This document shows, piece by piece, positions 1 through 43,851 of a DNA stretch of 43,851 nt. A program made the position numbers and the translations under genes. The stretch lies in the NCBI GenBank assembly GCA_028711995.1, contig JAQTRE010000012.1:1-43851 (forward strand), given 5' to 3'. The notes beneath the pieces were generated by a model. That model saw nothing but the letters and a program-made list of their open reading frames with translations. It was not told where the DNA came from and did not search any database. Every line of letters starts with the position of its first letter. Positions within the stretch are counted from its first letter, which is position 1. The stretch comes from Dehalococcoidia bacterium. GTDB lineage: Bacteria; Chloroflexota; Dehalococcoidia; SZUA-161; SpSt-899.

Positions 1-677
1 TTGGAATAAGCCTTGTCTCCATAAACAGACTTTTCTTCTCCATGAAGCAGATCATCCATTACCTGTGAATCATGCACCCCGGCATTGGTGACAACGATGC
101 TGTGCACCAAACCCCGTTTACTTTCCGCCCCCACGTGGGCCTTCATCCCAAAGTACCACTGATTCCCTTTCTTGGTTGATTTCATCTCGGGGTCTCGTTT
201 CCGGGCTTCATTCTTGGTCGAAGCAGGCGCGTTGATGATAGTGGCATCCACAATGGTTCCTTCACGTAACATCAACCCCTTCTCAAAAAGGTATCCCTTT
301 GTCTTCTCAAATATCTTTTCCGTGAACCGATTCTCTTCCAGGTAATGCCGAAAGTTCAGAATGGTGGTTTCATCCGGTATCACATCGGCTTCCAGATCGA
401 TTCGGGCAAAGCGCCTCATCGATTCACTATCATAAAGCGAGTCTTCCATTGACGGATCGGATAATCCGTACCACTGCTGCATGAAGTAAATCCGCAGCAT
501 CCGTTCCAGCGGCATCGGCTGGCGACCATTACCTTTCTTCGGATAATGCTTCCTGATAATCTTCAATAACTCATCCCAGGGAATCACCCGATCCATCTCT
601 TCCAGGAACTTCTCCCGACGAGTCTTCTTTTTCTTGTTCTCATAGGTCAGGCTGGCAAAAGTGGGGCCAATATTCAT
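1..677 (-). mobile_element. IS5-family transposase, N-terminal part (runs off the left edge)
   Basis: The minus strand is open from an ATG at 675-677 to the window edge, giving about 225 residues. It begins MNIGPTFASLTYENKKKK. The N-terminal part has the pattern of the DUF772/IS5 N-terminal domain (PMPLERMLRIYFMQQWYGLS, then a DSESMRRFARIDL stretch). It is followed by the start of the DDE catalytic core: VDATIINAPAST carries the expected first Asp, and KAHVGAESKRGLVHS matches the DDE_Tnp_1 core of IS5-group enzymes. The second Asp falls near the cut end (YGDKAY). No frameshift is seen in the visible part. The C-terminal Glu region and the far inverted repeat lie outside the window, so activity cannot be judged. 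The T-rich segment around 715-755 probably contains the near terminal repeat. Confidence 0.9.
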
Positions 678-1193
678 CGGCAGACTCCTTCGAATTGATC
701 TACCTCTATTATCGCATGATTCAGGACTTATTCAGAGATTGCTTAGAGAAACGGGGTGGGTGGTGGGGACACGGTTCAGAAGAGATGAACCATGACACTT
801 CGAGAGTGGTGCGGAGTGTGGCTCGAAATTGACAAGGCCCTGCTGAGGGGGAATGGTCGAGCGGCTGAGTTCGTCCCGGATAGTGACGACTATTGGACTA
901 GAGACTCCACACGGAAGTGCATCAGAGTGGGGTTGGATAACAGAGACATTACCGCAATCTCCTGCGGCCCCAACTTTCCCTACGGGGGGAGGGGTAACAC
1001 GGCTCGGAGCATCGCTAGAATGAGGACATCCACTGCATCGCCTGTTTTATCATCAAGGGCTAGGTTTAGGCCGTTCTCAATACTGATGAGGCACCGAAAA
1101 CATGGCCTAATAAAGCCACAGGCTTAACCCCGTATAGCTGAAGGAAAACGGTGAAACTCTGTTCTTCAGATTATATGGACAGTCATCGACCCG
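678..1193. other. Gene-poor stretch next to the IS element
   Basis: This 516-bp stretch follows the transposase start. The first 80 bases or so probably hold the IS end, but the mate repeat is outside the window. A 111-codon plus-strand frame at 792-1127 has an odd composition (many Arg and Ser, no recognisable motif) and no convincing ribosome site. I do not call it a gene. Short inverted CTGAAG/CTTCAG words near 1138-1170 are too weak to call. I see no tRNA or other RNA gene here. Confidence 0.5.
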
Positions 1194-1802
1194 TCACTCG
1201 CCCCGGGGAGGGTTATGTTCAGCCAACACATTCCCTTGACCCGGTTTCCTGGCTCCACTATATTTACGCCGCACACGGCGCTTGACAGTCCACATATCCT
1301 TAAAAAAGTCCCTTTTGAGCAGATGTTGATAGTCAGCCACCTCCAGAAGGTCCTTTGAAATGTTACTTTCGAAATAGGCTACCTCCACATGCTTGCCCAT
1401 ATTCTTCACTGTCTGGAGTGCATATGCGAAATCGGCATCTCCACTGACGAGGATCGCGGTATCATAAAGCCCCTGCCAACCATAGTGAAGAAGGTCGGTG
1501 GCCAGCATAATGTCCACACCCTTTTCCACCGGAATGCCTTGCTGCAACTTGGTTCTCCCCAGTCGAACCTCCAGATACGGCGTCTTGCGAAGAGTATCGA
1601 GGAATTCCTGCTGCTCACGATGTCCCTCGGGTCGCGAGGTTTGATCCTGCAAAATATTGTAGTAATAAATTCTGAAAAGCCGCCGCTCACCGCTGAGCTT
1701 CCGGGCAAATTCAGCAAAGTTGAGGTCATAGCGCTGGCAGTTATCCCGAAGGGCATGATAAAGATTACTTCCATCAATGAAAATAGCGACCCTGTCCTGC
1801 AT
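1194..1802 (-). CDS. NYN-domain (LabA/DUF88-like) putative ribonuclease
   Basis: This 202-aa protein is a single NYN domain of the PIN-like nuclease fold. The visible acidic motifs are AIFIDGSNLYHAL near the N-terminus, KGVDIMLATDLLHYG in the middle and AILVSGDADFAYAL after it. These supply the cluster of Asp residues that binds metal in the family. A basic tail (VKRRVRRKYSGARKPG) may bind RNA. The frame is open further upstream, but the ATG at 1802 is chosen because it is preceded by GGGGAGG at good spacing and the conserved fold begins right there. It stands alone between the IS remnant and the AhpD-like gene on the same strand. The family is linked to RNA processing or turnover, but the substrate here is unknown. 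Confidence 0.85.
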   Translation of the reverse strand: MQDRVAIFIDGSNLYHALRDNCQRYDLNFAEFARKLSGERRLFRIYYYNILQDQTSRPEGHREQQEFLDTLRKTPYLEVRLGRTKLQQGIPVEKGVDIMLATDLLHYGWQGLYDTAILVSGDADFAYALQTVKNMGKHVEVAYFESNISKDLLEVADYQHLLKRDFFKDMWTVKRRVRRKYSGARKPGQGNVLAEHNPPRGE

Positions 1803-1894
1803 TCCAACCTCCCCAAAAGTGATATGGGCTGAATTAGTCCTATAATAAACGGAACACTCCCTGGCTGTCAAAGAAAGGGGATATCTCCAAGCGC

Positions 1895-2470
1895 CTACTT
1901 CTGCCTGTCAGCCCTGCCGAGCAAGTCTTTGGCAGTACCTACGTGCCGTTCGTCCAGATCCACTTTCAGCGGGACCAATACGCGTGCCACCATCCCCCAA
2001 TATCCGATGGACAGGGTCAGTTCAACAATCTGGCGTTCGCTAAGGTGGCTCCTTAGCCCATCAAATGTCCCTTCTGTTACCGTAACATCCACCGCTAACT
2101 CGTCTGTATATTGCAAGACCGCACGTTCCTCTTCGGTGAAACTGGCTGACTCCCTCCATGAATGGACATCATCGATTTGCTGCTGGCTCACGCCAGTAGC
2201 GAGTGCGATCGATAAATGCTGCGTCCACTCATACTCGCTTCCCGCCAGGTTGGCCACGCGCAGGATAGCCAACTCACGCAACTTCGATGAAAGTTCCGCC
2301 CGGCTCAAAAGGCGGTTTCCCAACTTCAGGAAACTGGAAAGCATCGGCGGACTGACAGCAACTGCTTTATACAAATTGAGCACCCTGGCTCCGTTGCCTT
2401 CGATCTTTCGGAATACCTCCTCGACCTCTTTCGAAGCCTGGTCTTTTTGCACCAGTGTTACACGAGCCAT
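1895..2470 (-). CDS. Carboxymuconolactone decarboxylase / AhpD-like protein without the CxxC pair
   Basis: This 191-aa all-helical protein belongs to the CMD/AhpD superfamily. The core reads KLRELAILRVANLAGSEYEW followed by TQHLSIALATG, which matches the family pattern of an active-site helix ending in a His. In peroxidase-type AhpD members this helix carries CxxC. Here no Cys occurs anywhere in the chain, so a thiol peroxidase role is excluded and the decarboxylase-like or non-redox branch fits better. The later AVLQYTDELAVD and LTLSIGYWGMVARVL are typical of the 180-190-aa single-chain members found in actinobacteria and Chloroflexota. The start ATG has AGGAGAGG upstream. Its substrate is not known. 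Confidence 0.85.
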   Translation of the reverse strand: MARVTLVQKDQASKEVEEVFRKIEGNGARVLNLYKAVAVSPPMLSSFLKLGNRLLSRAELSSKLRELAILRVANLAGSEYEWTQHLSIALATGVSQQQIDDVHSWRESASFTEEERAVLQYTDELAVDVTVTEGTFDGLRSHLSERQIVELTLSIGYWGMVARVLVPLKVDLDERHVGTAKDLLGRADRQK

Positions 2471-2701
2471 ATCCTACACCTCTCCTTCAATGCCACCTCT
2501 GGCATCACGTTGAACCGCCTCTGTAAATAGCGCTTTCATTATAGCATCTAACATGCTGCTTACTCAGTGTGTTCCTCAGTTTCCTACCCTATCCCAAAAG
2601 ACGCCCGACAACCCAAACAAGACCGTCCAACCTGGGAATATGGTATAATTGAGCGTGAAATTCGAAAAAAGGACACGCCTCGTGGCTGCAGAAAAATCGA
2701 A

Positions 2702-3253
2702 ATGGTCATAAACAAAGTTATCGCCATCGTCGGCATGAATGGGTCAGGCAAATCCGAAGTGGCCGGTTTCTTCGAAGAGAAGGGGTGTACGCGCATCAGA
2801 TTTGGCGAGATAACCGATAAAGAGATCGCCAAACGCGGTCTGAAACTCAACGAAGAAAACGAGCGCAAGATCCGCGAGGAACTGCGCAGAGAGTACGGCA
2901 TGGCTGCTTATGCCAAACTCAACGCCCCGCTGATCGATGAAGCCCTCAAGAAATGCCCTGTCGTGGTGGACGGCCTCTATTCGTGGGAAGAATACAAGAT
3001 GCTCAAGGATATCTACGGAGACTACCTCATTATCGTGGCTGTGTATTCATCCCCGAGAACCCGACAGAAGCGCCTTCCTCAAAGACAGGTCAGGCCACTC
3101 ACACCAGTGGAATCGGCCAGACGGGATTACAATGAGATCGAAAACCTGGGAAAGGGCGGTCCGATTGCCATAGCGGATTTCACATTGATCAACGAATCTT
3201 CGATGGAAGCCCTCAAGAAGGATACAGAGGACGTCATCGGAAAGCTTTTATGA
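2702..3253 (+). CDS. P-loop kinase-like protein (UPF0200 / dephospho-CoA kinase-like)
   Basis: The 183-aa protein starts MVINKVIAIVG and has a Walker A motif GMNGSGKS at residues 11-18. A lid-like region and ATLINES/DFTLINE-type end resemble NMP and dephospho-CoA kinases. The arrangement VVVDGLYSWEEYKMLKD and the RxxRQ basic lid (SSPRTRQKRLPQR) match the archaeal UPF0200 group of nucleotide kinase-like proteins. The frame is open back to 2567, but the fold begins at 2702 and the extra N-terminal part is unlike the family, so the ATG at 2702 is used. Its stop overlaps the next gene by ATGA, which implies translational coupling to the deaminase and a shared role in nucleotide metabolism. The phosphate acceptor is unknown. 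Confidence 0.75.
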   Translation: MVINKVIAIVGMNGSGKSEVAGFFEEKGCTRIRFGEITDKEIAKRGLKLNEENERKIREELRREYGMAAYAKLNAPLIDEALKKCPVVVDGLYSWEEYKMLKDIYGDYLIIVAVYSSPRTRQKRLPQRQVRPLTPVESARRDYNEIENLGKGGPIAIADFTLINESSMEALKKDTEDVIGKLL

Positions 3254-3735
3254 CCTTGAAAGCAGAACGTCCCGCCCCGGATGAGTATTTTCTGAAGATC
3301 GCCTCGGTGGTAGCGGAGCGATCCACCTGCCTGAGGCACCATGTGGGAGCAGTGGCCGTCAGGGATAAGCATATTCTGGCCACTGGCTATAATGGTGCTG
3401 CTGCCGGCCTCAAGGATTGCCTCGAATTGGGATGTTTACGGAACGCACAGGATATTCCTTCGGGAACACGCCACGAGATATGCCGGGCAATTCACGCCGA
3501 GCAGAACTGCATCATCCAGGCCTCGCTTCATGGGGTAAGCCTGGAAGGGGCTACGATTTACTGCACTCACACGCCCTGCATCCTTTGCGCCAAGATGCTG
3601 GTCAACGCCCGGATCAATCGATTCGTCAGTTTCGGCACATATGCCGATGACTCCTTTCGCAACCTCTTTGCCGAAGCGTCCATCACCACCGATATCCTCG
3701 CCAGGCCTTCGAGCCGTATCTCGCTACTGGAATAA
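3250..3735 (+). CDS. dCMP deaminase family protein (ComEB-like)
   Basis: This 161-aa protein has the zinc-dependent cytidine/deoxycytidylate deaminase fold. The HAE motif (AIHAEQNCI) supplies the zinc His and catalytic Glu, and TPCILCAKML supplies the two zinc cysteines. Before these lies VGAVAVRDKHILATGYNG, the usual first strands, and an inserted Cys-containing segment (KDCLELGCLRN) as in dCMP deaminases. The likely reaction is dCMP to dUMP, feeding dTMP synthesis. The start ATG overlaps the stop of the kinase-like gene by four bases. The downstream gene converges on it. Confidence 0.9.
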   Translation: MTLKAERPAPDEYFLKIASVVAERSTCLRHHVGAVAVRDKHILATGYNGAAAGLKDCLELGCLRNAQDIPSGTRHEICRAIHAEQNCIIQASLHGVSLEGATIYCTHTPCILCAKMLVNARINRFVSFGTYADDSFRNLFAEASITTDILARPSSRISLLE

Positions 3736-3829
3736 TCAGGACTGGGGAACACCGAGCGCAGAGTGAGGAATCAGCCAGACAGTTTTCACTTCTCCGAATA
3801 CAGGTGCGTCACAACATCCGGGGACGGTG

Positions 3830-5209
3830 CTATCCTGTGCCTTTGGACGGTATCGACGTGCTGGCACGACTCGGCAAGAGAAAGATAAGCGGAATACTGG
3901 CAAAACAAACTACAGCCAACCCCGTGAAGACGACGCTGAAGCCGTGCGTCAAATCATTACTCCGATTCAGAATCAGCGATGCAACCACGATCCCAACCGA
4001 GGCACCGGCATTCAAAAACATGCTCCTTATCCCGGTAACCGTCGCAGCCTGCTGGGGTGCCAGATCAACACAGATATTGTTGATCGCTGTGACAATGGCT
4101 CCCATTCCCAATCCAGAGAGCGCCATGAAAATGAGCAGGAAGTCGGTGCCACCCAGATGAAACCCAAGGATATCCATGCTACGCGGTTCAATAGCCAGAA
4201 AGACAATGCTGAGCCCCATTACAACTGTGCCCAGCAGCATGGGCCAACGATACCCTAGCCTTAGCACATACATGCTGGTTACCGTGGAGATAAGCAGCAT
4301 ACCCAACGAGCGTGGTGTCATGATTACACCGCTCTTGAGCGTTGTCTCATGATATACAGCAACCGCGTATGTGGGAGCAAAGGCGGAAACTGCATAGGTG
4401 GAGGCACCGAACACGAAATTATAAACATTAGAGGCGGCAAAGGATCGGCCTCTGAGAAATTCGATATTGACAATGGGATTCGAGACACGGCTCTCTCTCC
4501 TCACAAAGATCGCAATGATCGCCACGCCCACAATAAACAGTACGCTCACCCATATCCAGGGGGTGTCGTTTTGCCGGATCAGGCTCAAGCCGACCATTAT
4601 CGCACTCAGGAAGGCCGTCAACATGCCGGCACCCGCCAGGTCCAGATGACTTTCCTTCCTTTTGCCGGGCTTCAAAAGCAGCGCTGCAATTACGCAGGCA
4701 GCGGCCAGCACCGGCAGATTGACCCAGAATACCGATCTCCAGCCCCAGGCGGGTGTGATCCATCCGCCGATGTTTGGCCCGGCGAGCGTCCCAAACGGGA
4801 CGATGCTGATCAGGAGCCCAATTGCACGCTGACGAGAGTCAGCAAATTCTCCGGCTACGATGGCGACACCGCAAGAAGTCAGGGCTCCGGCTCCAAGACC
4901 CTGGATCAAGCGGAAAATGATAAGGCTTTCCACATTGGGCGCCAACAGGCAGAGTAGCGTGCCGAGGGTGAAAATGAGCAAGGAGGACATGAACACGGGC
5001 TTTTGGCCGAACGCGTCGCTCAGTCTGCCTCCCAGCGCCACACTGATGGTAAGCGTCAGCATATAACCGCTCACCACCCAGCCGATTAGGATAAGGGAGG
5101 AATGAAAGTCGGACCGCATTGTCGGCAGCGCCACCGACACGGCACTGGCACCGAAAGTGGTGAGGAACATAACCATCCCTACAGTGCCGAAAATAATATA
5201 TCTTCGCAT
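3830..5209 (-). CDS. MFS transporter, DHA2 (EmrB/QacA) type
   Basis: The 459-aa protein is hydrophobic throughout, with many predicted membrane helices. The cytoplasmic loop GGRLSDAFGQKPVF between helices 2 and 3 is the MFS motif A (GxLaDrxGrkxxl). RLIQGLGAGAL is motif B-like, and GPNIGGWITPAWGWRSVFWVN is motif C of drug:H+ antiporters. The start at 5209 (MRRYIIF) is the first ATG; an upstream TTG frame exists with a poor start context. It is the last gene in the minus-strand run that begins with the MarR regulator, 110 bp after the GRE activase gene. It may import the substrate or export a product of the GRE pathway, or efflux a toxic compound. The direction is not visible in the sequence. 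Confidence 0.9.
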   Translation of the reverse strand: MRRYIIFGTVGMVMFLTTFGASAVSVALPTMRSDFHSSLILIGWVVSGYMLTLTISVALGGRLSDAFGQKPVFMSSLLIFTLGTLLCLLAPNVESLIIFRLIQGLGAGALTSCGVAIVAGEFADSRQRAIGLLISIVPFGTLAGPNIGGWITPAWGWRSVFWVNLPVLAAACVIAALLLKPGKRKESHLDLAGAGMLTAFLSAIMVGLSLIRQNDTPWIWVSVLFIVGVAIIAIFVRRESRVSNPIVNIEFLRGRSFAASNVYNFVFGASTYAVSAFAPTYAVAVYHETTLKSGVIMTPRSLGMLLISTVTSMYVLRLGYRWPMLLGTVVMGLSIVFLAIEPRSMDILGFHLGGTDFLLIFMALSGLGMGAIVTAINNICVDLAPQQAATVTGIRSMFLNAGASVGIVVASLILNRSNDLTHGFSVVFTGLAVVCFASIPLIFLLPSRASTSIPSKGTG

Positions 5210-5319
5210 ATTGCAGGCCAATCCCCTTTATTGATTGGCGATGGGGGAATAGATGGGGTCCAATGCTCCGATTCCAGTCAACAATCGACTATGCCGATCG
5301 AATCTTGCCAGAGTCTTCT

Positions 5320-6270
5320 CTAGACAACCTTCACATCCACTCCGTATGAATGGACGATTTCCACACAGGCTTTCACAGCGTCCTCTTTCATGGTCTCGAC
5401 ATCGCTCATACGATATTCCATGTCCAGCGCTTCGTACTTCTTCATGCCGAGTTTGTGATAGGGTAACAGGTTGACCTCCACACCTCCCAGTTCGAGAGCA
5501 AATTGGGCCGTATTACGCATGTTCTGCTCGGAATCATTGCACCCCGGAATCAGCGGAATCCTCAAGATCAGGGGCACTCCTTTGGCCACAATCTTCCTGG
5601 CGTTTTCCAGAATAAGCTCATTGCTCACACCGGTGAGCTTCTTGTGCGTCTCCGAATCGGTATGCTTCAGGTCAAAGAGCACCAGGTCCACATATGCCAG
5701 GATCGGTTCCAGCACTGTCCACTTCAAATAGCCGCACGTTTCGAGTGCCGTGTGATACCCCCGGTTGTGACATTCCCGTAAGAGATTCAACAAAAAGGTC
5801 GACTGAGCAGTGGCCTCACCTCCCGAAGCGGTGACTCCCCCTCCCGAGTTACGGTAGAAAGGAGCATCCTTCCTCACGATCTCAACCACCTCGCCAACAG
5901 TCATCACCTTGCCTGATACACGTCTGGCCTCGGGGATGCAGACGTCCACGCATTTGCCGCATGCCTGACACAAGCCTCTATCGATTTCCACCGAACCATC
6001 GGAGCTAACCAGAACAGCATGATTGGGACAAACAGCTACACATTTGTGGCACCGCTGGCACAAATGCGACATAAAAATGAGCTGGGGCGCCGGGTTTTGC
6101 GACTCGGGATTGCAGCACCATAAACAACTCAGAGGACACCCTTTAAAAAAGACGGTGGTCCGTATTCCGGGGCCGTCCTGGATGGAAAATCTCTGAATAT
6201 CGAAAACGCGTCCTTTTATATCTAGCGCCCCTGCTTCACTGTCTTTTGTCTTTACACTCTTCGGTGTCAT
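5320..6270 (-). CDS. Glycyl radical enzyme activating enzyme (radical SAM, 8Fe ferredoxin insert)
   Basis: This is a roughly 316-aa radical SAM activase. Counting from the upstream GTG at 6276, the SAM-cluster cysteines are C47, C51 and C54 in KGCPLSCLWC. Two [4Fe-4S] cysteine sets follow at C73/76/79/83 and C103/106/109/113, the insert seen in activases of the larger GREs but not in PflA. The GGGVTASGGE motif that binds SAM is intact (NSGGGVTASGGEAT). Its job is to abstract hydrogen from the glycine of the partner GRE encoded at 9647-12040. The start at 6270 is an ATG; GTG at 6276 is also possible because AAGGAGG sits just upstream. A 187-bp gap with a strong palindrome separates it from the FAD oxidoreductase gene. 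Confidence 0.93.
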   Translation of the reverse strand: MTPKSVKTKDSEAGALDIKGRVFDIQRFSIQDGPGIRTTVFFKGCPLSCLWCCNPESQNPAPQLIFMSHLCQRCHKCVAVCPNHAVLVSSDGSVEIDRGLCQACGKCVDVCIPEARRVSGKVMTVGEVVEIVRKDAPFYRNSGGGVTASGGEATAQSTFLLNLLRECHNRGYHTALETCGYLKWTVLEPILAYVDLVLFDLKHTDSETHKKLTGVSNELILENARKIVAKGVPLILRIPLIPGCNDSEQNMRNTAQFALELGGVEVNLLPYHKLGMKKYEALDMEYRMSDVETMKEDAVKACVEIVHSYGVDVKVV

Positions 6271-6390
6271 GGCCACACTGCCTCCTTACCATATCCAACT
6301 GCCTGCCGAGTCAAGTCTATCCAGCCAATTGCTCCGCGTCAATCCCAAAGAACTCAGATTAGCCATGCTTCTGCCCCGCAGGCTTGAGAA

Positions 6391-6422
6391 AAGCAGGGGC
6401 GATTCATGAATCGCCCCTGCTT
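6391..6422 (-). terminator. 32-bp perfect palindrome, terminator-like on the minus strand
   Basis: Positions 6391-6422 read identically on both strands: AAGCAGGGGCGATTCA and its exact complement. In transcription from the FAD oxidoreductase gene the hairpin is followed by TTTTCTC, a weak U-tract. It could attenuate or end transcription between the FAD oxidoreductase and the activase gene. The core GGGGCGA...TCGCCCC recurs between purB and purC (28074-28095), so it may also be a dispersed palindromic repeat. Confidence 0.55.
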
Positions 6423-6463
6423 GAGATGCCTTCTGGTAATACAGTTCCTATTTAATCCTTGCC

Positions 6464-7774
6464 TCAAGCGGGCTTGAAGCGCTTTTGAACGTCCTCAGCC
6501 ACCATTCGGCCGCTCTTGATTGCCGCTAGAGAACACCACCAGCCCTCAGGGGCGGACCGATCACCCACAGCGTATAACCCGTGGATTGGCGTCTTGATGG
6601 ACACATTGCCTCGTCCGGGGATGTTTCCGGTAACGCCCCAGTCTCTCTGGGCGACCCTGACCTTTATCAGCGTGGCGTATTTTTCCACCTCAGGCATGTT
6701 GTGCCGCAGATCCTCCAGGGACAGTGCTATCTCCCTGCGGATATCATAAGGGGGATAGACAGACTTTGGCACGCAGGCAGCTTCAAGAAGATGTTTGCCT
6801 TTGGGAGACATCTCCGGGCAGAGCGGGGTGAAATCGAGGATCATAAAGGCTCTCTTAAATTCGGTAAAGCAATAGCAGGACGATCCCTCCAGCGAGGGCA
6901 ACAGCCTATCGGTCATGAATTCAAAACAGATCATCGGCGAGCCGATGATGTTGTTCACGTCTTTCATGTAGCCGGGACTGAAATACTCCTTCCCTGCCAA
7001 TTCCACAGTTTTGCGCGGCGGGGCGTTGCTGATGACCGTCTGGGCTACGATCTCCACCTGCTCGCCATCTTTCTGAACCACTACTCCGGTGGCCTTGCCA
7101 TTTTTGACCTTTATCTGCGTTGCCGGACACCTGGTCCACACATCTCCCCCCAATCTCTTGATGGCGGCCACCATGGCATTGGTGAAATCACCGCATCCCC
7201 CGGGGGGATAGGCCCAAGTCATGTGCGCGCCCTGGGTAATATGGCGGAAGAACTCACCGGCCGGTATCTCATAGCTGTTAACGCCAATGCCGCAGGTGAG
7301 AAAATGGAACAGCTTCAAAATAATGGGGTTATTGGTATACTGCCGGCCCCATTCATCCATAGACATGGAGTAGGAGGGTTCAGTCCAGGTGATAGCTTGC
7401 ATCCATGCGTTGTATACCCTTTGAGCCTCCTCATCGCTGGTGGCAGCCTCGCCGATCAGGGTCTTCCACATCGTCTTGGGCGGAGCAATGATGTCTTTGC
7501 CTTTCATGCGGAACTTGAATACCGGATCAGGGATGCGAAGTTCCAGCTCGGCGCCGACCTCCTTACACAGTTCACCGTGGATCTCAGGGCCGATCATGGC
7601 GGCGCCAGTGTTGAGCTTGAAGCCATGATGGTCAAGCGTCTGGCATCGCCCACCGACAAACGGCAACTTCTCGACGATCTGAACGCTATAACCCTTCTTC
7701 AGCAAAAGGGCGGCGGAAGTGGTAGCTCCGATTCCGCTCCCGATGATGGCCACATCACATTTGATCTGTTTCAT
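6464..7774 (-). CDS. FAD-dependent oxidoreductase of the phytoene dehydrogenase/desaturase type
   Basis: The 436-aa protein starts MKQIKCDVAIIG and has the FAD dinucleotide fold GSGIGATTSAALLLKKG, ending in the acidic residue of VEKLPFVGGRCQT, the hallmark of phytoene desaturase-like and amine oxidase-like flavoproteins. The C-terminal FAD motif is GLYAVGDRSAPEGWWCSLAA. A substrate-binding middle domain (about residues 90-310) diverges from carotenoid enzymes, and no carotenoid genes are nearby. The ATG is preceded by GGGAGGTG and shares one base with the ferredoxin stop (TAATG), so the two are almost certainly made together. It probably oxidises or desaturates a pathway intermediate and passes electrons to that ferredoxin. 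The substrate is unknown. Confidence 0.88.
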   Translation of the reverse strand: MKQIKCDVAIIGSGIGATTSAALLLKKGYSVQIVEKLPFVGGRCQTLDHHGFKLNTGAAMIGPEIHGELCKEVGAELELRIPDPVFKFRMKGKDIIAPPKTMWKTLIGEAATSDEEAQRVYNAWMQAITWTEPSYSMSMDEWGRQYTNNPIILKLFHFLTCGIGVNSYEIPAGEFFRHITQGAHMTWAYPPGGCGDFTNAMVAAIKRLGGDVWTRCPATQIKVKNGKATGVVVQKDGEQVEIVAQTVISNAPPRKTVELAGKEYFSPGYMKDVNNIIGSPMICFEFMTDRLLPSLEGSSCYCFTEFKRAFMILDFTPLCPEMSPKGKHLLEAACVPKSVYPPYDIRREIALSLEDLRHNMPEVEKYATLIKVRVAQRDWGVTGNIPGRGNVSIKTPIHGLYAVGDRSAPEGWWCSLAAIKSGRMVAEDVQKRFKPA

Positions 7775-7944
7775 TACTTCACCTCCCGGATGGCATCCAT
7801 CGGGCAGGTGCCCACACACTCAAGACACTCCGTACAAGTATCCCTGTTTATCTCGATCACTCCATACCCTTCCAGTGCATCGACGGGGCAAAATGCAGAG
7901 CAGATATTGCAACCGATACACTCCTCCTGATCAACTACGACCAT
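7774..7944 (-). CDS. Small 2[4Fe-4S] ferredoxin, 56 aa
   Basis: This short gene encodes 56 residues starting MVVVDQEECIGCNICSAFCP. Two CxxCxxCxxxCP motifs are complete: C9, C12, C15, C19 and C37, C40, C43, C47. The spacing and length match clostridial-type low-potential ferredoxins. AAGGAGG lies just upstream of its ATG at 7944. Its stop overlaps the start of the FAD oxidoreductase by one base, so it is the likely electron partner of that flavoprotein. It might also feed the GRE activase, which needs a one-electron donor. Confidence 0.92.
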   Translation of the reverse strand: MVVVDQEECIGCNICSAFCPVDALEGYGVIEINRDTCTECLECVGTCPMDAIREVK

Positions 7945-8092
7945 TGTCTTTCCTCCTTCTATTCCTTAGGTAACTACCTATAATCGCTATCGCGTTGCTG
8001 CCGGCAAACCTTCCCAGATCACCGCAGTTTACCTTTCTCCCGCTCTTCAATCATCAGTTCCCACCGGCAACAGATAACGTCCTTTCTCTTTC

Positions 8093-8159
8093 TGGGGGGC
8101 AGCTTCACCCCCCACGCTTGGGGAAAGAAGGAGGATTTGGGGGACACCCCCGAACCCCC
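8093..8159. repeat. G/C-tract stem-loops in the ferredoxin-CoA-transferase gap
   Basis: The 278-bp gap between the ferredoxin and CoA-transferase genes holds paired G and C runs. TGGGGGG (8093-8099) pairs with CCCCCCA (8108-8114). GGGGG (8139-8143) pairs with CCCCC at 8147-8151 or with a further C5 at 8155-8159. Composition differs from the flanking genes. It resembles intergenic repeat or mRNA-structure elements more than coding DNA. Copies elsewhere in the genome cannot be checked here. Confidence 0.45.
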
Positions 8160-8222
8160 GATCTGGTCGAGGGTAGGCCCCCAGCATGAGGAATCCTGCA
8201 CTACTGGATCAGAGATTCCTTG

Positions 8223-9431
8223 TTAGATTACCTCTTCTTCTTTCAACTTGATGATTTCATCCCAGTCCATTCCAAGAATTTCGTTCAGAATCATTTCGGT
8301 ATGTTCCCCATACTCGGGTGCCGGCAACCGGATCGAGGGCACATCATCCCCGAAACGAAGGGGCGTAACCGTCATGCGGGTCTTTCCGAATCTTGGATCC
8401 TCGTATTCCCCGATATAGTCATTGGCCCACACTTGCGGGTCTTCCATCAAATCGAAGAAACTATTCACCGGAGCGACAACGATGTCTTCTTTGCCCATCA
8501 TTTCCAGCCATTCCGCCCGGGGCCTAGTAGCAAATGCCTCGTCCAAAATTTCAATGCATTCGGCGGAATGCAGTTTCCTCACAAAGATGTCTTCAAATCG
8601 CGGATCCTTCTCAATATGCTGCAAGCCTAGAATCTCGCACATGGGATGCCAGTATCGATCTGCCTGAAGCATGCCCAGCGTAAGCCATTTGTCATCCTTG
8701 CATCTATATTCGTTCCAGAATGGATTGGGTGTATTTGTCCTAGCATGCCTCGGAACTTCTTTGTTAATCAAAGTTACGTGATCGACATTCATCCCCAGCA
8801 AATGAATCATACTGCCAAGCAGTGAAGCCTCAACTTCCTGACCCTTCCCCGTTCTCTCCCTCTTCAGGATGGCGAGAACTATACCCAAAGCAGTCATGGT
8901 AGCTCCCATGTGATCGGCAATGGCACCGTTCAAGTAGGCGGGTGGAGTGCCTGGCGCTCCCATAATACTCATGATCCCGGATCTGGCCATGACCAGTCGA
9001 TCATATGAGGGCGCGTCTGGGCTTGGACCCTTTGAGCCCCAAGCCGTGCTTACCGCGTATATCAGGCGAGGATTGTGTCGAGACAGGGTGTCATAATCAA
9101 TCCCCAATTTTTTGGTTGCTTTCTTGCGCACGTTGTGCACAATTACATCTGATTTTTCCACCAGCTTCCAAAGAACCTCCCGACCCTTCGCCTTTGTCAG
9201 GTCCAGACTCAGGTCCTTTTTGTTGAAGTTGGCGTGCTCCATCGGCGGAAGACGCTGTACCTCCCCCATTTCAAACCTAACCTGGGTCATCGCGCCCCTC
9301 ATCGGCTCACCGGTACCCCGGGGCTCTATTTTTATCACCTCAGCCCCAAGGTCTCCCAGCATCCTCGGCGCTACACTCTGAAACCAGGACGTCAAATCCA
9401 GAACCCGATATCCTTCAAGCGGCAATGTCAT
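8223..9431 (-). CDS. Type III (CaiB/BaiF, formyl-CoA transferase family) CoA-transferase
   Basis: The 402-aa length is typical of the family. The start GYRVLDLTSWFQSVAPRMLGDLGAEVIKIE is a clear CaiB/BaiF N-terminus. The catalytic Asp that forms the acyl-aspartyl anhydride is Asp173 in GAIADHMGA. The C-terminal half (APVNSFFDLMEDPQV, then YEDPRFGKTR) is also conserved. Family members move CoA between a thioester and a free carboxylate, as in benzylsuccinate, carnitine or bile-acid metabolism. GGAGGG precedes the ATG. The gene lies 215 bp downstream of the GRE and the two are read in the same direction, so it likely activates the GRE substrate or product. The acceptor acid is not known. Confidence 0.92.
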   Translation of the reverse strand: MTLPLEGYRVLDLTSWFQSVAPRMLGDLGAEVIKIEPRGTGEPMRGAMTQVRFEMGEVQRLPPMEHANFNKKDLSLDLTKAKGREVLWKLVEKSDVIVHNVRKKATKKLGIDYDTLSRHNPRLIYAVSTAWGSKGPSPDAPSYDRLVMARSGIMSIMGAPGTPPAYLNGAIADHMGATMTALGIVLAILKRERTGKGQEVEASLLGSMIHLLGMNVDHVTLINKEVPRHARTNTPNPFWNEYRCKDDKWLTLGMLQADRYWHPMCEILGLQHIEKDPRFEDIFVRKLHSAECIEILDEAFATRPRAEWLEMMGKEDIVVAPVNSFFDLMEDPQVWANDYIGEYEDPRFGKTRMTVTPLRFGDDVPSIRLPAPEYGEHTEMILNEILGMDWDEIIKLKEEEVI

Positions 9432-9468
9432 TGTGGTCTCCCTCCTTAATCAGTATATATGTTTCAAT

Positions 9469-9506
9469 TTTATGCTCGTGCCCCACTGGCGGGGCACGAG
9501 CATAAA
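9469..9506. other. 16-bp perfect hairpin between GRE and CoA-transferase genes
   Basis: Bases 9469-9484 and 9491-9506 are exact inverted repeats (core ATGCTCGTGCCCC) around a six-base loop. On neither strand is the stem followed by a U-run, so it is not a classical intrinsic terminator. It lies about 140 bp past the GRE stop and about 40 bp before the CoA-transferase start. It could be an mRNA processing or 3'-end protection structure that sets GRE and CoA-transferase levels separately. Confidence 0.6.
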
Positions 9507-9646
9507 TAACCACTTCCTTGCCTTTCGCGGCTTTTTAAAACAGTATACTGAATTAAGGTTCAGTAAGTCCAGTACTTCGATGATCTATTCCGATAATCCA
9601 ATCCCCCATACCCGCTTATGGGGAAATGGCTGCCGGGAATCGGGCA

Positions 9647-12040
9647 TCAAACCCTCAGTTCGGTTCGGGAGATGATCTCTTCCTGAATCAATGGGTCAAG
9701 TTGTACAAAGAACGCGCTATATCCGGCCACCCTGACCACCAGATTCTTGAATTCTTCAGGATGCTGCTGAGCATCACGCAAGGTCTTGGCGTCTACGATG
9801 TTGAACTGAACGTGATAGCCGCCCAAGTCCATCAGAGTCTTGACCAACAGCATCAGTTTTCTCATCCCCTCTCGATCCGCCACCGCTGTGGGATGGAATT
9901 TCATATTGAGCAAATCCCCATCGTACTTCATCCGGTCTAACACCTTGGAAGCCGACTTGATGAGGGCAGTTGGCCCATGCTTATCGGTGCCGGGATAAGC
10001 GGAGGTGATGCCGTCGGCGAAAGGCTGCAGCGATTTTCTACCGTTGGCGGAGGCTGCGGTGTAGTACCCAAAGAGCCGGTGGAGTGACACGCTGACCGCT
10101 TCTGGCCGGCCATCGTCGGTGTTGGTATGAGTCTTAAGTACCATAGTGGCATCATAGAACAGGTCAAACCACTGCTTGACGATGCTATCCACATAATCAT
10201 CGTCATTGCCATATTTGGGAGCATCCTGCAACATCTTGCGGACATCCTCATGTCCTATGAAATCGGCCTTCAAGGCGTCCATCACTTGTTTCAGGGTGAG
10301 TTTCTTGTCTTCATACACCAGCTTCTTTATCGCCGCCAGGGAATTGCCCAGATCGACGGTGCCCACCGGCAGGGTGAGGTCTCCAGAATATCTGGCGCCG
10401 CCTTCCATCAGGTTCTTTCCTCGCTCAATGCAGTCGTTAACAACCGCAGACTGGAAGGGACAAGGTAGATACTGCGAATTGAGGGTCAGGGAGGCGATAT
10501 CGATCTCGCGCCCCAGTTTCACCAGATATTGCAGATGTTGCCACACAGCATCATGCAATTGCTCATAGGTCTCGAATTTCTCCGGATCCCCGGTTTTGAG
10601 ACTATGCTGGACTCCGGTCAATATATTCACGCCATTATTAAGCGCCAGCTCCAGCATCTTGGGTAAGCACACCAGCGTCTCCCAGGTACCGTTGTTCTTG
10701 CCAGCGGGCAGGGCCTGGGTGCAGGCGACCATGGTAAAATCGCGAGCCTCTTCTATGGAACACCGGTAGCGTTCCAGATTGCGCTGGACAGCCAGATCAG
10801 AGTTAACAAAGGCCGGCTTGCCGATGCCAAGTCGGATGTTCTCGGCGCACTTGGTCAACAGCTCCTCGGGAAGCCTGTTATGCCAGATGCAGACCAGGCT
10901 GGGCTGGATCATCCGGACCTGGCCGTCTGCCTCCAGGATGAGGTAGTCCAATTCACAGGTGGCGTCGGTTCCATCCAGTTTGACCCCGCCGATGCTGATG
11001 TTTTGCCCCAGATGATTGGGGGCAGCCAGAGCGGCATTGGCGCCGGGCTGGTGCAGAGCAAGCTCCGACATCTTAATGAAGAGGAGTTCCAGCAGTTCGA
11101 CGGCTTGCTCGTCGGTGATATCGCCGCGCTCCTTATCCTGAACGAAGAAGCGGTTCATGTACTGTCCGATTCTGCCGGGTGAAATGGCTACCTGGGCCGC
11201 TTCAGCCCAGATGCCGCAATGAGTAAACCAAAAGGCCTGAACTGCATCGCGAAAATTGCGGGCCGGTTTGGCCGGCACCCAACGGCATCTCTCGGCAATC
11301 TCAAGGAGTTCCTTCTTTCGGGCCTGATCGGTCTCGCTCTGAGCCATCTGCTCGGTCAAATCGGCATAGCGGTTAGCAAAGGCAATGACCGCCTCGCAAC
11401 TCATAATAGCCGCCTTGAGAAACTCAAGCCTGTGAATCTCATCCACGTAGGCCGCCGGTACCTCGGCAATCTTTCGACGGGCATGGGCAATAATCCCCTC
11501 CAGTCCTTCGTTGATCACCTTGGCGTAGTCAACATTGAGATAGCCGATGGGGCCGAATGAGCTATCCAGCATGGAGCATTCTTTCATGATCTCGGGACGG
11601 GTGAGTCCCGGGTGCGTATCGGCGAAAACCTCGTTGACCATATCCACCATGCACCGGCCCTTGAAATACTCCCGAGCTTCGCGTATGTGCTTCCAATCCT
11701 CTTCCGACAAACCTTCATGCACGCTTCCGAACTGGCTGTTGTGCGCTTTCTTGGTCCACCAGTTGCTGGACCATTCCGGATAAGGGATGACGCCCCGGCG
11801 AAACTCACTGGGATTACCTACAATGGGATTTTCATCGATGTGGAGAGTCATTCCCTTGAGGTATTTCTCCAGAACCCGGGCGCGGATGAGCACAGGCGCT
11901 CTGCCCTCATTCTCTCGATAACCCTCCACGACAAATTTCAGGCGCTCCGTGGACATCTTGATAGGCGCTTCATGGAAGCTCTCCTTGAGTCTGCTGACGC
12001 GCTCGCTTAATATTGCCTTTTCTTCAAGTTGGAATGTCAT
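9647..12040 (-). CDS. Glycyl radical enzyme (pyruvate formate-lyase family), function unassigned
   Basis: The 797-aa length fits large GREs. The C-terminal glycyl radical motif is intact: VVRVAGYSAFF, with radical Gly773. The active-site loop before the conserved KMLELALNNG helix reads MVACTQALPAGKNN, which puts the thiyl residue at Cys440. In diol dehydratase, choline lyase, hydroxyproline dehydratase, isethionate lyase and 4-hydroxyphenylacetate decarboxylase this loop is Cys-x-Glu, but here it is Cys-Thr-Gln. It is also not the Cys-Cys of pyruvate formate-lyase. Neither the BssB/BssC nor HpdC type small FeS subunit is encoded nearby. AAGGAGGAG precedes the ATG. The activase, ferredoxin, flavoprotein and CoA-transferase genes follow on the same strand. 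GRE identity is certain; the reaction is open. Confidence 0.95.
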   Translation of the reverse strand: MTFQLEEKAILSERVSRLKESFHEAPIKMSTERLKFVVEGYRENEGRAPVLIRARVLEKYLKGMTLHIDENPIVGNPSEFRRGVIPYPEWSSNWWTKKAHNSQFGSVHEGLSEEDWKHIREAREYFKGRCMVDMVNEVFADTHPGLTRPEIMKECSMLDSSFGPIGYLNVDYAKVINEGLEGIIAHARRKIAEVPAAYVDEIHRLEFLKAAIMSCEAVIAFANRYADLTEQMAQSETDQARKKELLEIAERCRWVPAKPARNFRDAVQAFWFTHCGIWAEAAQVAISPGRIGQYMNRFFVQDKERGDITDEQAVELLELLFIKMSELALHQPGANAALAAPNHLGQNISIGGVKLDGTDATCELDYLILEADGQVRMIQPSLVCIWHNRLPEELLTKCAENIRLGIGKPAFVNSDLAVQRNLERYRCSIEEARDFTMVACTQALPAGKNNGTWETLVCLPKMLELALNNGVNILTGVQHSLKTGDPEKFETYEQLHDAVWQHLQYLVKLGREIDIASLTLNSQYLPCPFQSAVVNDCIERGKNLMEGGARYSGDLTLPVGTVDLGNSLAAIKKLVYEDKKLTLKQVMDALKADFIGHEDVRKMLQDAPKYGNDDDYVDSIVKQWFDLFYDATMVLKTHTNTDDGRPEAVSVSLHRLFGYYTAASANGRKSLQPFADGITSAYPGTDKHGPTALIKSASKVLDRMKYDGDLLNMKFHPTAVADREGMRKLMLLVKTLMDLGGYHVQFNIVDAKTLRDAQQHPEEFKNLVVRVAGYSAFFVQLDPLIQEEIISRTELRV

Positions 12041-12141
12041 ATCTCCTCCTTTCCTCTGTATATTTCATTTGTCCGGTTCTATTTTGAGATTGTGTTCACC
12101 CAAACCTCTCACCCCCCTGCATCTCACATAACTAAAGGCTC

Positions 12142-12615
12142 TCATATCAGGACAGGATTCCGAACGCCTAAAAGTCGTTCCAAGTACATATCTCGGAGCA
12201 GTTTCATGTAACGCCGGATTTCTCGGAGTTCATCTTCCGAAAAGCGCTGCCCCATCTCGCCCATAATATCTTTCACCACGGGCCACGCCTCCTCCATCAC
12301 CTTCTCGCCTTTGGCCGTCAGGCGATAAATGTAATGCTTACATCCCTCCGGCTTCTCCCTGAAGATGAGTCCCGCCTTTTCTGCCCGGCTCAACAAACCG
12401 GCCGCGCTATGTTTCTCTCTAGCAAGCCAACGTGCAAGCTCACCGAGCGTCACTCCTCCGGGTTGTCTGCTAATCATAATAAGAACCTCGAACTGCTCAA
12501 TAGTGCATTGGTAGCGTGCCAGAGAAGCTGATACCGCCTTATACATCGATTCGCGCGCTTGCCGGACAAGCCACCATGTGTTTAGAATTGAGTCGTCGAA
12601 TTCATAAGAATCCAT
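12142..12615 (-). CDS. MarR-family transcriptional regulator
   Basis: This 157-aa protein has the winged-helix layout of MarR. The N-terminal dimer helix is followed by QFEVLIMISRQPGGVTLGEL, a recognition helix region (AREKHSAAGLLSRAEKAGLI), and a wing with the usual basic residues (REKPEGCKHYIYRLTAKGE). A C-terminal dimerisation helix pair ends the chain. It is the first gene of the minus-strand GRE run, 101 bp before the GRE start. MarR proteins usually repress and release DNA on binding a small aromatic or phenolic ligand, so it probably senses the GRE pathway substrate. A perfect inverted repeat lies at its own promoter. Confidence 0.93.
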   Translation of the reverse strand: MDSYEFDDSILNTWWLVRQARESMYKAVSASLARYQCTIEQFEVLIMISRQPGGVTLGELARWLAREKHSAAGLLSRAEKAGLIFREKPEGCKHYIYRLTAKGEKVMEEAWPVVKDIMGEMGQRFSEDELREIRRYMKLLRDMYLERLLGVRNPVLI

Positions 12616-12660
12616 TGTTCTAAAGGTTCCTCAAAAGGAATTCTGTGTTTATTACCAATA

Positions 12661-12678
12661 TGTATCGTATGCGATACA
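12661..12678. promoter_or_regulatory. Probable MarR operator (perfect inverted repeat)
   Basis: TGTATCG-TATG-CGATACA forms a perfect 7+4+7 inverted repeat of the size MarR dimers bind. It begins three bases downstream of the -10 box of the MarR promoter, so bound protein would cover the transcription start. I see no second copy in the 101-bp gap before the GRE gene, so repression of the whole run would act from this site. Confidence 0.75.
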
Positions 12679-12681
12679 CAC

Positions 12682-12710
12682 ATGATACTACACCTTTTTT
12701 TCGGTGTCAA
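12682..12710 (-). promoter_or_regulatory. Sigma-70-type promoter of the marR-GRE run
   Basis: On the minus strand TTGACA (12710-12705) is followed by a 17-bp spacer and TATCAT (12687-12682). The -35 is a perfect consensus and the -10 has a 4/6 match. Transcription would start near 12675, inside the inverted repeat, and leave a leader of about 60 bases before the MarR ATG. Confidence 0.7.
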
Positions 12711-12810
12711 GGAGTCAATCACATCCAAAATTTAAGGGTTCTTCCTTGTTGAAGCGACGGTGCAAGCCCGGATCGGGAATCTACGGTCCGATGTGAATCT
12801 GGTCAACTGG

Positions 12811-12839
12811 TTGAGAAGCGCCAAGTCTGGTAATATTAT
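12811..12839 (+). promoter_or_regulatory. Sigma-70-type promoter of the phosphoglycerate mutase run
   Basis: TTGAGA (12811-12816), a 17-bp spacer and TATTAT (12834-12839) lie 35 bp upstream of the ATG at 12875. It is back-to-back with the MarR promoter about 100 bp away. Confidence 0.6.
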
Positions 12840-12874
12840 GAAGGATAACAACACACGTAACGGGAAATAAGTGC

Positions 12875-14059
12875 ATGAAATATATTGTTCTAATCATCGA
12901 TGGCGCTGCGGGTTGGCCGCTTGAAGAGCGCGGCTCAAAGACATGCCTGGAGCTTGCCGGAAAACCCAATCTCGATGCCATGGCCAGAGAGGGACGCGTT
13001 GGTCTGGCGCGAACTGTTCCGGAGGGTATGGAACCCAGCAGCGCCTGTGCTTGCATGTCCATCATGGGATATGACCCCGGCATCTTTTACAGCGGCCGAG
13101 GGCCAATAGAAGCTCGAAGCATGGGCATTCAACTGGCAGAAGGTGAAGTGGCGTTTCGCTGTAACACCATCGCCGTGCGGGATGAAACAATGTGGAGCTA
13201 TAGCGCCGGGCATATCACCGATGCCGAATCGCACGCGATTATCCGAACACTGAACGAAACTCTGGGAAGCCAGCGAGTGCGCTTTCATCCCGGCGTGGGC
13301 TACCGGCATATCTGCGTCATCAAAGAGGGAGAGGCCTGCCTTGAAGCGATTTGCACTCCTCCCCATGATATCCCCAACCAGCCGATTGCCGGATTTCTCC
13401 CGCACGGTCGCGGAAGCCAGTTGCTCCTCGATCTGATGGAACGGGCCAAACCCATTCTTGAAAACCACCCCGTGAACATCGCCCGCCGAGCCCAGGGCAA
13501 GATTCCCGCCAATATGATCTGGCTCTTCTGGGGCGGCAAAGCCATACCCGATTTTCCTTCATTCAAACAGCGCTTTGGGGTGAGCGCAACCCTGACGTCC
13601 GGTGTTGGCCTGCTCACCGGTCTTGCCCAGTTGGCCAACATCGACATACTGGAAATCCCCGGCGTCACCGATAACATCGATAATGACTATGCGGCACAGG
13701 GTGAGGGAGCGCTCCATGCACTCAAGAAACACGATCTGGTTTTCGTTCACGTTGAGGCGCCCGATGAATCCGGACACGAGGGACTGATTGACGAGAAGAT
13801 CAAGTCCATTGAGCAAATCGATGAGTTGATCATTTCCCGACTCCGCTCATGGACCAAAGATGACCTTCGCGTGCTGGTCATGCCCGATCATCCCACGCCC
13901 ATCAAATTAAAAACGCATGTTCCTGATCCGGTGCCTTTTGTTCTCTGGGGACCGGGATTTGAGAGCAACGGAGCAAAATCTTACTCGGAAAATATCGCCC
14001 GGAGTAACGGCCTGTTTATCGAAAAGGCACATGAACTGATGGGAATGTTGACTCGATAG
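12875..14059 (+). CDS. Cofactor-independent phosphoglycerate mutase, archaeal type (ApgM-like)
   Basis: The 394-aa protein is of the alkaline phosphatase superfamily branch that includes archaeal 2,3-BPG-independent phosphoglycerate mutase and a proposed homoserine kinase subgroup. Metal-binding motifs are clear: IVLIIDGAAGWP at the start, VHVEAPDESGHEG in the middle and MPDHPTPI near the end. The nucleophile loop before MSIMGYDP reads PSSACAC, with Ser56 in the usual serine position. Many ApgM enzymes have SDTAN there, so the flanking residues are altered (see findings). No strong Shine-Dalgarno precedes the ATG. The stop abuts the next gene (TAGATG). The likely role is 3-PG to 2-PG in glycolysis or gluconeogenesis; another phosphotransfer role cannot be excluded. 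Confidence 0.82.
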   Translation: MKYIVLIIDGAAGWPLEERGSKTCLELAGKPNLDAMAREGRVGLARTVPEGMEPSSACACMSIMGYDPGIFYSGRGPIEARSMGIQLAEGEVAFRCNTIAVRDETMWSYSAGHITDAESHAIIRTLNETLGSQRVRFHPGVGYRHICVIKEGEACLEAICTPPHDIPNQPIAGFLPHGRGSQLLLDLMERAKPILENHPVNIARRAQGKIPANMIWLFWGGKAIPDFPSFKQRFGVSATLTSGVGLLTGLAQLANIDILEIPGVTDNIDNDYAAQGEGALHALKKHDLVFVHVEAPDESGHEGLIDEKIKSIEQIDELIISRLRSWTKDDLRVLVMPDHPTPIKLKTHVPDPVPFVLWGPGFESNGAKSYSENIARSNGLFIEKAHELMGMLTR

Positions 14060-14293
14060 ATGGCGCACATGGCTAAGACCCCAAAAAACACACCGGCCAA
14101 AAAGAAGCGTTTTGGGGAACAGTTCCCCAAAAGCGAGCTTTGGTACTATGGCACAGGGGCGCTGGTCTATATCGTTCTGGGGCTTCTGCTCCAGAACATA
14201 GTACTGAACTTCGTTGTAGGACCGCTTTTCATCGTAGCCTGGATATGGTGTCTGCCACCCCTCATTGACAGATGGAAGGGACGCCGCTCATGA
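14060..14293 (+). CDS. Small membrane protein, unknown function
   Basis: This 77-aa protein has a basic, Lys-rich N-terminus (KTPKNTPAKKKR), then two adjacent hydrophobic segments at about residues 32-48 and 50-66, and a basic tail. Its start follows the mutase stop without a gap, and it overlaps the next gene by ATGA, so it is a co-translated member of the run. I do not recognise the family. The layout suggests a small two-helix inner-membrane protein that works with the DUF457-like protein downstream. Confidence 0.7.
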   Translation: MAHMAKTPKNTPAKKKRFGEQFPKSELWYYGTGALVYIVLGLLLQNIVLNFVVGPLFIVAWIWCLPPLIDRWKGRRS

Positions 14294-15027
14294 GCTGGGC
14301 AGCGCACGAACTGGAGAACTTCTATTTTCTCAAGAAACTTGGGCAAAAAGTATCCTATCTTGGCCTCCTGGCAGGGGCTCTCGCCCCAGACGTACTTACC
14401 AAACTCTACACTTACGGATTCAACCTCGGCGGAGTCGAGTTCGCAGCCGATAATCCGGCCCAGTGGCACCGGGGCTGGCCAGGCATGGGCTTCACCACAT
14501 CGCTGATGGCCGGGCTTATCCTGGCCATCTTCGTCTATATCATCAGTAAAGGGAACAAAGCGTGGTTCATCGGCATCCTGGTTGGGTACTCGGCTCACGT
14601 TATTACGGACTCGACCGATACCGTAGGAGTCATGATGTTCTGGCCTTTCTACAACGAGAACATCAGCATCGGGGCTTGGGCTTACGGAGCCGTTGAAGGA
14701 AAGCACGGCGACGCTATCGCCTATTACAGCTGTCTGGGATTTGTCATGGATACGTTTTGGATAGCTGTTGTGGGATTATTCGCCTGGCAGACATTGAGCA
14801 AAGAATACTTCGAAACAGTTGTTGTTCCGGCCGATCCCGCCTGGGGATGGCTCCAGCGCAAGTTTCACATGCCCGATCGTGCGTTGCTTGCGTTCTATCG
14901 AGCCTTCTTCTTTTACGGAGTCTGCCGCACGGTTGCATGGACCATGTGGGCCCACTTGATCATGGGAGCCCCTTGGGACCTCAGCTGGGGCGGGCCGCAC
15001 TGGGTAGCGCCCTTTGAACCCTGGTGA
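14290..15027 (+). CDS. Membrane-bound metal-dependent hydrolase, DUF457/YdjM-like
   Basis: The protein is 245 aa when started at the ATG in the ATGA overlap with the preceding gene; the frame is open six codons further up. The N-terminal MSWAAHELENFYFLKKLG followed by GALAPDVLTK is the His...Pro-Asp pattern of the YdjM/DUF457 group. GYSAHVITDSTDTVGVMMFWPF supplies the second His/Asp cluster. Several hydrophobic helices surround these motifs, so it sits in the membrane. The family is named for predicted metal-dependent hydrolase activity, but substrates are mostly unknown. Together with the PAP2 gene next door it hints at lipid or phosphate-ester chemistry in the envelope. Confidence 0.75.
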   Translation: MSWAAHELENFYFLKKLGQKVSYLGLLAGALAPDVLTKLYTYGFNLGGVEFAADNPAQWHRGWPGMGFTTSLMAGLILAIFVYIISKGNKAWFIGILVGYSAHVITDSTDTVGVMMFWPFYNENISIGAWAYGAVEGKHGDAIAYYSCLGFVMDTFWIAVVGLFAWQTLSKEYFETVVVPADPAWGWLQRKFHMPDRALLAFYRAFFFYGVCRTVAWTMWAHLIMGAPWDLSWGGPHWVAPFEPW

Positions 15028-15112
15028 ACTCAATTGATGGCTGAAACACGGTACTTTTGAGTAGCCGTCCGCCAATGCGTGAAATTTGCCCGTTTGATAT
15101 ACTTAGATAGAA

Positions 15113-15931
15113 ATGAACAGCGGAAAACGACTCCTATTGATTTTGAGGAAAAACCCCCGGCCCCTATGGCTTGATATCCTCTTCGAAATTACCATACTCT
15201 TCGCGGTCTACATGATCTATGCCTTCTCCCGCGGAAGCCTAGATGAAAAGGCCTCTATTGCTTTCCAGCACGCCAGAGATATTATGGACCTTGAGAAACA
15301 TATGGGGATATTCGTCGAGAAGGATATCCAATCATTCTTTCTTGAGTCCTCATTCCGCACCGATATTGCCAACTTGCTTTATACCGTATGCTACTATCCC
15401 GCGCTCGTCTTCTTTGCTATATGGGCATATTGGCGTCATCGCGCCAAATACAAATTCATCCGCACCGTCTTCATCGTTTCAGCAGCCCTGGCCTTCGTTG
15501 TTTTTGCGCTGTATCCGTTGGCCCCACCCCGATTTTTCGATGGAACTCATGGTGCGGAGAACCTGAATTTCGTGGACACCATTCACACCAATTGGTCCGT
15601 GAACGAAGATTCCACCAAGCGATTTTACAACTCGTTTGCCGCAATGCCCAGCCTGCATCAGGGCTGGACAATTATGATAGGCATCGGAATGATGTGGATG
15701 ACCAAAAGGTGGTGGGGAAGATTGCTGGGTATCATACTGCCGGTGGCAATGTTCTTTGGGATAACTTCCACTGCCAACCACTTCGTACTGGATGCCGTTG
15801 GCGGAGCCATTGTTATCGGCTTGTCTTTTGGAATTTCCGCACTGATATGGAAATACAAGGATAAGTTCCATCTGCGAAGGAGCCAAGCGCCATCACAAGT
15901 GATCGCCGTTGACTCTCCGAAAGAGGAATAG
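15113..15931 (+). CDS. PAP2-superfamily membrane phosphatase/transferase (AUR1-like)
   Basis: The 272-aa protein has five or six hydrophobic segments and the PAP2 signature. The PSLH motif is present in FAAMPSLHQGWT, and the third motif is STANHFVLDAVGG, giving the catalytic His and Asp. ALYPLAPPRFF before it is typical of the PAP2_3 subgroup that includes inositol phosphorylceramide synthase-like proteins. The first helix is preceded by a short basic stretch (KNPRPLW). It likely dephosphorylates or transfers a lipid phosphate head group at the outer membrane face. It lies 85 bp after the DUF457-like gene on the same strand and converges with the radical SAM gene. Confidence 0.88.
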   Translation: MNSGKRLLLILRKNPRPLWLDILFEITILFAVYMIYAFSRGSLDEKASIAFQHARDIMDLEKHMGIFVEKDIQSFFLESSFRTDIANLLYTVCYYPALVFFAIWAYWRHRAKYKFIRTVFIVSAALAFVVFALYPLAPPRFFDGTHGAENLNFVDTIHTNWSVNEDSTKRFYNSFAAMPSLHQGWTIMIGIGMMWMTKRWWGRLLGIILPVAMFFGITSTANHFVLDAVGGAIVIGLSFGISALIWKYKDKFHLRRSQAPSQVIAVDSPKEE

Positions 15932-15949
15932 GCTTCTCTGTTTCGAAGA

Positions 15950-16897
15950 TCACTCAAACGCTTGAGCCTGATCGAAATCCGGCCGATAGCACTTCTCGCT
16001 TTCCAATTCCTGAACCCACCCTCGATAGAATCCCAGAGAGTAGAATTCCTCCAGCACCTCTTCGTACTCCGCCTGCGTCAGACACCGGCCCAGTTCAGGG
16101 TGCGTTGCCACTTCCGGCGTAGGATAGTACTGCGCCATCAACGAAACGTGGATCGATGGTGAGAGTTCTTCGGCAATGAATCGAAGGCACTTTTTGCTGT
16201 TCTCGATCTGTCCCGGCAGAATCAGGTGCCTTATAATCATCCCGGACTCGGCGTTCCCATCTTCATCGAGCATGATGTTCGATCCCTTCTGGCGAAACAT
16301 CTCTCTGAGAGCAGCAGCGGCTGTCACGGGATAATCCGGGGTCTGAGAATACCGCCGGGCGAGGTCTTCATCCATGTACTTCAAATCGGGTAAATACACG
16401 TTGATCTGACCCTCCAGAAAAGCGATGGTTTCTCTTCGATCATAACTGTTGGTATTGAACACATAGGTCGGCCTTCTTCCCTGCGCCTCCAACACGTTCA
16501 TAATCACCCTCATCTGCGGGATGAAATGAGAAGCGGAGACAAATCCAACCGATCTTACTCCGGTATTGAGAACGGCCTCGATGCGATCGATCACCTCCGT
16601 CAGCTCAAGCTGATGTGCCGGATTATGACAGTCGTTCCGGCTGATCTGGTAGTTCTGGCAAAAAATGCACTGCATATTGCAATGGGTAAAGAAGATATTG
16701 CAGACCCCCTTGGGACCGGAGATCACCGGCTCTTCTCCTCGATGAGCCACAATCGAACCGATGTTGAACCCCATACCGCTTTGGCAGAACCCCAGCCTAT
16801 CGGTGTTTCGCCGGGCATGGCAGCTACGCGGACAACAGGTGCAGTCCCGAAGATCATCCAGCGGCGCAAATGCATCCTGGGGAATGGGCGAGTTCAT
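15950..16897 (-). CDS. PflX-like radical SAM protein (COG1313 type)
   Basis: This is a 315-aa radical SAM protein. An N-terminal Cys-rich region (CTCCPRSCHARRN, then GFCQSG) is followed by the SAM cluster THCNMQCIFCQNYQ, which has CxxxCxxC spacing. This order matches the PflX/COG1313 group annotated as pyruvate formate-lyase activase-like. It lacks the 8Fe insert of the activase at 5320. The start ATG at 16897 has GGAGAAG upstream; an alternative TTG start 21 bp earlier is less likely. No GRE lies beside it, so it may not activate one. The closest well-characterised relatives act on proteins or small ring systems, and the substrate here is open. Confidence 0.85.
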   Translation of the reverse strand: MNSPIPQDAFAPLDDLRDCTCCPRSCHARRNTDRLGFCQSGMGFNIGSIVAHRGEEPVISGPKGVCNIFFTHCNMQCIFCQNYQISRNDCHNPAHQLELTEVIDRIEAVLNTGVRSVGFVSASHFIPQMRVIMNVLEAQGRRPTYVFNTNSYDRRETIAFLEGQINVYLPDLKYMDEDLARRYSQTPDYPVTAAAALREMFRQKGSNIMLDEDGNAESGMIIRHLILPGQIENSKKCLRFIAEELSPSIHVSLMAQYYPTPEVATHPELGRCLTQAEYEEVLEEFYSLGFYRGWVQELESEKCYRPDFDQAQAFE

Positions 16898-16991
16898 CTT
16901 GCAGCTTCTCCGGGACAAAACTTCATTCTCAACTCCTCCCTCTCCTCGGAGTAACAGGTAGAGGGACCATCTGCGTCTTCAACGGACCAGT

Positions 16992-17020
16992 TTGACTTCC
17001 CAAACAATCTGGCATATACT
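16992..17020 (+). promoter_or_regulatory. Sigma-70-type promoter upstream of the patatin gene
   Basis: TTGACT (16992-16997), a 17-bp spacer and TATACT (17015-17020) give 5/6 matches at each box. The start codon of the patatin gene is 160 bp downstream, leaving a long leader of about 155 bases without an obvious fold. Confidence 0.55.
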
Positions 17021-17180
17021 GTTCCAAATATCGTCGGGCTTTTGTCATCAACCATCTGGTGGTATTATACAATTATACAGCTACACATCGCCTATAAGGA
17101 TACCTGATCGTTCGCGCCGCCATAAGGGATGGCAGTCGCCCTTGGAAAACAAGCCCTAATACAAGACCGCCGGAGCAATC

Positions 17181-18194
17181 ATGGCCAAGTACTTTCGCAT
17201 TCTCGCGATCGACGGAGGAGGGGTAAGGGGGATTATCCCGGCACGGATCCTCATGTCGCTGGAAACAAAGTTGAAGAAAGAGACGGGCAATCCCGATATC
17301 GCCCTTGGGGATTGTTTCGATCTCATTGCCGGAACAAGCAGCGGCGGTATTCTGACGTGCATCTATCTCTACCCTCAGCCAGATAATCCCTTACGCCCCC
17401 TCTACAACGCGGAAGAAGCGCTTCAATTCTACTTCAAAAGCAGCAACAAAATCTTCCGCAGTTCGGTGTGGCGCCGGATCAATTCCCTGGGTGGCGTCCT
17501 GGATGACAAGTATCCGGCAGACGGGCTCGAAACCGCGCTCGAGAAAGTTTTCCATGATCAAAGACTCAGCCACCTCATCAAACCATGTCTGATCACCGCC
17601 TATGATATCGGGCGTCGCGAGGCCTATTTTTTCAGGCAGCACGATGCGCGCAGGACTCCTGCCCGCGACTTTCTGCTTCGGGATGTGGGACGAGCCACTT
17701 CAGCTGCCCCAACATTTTTCGAGTGCGTCGGCATCAAGTCAGCCACTCAAGTGCACTATCCGATGATCGATGGCGGGGTGTTCGCCAATAATCCGGCAAT
17801 GTGCGCCTACGCTGAGGCCCTGGCCATGAAGGAGGCCAATACGCCAACTGCAAAAACAATGGTCATCCTTTCCCTCGGTACCGGAGACGTCAGGACTCCA
17901 TACAGGTATCATAGAGCCAAAAACTGGGGATCGATGCAATGGATCCGGCCTCTGGTGGACATCATGATGTCAGGCGTCTCCGAAACGGTCGACTACCAGC
18001 TCAGGCAGATATTCGCAGCGGTTGACGCTTCCCCTCAGTACCTGAGAATCCAGACCCAGATCCGACCGGCACACGCGGACCCTGATAATGCAGAATCTGC
18101 CAACCTGCGCACCCTCAAAGAGACCGGCCGCATACTCGCGGAAAAAAACAGTACCAAGCTGGATGCTTTCGCCAGACTGCTGTTGACGGACTGA
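17181..18194 (+). CDS. Patatin-like phospholipase
   Basis: This 337-aa protein is a single patatin domain. The oxyanion loop DGGGVRGIIPARIL is at residues 11-24, the nucleophile elbow GTSSGG puts Ser53 in the GxSxG position, and the catalytic Asp197 lies in PMIDGGVFANNP. All three are intact, so it should be an active acyl hydrolase on phospholipid or another acyl ester. No signal peptide is present, which suggests a cytosolic enzyme. It resembles the compact patatins that include CBASS effectors, but no nucleotide cyclase gene is in the window. It is followed by a toxin-antitoxin pair on the same strand, 58 bp downstream. Confidence 0.92.
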   Translation: MAKYFRILAIDGGGVRGIIPARILMSLETKLKKETGNPDIALGDCFDLIAGTSSGGILTCIYLYPQPDNPLRPLYNAEEALQFYFKSSNKIFRSSVWRRINSLGGVLDDKYPADGLETALEKVFHDQRLSHLIKPCLITAYDIGRREAYFFRQHDARRTPARDFLLRDVGRATSAAPTFFECVGIKSATQVHYPMIDGGVFANNPAMCAYAEALAMKEANTPTAKTMVILSLGTGDVRTPYRYHRAKNWGSMQWIRPLVDIMMSGVSETVDYQLRQIFAAVDASPQYLRIQTQIRPAHADPDNAESANLRTLKETGRILAEKNSTKLDAFARLLLTD

Positions 18195-18200
18195 GCAGAC

Positions 18201-18237
18201 CCGAATTTCCGGGCATGAATGCATCCCTGGAATTCGG
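18201..18237. promoter_or_regulatory. Possible autoregulatory operator of the toxin-antitoxin pair
   Basis: CCGAATT (18201-18207) and AATTCGG (18231-18237) are inverted repeats flanking a central GCAT-GA-ATGC palindrome (18213-18222). The block ends at the Shine-Dalgarno (GGAAGGAG) of the antitoxin gene, a normal place for a RelB/Phd-type operator. Confidence 0.4.
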
Positions 18238-18252
18238 AAGGAGAGACGAACG

Positions 18253-18441
18253 ATGGCCTTGCAGGATCGATTCGCCGTTGATGCCAAGGGAAAGAAGATC
18301 GGGGTGATTGTTCCGCTCAAGGAATACCAGAAGCTGATGGAAGATATATATGACTTAGCGCTAATCGCCGAGCAGCGAAGCGAAAAGACGATTGGAATTG
18401 AAGAGATAAAACGGCGGTGGAAGAAAGATGGCCTCCAATAA
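18253..18441 (+). CDS. Antitoxin of a RelBE/ParDE-type pair
   Basis: This 62-aa acidic-basic protein starts MALQDRFAVDAKGKKIGVIV, then PLKEYQKLMEDIYDLALIAE. That is the beta-strand plus helix pattern of Phd/RelB-type antitoxins (a DNA-binding N-terminal part with PLxEYxxLLE). The C-terminal part (IGIEEIKRRWKKDGLQ) would wrap the toxin. A good GGAAGGAG precedes the ATG. Its end overlaps the toxin start by 14 bases, the usual translational coupling that keeps antitoxin in excess. Confidence 0.85.
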   Translation: MALQDRFAVDAKGKKIGVIVPLKEYQKLMEDIYDLALIAEQRSEKTIGIEEIKRRWKKDGLQ

Positions 18442-18721
18442 GATCAGCTTCAGACAGTCTGCCGAAGAAGCCCTGCGCGCTTTGCCGGAATCGGAGAGAG
18501 GGCGAATCTTTACGCGAATCGAAGCTCTGAAGACCGAACCCGTTTCCGATCACGCGGTCAAACTGGCCGGAGCCCGGCAACTATACCGCCTGGGTGTAGG
18601 GAATTGGCGCGTGGTGTACGCATTCGATCAAGAAGCCCGACAGGTTCTTATCCATCACCTTCGGCGTCGAAGGGGCACTGCTCGCACACTCACTGCAGCC
18701 GGAAAACGAAAGGCCCCTTGA
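18428..18721 (+). CDS. RelE/ParE-family toxin
   Basis: The 97-aa basic protein has the RelE fold signature. KISFRQSAEEALRALPESERGRIFTRIEAL is the N-terminal strand and helix pair. KLAGARQLYRLGVGNWRVVYAFDQEARQVLIHHLRRR is the conserved core with the G-x-x-R-x-x-Y and V-Y residues of the RelE beta sheet. RelE members cut mRNA in the ribosome; ParE members poison gyrase. The core VGNWRVVYAF and terminal HHLRRRR favour the RelE side. The C-terminal tail is longer and Ala/Lys rich. It ends 13 bp from the convergent polyprenyl synthase stop. Confidence 0.88.
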   Translation: MASNKISFRQSAEEALRALPESERGRIFTRIEALKTEPVSDHAVKLAGARQLYRLGVGNWRVVYAFDQEARQVLIHHLRRRRGTARTLTAAGKRKAP

Positions 18722-18734
18722 GATCGCCCTCTGA

Positions 18735-19760
18735 TCAGTATTCCCGCCCCACCAAGGCTTCGGCCAGAGACCTCAATTCGCCCTTGGCAGAGGGAGAGAT
18801 GGCGATATCATCCAGTTCAGTCAGCGCCTGCTGAAAATACGCACCTGCTACCCCGGCAGCATGTTGGCGAGCCTCTAAGCTATCGAGTACCTCCAGGACT
18901 ACAGGAATATCGATCTGTCGAACTCTCTGCTGACCATATATCCGGAGCAAATTTTCCTTCTGCCCCAATGCCGCATTTTCGATCCCAAAGATGACGGGCA
19001 GCGTCTTCTTCTTTTTGAGGATATCGCTGGCGACAGGCTTGCCGGTCACTTTCTCCTGACCCCAGATGCCCAGCACGTCATCCTGAATCTGGAAAGCCAT
19101 TCCCAGATTCTGTCCGAACGCCGCCATGCCTTCGATAATCTGCTCATCGTCCGTTCCCAGGAGGGCGCCCATCTTCAACGAACACGAAAAAAGGGCCGCC
19201 GTTTTGCCGCCGATCATTCTCAGATAATCATTGATCCCGATATCGAGGCGGTTTTCGTAGGAGATATCCAGATATTGGCCCTCGCACAGCTTCAGACAGG
19301 TTGCATCCATCAGGCGCGCCGCAAGGATCACCTTGCCTGAATCAATTCCCTTTTGCTCCAGATCGAGCAAAGCCAGACGAGCCAGAACGTGCATGGCATC
19401 GCCGGTATTAATCCCTTGAGCTTCACCCCACACAGACCAAACCGTCGGTATCCCTCGCCGCTCCCTGTCTCCATCCTCAATGTCATCATGAACGAGGGAA
19501 AAGTTATGGAGTATCTCGATGGCAGCAGCAGCCGGCAAGGCTTTGTGCCAATCCCCACCCACCGATTCACAAGAGAGCAAACATAGCGCCGGACGAAGCA
19601 GTTTGCCTCCTTTGGTAAGCCGAGACTGCCCAGCAGCATCCACCCATCCCATGTGATAACGCATCATATGGTAAAGAGGTAAGGAAGAATCCCCCACCAT
19701 CAAGCGGAGTTCTTGATCCAGGTTGGGTTGGTATCGAGAAGAAATATCCTGAGGATTCAT
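18735..19760 (-). CDS. Polyprenyl diphosphate synthase (GGPP synthase-type)
   Basis: The 341-aa protein is a trans-isoprenyl diphosphate synthase. The first Asp-rich motif is LVHDDIEDGDRERRG and the second is FQIQDDVLGIWG, both complete for Mg-diphosphate binding. GGKLLRPALCLLS carries the conserved Lys and Arg near the IPP site. It extends an allylic diphosphate with IPP; chain length cannot be read with certainty. The small residues near the first motif (HNFSLVHDD) fit a C20 or longer product for quinone or membrane lipid synthesis. The rpiB stop lies four bases beyond its start on the same strand, so the two are probably co-transcribed. Confidence 0.92.
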   Translation of the reverse strand: MNPQDISSRYQPNLDQELRLMVGDSSLPLYHMMRYHMGWVDAAGQSRLTKGGKLLRPALCLLSCESVGGDWHKALPAAAAIEILHNFSLVHDDIEDGDRERRGIPTVWSVWGEAQGINTGDAMHVLARLALLDLEQKGIDSGKVILAARLMDATCLKLCEGQYLDISYENRLDIGINDYLRMIGGKTAALFSCSLKMGALLGTDDEQIIEGMAAFGQNLGMAFQIQDDVLGIWGQEKVTGKPVASDILKKKKTLPVIFGIENAALGQKENLLRIYGQQRVRQIDIPVVLEVLDSLEARQHAAGVAGAYFQQALTELDDIAISPSAKGELRSLAEALVGREY

Positions 19761-19764
19761 GGTT

Positions 19765-20202
19765 CTATTTCAGATAAGTGTTCACTTTTTCCAATCGCCG
19801 GGCATGTCTTCCGCCCAGGAATTCCGAGTTCAAATACGTGATAACGATCTCGCGGGCAAGCCCCTCCCCGATCACCCTTTGACCCATGCAAAGAACGTTG
19901 GCATCGTTATGCTCGCGGGCTACCCTGGCGCTGAATGTATCGTGGCAAAGCGCCGCTCTGATTCCGGAAACCTTGTTAGCTACGATACTCATACCGATTC
20001 CCGATCCGCAAATGAGGATACCCCGGTCGAATCGCCCCTGCGCCACAGCACTAGCCACGGCAAACCCGATATCAGGATAGTCCGTCGAAGCCGTGTCGTA
20101 GCATCCGAAATCCTCATGAGACTGATCCATTTCGGCCAGCACACCCTTCAACGCTTCCTTCATTTCAAAACCAGCGTGATCGCTGCCTATGGCAATCCGC
20201 AT
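19765..20202 (-). CDS. rpiB: Ribose-5-phosphate isomerase B
   Basis: The 145-aa protein starts MRIAIGSDHAGFEMK, the RpiB/LacAB N-terminus with the substrate-binding SDHAG. The active-site Cys lies in GILICGSGIGMSIVANK, and ALCHDTFSARVAREHNDANVLCMG is the second conserved block. It interconverts ribose-5-phosphate and ribulose-5-phosphate. The frame is open to 20259, but the ATG at 20202 has GGAGG upstream and begins the conserved fold. It lies four bases upstream of the polyprenyl synthase start codon on the same strand. Confidence 0.95.
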   Translation of the reverse strand: MRIAIGSDHAGFEMKEALKGVLAEMDQSHEDFGCYDTASTDYPDIGFAVASAVAQGRFDRGILICGSGIGMSIVANKVSGIRAALCHDTFSARVAREHNDANVLCMGQRVIGEGLAREIVITYLNSEFLGGRHARRLEKVNTYLK

Positions 20203-20292
20203 TGTTATCTGCCTCCTCTTCGGTCCGCAACAAGTTTGAATTTGCGAATAGTCTAACACACCGCATGATCGGTTAAAAGTGCCTTCTCGTGC

Positions 20293-20898
20293 TCAGCGAA
20301 TACCATCCCAAACCATGGCAATGCTCTCTCTGGATATAGCGCCTTCCCGAATGATCACAGGCGCGCCGCCGGTGACATCCACAACCGTTGATTCTATCCC
20401 CCCGGGGCAAACACCTCCATCGAGAATGAAGTCGACAGCGTCCCCCAATTGCGCATAGACTTCGGCAGCGGTAATGGCGCTTGGCGAACCGGTAAGATTG
20501 GCGCTGGTTCCGATCAAGGGTCTCCCGAGCGCCCGGATCAACTCCAGCGCAAGAGGGTGATCCGGAATACGGATGGCTACAGTATTTCCACCCGCCGTCA
20601 CCCATTGAGGAACAGTTGCAGACTTAAGGAAAACCAAAGTCAACTGGCCGGGGAAAAAGTGCTCAATCAAATTCCAGGCGACTTCGGGAATCGTAGCCGC
20701 GAGTTGAGACAGGTCAGCCTTGTCGGCGAGCAATACCGGAAACGGCTGACTGAGAGGACGCTGCTTGATGCGATAGATCCGCCTCACCGCTTCCTCGTTG
20801 AACGCGTCGGCCCCCAGACCGTAGACAGTATCGGTCGGATAGGCGATCACTCCACCCTTTCGAAGAATTGCCACAGCGCTTTCAAGTTGCTGTTTCAT
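20293..20898 (-). CDS. L-threonylcarbamoyladenylate synthase (Sua5/YciO/YrdC family)
   Basis: The 201-aa protein is one YrdC domain without the Sua5 C-terminal extension. It has GGVIAYPTDTVYGLGADAFNE at residues 15-35, KQRPLSQPFPVL at the ATP/threonine site, and GRPLIGTSANLTGSPSA near the C-terminal half. The enzyme makes threonylcarbamoyl-AMP for the t6A base of ANN-decoding tRNAs. It is first in the minus-strand run with rpiB and the polyprenyl synthase. Confidence 0.93.
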   Translation of the reverse strand: MKQQLESAVAILRKGGVIAYPTDTVYGLGADAFNEEAVRRIYRIKQRPLSQPFPVLLADKADLSQLAATIPEVAWNLIEHFFPGQLTLVFLKSATVPQWVTAGGNTVAIRIPDHPLALELIRALGRPLIGTSANLTGSPSAITAAEVYAQLGDAVDFILDGGVCPGGIESTVVDVTGGAPVIIREGAISRESIAMVWDGIR

Positions 20899-21014
20899 GA
20901 TAGAATCTCATAAGAGACTTCGAGGCGGGAAGCGGCATATGGCCTCACCCTGACGCCAGTTGACTCCAGTATACCATAATGTTAAGCTAGACTCGATATT
21001 GAAGGGAGCCTCCG

Positions 21015-22583
21015 ATGCCGATAAAAGAATCCCGCCCCAAAGCCGCCGATGAATCCGTAGTGGTCATCGATTTTGGATCGCAGTACAGCTGGTTGATCGC
21101 TCGCCGCGTTCGAGAGTGTGGCGTCTATTCCGAGGTGGTGGCACACAACACAACGTGGGAGCAGATACAATCGCTGAACCCCAAGGGGTTCATCCTCTCC
21201 GGCGGCCCGGCCAGCGTCTATGAAACCGATGCCCCACATGCCCCAGCCTATGTCTATACCAGCAACCTGCCGGTATTAGGGATTTGCTATGGCATGCAGA
21301 CAATGGCCTATCAACTCGGCGGAAAAGTATCCCGGGCGGATAAGCAGGAATATGGGCTGGCCACACTCTATCAAAACCATGACGGCAGTCCTCTGTTTGA
21401 CGGACTACCTGATGCAATTCCGGTTTGGATGAGCCATGGGGATCGGATCATAGAGATGCCTCCCGGATTCCATGCCATCGCTTATACCGAGAACTCCCCG
21501 ATTGCTGCAATGGCCAACAGTCAAAAGATGATCGGTATTCAATTCCATCCGGAAGTTGCTCACACCCCTCAAGGGAAAGAGGTTCTGAACAACTTTCTCT
21601 TCAAGGTATGCGACTTCAAGGGAAAATGGACCCCGGAAAGCTTTATTGATCACCAGATACAGAGCATCCGACAGGAAGTAGGGGATGGCCGAGTGATTTG
21701 CGCCCTTTCCGGAGGCGTCGATTCCACCGTGGTTGCCACTCTTCTCCAGAAAGCTATCGGAAGTCAACTGACGGCTATCTACGTAAACAACGGACTCATG
21801 CGACGTGAGGAGATTGAGCGCACCGCCAAAGTTTTGCGCCAGAATCTCAAAATAAATGGCCACCTTGTGGATGCCACAGACCGGTTTCTGGAACGCCTCA
21901 AGGGGGTTACCGACCCGGAGCAAAAACGCCATATTATCGGCAATGAATTTATCAAGGTCTTCGAAGAGGAAGCCAACAAGATCGGCCAGGTCGATTTCCT
22001 GGCACAGGGGACGCTCTATCCCGATGTCATTGAGAGCACAGCGACAGTGAGCCGGAAATCAGCGACGATCAAGACGCATCACAATGTGGGTGGATTGCCC
22101 GAGGTGATGAAGCTCAAACTCATCGAGCCCTTGCGATATCTTTTCAAAGATGAAGTGAGACAGGTTGGCGCAGCGCTGGGAATCCCTGAGGAAATGGTCT
22201 GGCGGCAACCATTCCCCGGACCGGGACTGGCGATTCGAATCATCGGTGACGTAACCAAGGAACGTCTGGAAATGCTCCGCGCCGCCGATTGGATCGTGAT
22301 GAACGAGATCAAGAAAGCGGGCCTTTACCGCAAGCTCTGGCAGAGTTTTGCCGTGCTGACCCCTCTTAAGAGCGTTGGGGTTATGGGCGACTACCGCACC
22401 TACAACTACGTGGTCGCAGTCCGAGCAGTCACCTCTGAAGACGCCATGACCGCCGATTGGGCTCGCCTCCCCTATGACCTGCTGGCACGTATCTCCAACC
22501 GCATTGTTAATGAGGTTGAAGGCGTCAATCGCGTGGTCTATGATATCTCCTCAAAGCCGCCAGCCACCATCGAGTGGGAATAG
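21015..22583 (+). CDS. guaA: GMP synthase (glutamine-hydrolysing)
   Basis: The 522-aa two-domain enzyme converts XMP, Gln and ATP to GMP. The class I glutamine amidotransferase half has its nucleophile Cys in GICYGMQ and the His/Glu pair in [11 protein letters not shown]. The ATP pyrophosphatase half starts with the P-loop [12 protein letters not shown], and the C-terminal dimer domain ends IEWE. All catalytic residues are present. The start ATG is preceded by GAAGGGAG. TTGACT at 20960-20965 could be its -35, but no convincing -10 is at the right spacing. It is the first gene of the plus-strand purine block, though a lipoprotein and an acyl-CoA synthetase subunit lie between it and purD. Confidence 0.97.
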
Positions 22584-22622
22584 TCGGTAGCAACCCAAAA
22601 GACAAAGGGGGTAAATCCGAAC

Positions 22623-23552
22623 ATGGCTTCAAAATTCAGGTTGGCACTCGTAATCGCTATGATATCCATCCTCATCGTCGGCGTCGTAGGCTGCGGTGAT
22701 GATGACGATGGCGGAACTTCCAACGGTGATAACGCTAACGGAATCCAAGGCGTCTCGCTGACCAAAGCAACTCTCCTCGAAAAAGTGTCCGCCATATCGA
22801 GTGCATTCGAGACGTACGAACTCCAAGCGGACATGAAGATGGACATGAACGGCTGGGATGGAGAGGCGGAGGAAGAAATCAGTATGAACATGTCGATGGA
22901 CATGCTCGGAGCAATGGATATCCCAGGCGAGAAGATGAAAATGATCATGAACATGACCATGAAGTTGCCGGAGGAGGCTCAAGAGTTCAGCGTGCCGGAG
23001 GACATGCAGATGGAAATGTACCTCATCGGCAATACGATGTACATGAATATGGGTGAAATGCTCGGCGGGTGGATGAAGATGGATGTGCCGGATTCCGAAT
23101 TGGGGGCAGTTTGGGAAGAGCAGAACTGGGTCAATCAACAAACTGACATGTTGCTCAAAGCATTCAACTTCGAAGTGGTGGGCGAGAAAACGGTAAACGG
23201 AGTGGCATGCTACGAAGTGACGATGGAGCCGGACATGATGCAACTGCTCGGCCTGCTGGGAGAGCAGTTGGGCGACTTCATGCCGGAGGATATGGACGCC
23301 TCAGAGATGAGCGAAGCAATGGAGATGTTTAAAGACTTCTCCGTCAGACAATGGTACGATAAGAAAACCTTCCTCCCGGTCAGGTCAGAGATCGAGATGA
23401 ACCTAATGGATGAGGAAGAGAATATTGAAATGAACATTGCGATGGAGATGAACATCAAGTACACGAGTATTAATCAGCCAGTCTCCATCGATCTCCCTAA
23501 TGCGGCAAAAAATGCCGTGAATATGGGCGAGTGGTCAGAAGCGATGTCATGA
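22623..23552 (+). CDS. Met-rich secreted lipoprotein (LolA/LppX-like fold predicted)
   Basis: The 309-aa protein has a lipoprotein signal peptide (hydrophobic LALVIAMISILIVGVVGC, with lipid-modified Cys24) followed by an acidic, Asp-rich linker. I count about 40 Met in 309 residues, mostly in alternating patterns such as MKMDM, MNMSMDM, MIMNMTMK and MYMNMGEM. Alternation suits beta strands with one Met-lined face, as in the LolA/LppX half-barrel, which carries lipids. The block VNGVACYEVTMEPD and the later WYDKKTFLPVRSEI are common in such families. It is anchored on the outside of the cell membrane. The role is unknown; lipid carriage or oxidant buffering by Met are both possible. Confidence 0.7.
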   Translation: MASKFRLALVIAMISILIVGVVGCGDDDDGGTSNGDNANGIQGVSLTKATLLEKVSAISSAFETYELQADMKMDMNGWDGEAEEEISMNMSMDMLGAMDIPGEKMKMIMNMTMKLPEEAQEFSVPEDMQMEMYLIGNTMYMNMGEMLGGWMKMDVPDSELGAVWEEQNWVNQQTDMLLKAFNFEVVGEKTVNGVACYEVTMEPDMMQLLGLLGEQLGDFMPEDMDASEMSEAMEMFKDFSVRQWYDKKTFLPVRSEIEMNLMDEEENIEMNIAMEMNIKYTSINQPVSIDLPNAAKNAVNMGEWSEAMS

Positions 23553-23598
23553 GGATAGCACACATGGATCACCTACAGTTTTGCCAAAGTAGCCGGAA

Positions 23599-25035
23599 AT
23601 GACATCTTCCCAGCAAGAAGCGAAATCGTTAGATAACATCGCCGCCCTCTTCGAGCCGAACAGCGTGGCGATCATCGGATCGACAAAGGAAGGGTTCTTC
23701 GGCGGATATACGGCCATCCGCAATCTCCAGAAATTCGGCTTCAAGGGGAAAATTTATCCCGTCAACCCCGGCGGCGGTGAAGTCTTAGGGTTAAAAGCAT
23801 ATCCTACCGTTTCCTCAATCCCCGAACCCATAGATGCGGCGATGATCATGACCTCTAGCAAGGCATATCCTCAGATCATTGAGGATATCATCGCCAAGGG
23901 TGCGAAGGCGGCGACGATCGTTTCGGACGGATTTGCGGAAAGAGACGAAGAGGGGGCTCGACTGCAACGCCGGATTGTTGAAATTGCCAAGAAGGCCGGA
24001 CTTCGTATCATCGGACCGAACACAGTCGGCGTTGCCAATACCTCCAACGGCTTCATGGCCAACCCTTATATCCTCCAGTTTGACAAAGTTTACCCGGGGT
24101 CGATTGCCCTATACACGCAATCGGGAATGCTCGGTTCTCAGGCTTTGGCCTTTGAAGACTCCCGGCTCCGCATAAGCAAGCTGATTGACGTGGGAAACAA
24201 GAGCGATGTGGATGAAAGCGATGCGCTGGAATATTTCGGCAACGATCCGCATACCGATGTCATCTCCATGCATGTGGAAAGCGTTCGGGACGGAAGAAGA
24301 TTCATGCAAACCGCTCGATCAGTGGCTGCTCGAAAGCCGGTAATTGCACTGAAACCTGGAAGGGAGAAGGAGGCTGCCATAGCACTGGCCTCTCACACCG
24401 GATCGCTTGCAGGAGAGGATTCGACATTTGATGCGGCGTTCAAACAATCGGGAATCATACGGGTGAATACCCGCAGTGAGCTTCTTGAATATCCCAAGAT
24501 ATTCTCACATAAATGGCATTTACCGGCCGGAAAGCGAATGGGGTTGGTCTCCTACTCCGGCGGTGCTGCGGTACTGGCAATCGATGCTGCAGTAAAAGCG
24601 GGGATGACCGTTGCCGAATGGACTCCGGAAACCAAGGCTGAGCTGGAACAAATAACTCCCGGGCTAGGACATACTCCCATTGACCTGGGCATGTCCATAC
24701 CAAGATGGGCTGATCTGGAGCCAACCTATGCCAGGGTTCTTGAACTGGCTGTCTGGGACCGGAACACCGATTTCATATTAATGCTGCTCGCCCTTGGCGG
24801 GCCAGGAGTGGATAAGCTCACAGAAAGACTAATAGTGATGCGCAAGAAGACCAATAAGCCGATAGCTATCTGGTTGTTTGGTCCGAAGCTTCCGCGCCTT
24901 AACAACTATACCTCTATTCTTGATGAAGCCGGGCTTCCGGTATTCAGCAGCATTGAGAATGCAGTTGGTGCTTTATCGGCTCTCTGCCAATATGCAGAAA
25001 TCAAGTCAAATCTCGCCAAGGAGCAGATTGAATGA
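23599..25035 (+). CDS. Acyl-CoA synthetase (NDP-forming), alpha subunit type
   Basis: The 478-aa protein has a CoA-binding Rossmann domain (PNSVAIIGSTKEGFFG at residues 20-35) and a succinyl-CoA ligase-like domain that carries the phospho-His, His266 in LASHTGSLAGED. The third flavodoxin-like domain follows to the end. In ADP-forming acetyl-CoA synthetases and related acyl-CoA synthetases, this alpha part works with an ATP-grasp beta part; no beta is fused here or encoded in the window. The reaction couples acyl-CoA breakdown to ATP, which fits a fermentative or anaerobic organism. Its stop overlaps the purD start by ATGA, so it is translationally coupled to a purine gene. It may serve an acyl-CoA made elsewhere, for example by the GRE cluster. 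Confidence 0.9.
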   Translation: MTSSQQEAKSLDNIAALFEPNSVAIIGSTKEGFFGGYTAIRNLQKFGFKGKIYPVNPGGGEVLGLKAYPTVSSIPEPIDAAMIMTSSKAYPQIIEDIIAKGAKAATIVSDGFAERDEEGARLQRRIVEIAKKAGLRIIGPNTVGVANTSNGFMANPYILQFDKVYPGSIALYTQSGMLGSQALAFEDSRLRISKLIDVGNKSDVDESDALEYFGNDPHTDVISMHVESVRDGRRFMQTARSVAARKPVIALKPGREKEAAIALASHTGSLAGEDSTFDAAFKQSGIIRVNTRSELLEYPKIFSHKWHLPAGKRMGLVSYSGGAAVLAIDAAVKAGMTVAEWTPETKAELEQITPGLGHTPIDLGMSIPRWADLEPTYARVLELAVWDRNTDFILMLLALGGPGVDKLTERLIVMRKKTNKPIAIWLFGPKLPRLNNYTSILDEAGLPVFSSIENAVGALSALCQYAEIKSNLAKEQIE

Positions 25036-26300
25036 GGATACTTGTTATAGGGAACGGAGCCAGAGAGCACACCCTGGTCTGGAAAATCTCCCGGAGCCCA
25101 AAGGTCAAAAAGGTCTTCGCAGCACCGGGGAATGCGGGCACAGCAACCATCGCTCAGAATCTGAAAATAGCGGCTACCGATATCGCGGGTCTCATCAAAG
25201 CCGCACAGGAAAACAAGATCGATCTGGTGATCGTCGGACCGGAAGCTCCGTTGACCAGAGGCATTGTCGATGCGCTCGGGGAGGTCGGCATTCCTGCCTT
25301 TGGCCCAACCAAAGCCGCCGCGCAGATCGAAGGCAGCAAGGTCTTCGCCAAAGAGTTGATGCAGAAATATAATGTTCCCTGCGCCAAAAGCGCCACCTTC
25401 GATTCATTCAAAGATGCATGCGATTATGTCAAGGGACAACCCCTTCCCTTGGTGGTCAAGGCCGATGGGCTGGCTGCCGGAAAAGGGGTGATCATCGCCA
25501 CTTCTGAAGACCAAGCCCTGGAAGCCCTCTCCGACATCATGAAAAAACGGGCCTTCGGCGATGCCGGGAATCGCGTGCTCATCGAGGAATGTCTTGTCGG
25601 CAGAGAGACCAGCCTTCTGGTCTTCACCGATGGCAAAACCGTCCTCCCCATGATTTCAGCGTGCGATTACAAACGGGCACTCGATGGCGACCGGGGCCTC
25701 AACACCGGCGGCATGGGAAGTTACAGCCCCTCGGAATTCTTCTCCTCAGAACTTAGAGACCAAGTTATGTCAAGCATTGTCAGGCCTGTGGTGAACGCCA
25801 TGGCCAAAGAAGGCCATCCCTACAAGGGCGTGCTGTATGCCGGTCTGATGATCACTTCAAAAGGGCCGAAGGTTCTGGAATTCAACGCCCGGTTCGGCGA
25901 TCCCGAGACCCAGGTGATCCTGCCGCTCCTGAAAAGCGATCTGGTGGATATCATGCAGGCGGTGATCGGCGGGAAGTTGGATCGAACCACCATCGACTGG
26001 AGCGATGAATCATGCGTCGGCGTAGTCATGGCATCTGGAGGATACCCGGGAAATTATAAAACCGGTTTCCCCATCAGCGGGCTGGGAGATATAGATAAAG
26101 ATGTCCGCGTGTTCCACGCCGGAACCAAACAGAATGAAACCGGACAGGTACTGACTGATGGCGGGCGCGTGCTTACGGTGGTAGCCACCGGAAACACCTA
26201 TGCCGATGCCCGAGAAAAGGTCTACCGAAACTTACCCCGAATCCATTTTGAAGGTTGCCAGTACCGCAGCGATATTGGTATGATTAAAAGGCTTTCGTGA
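25032..26300 (+). CDS. purD: Phosphoribosylamine-glycine ligase (GAR synthetase)
   Basis: The 422-aa ATP-grasp enzyme joins glycine to phosphoribosylamine with ATP. MRILVIGNGAREHTLVWKI is the family start, and the central ATP-grasp motifs include LVVKADGLAAGKGVIIA and NTGGMGSYSPS. The C-terminal FNARFGDPETQVILPLLKSDL binds Mg-ATP. Length is normal. The start codon is in the ATGA overlap with the acyl-CoA synthetase gene, and purE begins 13 bases after its stop with AAGGAG. Confidence 0.97.
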   Translation: MRILVIGNGAREHTLVWKISRSPKVKKVFAAPGNAGTATIAQNLKIAATDIAGLIKAAQENKIDLVIVGPEAPLTRGIVDALGEVGIPAFGPTKAAAQIEGSKVFAKELMQKYNVPCAKSATFDSFKDACDYVKGQPLPLVVKADGLAAGKGVIIATSEDQALEALSDIMKKRAFGDAGNRVLIEECLVGRETSLLVFTDGKTVLPMISACDYKRALDGDRGLNTGGMGSYSPSEFFSSELRDQVMSSIVRPVVNAMAKEGHPYKGVLYAGLMITSKGPKVLEFNARFGDPETQVILPLLKSDLVDIMQAVIGGKLDRTTIDWSDESCVGVVMASGGYPGNYKTGFPISGLGDIDKDVRVFHAGTKQNETGQVLTDGGRVLTVVATGNTYADAREKVYRNLPRIHFEGCQYRSDIGMIKRLS

Positions 26301-26312
26301 AGGAGTAGAAAC

Positions 26313-26771
26313 ATGCCACTGGTCGGCGTAGTGATGGGATCGAAATCGGATGCTGAGGTAATGAAGTCAGCGATTGACACGCTGGAAACACTCGGCATTG
26401 AGTATGAAGTGAGCGTAATCTCTGCTCATCGCACTCCCAGGAAAGCGCAGGAATATTCCCAGCAAGCTCGTGAGCGAGGGATCGAGGTCATTATCGCCGG
26501 AGCGGGAATGGCGGCTCACCTCCCTGGAGTGCTCGCCAGCTGGACCACCTTGCCGGTAATCGGAGTGCCTCTGGTTGCAGGGGAATTCAAGGGAATGGAT
26601 GCCCTTCTTTCCATCGTCCAGATGCCTCCCGGAATACCGGTAGCGTGTGTGGCCGTGGGATCGCCGGGGGCCAAGAACGCCGCTTTCCTTGCCGCCCAGA
26701 TTCTGGGACTCAAGCACGAGAAAATACGGGAAACCTACGAAAAATACCGCCAGGATTTGGCTAAGGGTTAG
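26313..26771 (+). CDS. purE: N5-carboxyaminoimidazole ribonucleotide mutase (PurE, class I)
   Basis: The 152-aa protein begins [17 protein letters not shown] with the family motif GSxSD. It has SAHRTPRKA at the substrate site and [17 protein letters not shown], the class I hallmark. It moves the carboxylate of N5-CAIR to C4 of the ring. Class I enzymes need PurK to make N5-CAIR, but no purK is in this window. GAAGGAG precedes the ATG. PurB starts three bases after its stop. Confidence 0.95.
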
Positions 26772-26774
26772 ATA

Positions 26775-28064
26775 ATGATTGATCGATACTCCCGCCCGGA
26801 AATGAAGCAGGTATGGGCAGACGAAAACAAATATGCCAAATGGCTCCAGATAGAGATCGCCGTATATCAGGCATGGGCCAAGGTAGGGGTTATCCCCAAG
26901 GCAGACCTCTCCAAAATCAAGAGGGCGCGGCTCGATATCTGCCGGATGAACGAGATTCTAAAAGTCACGCATCACGATGTCACTGCATTCCTCAAAGCGG
27001 TGTCTGAAAGTCTCGGACCGGAGTCACGGTTCATTCATCTCGGCCTCACCTCCTCGGATATCATGGATACCGCCCTGGGACTGCAACTGGTGGAGGCATC
27101 CGCCATCCTGGAAAAAGGACTGGCAGAGCTGACTGAGGTCATCCGGGAGAAGGCGCTCCAGTACAAAGACACCATTATGATGGGTCGGACCCACGGCGTT
27201 CATGCCGAGCCCACCACTTTTGGACTCAAGCTCGCCCTCTGGCATGAGGAACTCAAGCGACACGAGGCGAGGCTGGCAGAGGCCAGGCAAGGCATTGCCG
27301 TCGGTAAGATATCGGGAGCAGTGGGAAGCCATGCCACCATACCCCTTGAAGTAGAAGAGATCGCCTGCAAGAAGCTTGGGCTTGACGTGGCCAAAGTCTC
27401 CAGCCAGATCATCCAGCGAGACCGCCACGCCCAGTTTGTAACAACTCTGGCTTTGATCGCCTGCTCGCTGGAGAAATTCGCCACCGAGATTCGCGGCCTG
27501 CAGCGGACGGAAGTCCTGGAAGCGGAAGAGCCGTTCACTGATGGGCAAACCGGGTCATCGGCCATGCCCCACAAGCGCAATCCCGAGCTTTGCGAGCGTG
27601 TCTGCGGATTGGCCCGCCTGATTCGAGGCCACGCGCTGACTTCCATGGAAAACATCGCCCTCTGGCACGAACGGGATATCAGCCATTCCTCCAACGAACG
27701 CATCATCCTGCCCGATTCATGCCTGGCGCTGGATTATGTTCTGAGCATCTTCACTTACGTAATGAAGGGATTGCAGATCTATCCGGAAAATATGCGCCGC
27801 AATCTGGAGGTCACCCGAGGGCTGATCTTCTCGCAGCGGGTCATGACAACACTGATCGAACAAAAAGGGCTCAGCCGCCAGAAAGCATATGAGATCGTAC
27901 AGAGAAGCGCCATGAAGGCCTGGAAAGGCGGGGGCAACTTCTTTGAACTGCTTCAAACTGACCCCGAAGTCACGCTCTCCAAGGCCGAATTGGAGGCGGT
28001 TTTCGACTACAGCTACTATCTCAAGAATGTCGATGCCATTTTCCAACGGCTGGAACTGGAATAA
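26775..28064 (+). CDS. purB: Adenylosuccinate lyase
   Basis: The 429-aa enzyme belongs to the fumarase/aspartase superfamily. It carries HLGLTSSDIMDTALGLQL, the MGRTHGVHAEPTTFGLKL active-site His region, and the signature TGSSAMPHKRNPELCERV with the flexible loop Ser. It cleaves SAICAR and adenylosuccinate to give fumarate. It starts almost at the purE stop, so translation is coupled. A 44-bp gap with a hairpin separates it from purC. Confidence 0.97.
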   Translation: MIDRYSRPEMKQVWADENKYAKWLQIEIAVYQAWAKVGVIPKADLSKIKRARLDICRMNEILKVTHHDVTAFLKAVSESLGPESRFIHLGLTSSDIMDTALGLQLVEASAILEKGLAELTEVIREKALQYKDTIMMGRTHGVHAEPTTFGLKLALWHEELKRHEARLAEARQGIAVGKISGAVGSHATIPLEVEEIACKKLGLDVAKVSSQIIQRDRHAQFVTTLALIACSLEKFATEIRGLQRTEVLEAEEPFTDGQTGSSAMPHKRNPELCERVCGLARLIRGHALTSMENIALWHERDISHSSNERIILPDSCLALDYVLSIFTYVMKGLQIYPENMRRNLEVTRGLIFSQRVMTTLIEQKGLSRQKAYEIVQRSAMKAWKGGGNFFELLQTDPEVTLSKAELEAVFDYSYYLKNVDAIFQRLELE

Positions 28065-28073
28065 AATCCAGGA

Positions 28074-28095
28074 GGGCGACCTCAATCAGTCGCCC
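28074..28095. repeat. Small GC hairpin between purB and purC
   Basis: GGGCGAC (28074-28080) and GTCGCCC (28089-28095) form a 7-bp stem with an 8-base loop. It is not followed by a U-run. The GGGCGA/TCGCCC arms match the core of the 32-bp palindrome at 6391-6422. The purC Shine-Dalgarno (GGAG) lies just after it. Confidence 0.5.
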
Positions 28096-28108
28096 CACGG
28101 AGAGAAAT

Positions 28109-29002
28109 ATGAAACCTCTGATGACAACCGATCTACCCAATCCATTTTACCGCGGAAAGGTGCGGGATACTTACGAACTGAGCGCAAATGAATTCCTCTT
28201 TGTGGCCACCGACCGGGTTTCCGCTTTCGATGTGGTGATGCCCAATGGCATCCCCGAAAAGGGGCTAGTGCTGAACAAACTCTCAGCCTTCTGGTTTGAA
28301 AAGACAAAGCATCTAGTTCCCAATCACGTCGTCCGCGTTATCTCCGATCTCCGATTGCTTGATCCCTACAGGAAAGGGCTGGCTTTCCCGGATTACCTGA
28401 AGGATCGCTCCATGATCGTGCGCCGGGCCGAGCGGGTCGATATCGAGTGCATCGCCAGGGGTTACATCTCCGGTTCGGCATGGGAGGAATACAAGAAGAA
28501 AGGAACCGTTGGCGGCCAGCCCATACCCAAAGGGCTCAAAGAGAGCGATAAGCTCCCCCAACCCCTCTTTACCCCCACCACCAAGGCAGACGCCGGCCAT
28601 GATGAAGCGATCACCATCGACCAGATGGCCAACCAGATCGGCCGCAAGTTAACTGAAGAAATCATGGGGAAAACCCTCGATATCTACCTTTTCGCCGAAG
28701 AGTATGCCCGGAGCAGAGGCATTATCATCGCCGATACCAAGATGGAGTTCGGCATGATCAATGGCAAGCTCAGCCTGATCGACGAGCTCCTGACGCCGGA
28801 CTCCAGCCGATTCTGGGATATGGCTCAATACAAACCCGGCGGCCCGCAACCCAGCTTCGATAAGCAGCCGATTCGGGACTGGCTCGCCCAGTCCGGATGG
28901 AACAAAGAGCCGCCAGCGCCCCCCCTGCCGCCTGAGATTGTAAAGCAATCCGCCGAGCGGTATCGCGAGGCATATCGGCGTTTGACCGGCCTGAACCTGT
29001 AG
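28109..29002 (+). CDS. purC: SAICAR synthetase (phosphoribosylaminoimidazole-succinocarboxamide synthase)
   Basis: The 297-aa protein has FYRGKVRDTYEL for ATP binding at the start, and VRRAERVDIECIARGYISGS, the conserved SAICAR synthetase signature. ADTKMEFG, then IDELLTPDSSRFW, are the C-terminal Mg/ATP residues. The reaction joins CAIR and aspartate with ATP. At 297 aa it is of the longer PurC type found in yeast and many bacteria. PurS follows 17 bases after the stop. Confidence 0.96.
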   Translation: MKPLMTTDLPNPFYRGKVRDTYELSANEFLFVATDRVSAFDVVMPNGIPEKGLVLNKLSAFWFEKTKHLVPNHVVRVISDLRLLDPYRKGLAFPDYLKDRSMIVRRAERVDIECIARGYISGSAWEEYKKKGTVGGQPIPKGLKESDKLPQPLFTPTTKADAGHDEAITIDQMANQIGRKLTEEIMGKTLDIYLFAEEYARSRGIIIADTKMEFGMINGKLSLIDELLTPDSSRFWDMAQYKPGGPQPSFDKQPIRDWLAQSGWNKEPPAPPLPPEIVKQSAERYREAYRRLTGLNL

Positions 29003-29019
29003 AAAAGATGAGGTAAGTA

Positions 29020-29274
29020 ATGTATCTAGCCAAAGTCTATATCACCTTGAAGCCATCCGTGAACGACCCCCAGGGTCTGACGATCAAGGGCGGACTTCAT
29101 ACGCTGGGGTTCAAGTCAGTGGAAAGCGTGCGCGCCGGAAAGTATATGGAACTCAAGGTCAACGAGAAAAGCCTGCCCAAGGCCGAAGAGCAAGTGAAGC
29201 AAATGTGCCAGAAGCTTCTGGCCAACCCCATCATCGAGGACTTCCGGTTTGAACTGGAAGAAATCCGAGGCTAG
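29020..29274 (+). CDS. purS: FGAM synthase subunit PurS
   Basis: The 84-aa protein starts [19 protein letters not shown] and has the PurS core [19 protein letters not shown]. It is the small bridging subunit of the three-part PurSQL FGAM synthase. Here no purQ or purL follows; the next gene is hisB on the other strand. The stop codon TAG lies within a CTAG shared with the hisB stop. Length is normal. Confidence 0.95.
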
Positions 29275-29873
29275 GCGATAATTCCCTTGGTACTGGGGAC
29301 TTTCCCGGCCGTTCTCTTATCGATCTGAGTGGCCTCATCCAGCGCTCTGGCCAGCGCCTTGAACAACGCTTCGGCCTTATGGTGATCGTTCTCCCCCGCC
29401 AGCAGCTTCATATGCAGATTGAACCGTCCCGCCATCGCAACAGACTCAAAGAAGTGCCTAATCAAGTCTGTAGGAAGTTCGTTGATGTATTCCTTATCAA
29501 AAGAGGCTTCCACCACAGCGTAACCTCTCCCTGAAAAATCCACTGCCACCAGCGCCAGCGCCTCATCCATCGGCACGATGGCATGCGCCATCCGCACGAT
29601 CCCTTTACGGTCGGAAAGCGCCTGGTCAAACGCCTGCCCGAGGACGATGCCCACATCCTCTACGGTGTGATGTTCATCCACATGGAGATCGCCCCTGGCT
29701 TGAATCTTCAGATCAAACCGGCCGTGCTTGGCCAGTTGCTCCAGCATATGATCGAACATTCCCACGCCGGTACTGATCTCAAAAACGCCGGACCCATCGA
29801 TATCCAGCTCAAGCTCTATTTGAGTCTCTTTGGTCTTCCGGCTAATCACTGCCTTCCGCTCGCGCTTCACCAT
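29271..29873 (-). CDS. hisB: Imidazoleglycerol-phosphate dehydratase
   Basis: The 200-aa enzyme carries the two metal-binding repeats of [20 protein letters not shown] (first His cluster) and [20 protein letters not shown] (second). [16 protein letters not shown] is the N-terminal signature. It turns imidazole glycerol phosphate into imidazole acetol phosphate in histidine synthesis. The frame is open to 29945, but the ATG at 29873 has AAGGAG upstream and begins the family sequence. It converges on purS, and the stop codons overlap. Confidence 0.95.
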
Positions 29874-30154
29874 GTCCAATCTCCTTTCTGAACATCCGGG
29901 CATCTCTAAACAGATTGCCTCCATATTAATACAATTGATTCCCACAGATCAAGAGATTGTACGGTTGGGTAAAGAGATATGGAAAGCACAGCCCTGGGCC
30001 ATTGTGGTCGATGACCGGATTCCAAGTCAACCACCACTATGACACCCAGTTGAATCAAAGAAGCCAGCCCACGCGCAAAAGGAGTTACCCTTTCCGGTCC
30101 GCTTGAGCAGCTTCTTTGGTGGATGATTCCCTAATTATCACACTGCACGCATCT

Positions 30155-30409
30155 TTAGCGCACAACGCGATGCCAGCCGTTGGGGGCAGCAGCCTTCTTG
30201 ACTGGAGGTGGGGTTTTGTTAAGAGCCAGCCGTTCCAGGTGCTCTCGTATCTGATTGAGGATATGACTTTGCATGGTTACGGATGTACTGATCTCATCTC
30301 CGTCATCCCAGCGAATGCGCATGTCATCGCCTTCAATCTCAAGGACTTCGTATTTTCCTTTCCGGTTCTCGTACTGCTCGCCGATTTCAAATGCAACAAG
30401 ATTTATCAT
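30155..30409 (-). CDS. Hypothetical protein, 84 aa
   Basis: I do not recognise the family. The protein starts MINLVAFEIGEQYENRKGKY and has a strand-rich front (EVLEIEGDDMRIRWDDGDEIS), which looks like a small beta-barrel or SH3/Tudor-like module. A helix follows (QSHILNQIREHLERLA) and then a Pro/Lys tail. The ATG at 30409 is used because CAGGAG lies just upstream; a GTG six bases earlier would be too close to it. Codon use looks like its neighbours. It stands alone between hisB and the lipase gene. Confidence 0.6.
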   Translation of the reverse strand: MINLVAFEIGEQYENRKGKYEVLEIEGDDMRIRWDDGDEISTSVTMQSHILNQIREHLERLALNKTPPPVKKAAAPNGWHRVVR

Positions 30410-30495
30410 TGTCACTCCTGTTTCAGATTAACCCTCGCTAAGAGTCTCGATTTGGACCATATGATTGATGCCACCTTGGCTGATAGGGCTTTTGC

Positions 30496-30666
30496 CTATC
30501 CGGAGATGAGTTCAAAGACCTGAGGAATTGTGACTTCCGGAACAGGGATAAGTATGGTACCGCCGGCACGGATAACATCAGTGAAGAGATGGACCTCCGC
30601 CGGTTTACAGTGTGTGAAGCTAATAGAATGTCCTCCTGACATCACCAAAGCATGAACTTGGGTCAT
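30496..30666 (-). CDS. Possible small protein, 56 aa
   Basis: An open frame of 57 codons from an ATG at 30666. The translation starts MTQVHALVMSGGHSISFTHC and continues with FTDVIRAGGTILIPVPEV, which has a natural-looking composition. An in-frame ATG at 30642 has CAGGAGG only three bases after it, so it is not a start signal. No strong Shine-Dalgarno precedes 30666. It may be a real small gene or a remnant of a longer one; I see no homology. Confidence 0.35.
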   Translation of the reverse strand: MTQVHALVMSGGHSISFTHCKPAEVHLFTDVIRAGGTILIPVPEVTIPQVFELISG

Positions 30667-30869
30667 TCAATAATCAAGAGCCTGACCCTTGAGGAAACCT
30701 TTTCCAGGGGAGATTTTAAGGGATTACTGAATAACTGGTAAGCTTGATATGCCACTACCTCAAGTATACGGGACAATGGGGATAAGCGCAAGGAAGGGTC
30801 CGCAGCAAGACCGTCAACTGAAGATGGCCCACGAACTATGCAAAGAATGGGATCGAGATTGTCTCCATT

Positions 30870-32816
30870 TTAACTACCCTTAAGAATATCAAGCACTTTG
30901 CTCTGCACTGCGGGGTTGGTGACTAAACCTGTATGTTCCAGCAGGTTGTCATCTCCATCGGTGAAAAGAATGAATTGTGCGCCGGGGGCATTGAGACTCC
31001 GGCCATCGACCCCGATCCTTTCGGCGCTGAGACGAGGAACAGTTCCATCTCCAGGTCCATATTTCACAAAGCGCCATCCCGGAATGGGGGGTGAGGTGAT
31101 AGAATAGCTTTCCTGCAATGTCAGCGGCGTATCCCCTGAGTTCTGCACTCCGATGATATGGTAGTACTTTACCCCGGTAGTATCATTACTCCAATCGTCC
31201 TGGGTGTTTCCTCCGTTGCTATAGGCGTGGAAATCTCGATTGCTTTGCGCCGGAGTCTTTCCGTTATAGCTCGGCAGGCTGAACCGTTCTTCCACGATTC
31301 CGCCCGGTCCCATTAGCGAAGAGAAATCCACATCTTCTCCCTGATAGTCCATTCGGCCTCCCGCCTTGCCATAATCCAACACATTAAAAGGATGGCCGCC
31401 CAAAGTGAAATATCCTTCGGTTGACATCAATTCATGTACGCCGGGATAGTATGCCTGCATCTCCTTTAGTTCATCCCCAAAAAGTCCCCAGGCAACGTTA
31501 TCCGTGAAACTGACCCCGGTGGTGCCGTAGAGCATCTGATACAGCGGCTTGGGCGATCCGAGGAAGGGGCTGGCAATACTGATCAGCCGATTGACCTTGC
31601 CGGGATTATCGATGATGAAGCGACGCGCAATAAGCCCCCCCATACTGTGCGCCAGGATGTCGATCTTCTTCTGCGGGTATATTTGGGCAATGCCCGCCGT
31701 GTAATCAGCCAAAGCCTCGGCATTGTCCTCAATGCTTAACCGCCAGTCGTAAGCAAAGACAAACAGGGTGGGATTGTTATCCTTTTGAACACGGTCGAAC
31801 CCGAAAGCAGTACGCCTGCTGGGATCGTTGTTCACCTGGTATTCCTTGTAACCGCCCTTGCTCACCAGATAGTCCAGAAGAGGACCATAGTAGAGGTCTG
31901 TCCCATCGGTGCGGATGACATCGGTAGCGGTGACGATTTCATGAGGACCGGTATTTGGATTCAGGCTGAGGCGGACAAAGTCCTGACGGATGGCTTCCCG
32001 ATTGGAGAAACCGCGAGAAGCGCCAGGCCCCTCTGGCGGCCAGAGCACATGCCCATCCTGCCCCACCAGTTGACTGCCAATTATCCCGGGGACAAAGATC
32101 AGCGGGGCCGGGAGAGAGGCATCTTCAACGCCTCGCTGATAAAGATAAGTGATCCATGCCCGATAGGGTCCAACATCCACATAAATCTCGATGGGACATT
32201 CGGTAGCATCGATCGGAGTACGGTAGGTATATTTGGTCTCCTGGCCTTTCAGATCGGGATCTGCGGTCGTCCCTACCTGAGTAGGCAGTCCTACCGCTTC
32301 CCCGTCCCCCTTCAACGAGAATGCCGAAAGGGCCCACACCGGGGTCACCTGCCTGCGGACATCGATCTTCCCCCATGCCCTGGCAGTGAAAGTGATCTCT
32401 TCCCCTTCAACGAAAGATTGGGGAGGCGCACTCCACATGATGAATGTTGTCACCCCATGGACAAGCGATCCCGATACGTCCAGATTGCTGGTATAGTTGG
32501 CGCTACCGTCCGTTATCTGATAGGTTTCGGCCGGGCCCCGGGGTGGTGGGGCTACAGCATCCCAGCCGTCTTTTGTGTAGTAGAAGATTCTAGTTTCCAC
32601 CAGGGCCTTAATGTGGTTTTGAGGTGTCGGAGATGTGGTGACTGCCGTTTTCCCGGGTGGTGGGGAGGCAGGCGTTGCTGCGGAAGAATTGGCTGGCGAG
32701 GTTGAGGATTCAGTAGCGTTTTTGCCAGTGTCTCCGCCGCCACATGCCAGGAGTTGGCTGAGAAAACATAGCAAGAGCACTAATACTGCCAGCAGGGATG
32801 CCCACCGTTTGATCAT
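30870..32816 (-). CDS. Secreted LCAT/lipase-like alpha/beta hydrolase lipoprotein
   Basis: The 648-aa protein has a lipoprotein signal peptide (LLAVLVLLLCFLSQLLAC, lipid-bearing Cys25), then a long Ser/Thr/Pro linker. A beta-rich N-terminal domain of unknown type covers about residues 70-235. The alpha/beta hydrolase part begins LIFVPGIIGSQLVG. The nucleophile Ser391 is in ILAHSMGGLIARRF, and GDGTVPRLSA near the end carries the usual Asp region with a His later (LLEHTG). The layout matches the lecithin:cholesterol acyltransferase-like family. It would act on lipids or esters at the cell surface. It lies alone on the minus strand. Confidence 0.88.
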   Translation of the reverse strand: MIKRWASLLAVLVLLLCFLSQLLACGGGDTGKNATESSTSPANSSAATPASPPPGKTAVTTSPTPQNHIKALVETRIFYYTKDGWDAVAPPPRGPAETYQITDGSANYTSNLDVSGSLVHGVTTFIMWSAPPQSFVEGEEITFTARAWGKIDVRRQVTPVWALSAFSLKGDGEAVGLPTQVGTTADPDLKGQETKYTYRTPIDATECPIEIYVDVGPYRAWITYLYQRGVEDASLPAPLIFVPGIIGSQLVGQDGHVLWPPEGPGASRGFSNREAIRQDFVRLSLNPNTGPHEIVTATDVIRTDGTDLYYGPLLDYLVSKGGYKEYQVNNDPSRRTAFGFDRVQKDNNPTLFVFAYDWRLSIEDNAEALADYTAGIAQIYPQKKIDILAHSMGGLIARRFIIDNPGKVNRLISIASPFLGSPKPLYQMLYGTTGVSFTDNVAWGLFGDELKEMQAYYPGVHELMSTEGYFTLGGHPFNVLDYGKAGGRMDYQGEDVDFSSLMGPGGIVEERFSLPSYNGKTPAQSNRDFHAYSNGGNTQDDWSNDTTGVKYYHIIGVQNSGDTPLTLQESYSITSPPIPGWRFVKYGPGDGTVPRLSAERIGVDGRSLNAPGAQFILFTDGDDNLLEHTGLVTNPAVQSKVLDILKGS

Positions 32817-33020
32817 GGATGACCTCCCCTTTTTCCAGACGCCTGCCCTCTCATTTGCCGTTTCGGTGGGACAAACGTATTGCTTTATGGTGACAACACG
32901 CCTTGTCCTACCTTAAAAGAACAAGGTTATTCGAACAGCCAACGCCAGTTTTCTTCATGGGAACCAGCGGAGAAAATCACCGGCCGATCGATAGTAGCAA
33001 TACTAACCTTCATTAGTCAA

Positions 33021-33809
33021 CTAGACACGCGCCCACGCGTTGGATTCGCTTGCAAAGGCTCGCTTCAGGGCATCATCGATCTCGTTGGCGCCGCAGGGTT
33101 TGTTCAAGTAAGCAAAAGCCCCGAGATCAATCGCTGTACATTCCGTCCGCATTTCGCTGTCTATCACAGCCGTCAACATGATTACGATTGCATCGGGATA
33201 CATGCTCTTGATGATGCGCAGGACTTCCAGTCCGTTCATCCGGGGCATCCGGATATCCAGCACATAGGCATCAAACTCCCGGCGTTTGGCGCATTCGATC
33301 GCCTCTTCGCCGCACGACGCCGTCACCACATCATAGCCTCGTTTTGTCAGACCCCGACTGGCAACCTCCCGAATTACAGCCTCATCGTCAACCAGCATGA
33401 TCAATCTCTTAGATGGCACCGCAGGCACTTGCTGATAGGCTCTCTCTATGGTATCCTCCACATCTTTCAGAGAACAGGGTTTGTTCAAATAGGCAAAAGC
33501 ACCCAGATCAATTGCCTTTGCCTTGAGATTGTTTTCCTCACCGTCCTGTGCCGTCAGTATAATCGCCATAGCGTCAGGACAGAGATGCCTTATTTCACCC
33601 AGCAGTTCCAGTCCGTCCATTCCGGGCATTCTGATATCCAAGAGATACACATCGAACTTTTCTTCTCGGGCCATAGCCATGGCCTCATCGCCGCATGATG
33701 CCAACAACACCTCATACCCTCGTTTTCTGAAGGTTCGAGCGATGACATCCTGCACCGCAGCCTCATCGTCTACAACCAGCATTGTCCTTTTTGACGAAAC
33801 TGCAGACAC
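33021..33809 (-). CDS. Response regulator with two receiver domains and no output domain
   Basis: This 262-aa protein is two CheY-like domains in tandem. The first has the acidic pocket VVDDE and phospho-acceptor Asp58 in YLLDIRMPGMDG, with the conserved Lys in YLNKPCSL. The second repeats this with Asp185 in YVLDIRMPRMNG and Lys in YLNKPCGA. The domains are close copies and arose by duplication. With no output part it must act through protein contacts, as phosphate sink, relay or CheY-like effector. It lies 42 bp downstream of the single-REC gene on the same strand. Confidence 0.92.
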   Translation of the reverse strand: MSAVSSKRTMLVVDDEAAVQDVIARTFRKRGYEVLLASCGDEAMAMAREEKFDVYLLDIRMPGMDGLELLGEIRHLCPDAMAIILTAQDGEENNLKAKAIDLGAFAYLNKPCSLKDVEDTIERAYQQVPAVPSKRLIMLVDDEAVIREVASRGLTKRGYDVVTASCGEEAIECAKRREFDAYVLDIRMPRMNGLEVLRIIKSMYPDAIVIMLTAVIDSEMRTECTAIDLGAFAYLNKPCGANEIDDALKRAFASESNAWARV

Positions 33810-33851
33810 ATCAAATCTCCCACAAAATGATCCGCATATAGAACGCTGTGC

Positions 33852-34274
33852 TCAATACTTACCCTGCTCAGAAGCCGCACACTCATCGGTTTTGAAGCTG
33901 CAGATAAGCCCCTTTGCCATGGCAACAACGTCGGCCACTTTAAAGGGTTTCACCAGATAAGCATACTCCTCATGCCTGAAGGCTTTGTTCTGCGACTCGA
34001 TATCAGACACGGCAGTCAGCATCACCACAGTAGTATCGGGATAGCGGGTATGCATGATCGCCAACACATCCAGCCCGGATATCTCCGACATGAGAATATC
34101 CAGAAACATCACGTCAAAATGGCGTCGGGATACCATCTCCAGGGCATCAAACCCATTTCCCACGGCGACAACGTCGAAGCCCTCCTTCGTTAACGACCGG
34201 CACATCAAATCTTGAATCGATTGCTCGTCATCGACCACAATGATTGACCCTTTGCCCGTGCTTCCGCTTGTCAC
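33852..34274 (-). CDS. Single-domain response regulator (CheY-like)
   Basis: The 140-aa protein is one receiver domain. VVDDEQS forms the acidic pocket, Asp59 in MFLDILMSEISG is the phospho-acceptor, and LVKPFKVADV carries the conserved Lys. Its start overlaps the stop of the histidine kinase gene by ATGA, so it is the cognate partner of that kinase. No output domain is present. Confidence 0.92.
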   Translation of the reverse strand: MTSGSTGKGSIIVVDDEQSIQDLMCRSLTKEGFDVVAVGNGFDALEMVSRRHFDVMFLDILMSEISGLDVLAIMHTRYPDTTVVMLTAVSDIESQNKAFRHEEYAYLVKPFKVADVVAMAKGLICSFKTDECAASEQGKY

Positions 34275-35995
34275 TTGCGCCTCCCGACCCGTTCGAGTTC
34301 AGGCAGACCCCCTGAAGAATCGGCAACTATCGGAAGATCAACTGTAAAAGTCGCCCCCTTCCCGAGAACGCTTTCGGCACGTATTTCTCCGCCATGTTCC
34401 CTGATGATTCCATAGCAAACACTAAGACCCAATCCGGTCCCCTTGCCCACGTCCTTGGTGGTAAAGAACGGCTCGAATAGCCGGTCAACAATCTCGGAAG
34501 GTATGCCTGGCCCATCATCGGAAAAGGTGATTCGGATCAACCCATCGACTTTCTCGGTACCAATTGTCAGCACGCCCTTTTTGTGGGCTTCCCTCATGGC
34601 ATCATAGGCATTGTTGATCAGATTCAAGAACACCTGTTGAAGCCGATTATTATCAGCCATGGTGCCGGGAAGGTCCGGATCGAAGAGGCAGATGACTTTG
34701 ATGTTCCCCATAGCCAAGTCATGCGCGCGCAGCTTAATCTTGCTTTCAATGGCTTGATTAACGCAGAGGGGCATCTTTTTGGACTCGTACTTGCGGGCAA
34801 ACGAGAGCAAATTACGAACGATCTCAATGACCCGTTGCGTCTGTTTTTGGATGATCAGGAAGTCTTCCCGGGAATCTTCATCCCTGGCCTCCTCCACCAG
34901 CAACTGAGACATGGCGTAGATAGCCGTCAGAGGATTATTGATTTCATGCGCCACTCCTGCCACCAGTTCGCCCACAGCAGCCAGTTTGGCGGCCTGGATC
35001 AATTGCGCCTGACTGGCTTCCAGTTGTTGCATGGCGGCTTCCAGTTGACTGTTGGCTTGGAAGACTTTGTTCTCTGCCTCCTTACGCACGGTGATATCAA
35101 CATAATTACCCAGGAAGGCTCGCTCACTCCCATGTTGAATGGAAGCGACCGTCTCCAGCACTACCCGAATTTCGCCGTTCTTGCGGATACTGCGGTATTC
35201 GTAGGCCAAACTGGACTGGCCTTTCAGCATCTTGATAGCGTTCTCCCTGACCAGCTCTCTGTCATCAGGATGTACTAGGTTCAATGACTCCATTCCCAGA
35301 AGTTCATCACGGGTATAACCCGTCATCTCGCACAGCTGAGGATTCACCATTATGAATTTTCCATCCTGGACGATATGAATGCCGATCGGAGAACTGTTGG
35401 CCATAGTCGAATAGAGCTTTTCCGACTCCGCCAGTTTCTCTTCCGCCTTCTTGCGCTCCGTTATGTCTCTTAGCAAGGCAACAAACAGCGCTGGCTCGCC
35501 CCCATCATTTTTCACCACGCTCAGCGAAACCAATACCGTGATTCGATTTCCATCGTTTGTTCTAAGAGTCAGCTCTTGTATCTTTAACGGAGCCCCGATC
35601 GCAAGCTGTCTCATACTGGCAGCTATCTTCCCTAGTTCCGAAGGATCAGCATGCGAGATGAGAACCTGTTTGAAAGGCAGCCCAACGATATCCTCTCTCC
35701 TTGAACCCGCCATCAGAAGAAGCGCATCATTGGCGTCAACGACCTTGCCCTGCGGATCGATCACACAAATGCCTTCCGGCATAGCCTTAAGTAAACCTTC
35801 GCTGTAATCCCGGGCTTTGGTTATCTCTTCAGTTGTTGACTTCCGCGCCTCCCGGCTGATCGACGGTTTTTCTTCCCAGACAAAGCCCTCAGCTCGCTGA
35901 GCACAGTCCGATAGAGCTGCAACACCCTTGTCCTCTTCGATAGCCTTTTCCTCGATGACCTGATAACCAATTTCGGTTTTTTGCACCGATCTCAC
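34271..35995 (-). CDS. PAS-PAS sensor histidine kinase
   Basis: The 574-aa protein has a PAS domain at about residues 65-175 ([19 protein letters not shown]), a second at about 192-305 ([22 protein letters not shown]), and a coiled linker. The HisKA part carries phospho-acceptor His350 in [13 protein letters not shown], and the ATPase has the N box (LINNAYDAM) and the G motifs ([21 protein letters not shown]). No membrane segment is seen, so it senses cytosolic signals or a redox/ligand state. The first codon is uncertain: the frame begins with GTG at 35995, and no ATG occurs before the first PAS. It is translationally coupled to the CheY-like gene. Confidence 0.9.
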
Positions 35996-36011
35996 CGCCT
36001 TCGGGTCAGAG

Positions 36012-36037
36012 CATCATCCAGCCCGGGCCGGGTGATG
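36012..36037. promoter_or_regulatory. Imperfect 26-bp palindrome upstream of the PAS-PAS kinase gene
   Basis: CATCATCCAGCCC (36012-36024) and GGGCCGGGTGATG (36025-36037) are inverted repeats with two mismatches and no loop. The block lies 17-42 bases upstream of the kinase start, where a repressor or activator could bind. The regulator is not known. Confidence 0.35.
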
Positions 36038-36383
36038 GCAAATCTGCTATTCTTAGCGTACCGCACCGGTCTATTTTGCCCAACGTGGCTGGCACTGGCT
36101 TCGTTTGGATGCCGTCCTCCAAAAATATTCAGGGACAACTTGTAGACAAACGAAATACGCCGTCAGTCGAAGACCCGGGGATTGATACGGTAAGAAGAGG
36201 AAGGCCACTGAAAACCCGATGGCGATCTTTTCGGTTTTAGGGTGCCTGCGTTTGCGCCTCCTTACAATGGTGCAGTATCTGTTCTCCCCTGCTGCCATCA
36301 ATGCCGTCAGCCGATATCCCACATTTCCCTGTGCGACAAGCAAGGGTCGGAAAGATATCATATCTCACAGCTCGGCCGGCTGT
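36038..36383. other. Gap without a supported gene
   Basis: This stretch between the PAS-PAS kinase and the frameshifted kinase contains only open frames with unnatural composition on both strands. I see no RNA gene, repeat or terminator that I can support. Confidence 0.5.
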
Positions 36384-37182
36384 TCAAGTGGAGGTGGACA
36401 AGGGTATGGAAAAACTAAAGGTGCTCCCTTTTCCCTCCTCGCTCTCCACCCAAAGCCACCCCCCATGAAGGCCGACGAGCACCTTGCACAAAACAAGCCC
36501 CCAACCCGTTAAAGCGCTCCCTGTCCTTCTCCACCCGATGATAGGGCTCGAACAGGCGGCGCTGTTCGTCCTCCGTCATCCCGGAACCCGTATCCCGAAC
36601 CGCCACAATGAGTTTATCCGGCTCCGCTCTCGCCTCCAGGGTGATGGTGCCCCCAGGAGGAGTGAATTTCAGGGCATTGCTGAAAAGATTGGTGATGATC
36701 TGCCGGATGCGATCTTCATCAGCGGTGACCGGGGGAAGCGATGGCGGGACCTCCAGGACAAGCGTTTTCCCCTGCTGCGCCATAATCGGGCTCATCTCTT
36801 GACTGATCTGAAGGAGGAGTTCCGACATGTTCAACTGGGCAGTGTGCAGCTTTAGCATGAACAACTCGCCTCGTGCCAGATCAAGAAGTTCATCAATCAG
36901 CTTATTAAGCCGCTGAGCGCCGCGCTGCATATTGCCCGCCAACCGCACCAACGACGCATCTTCAACCGGCGATTCGGAGAGTTCGCTAAGAAGAAGCTGG
37001 CTGGAAAACACCAGAGGCGTCAAGGATCCCTTTAGCTCATGGACCAACACCCTCAGGAAATCAGCCCTTTTCTGTCTTTCAGCCTCTAACTCTTGCTGGA
37101 GGCGCCTCTCCACATCACGGAGCTCCCGGTATGAAGGTTCCTTGGAAACGTCTCTGATGATATTTCTGACCGATATACTCAT
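36384..37182 (-). pseudogene. Histidine kinase, frameshifted in the ATPase domain
   Basis: The frame from the ATG at 37182 encodes a coiled start, a HisKA segment with His48 in VLVHELKGSLTPL, and an ATPase with NLFSNALKFTPPGG and [12 protein letters not shown]. After FNGLG the frame turns into unrelated sequence and stops near 36415. Shifting by one base at the C5 run 36498-36502 restores the family ending: [14 protein letters not shown], then [18 protein letters not shown], with a stop at 36384. The G2 box and last strands are thus lost from the unshifted product, which should not bind ATP properly. One extra base in a homopolymer can be a true mutation or a sequencing error; the intact frame would be a normal 265-aa kinase. 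Confidence 0.85.
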
Positions 37183-37378
37183 AAGGATGACCCTCCCCTA
37201 CCCATAGTTGGCCGCCCACAAATGGACTATCAAAGTCGCTTCCGTTTCTGCGATTGAGGAGCCCTCCTCTTGGCCCAAGGCTTGCAAAAACAAGCCACCC
37301 ATTTTAATCAATGATATTTGAGCGCCCGGAGAAAGAACATCAGTAGAGCTACGTAATTATTCCTTTGGAATGTACTTA

Positions 37379-37412
37379 TTTTCCCGGGGGCCTTATGGCC
37401 TCCCCGGGAAAA
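37379..37412. other. GC-rich hairpin in the divergent intergenic region
   Basis: TTTTCCCGGGGGCC (37379-37392) pairs with GGC and CCCCGGGAAAA (37397-37412, with a two-base bulge) around a TTAT loop. The T side comes first and the A side last on both strands, so there is no U-tail and it is not an intrinsic terminator. Function is unknown. Confidence 0.6.
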
Positions 37413-37666
37413 ACCAGTCAAGTTTGCATGTTAGACAGGGTCATATTCGATCATCTTCCTTTGTCTCAGCTTCCCACGCCTTGCGTATATCTTTCCGTCG
37501 GTCTCCACACAAGATTCGATCAAGCGTCCTTCTGGCGGCTCCTCTCTGTTTTTGAGAGGTCTTCTAACTTCAAACAACTCTATCCACCATAGATGTCTGT
37601 TCCTATTAGACCATATCAGGGCCTATCTGGCAGGCCTTAGCTCCCAGACGATTTGCTTGAACATAT

Positions 37667-37700
37667 ATTCCTTTTGTGCTACTCTAGCGCAAAAGGAATA
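37667..37700. promoter_or_regulatory. Inverted repeat just upstream of the CheB-CheR gene
   Basis: ATTCCTTTTGTGC (37667-37679) and GCGCAAAAGGAAT (37687-37699) form a 13-bp stem with one mismatch and a seven-base loop; the flanking T and A extend it by one pair. It ends 23 bp before the ATG at 37723. A shorter ATTCC-TTT-GGAAT copy of the same word sits at 37359-37371. It could be an operator or a leader hairpin controlling translation. Confidence 0.5.
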
Positions 37701-37722
37701 CTCCAAACTGAAGTGAGTGCTT

Positions 37723-40722
37723 ATGGGGGTCAGTGAAAATAGAACCACACCGACAGAAAGCCAATCCTCAAGCTCAAAAAAGCAGCTACTTAAAACCACG
37801 CGGGCCTTGAAATCCCCAACCTCTTCCCCCGAGAAAAAGAGTGGCATTTTCCCAATTGTCGGTATAGGAGCTTCCGCAGGGGGGCTCGAAGCATTTGAAA
37901 AGTTCTTCAGCAGCATGCCGGCAGAAAGCGGGATGGCCTTTGTGCTGATTCCCCATCTGGATCCCTCTCATGTCAGCATCCTTCCCGATCTCCTGCAAAG
38001 ATTCACCAGAATGAAGGTTCACCTGACAGTTGATGGAACGAAGGTCGAACCCAACAACGTCTATGTCACCCCTCCCAATAAATACCTGGCCATCCTCAAT
38101 GGAATCCTCCAACTCATGCAGCCCGCCGTGTCGCGAGCTTCGAGGTTACCCATCAATTCCTTTTTCCGAACCCTGGCGCAGGACCAGAAACAGAACGCCG
38201 CTTGCATCATTCTCTCCGGAACCGGAACGGACGGAACCCTGGGACTGCGGGAGATCAGGAGCGAGGGGGGATTGGTAATAGTCCAGGACCCGGATTCGGC
38301 CAAGTATGACGGCATGCCAAGAAGCGCCATGGCCACTGGTATGGCGGACTACGTCCTGCCGCCGGAAGAGATACCGGGACAATTGGTGGAATACTTCCAA
38401 CACGCAACGCGTGGAAAAGACAGTGCAATGATCTCCGTTAAAGGAGATCCATCCGATGCCTTGCAGAAAATACTCATTCTCCTTCGCACCCACACAGGGC
38501 ATGACTTTTCCTTATACAAGCAGCATACAATTCTCCGGCGGATTGAAAGGCGGATGAATGTCCACCAGATAAATGATATTGCCAGCTATGTCCGCTATCT
38601 GGAGCAGAGCCCTGGGGAAGTGGGAGTCCTCTTCAGCGAAATCTTGATCGGCGTGACCAGTTTCTTCAGGGACTCGGGAGCTTTTGAAGTCCTCAAACAG
38701 AAGGTTTTACCGGAACTGGTTGAAAGCAAATCCGGGGATGATCCGATACGCATATGGGTCCCCGCCTGCTCCAGCGGTGAAGAAGCCTATTCGATAGCTA
38801 TTACCCTGCAGGAGTGTATGGATGATCTTAAACGGGAATTCAGGGCTCAGATTTTCGGCACGGATATCAACGCCGGGGCCATCAATGCCGCCCGTGAGGG
38901 TCACTACTCTTCCAGTATTTCTGCGAATGTGAGCAAGGACCGACTCAGGCGGTTTTTCACCCAGGAGGATAACGGTTACCGCATCAAGAAAACCATTCGG
39001 GAGATGCTGGTTTTTGCGCCTCAAAACATCATCCACGACCCGCCGTTTACAAAACTGGATATGGTATGCTGCCGAAATCTGCTCATTTATATGGATACGG
39101 ACCTGCAGCGGAAAATACTGCCGATTATCCACTACAGCTTGAGGCCCAAAGGGGTACTCTTTTTGGGTACTGCGGAAACCATCGGCAGCTTTACTGACTT
39201 GTTTGGTGTGGTTGACAAGCAATGGAAGATATTCAACCGTAAGGAATCCATTCTGGCAAATCATGCCTGGACACAATTCCCTGCGCACCCTCGCATATCC
39301 CCGGCAGCTCAAGGGGAAGCTACGTTAACGGCAAGGAGAACCAGAGAAATGAACATGCCCCGACAGCTTGAGAAGATTCTGCTAGAAGATTATGTCCCGC
39401 CATGCGTCGTGATCGATGAAAAGGGCGATATCTCCTATGTTCATGGCCGGACCGGTCAGTATCTGGAGCCTGCTCAAGGGAAAGCCAGTCTGAATATCCT
39501 GGCGATGGCCCGTTCCGGACTGAGAACAGCGCTGACAACCGCCATTCGTCAAGTTGCTTCCAAGAAGGAAAAAGTGACTTATGAGAGGTTGCAGGTGGAG
39601 GGTAATGGAGGCCAGCAATCCGTTCACCTGACCGTCAAGCCGATTACGGAGCCGGAAGCCCTTCGCGGGATGATGATGGTGGTGTTCGAAGAGGCAAAGC
39701 CTCCGGCAAACACCAGATCGCCAAAGAAAGGCAGTTCGGGACATCCGGTCAATGCTCAAGTGGCAGAGCTGGAGACGGAACTCAAGCAAACCAAGGAGTA
39801 TTTCCGAACAACCATTGAGGAGGTCGAGATCTCCAACCAAGACCTTAAGTCAGCCAATGAGGAATTACAATCCACCAATGAAGAGCTGGAGACCTCCAAG
39901 GAAGAGTTGCAATCACTCAATGAGGAACTGATAACCGTAAATGCAGAACTTCAGGGTCGCAACGACGAACTTTCCCAAGCCAGCGATGACATGAAGAACC
40001 TGCTCGACAGCACCCATATCGCTACCCTCTTCTTGGATACCGAACTGGATATTAAGGGCTTCACCCCCGCAGCCGGCAATATTCTTCCCTTGATCCAGAC
40101 GGATATTGGCCGGCCCATCAGTCACATCACCTCGAACCTGCAATACGAACACCTGGTTGAAAATGTCCAGCACGTCATCAAAACGCTGGCTTTCAAAGAA
40201 ACGGAAGTGGCAACCAAAGATGGCCGCTGGTATTTTATGCGCATCACGCCGTACCGAACTGTCACCAATGTCATTGCCGGTGTGGTGATAACCTTCAATG
40301 ACATCACTCAGCAGAAAAGAAACGCTCTGTTGGCCGAGGATGCCCGTGAATATGCCCAGAATATTGTCGATACCATCCGAGAGCCGTTGCTTGTGCTGGA
40401 TACGGACCTGCGGGTGATATCGGCGGGCCGTTCTTTCTATCGGATCTTCCAGATGACCCCAAAAGAGACCGATGGGAAGTGCCTCTACGATCTGGGAGAT
40501 CGGCAATGGGATGTGCCAGAACTCCGCCAGCAGATGGAGAAGCTTATCGCCAGCAACGCTGCCTTCGAGGATGTTCGGATAAGCCGCGATTTTCCCCATA
40601 TCGGACAGCGCGTCATGCTGGTAAACGGCAGGCAAATTCGGCAGCACAATAACCCAGCCAGGCTGATTCTTCTGGCCATGGAAGACGTCACCAAACAAAA
40701 ACAGGAGCCAACGGTCGGTTAG
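37723..40722 (+). CDS. CheB-CheR-PAS fusion protein (chemotaxis methylesterase/methyltransferase-like)
   Basis: The 999-aa protein fuses a CheB-type methylesterase and a CheR-type SAM methyltransferase. The esterase (about 43-230) has nucleophile Ser51 in GIGASAGG, a His in LIPHLDPSH and an Asp in SGTGTDGTLG. The CheR N-terminal helices (about 240-300) lead to the SAM site IWVPACSSGEEAYSIAI. A long coiled coil rich in NEELQSTNEELE follows at about 670-765, then two PAS-like domains to the end. No kinase domain is attached. The start is uncertain between GTG at 37717 and ATG at 37723. No MCP receptor, CheA or flagellar gene is in the window, so it is probably a sensory hub rather than part of classical chemotaxis. 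Two kinases follow downstream. Confidence 0.9.
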   Translation: MGVSENRTTPTESQSSSSKKQLLKTTRALKSPTSSPEKKSGIFPIVGIGASAGGLEAFEKFFSSMPAESGMAFVLIPHLDPSHVSILPDLLQRFTRMKVHLTVDGTKVEPNNVYVTPPNKYLAILNGILQLMQPAVSRASRLPINSFFRTLAQDQKQNAACIILSGTGTDGTLGLREIRSEGGLVIVQDPDSAKYDGMPRSAMATGMADYVLPPEEIPGQLVEYFQHATRGKDSAMISVKGDPSDALQKILILLRTHTGHDFSLYKQHTILRRIERRMNVHQINDIASYVRYLEQSPGEVGVLFSEILIGVTSFFRDSGAFEVLKQKVLPELVESKSGDDPIRIWVPACSSGEEAYSIAITLQECMDDLKREFRAQIFGTDINAGAINAAREGHYSSSISANVSKDRLRRFFTQEDNGYRIKKTIREMLVFAPQNIIHDPPFTKLDMVCCRNLLIYMDTDLQRKILPIIHYSLRPKGVLFLGTAETIGSFTDLFGVVDKQWKIFNRKESILANHAWTQFPAHPRISPAAQGEATLTARRTREMNMPRQLEKILLEDYVPPCVVIDEKGDISYVHGRTGQYLEPAQGKASLNILAMARSGLRTALTTAIRQVASKKEKVTYERLQVEGNGGQQSVHLTVKPITEPEALRGMMMVVFEEAKPPANTRSPKKGSSGHPVNAQVAELETELKQTKEYFRTTIEEVEISNQDLKSANEELQSTNEELETSKEELQSLNEELITVNAELQGRNDELSQASDDMKNLLDSTHIATLFLDTELDIKGFTPAAGNILPLIQTDIGRPISHITSNLQYEHLVENVQHVIKTLAFKETEVATKDGRWYFMRITPYRTVTNVIAGVVITFNDITQQKRNALLAEDAREYAQNIVDTIREPLLVLDTDLRVISAGRSFYRIFQMTPKETDGKCLYDLGDRQWDVPELRQQMEKLIASNAAFEDVRISRDFPHIGQRVMLVNGRQIRQHNNPARLILLAMEDVTKQKQEPTVG

Positions 40723-40741
40723 CCGACCCTCCTAGGAGGGG
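40713..40741 (+). promoter_or_regulatory. Nested hairpins over the CheB-CheR stop and next ribosome site
   Basis: GGTCGG (40713-40718) and CCGACC (40723-40728) form a stem whose loop is TTAG and holds the stop codon of the CheB-CheR gene. The next block, CCCTCCTAGGAGGG (40727-40740), is a perfect palindrome that contains the Shine-Dalgarno of the downstream kinase. The two overlap by two bases and exclude each other. Ribosomes finishing the upstream gene would open the first stem and could affect kinase translation. Confidence 0.55.
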
Positions 40742-40742
40742 A

Positions 40743-42083
40743 ATGGCCAAACAAGACAAAGACGAGAAAGAATATGCCAGCGCCCTGCGAAAACGGGCTG
40801 AAGACCTAGCAGATGTCGGCCCCGAATACCTCGCCGACATTAGCCGAGAGAAGGCCCACCAAATGATTCACGAACTGCGGGTTCACCAGATCGAACTCGA
40901 GATGCAAAACGAAGAGCTTCTCCGTACCCAGGGGGAACTGGAAGAATCCCGTAGCAAATATGTTGATCTATACGATTTTGCCCCCATCGGTTACATCACG
41001 CTGGGTCAGAATGGCTCGATCCTAGACGCCAACATTGCCGCCGCTGAACTGCTGGGAATTGAACGCCGCTTTCTCATACAAAGGGCATTCCACAGCCTTG
41101 TCTCCCCCGATTTCCGCGACACGTTCCATGTGCATCGCAGACAAGTTTTCCAGACCCTGATCCCGCAGGCCTGCGAACTCAAACTCCTCAAAAAGAGCGT
41201 CGAGCCGTTCCATGCTCACCTGCGAAGCATCGCCGTACAAGATGACACCGGAACTCCGGTCCAGATTCGAATGGCGATCAGTGATATCACCGAGCGCAAG
41301 CAGGCAGAAGAAGCCCTTCGCTGGACAAACATCGAGCTTGAAAAGGCGTTGGAAGAACTGAAGGCCTGTCAGGAACAGCTGCTGCAGTCCGCCAAACTGG
41401 CCGCGGTAGGGGAATTGGTGGCCGGTGTGGCCCATGAAATGAATAATCCCCTGATGGCAATTTCCGGCTATGCCCAATTGCTGCTCGAAGAGGTCAAGGA
41501 TGAAAGCATCCGGGCAGATTTGGAGACGATCAACAAAGAGACTGATCGCACCATCACGATTGTGGGCAATCTCCTCTCTTTTGCCCGCCGGTGCGAGCCG
41601 GAAAAGAAGCCTCTCTCAATCAACAAGACCATCGAGGAGACCTTGGAACTGCGTGCATATGAGCTGTCTCTGGACAACATCCAGATCATCCGTGATTTTT
41701 CGCCTGATCTTCCCACTATAATGGCTGATAGAAATCAGCTTCAGCAGGTGTTCTTGAACCTGATCAACAATGCGGCGTATGCCATGAAGGAGGCTCATGG
41801 CAAAGGCAGACTGCTAATCAAGACATTGCCAGTTGATAAGCTGATCCGCATAACCTTTACCGATGATGGGGCAGGCATCCCGCCCGATACCATAGACCGG
41901 ATATTCGATCCATTCTTCACTACCAAGGATGTTGGAAAGGGGACCGGCTTGGGGCTCAGCATTTGTTACGGGATCATCAAGGAGCATGGCGGACGAATCT
42001 ATGTACTAAGCACACCGGGCAGGGAGACGACCTTTACAATCGATCTGCCAACCATCACACCAGGCGACTGGTTATCCACCTGA
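40743..42083 (+). CDS. PAS sensor histidine kinase (first of a tandem pair)
   Basis: The 446-aa protein has a coiled N-terminus (HELRVHQIELEMQNEELL), one PAS domain at about 75-190 (APIGYITLGQNGSILDANIA), then a HisKA part with His231 in VAHEMNNPLMAISG and a complete ATPase ([32 protein letters not shown]). There is no membrane segment. Its kinase core resembles that of the PAS-PAS kinase at 34271-35995. The start has AGGAGGGG upstream, inside a palindrome. The next kinase begins 11 bp after its stop and repeats its first half. Confidence 0.93.
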   Translation: MAKQDKDEKEYASALRKRAEDLADVGPEYLADISREKAHQMIHELRVHQIELEMQNEELLRTQGELEESRSKYVDLYDFAPIGYITLGQNGSILDANIAAAELLGIERRFLIQRAFHSLVSPDFRDTFHVHRRQVFQTLIPQACELKLLKKSVEPFHAHLRSIAVQDDTGTPVQIRMAISDITERKQAEEALRWTNIELEKALEELKACQEQLLQSAKLAAVGELVAGVAHEMNNPLMAISGYAQLLLEEVKDESIRADLETINKETDRTITIVGNLLSFARRCEPEKKPLSINKTIEETLELRAYELSLDNIQIIRDFSPDLPTIMADRNQLQQVFLNLINNAAYAMKEAHGKGRLLIKTLPVDKLIRITFTDDGAGIPPDTIDRIFDPFFTTKDVGKGTGLGLSICYGIIKEHGGRIYVLSTPGRETTFTIDLPTITPGDWLST

Positions 42084-42094
42084 TGAGGAGGGGG

Positions 42095-43729
42095 ATGGCT
42101 AAACAAGACAAACATGAGACAAAATATGCCAGTGCACTTCGAAGACACGCGGAGGAACTGGTGGATATTGGCTCCGGAACGCTCCAAAACGTCCCTCCCG
42201 AAAGAATCCTTAACGTGCTTCACGAACTGCGGGTTCATCAAATCGAACTCGAGATGCAAAATGAGGAGCTTCGCCGTGCACAGGGTGAACTGGAGGAGTC
42301 CCGGAGCAAATATGTCGATCTGTACGATTTTGCCCCCATCGGCTACATCACACTGGGCCAGAATGGCTCGATCATAGAAGCCAACCTTGCCGCCGCTGAG
42401 CTGTTGGAGATTGAGCGCCGCTATCTCATACGAAGGGCATTCTCCAGCCTTGTCTCTCCCGATTTCCGCGGTGTGTTCATTCTGCATCGCAAACAAGTTT
42501 CCCAGACGCTGACCCCACAGGCTTGCGAACTCAAACTCCTCAAAAAGGGCGTCGAGCCGTTCTATGCTCACCTTCGAAGCATCGCCGTACAAGATAGCAC
42601 CGGAACTCCGGTCCAGATTCGAATGGCGATCAGTGATATCACCGAGCGCAAGCAGGCAGAAGAAGCACAGCAGAAGAGCGAAAGGAAATATCGTCAGCTC
42701 ATCGAGACTTTGCATGAAGGTATCTGGGTGATCGATAGGAATTCCTCCATAACGTTTGTCAATCCGCGCCTGGCAGAGATGTTCGGTTACACTGTCGAGG
42801 AAATGCAAGGAAAACATTTGTTCTCGTTCATGGATGAACAGGGTATTGAAACAGCGCGCAATATGGAACGTCTCCGGCGGGGTATTAAAGAACAGCACGA
42901 ACTCGCGTTTGTCCGCAAAGACGGCAGCCGAATTCACGTGATAATGGAGACCTCGCCAATGATGGATGAGCGCGGAGTCTATGCGGGTGCACTTGCCGGT
43001 GTGCAGGATATCACCGAGCGCAAGCAGACGGAGCGGATAAAGGACGAGTTCATCGGCATGGTGTCTCATGAAATCAAAACGCCGCTAACGGTTATCATCG
43101 GCTCTCTATCGGTAGCCGGTATGGAGGGCATACCTGCGGAGCAATCCAGAGAACTAATTCGCAATGCTGGATTATATGCCGAGGCCCTAGCTGGCATTGT
43201 GGAGAATCTGCTTGAGCTTTCACGTCATCAGTCCGACCGTTTGGCGCTTCAATCAGAACGAACGGAGATTGCGACGATGACCCGTGAGGTGATAGGCAAG
43301 CTGCAGACCAAATCAGCCGTGCACCATCTCACTATAGATATCCCCCCTGATATTCCGGCCGTCACGGTTGATCGGATCAGGATGGAGCGGGTGCTTCATA
43401 ACCTGGTGGAGAATGCCATCAAGTACTCGCCGAAAGGCGGTGAAGTGAAGGTTTTTGCTCGCCATGAGGAGGCTCAACTGGTTATCGGTGTGAGCGATAA
43501 GGGGATGGGGATATCGCCGGAGGACCAGATTCGACTCTTCCAGCCTTTTGAGCGAATAGCGGCGTATGAGAACGATACCATAGCCGGTCTGGGGCTGGGA
43601 TTAAGGGTATGCCGTATTCTGGTGGAAGCTCATGGCGGCCGGATATGGTTGGAATCGGAGAAGGGCAAAGGGTCGACGTTCTTCTTCACGGTGCCCATTG
43701 AAGGCGAGGTTGGGAAGGTCTCTAACTAG
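42095..43729 (+). CDS. PAS-PAS sensor histidine kinase (second of a tandem pair)
   Basis: The 544-aa protein begins MAKQDKHETKYASALRR, and residues 1-190 match the first kinase closely (same YVDLYDFAPIGYITLGQNGS block). It then has a second PAS domain at about 195-310 (GIWVIDRNSSITFVNPRLAEMF), a different HisKA type with His325 in MVSHEIKTPLTVIIG, and an ATPase (NLVENAIKYSPKGG, DKGMGISPED, GLGLGLRVCRIL). The longer frame starts at 41963, but the ATG at 42095 has GAGGAGGGGG upstream and begins the shared sequence. The C-terminus ends right where an IS630-type element begins. Confidence 0.93.
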   Translation: MAKQDKHETKYASALRRHAEELVDIGSGTLQNVPPERILNVLHELRVHQIELEMQNEELRRAQGELEESRSKYVDLYDFAPIGYITLGQNGSIIEANLAAAELLEIERRYLIRRAFSSLVSPDFRGVFILHRKQVSQTLTPQACELKLLKKGVEPFYAHLRSIAVQDSTGTPVQIRMAISDITERKQAEEAQQKSERKYRQLIETLHEGIWVIDRNSSITFVNPRLAEMFGYTVEEMQGKHLFSFMDEQGIETARNMERLRRGIKEQHELAFVRKDGSRIHVIMETSPMMDERGVYAGALAGVQDITERKQTERIKDEFIGMVSHEIKTPLTVIIGSLSVAGMEGIPAEQSRELIRNAGLYAEALAGIVENLLELSRHQSDRLALQSERTEIATMTREVIGKLQTKSAVHHLTIDIPPDIPAVTVDRIRMERVLHNLVENAIKYSPKGGEVKVFARHEEAQLVIGVSDKGMGISPEDQIRLFQPFERIAAYENDTIAGLGLGLRVCRILVEAHGGRIWLESEKGKGSTFFFTVPIEGEVGKVSN

Positions 43730-43793
43730 TGTCATGTCATGCTTGTATTGACGCTAAAATAGCGGTATAGTAATCTTCAGAAAGGAGGTTGCT

Positions 43794-43851
43794 ATGCCCC
43801 TATTGAAATACAAGGTCAGATTGACGGACGAGGAGCGCAATGAACTCAAAA
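43794..43851 (+). mobile_element. IS630-family transposase, first codons (runs off the right edge)
   Basis: From the ATG at 43794 the frame is open to the window end, 19 codons: MPLLKYKVRLTDEERNELK. This is the start of IS630-type transposases, whose first helix reads K-Y-x-V-R-L-T-x-E-E-R. AAAGGAGG lies upstream at good spacing. Only the first helix is visible. The element end probably lies in 43730-43760, just after the kinase stop. Confidence 0.7.

Follow-up and report, generated by a model that had tools for sequence, protein, structure and literature searches.

The window analysed here, the whole 43,851-nucleotide stretch of contig JAQTRE010000012.1, contains an operon around a glycyl radical enzyme (GRE) gene whose active-site loop has Cys-Thr-Gln (Table 1). 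Every NCBIfam equivalog score of the neighbouring CoA-transferase was far under the cut-off. Paralogues of the FAD oxidoreductase, together with ferredoxin, were found on contigs C79, C88, C131 and C6. The MarR-family protein is likely the regulator of the operon, and our assignment of the MFS transporter to the same operon is a guess. Elsewhere in the window (17181-18194, plus strand) lies a gene for a patatin-like phospholipase, which scored near a CBASS effector model (177 bits, cut-off 200).

Table 1. Features of the GRE operon, in window coordinates
Feature	Position	Strand	Evidence
MFS transporter, same strand	3830..5221	-	PF07690 176 bits
GRE-activating radical SAM enzyme, 318 aa	5320..6276	-	TIGR02494 372.6 bits, cut-off 174.35
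FAD oxidoreductase, distant CrtI/phytoene desaturase likeness, 436 aa	6464..7774	-	profile matches; paralogues
Small 2x[4Fe-4S] ferredoxin, 56 aa, stop codon overlapping flavoprotein gene start	7774..7944	-	sequence
Family III CoA-transferase, 402 aa, directly downstream of GRE	8223..9431	-	PF02515 330 bits, whole domain
GRE, 797 aa, C440-T441-Q442, G773	9647..12040	-	ORF translation, Pfam, alignment, model
Gly773 codon GGA in RVAGYSAFF, glycyl radical site	9722..9724	-	sequence, PF01228
Cys440-Thr441-Gln442 codons TGC ACC CAG, Cys loop	10715..10723	-	sequence
MarR-family regulator, upstream of GRE	12142..12615	-	PF12802 31 bits

The protein belongs to the GRE superfamily: PF02901 (543 bits) and PF01228 (99 bits) both matched nearly full-length, and it has an RVxG[FWY] loop with its Gly and a mid-protein Cys loop. 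The GRE fold was confirmed at the level of an AlphaFold2 model (mean pLDDT 90.7, pTM 0.93), whose best PDB matches were propanediol/glycerol dehydratase (1r8w, 5i2g), HypD and CutC, with TM-scores of about 0.92-0.95 and 30-32 % identity. An earlier note on this DNA had placed Cys-Thr-Gln at 10700-10760, and indeed the three residues lie there in the right loop on the minus strand, with their codons at 10723-10715; the Cys-loop stretch of the ORF (9647-12040(-)) reads EEARDFTMVACTQALPAGKNNGTWETLVCLPKMLELALNNG. In the alignment with glycerol dehydratase (GD, 1r8w), C433 pairs with C440 and E435 with Q442. The superfamily alignment including X-succinate synthases, which the earlier note had proposed, likewise identified Cys440 as the catalytic Cys, put Gln442 at the C-x-E site and gave a loop other than C-M-S-P. 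Since C440 is invariant across 37 aligned GREs, a catalytic role for another residue in its place is ruled out.

Seven proteins with 41-79 % identity to the window GRE all share C440 and Q442. CTQ is found in three same-genome paralogues at 76-79 % identity and CVQ in three at 46-49 %, and the Gln is kept in the relatives L059 (CSQ), L011 and L061 (CVQ). The dN/dS values among the CTQ paralogues were 0.08-0.10; the window GRE gene is under strong purifying selection. Conservation in the paralogues and dN/dS together rule out a sequencing error or a dead gene, and the statement of the earlier note that the Gly773 motif is intact and the enzyme not simply dead stands, with both the Cys and the Gly loop intact and a dN/dS of about 0.09.

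On a tree of 124 GREs, the window GRE falls into a 13-member clade (SH-aLRT 100), in which the second residue after the catalytic Cys (Cys+2) is Q in ten, E in two and S in one; two clade sisters, L010 and L064, carry C-V-E. Across this set of 124, which is a search-biased sample, Cys+2 is E in 72 and Q in 17, the others having D, R, S, G, V, T, L, H, I or Y. Changes between Q and non-Q occurred at least five times on the tree, and C-x-Q recurs in unrelated branches. Having arisen several times, the motif alone says little on kinship. In a sample of 250 other Chloroflexota genomes, no further member was found at E <= 1e-175, a strict threshold that misses 40-47 % relatives.

Several other loop variants were seen alongside. 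The cultured species Clostridium aminobutyricum has, outside the window clade, a C-V-Q GRE adjoining its own activase (L091:10001-12361), and a 5-Mb genome of the same class (G044) has 17 GRE matches, including the C-V-Q types L015 and L031. Another non-C-x-E group, with C-M-R or C-L-R at the active-site loop, occurs in GREs of order mates (L019, L024, L034, L036, L037, L038), and adjacent GRE gene pairs with C-L-D or C-I-D replacing C-x-E occur at L068, L070, L078 and L097.

The window GRE scored 533, 495, 510 and 475 bits against the HypD, CutC, HpsG and HpfG equivalogs (cut-offs 1100, 1050, 1000 and 1000) and lacks the C-x-E of the GRE eliminases (dehydratases, CutC, IslA, HypD). Scores for HPAD and IAD (indoleacetate decarboxylase) were 442 and 521 bits, against cut-offs of 1150 and 1100 respectively, with Q442 in place of Glu. 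As for pyruvate formate-lyase, the window loop reads Ala439-Cys440-Thr441 with no Cys-Cys, and TIGR01255 gave 111 bits against a cut-off of 994. With AAD (7e7l) the window GRE shares the lack of Glu at Cys+2, the Cys-to-K(M)LE spacing, and G-K and W at equal loop offsets, but AAD has Leu where the window has Gln, and phmmer gave 362 bits for AAD versus 453 for dehydratases.

Substrate-pocket positions were assigned by sequence alignment. GD residues H164, H281, S282, F333, Y339, D447 and Y640 align with Y167, V284, A285, A339, G345, W453 and V649 of the window GRE; thus aligned, His164, His281, Ser282, Asp447 and Tyr640 of the eliminase are not kept, and predicted pocket residues that are small, hydrophobic or aromatic take the place of most of the polar diol-binding set. 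Such a putative pocket fits a hydrophobic substrate. All ten C-x-Q clade members have W278 and W453, and beyond the 13-member clade neither Trp occurs in the set. H343 is shared by every sequence of an inner eight-member subclade and by no other sequence in the set. In this subclade the counterpart of GD His164, the partner of the Glu, is Tyr, Phe or Leu. A general coupling of this His with the C-x-E Glu was considered and dropped: His accompanies E in 55 of 71 cases and Q in 2 of 17, but a comparison of independent tree pairs gave no significance.

What a Gln at Cys+2 means can be judged from characterised GREs. HypD E436Q is inactive (PMC7077986), and IAD E502Q, made 'to mimic PAD', takes the glycyl radical well but forms no skatole (PMC9248008). 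Gln is therefore incompatible with the chemistry of the two C-x-E enzymes tested in this way, and the usual eliminase chemistry is unlikely for the window GRE. On the other hand, PMC9248008 reports Gln at Cys+2 for PhdB, the phenylacetate decarboxylase (PAD), so that, on this report, at least one active decarboxylase among the GREs carries Gln naturally. C-x-Q is thus unusual, yet precedented in one known toluene-making enzyme. Among other GREs, Cys+2 is Glu in HPAD and IAD (PMC6181972), Leu in AAD (C-V-L) and Ser in BssA and MasD (C-M-S).

These comparisons qualify what the earlier note had concluded. Its argument that Gln cannot serve as the base, and that the chemistry probably differs, gains from the two dead Glu-to-Gln variants; Gln alone does not exclude elimination, however, because the proposed acid/base of HypD is Asp278 and not the C-x-E Glu (PMC7077986). 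Gln442 does sit at the C-x-E position, aligned on the Glu of GD, but the note's list of C-x-E users goes too far for arylacetate decarboxylases as a class, given AAD and, as reported, PhdB. The case it had named against itself, that C-x-Q is normal in a characterised GRE group, partly applies through PhdB as reported in PMC9248008; its other case, a catalytic Cys elsewhere, does not. The feature is real, and the conclusion drawn from it was reasonable but overstated.

The host genome is a 96 % complete MAG of a subsurface Chloroflexota bacterium (class Dehalococcoidia), with 3.3 Mb spread over 240 contigs. It encodes 12 near-complete copies of these oxygen-sensitive enzymes, along with GRE fragments where contigs end. 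By motif the 12 are four CTQ, three CVQ, four CLQ and one CVE, i.e. 11 of 12 are C-x-Q, and the Cys and Gly loops are intact in every full-length paralogue. Only two activases in the MAG exceed the TIGR02494 cut-off: one in the window operon and the other beside the C-V-E GRE on C14. The window activase probably serves C-x-Q paralogues elsewhere in the genome, and one activase may serve about ten GRE paralogues, although at this completeness and contig number more activases could be missing.

Of the 11 C-x-Q GREs, 8 have a CoA-transferase III gene no more than about 3 kb away, with 39 such genes in the 3.3 Mb; the naive binomial P is about 3e-6, in which duplicated clusters are not independent. 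The cluster on C64 has two BadF/BcrAD ATPases as well as a pair of HGD-D proteins, of which one is near BzdO (a benzoyl-CoA reductase subunit; 394 bits, cut-off 449), the cluster on C51 has EtfA-like, HMG-CoA-lyase-like and HGD-D proteins, and L059 is flanked by an enoyl-CoA hydratase and two HGD-D proteins. These aryl-CoA-reductase-like and acyl-CoA genes are tools of anaerobic acid and aromatic degradation. One module (G000:C6:23915-31715) consists of ferredoxin, an FAD oxidoreductase 85 % identical to that of the window and CoA-transferases III, with no GRE on the contig; hence the ferredoxin, flavoprotein and CoA-transferase genes need not act with a GRE and may be independent. As further observations, the CoA-transferase III gene by a CLQ GRE on C64 (L043:8004-9210) is split over two frames, through an assembly slip or because it is a pseudogene, and small DUF6125-like proteins recur beside GRE genes (L046:6856-7524, with similar ORFs in L050 and L053).

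Our leading interpretation, to which we give a little less than an even chance, is a functional GRE from a C-x-Q subfamily not yet characterised, which abstracts hydrogen without a base from a hydrophobic carboxylic acid within a pathway that depends on CoA. The activase of the window would place the radical on Gly773, and the Cys440 thiyl radical would then take an H atom from a C-H bond of the acid. Gln442 would orient the substrate, probably via its carboxylate, and would not act as proton acceptor. The substrate radical could react without a base at the Gln442 position, either by CO2 loss as proposed for PhdB or by another C-C bond change, and would then take the H back. The adjacent CoA-transferase may attach CoA to a second carboxylate or to the product acid, while the ferredoxin and flavoprotein may work as a pair that adds or removes electrons at a later step. 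By analogy, the nearest mechanistic precedent is the PhdB proposal, which begins with H abstraction at the alpha carbon, followed by two-electron loss of CO2. The presence of the CoA-transferase implies that substrate or product should still carry an acid group; as simple arylacetate decarboxylation leaves no carboxylate for this enzyme, a PhdB-like reaction would need a second one.

The same point bears on true membership in the PhdB family with an aromatic hydrocarbon as product, which we regard as improbable. PhdB, as stated in PMC9248008, has Gln at the same position, alpha-carbon H abstraction needs no base there, and the pocket suggested by the alignment is hydrophobic. However, PhdB turns phenylacetate into toluene, whereas the window operon has a CoA-transferase and a flavoprotein, the former of which would not be needed for a hydrocarbon product, and the several origins of C-x-Q weaken the motif as a sign of kinship. 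We consider it unlikely, though less so, that the window GRE is a C-O or C-N lyase with another acid/base, e.g. Tyr167, His343 or Glu454, in which Gln442 only hydrogen-bonds the leaving or hydroxyl group. The closest solved structures by sequence and fold are eliminases, which share the Gly and Cys loops; the C-V-E of the two clade sisters, the HypD precedent of Asp278 and the subclade-specific H343 also fit such an enzyme. Against it stand the loss of activity on Glu-to-Gln exchange in HypD and IAD, the replacement of the GD164 His along with most other polar contacts, and an operon in which none of the microcompartment, aldehyde or alcohol dehydrogenase genes usual around diol/choline lyases were seen.

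A fumarate-adding enzyme similar to X-succinate synthases, feeding a Bbs-like pathway of CoA-transferase and dehydrogenase, would need no base either, and the order of GRE, CoA-transferase III and flavoenzyme resembles pathways such as lss (PMC12583861). X-succinate synthases (BssA 4pkc, MasD 9o8u) likewise lack Glu at Cys+2, and in known pathways their C-C chemistry is coupled to CoA-transferase III. The X-succinate-synthase-like L025, whose loop aligned to MasD over 120 of 120 columns, has C-M-S-P and an Arg at Cys+15, which we take to be the fumarate-binding Arg of these enzymes (BssA Arg508). The window loop, in contrast, reads CTQALP with Thr455 at this position, which makes fumarate addition very unlikely; on Cys loop and missing Arg we rejected an X-succinate synthase. 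Moreover, the operon showed no small Bss/Mas subunits, and among the full-length GREs, MasD and BssA gave some of the lowest overall phmmer scores. We also discarded the fumarate-addition link that the limonene paper had suggested, as its enzyme is a BssA relative. Finally, loss of the C-x-E acid residue might indicate a catalytically dead or regulatory homologue; with the intact loops of all full-length paralogues, the low dN/dS and an activase in the operon, we find this scarcely credible.

No reaction has been assigned to much of the GRE superfamily, and a C-x-E motif is commonly read as the sign of a GRE lyase. The locus provides a clean natural test of GRE chemistry without the acid/base Glu, with close Q homologues in the window clade beside the E-bearing L010 and L064. 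What carries more weight is a lineage-restricted expansion of C-x-Q GREs that appear to share one activase and in most cases are paired with a CoA-transferase; what is new here is the presence of 12 near-complete GREs, 11 of them C-x-Q and mostly CoA-transferase-linked, against two activase genes in the MAG. Going further, and rather doubtfully, the C-x-Q GREs of this lineage within Dehalococcoidia might form a separate functional class. A single activase would serve some ten paralogues, each tuned differently, that use a base-free radical step to open hydrophobic acids of a recalcitrant kind, and every paralogue would feed its own CoA-transferase in an undescribed anaerobic pathway. If the shared-activase reading is true, it would break the usual picture of one activase per GRE and hint at radical chemistry being a main route of carbon breakdown in subsurface Chloroflexota.
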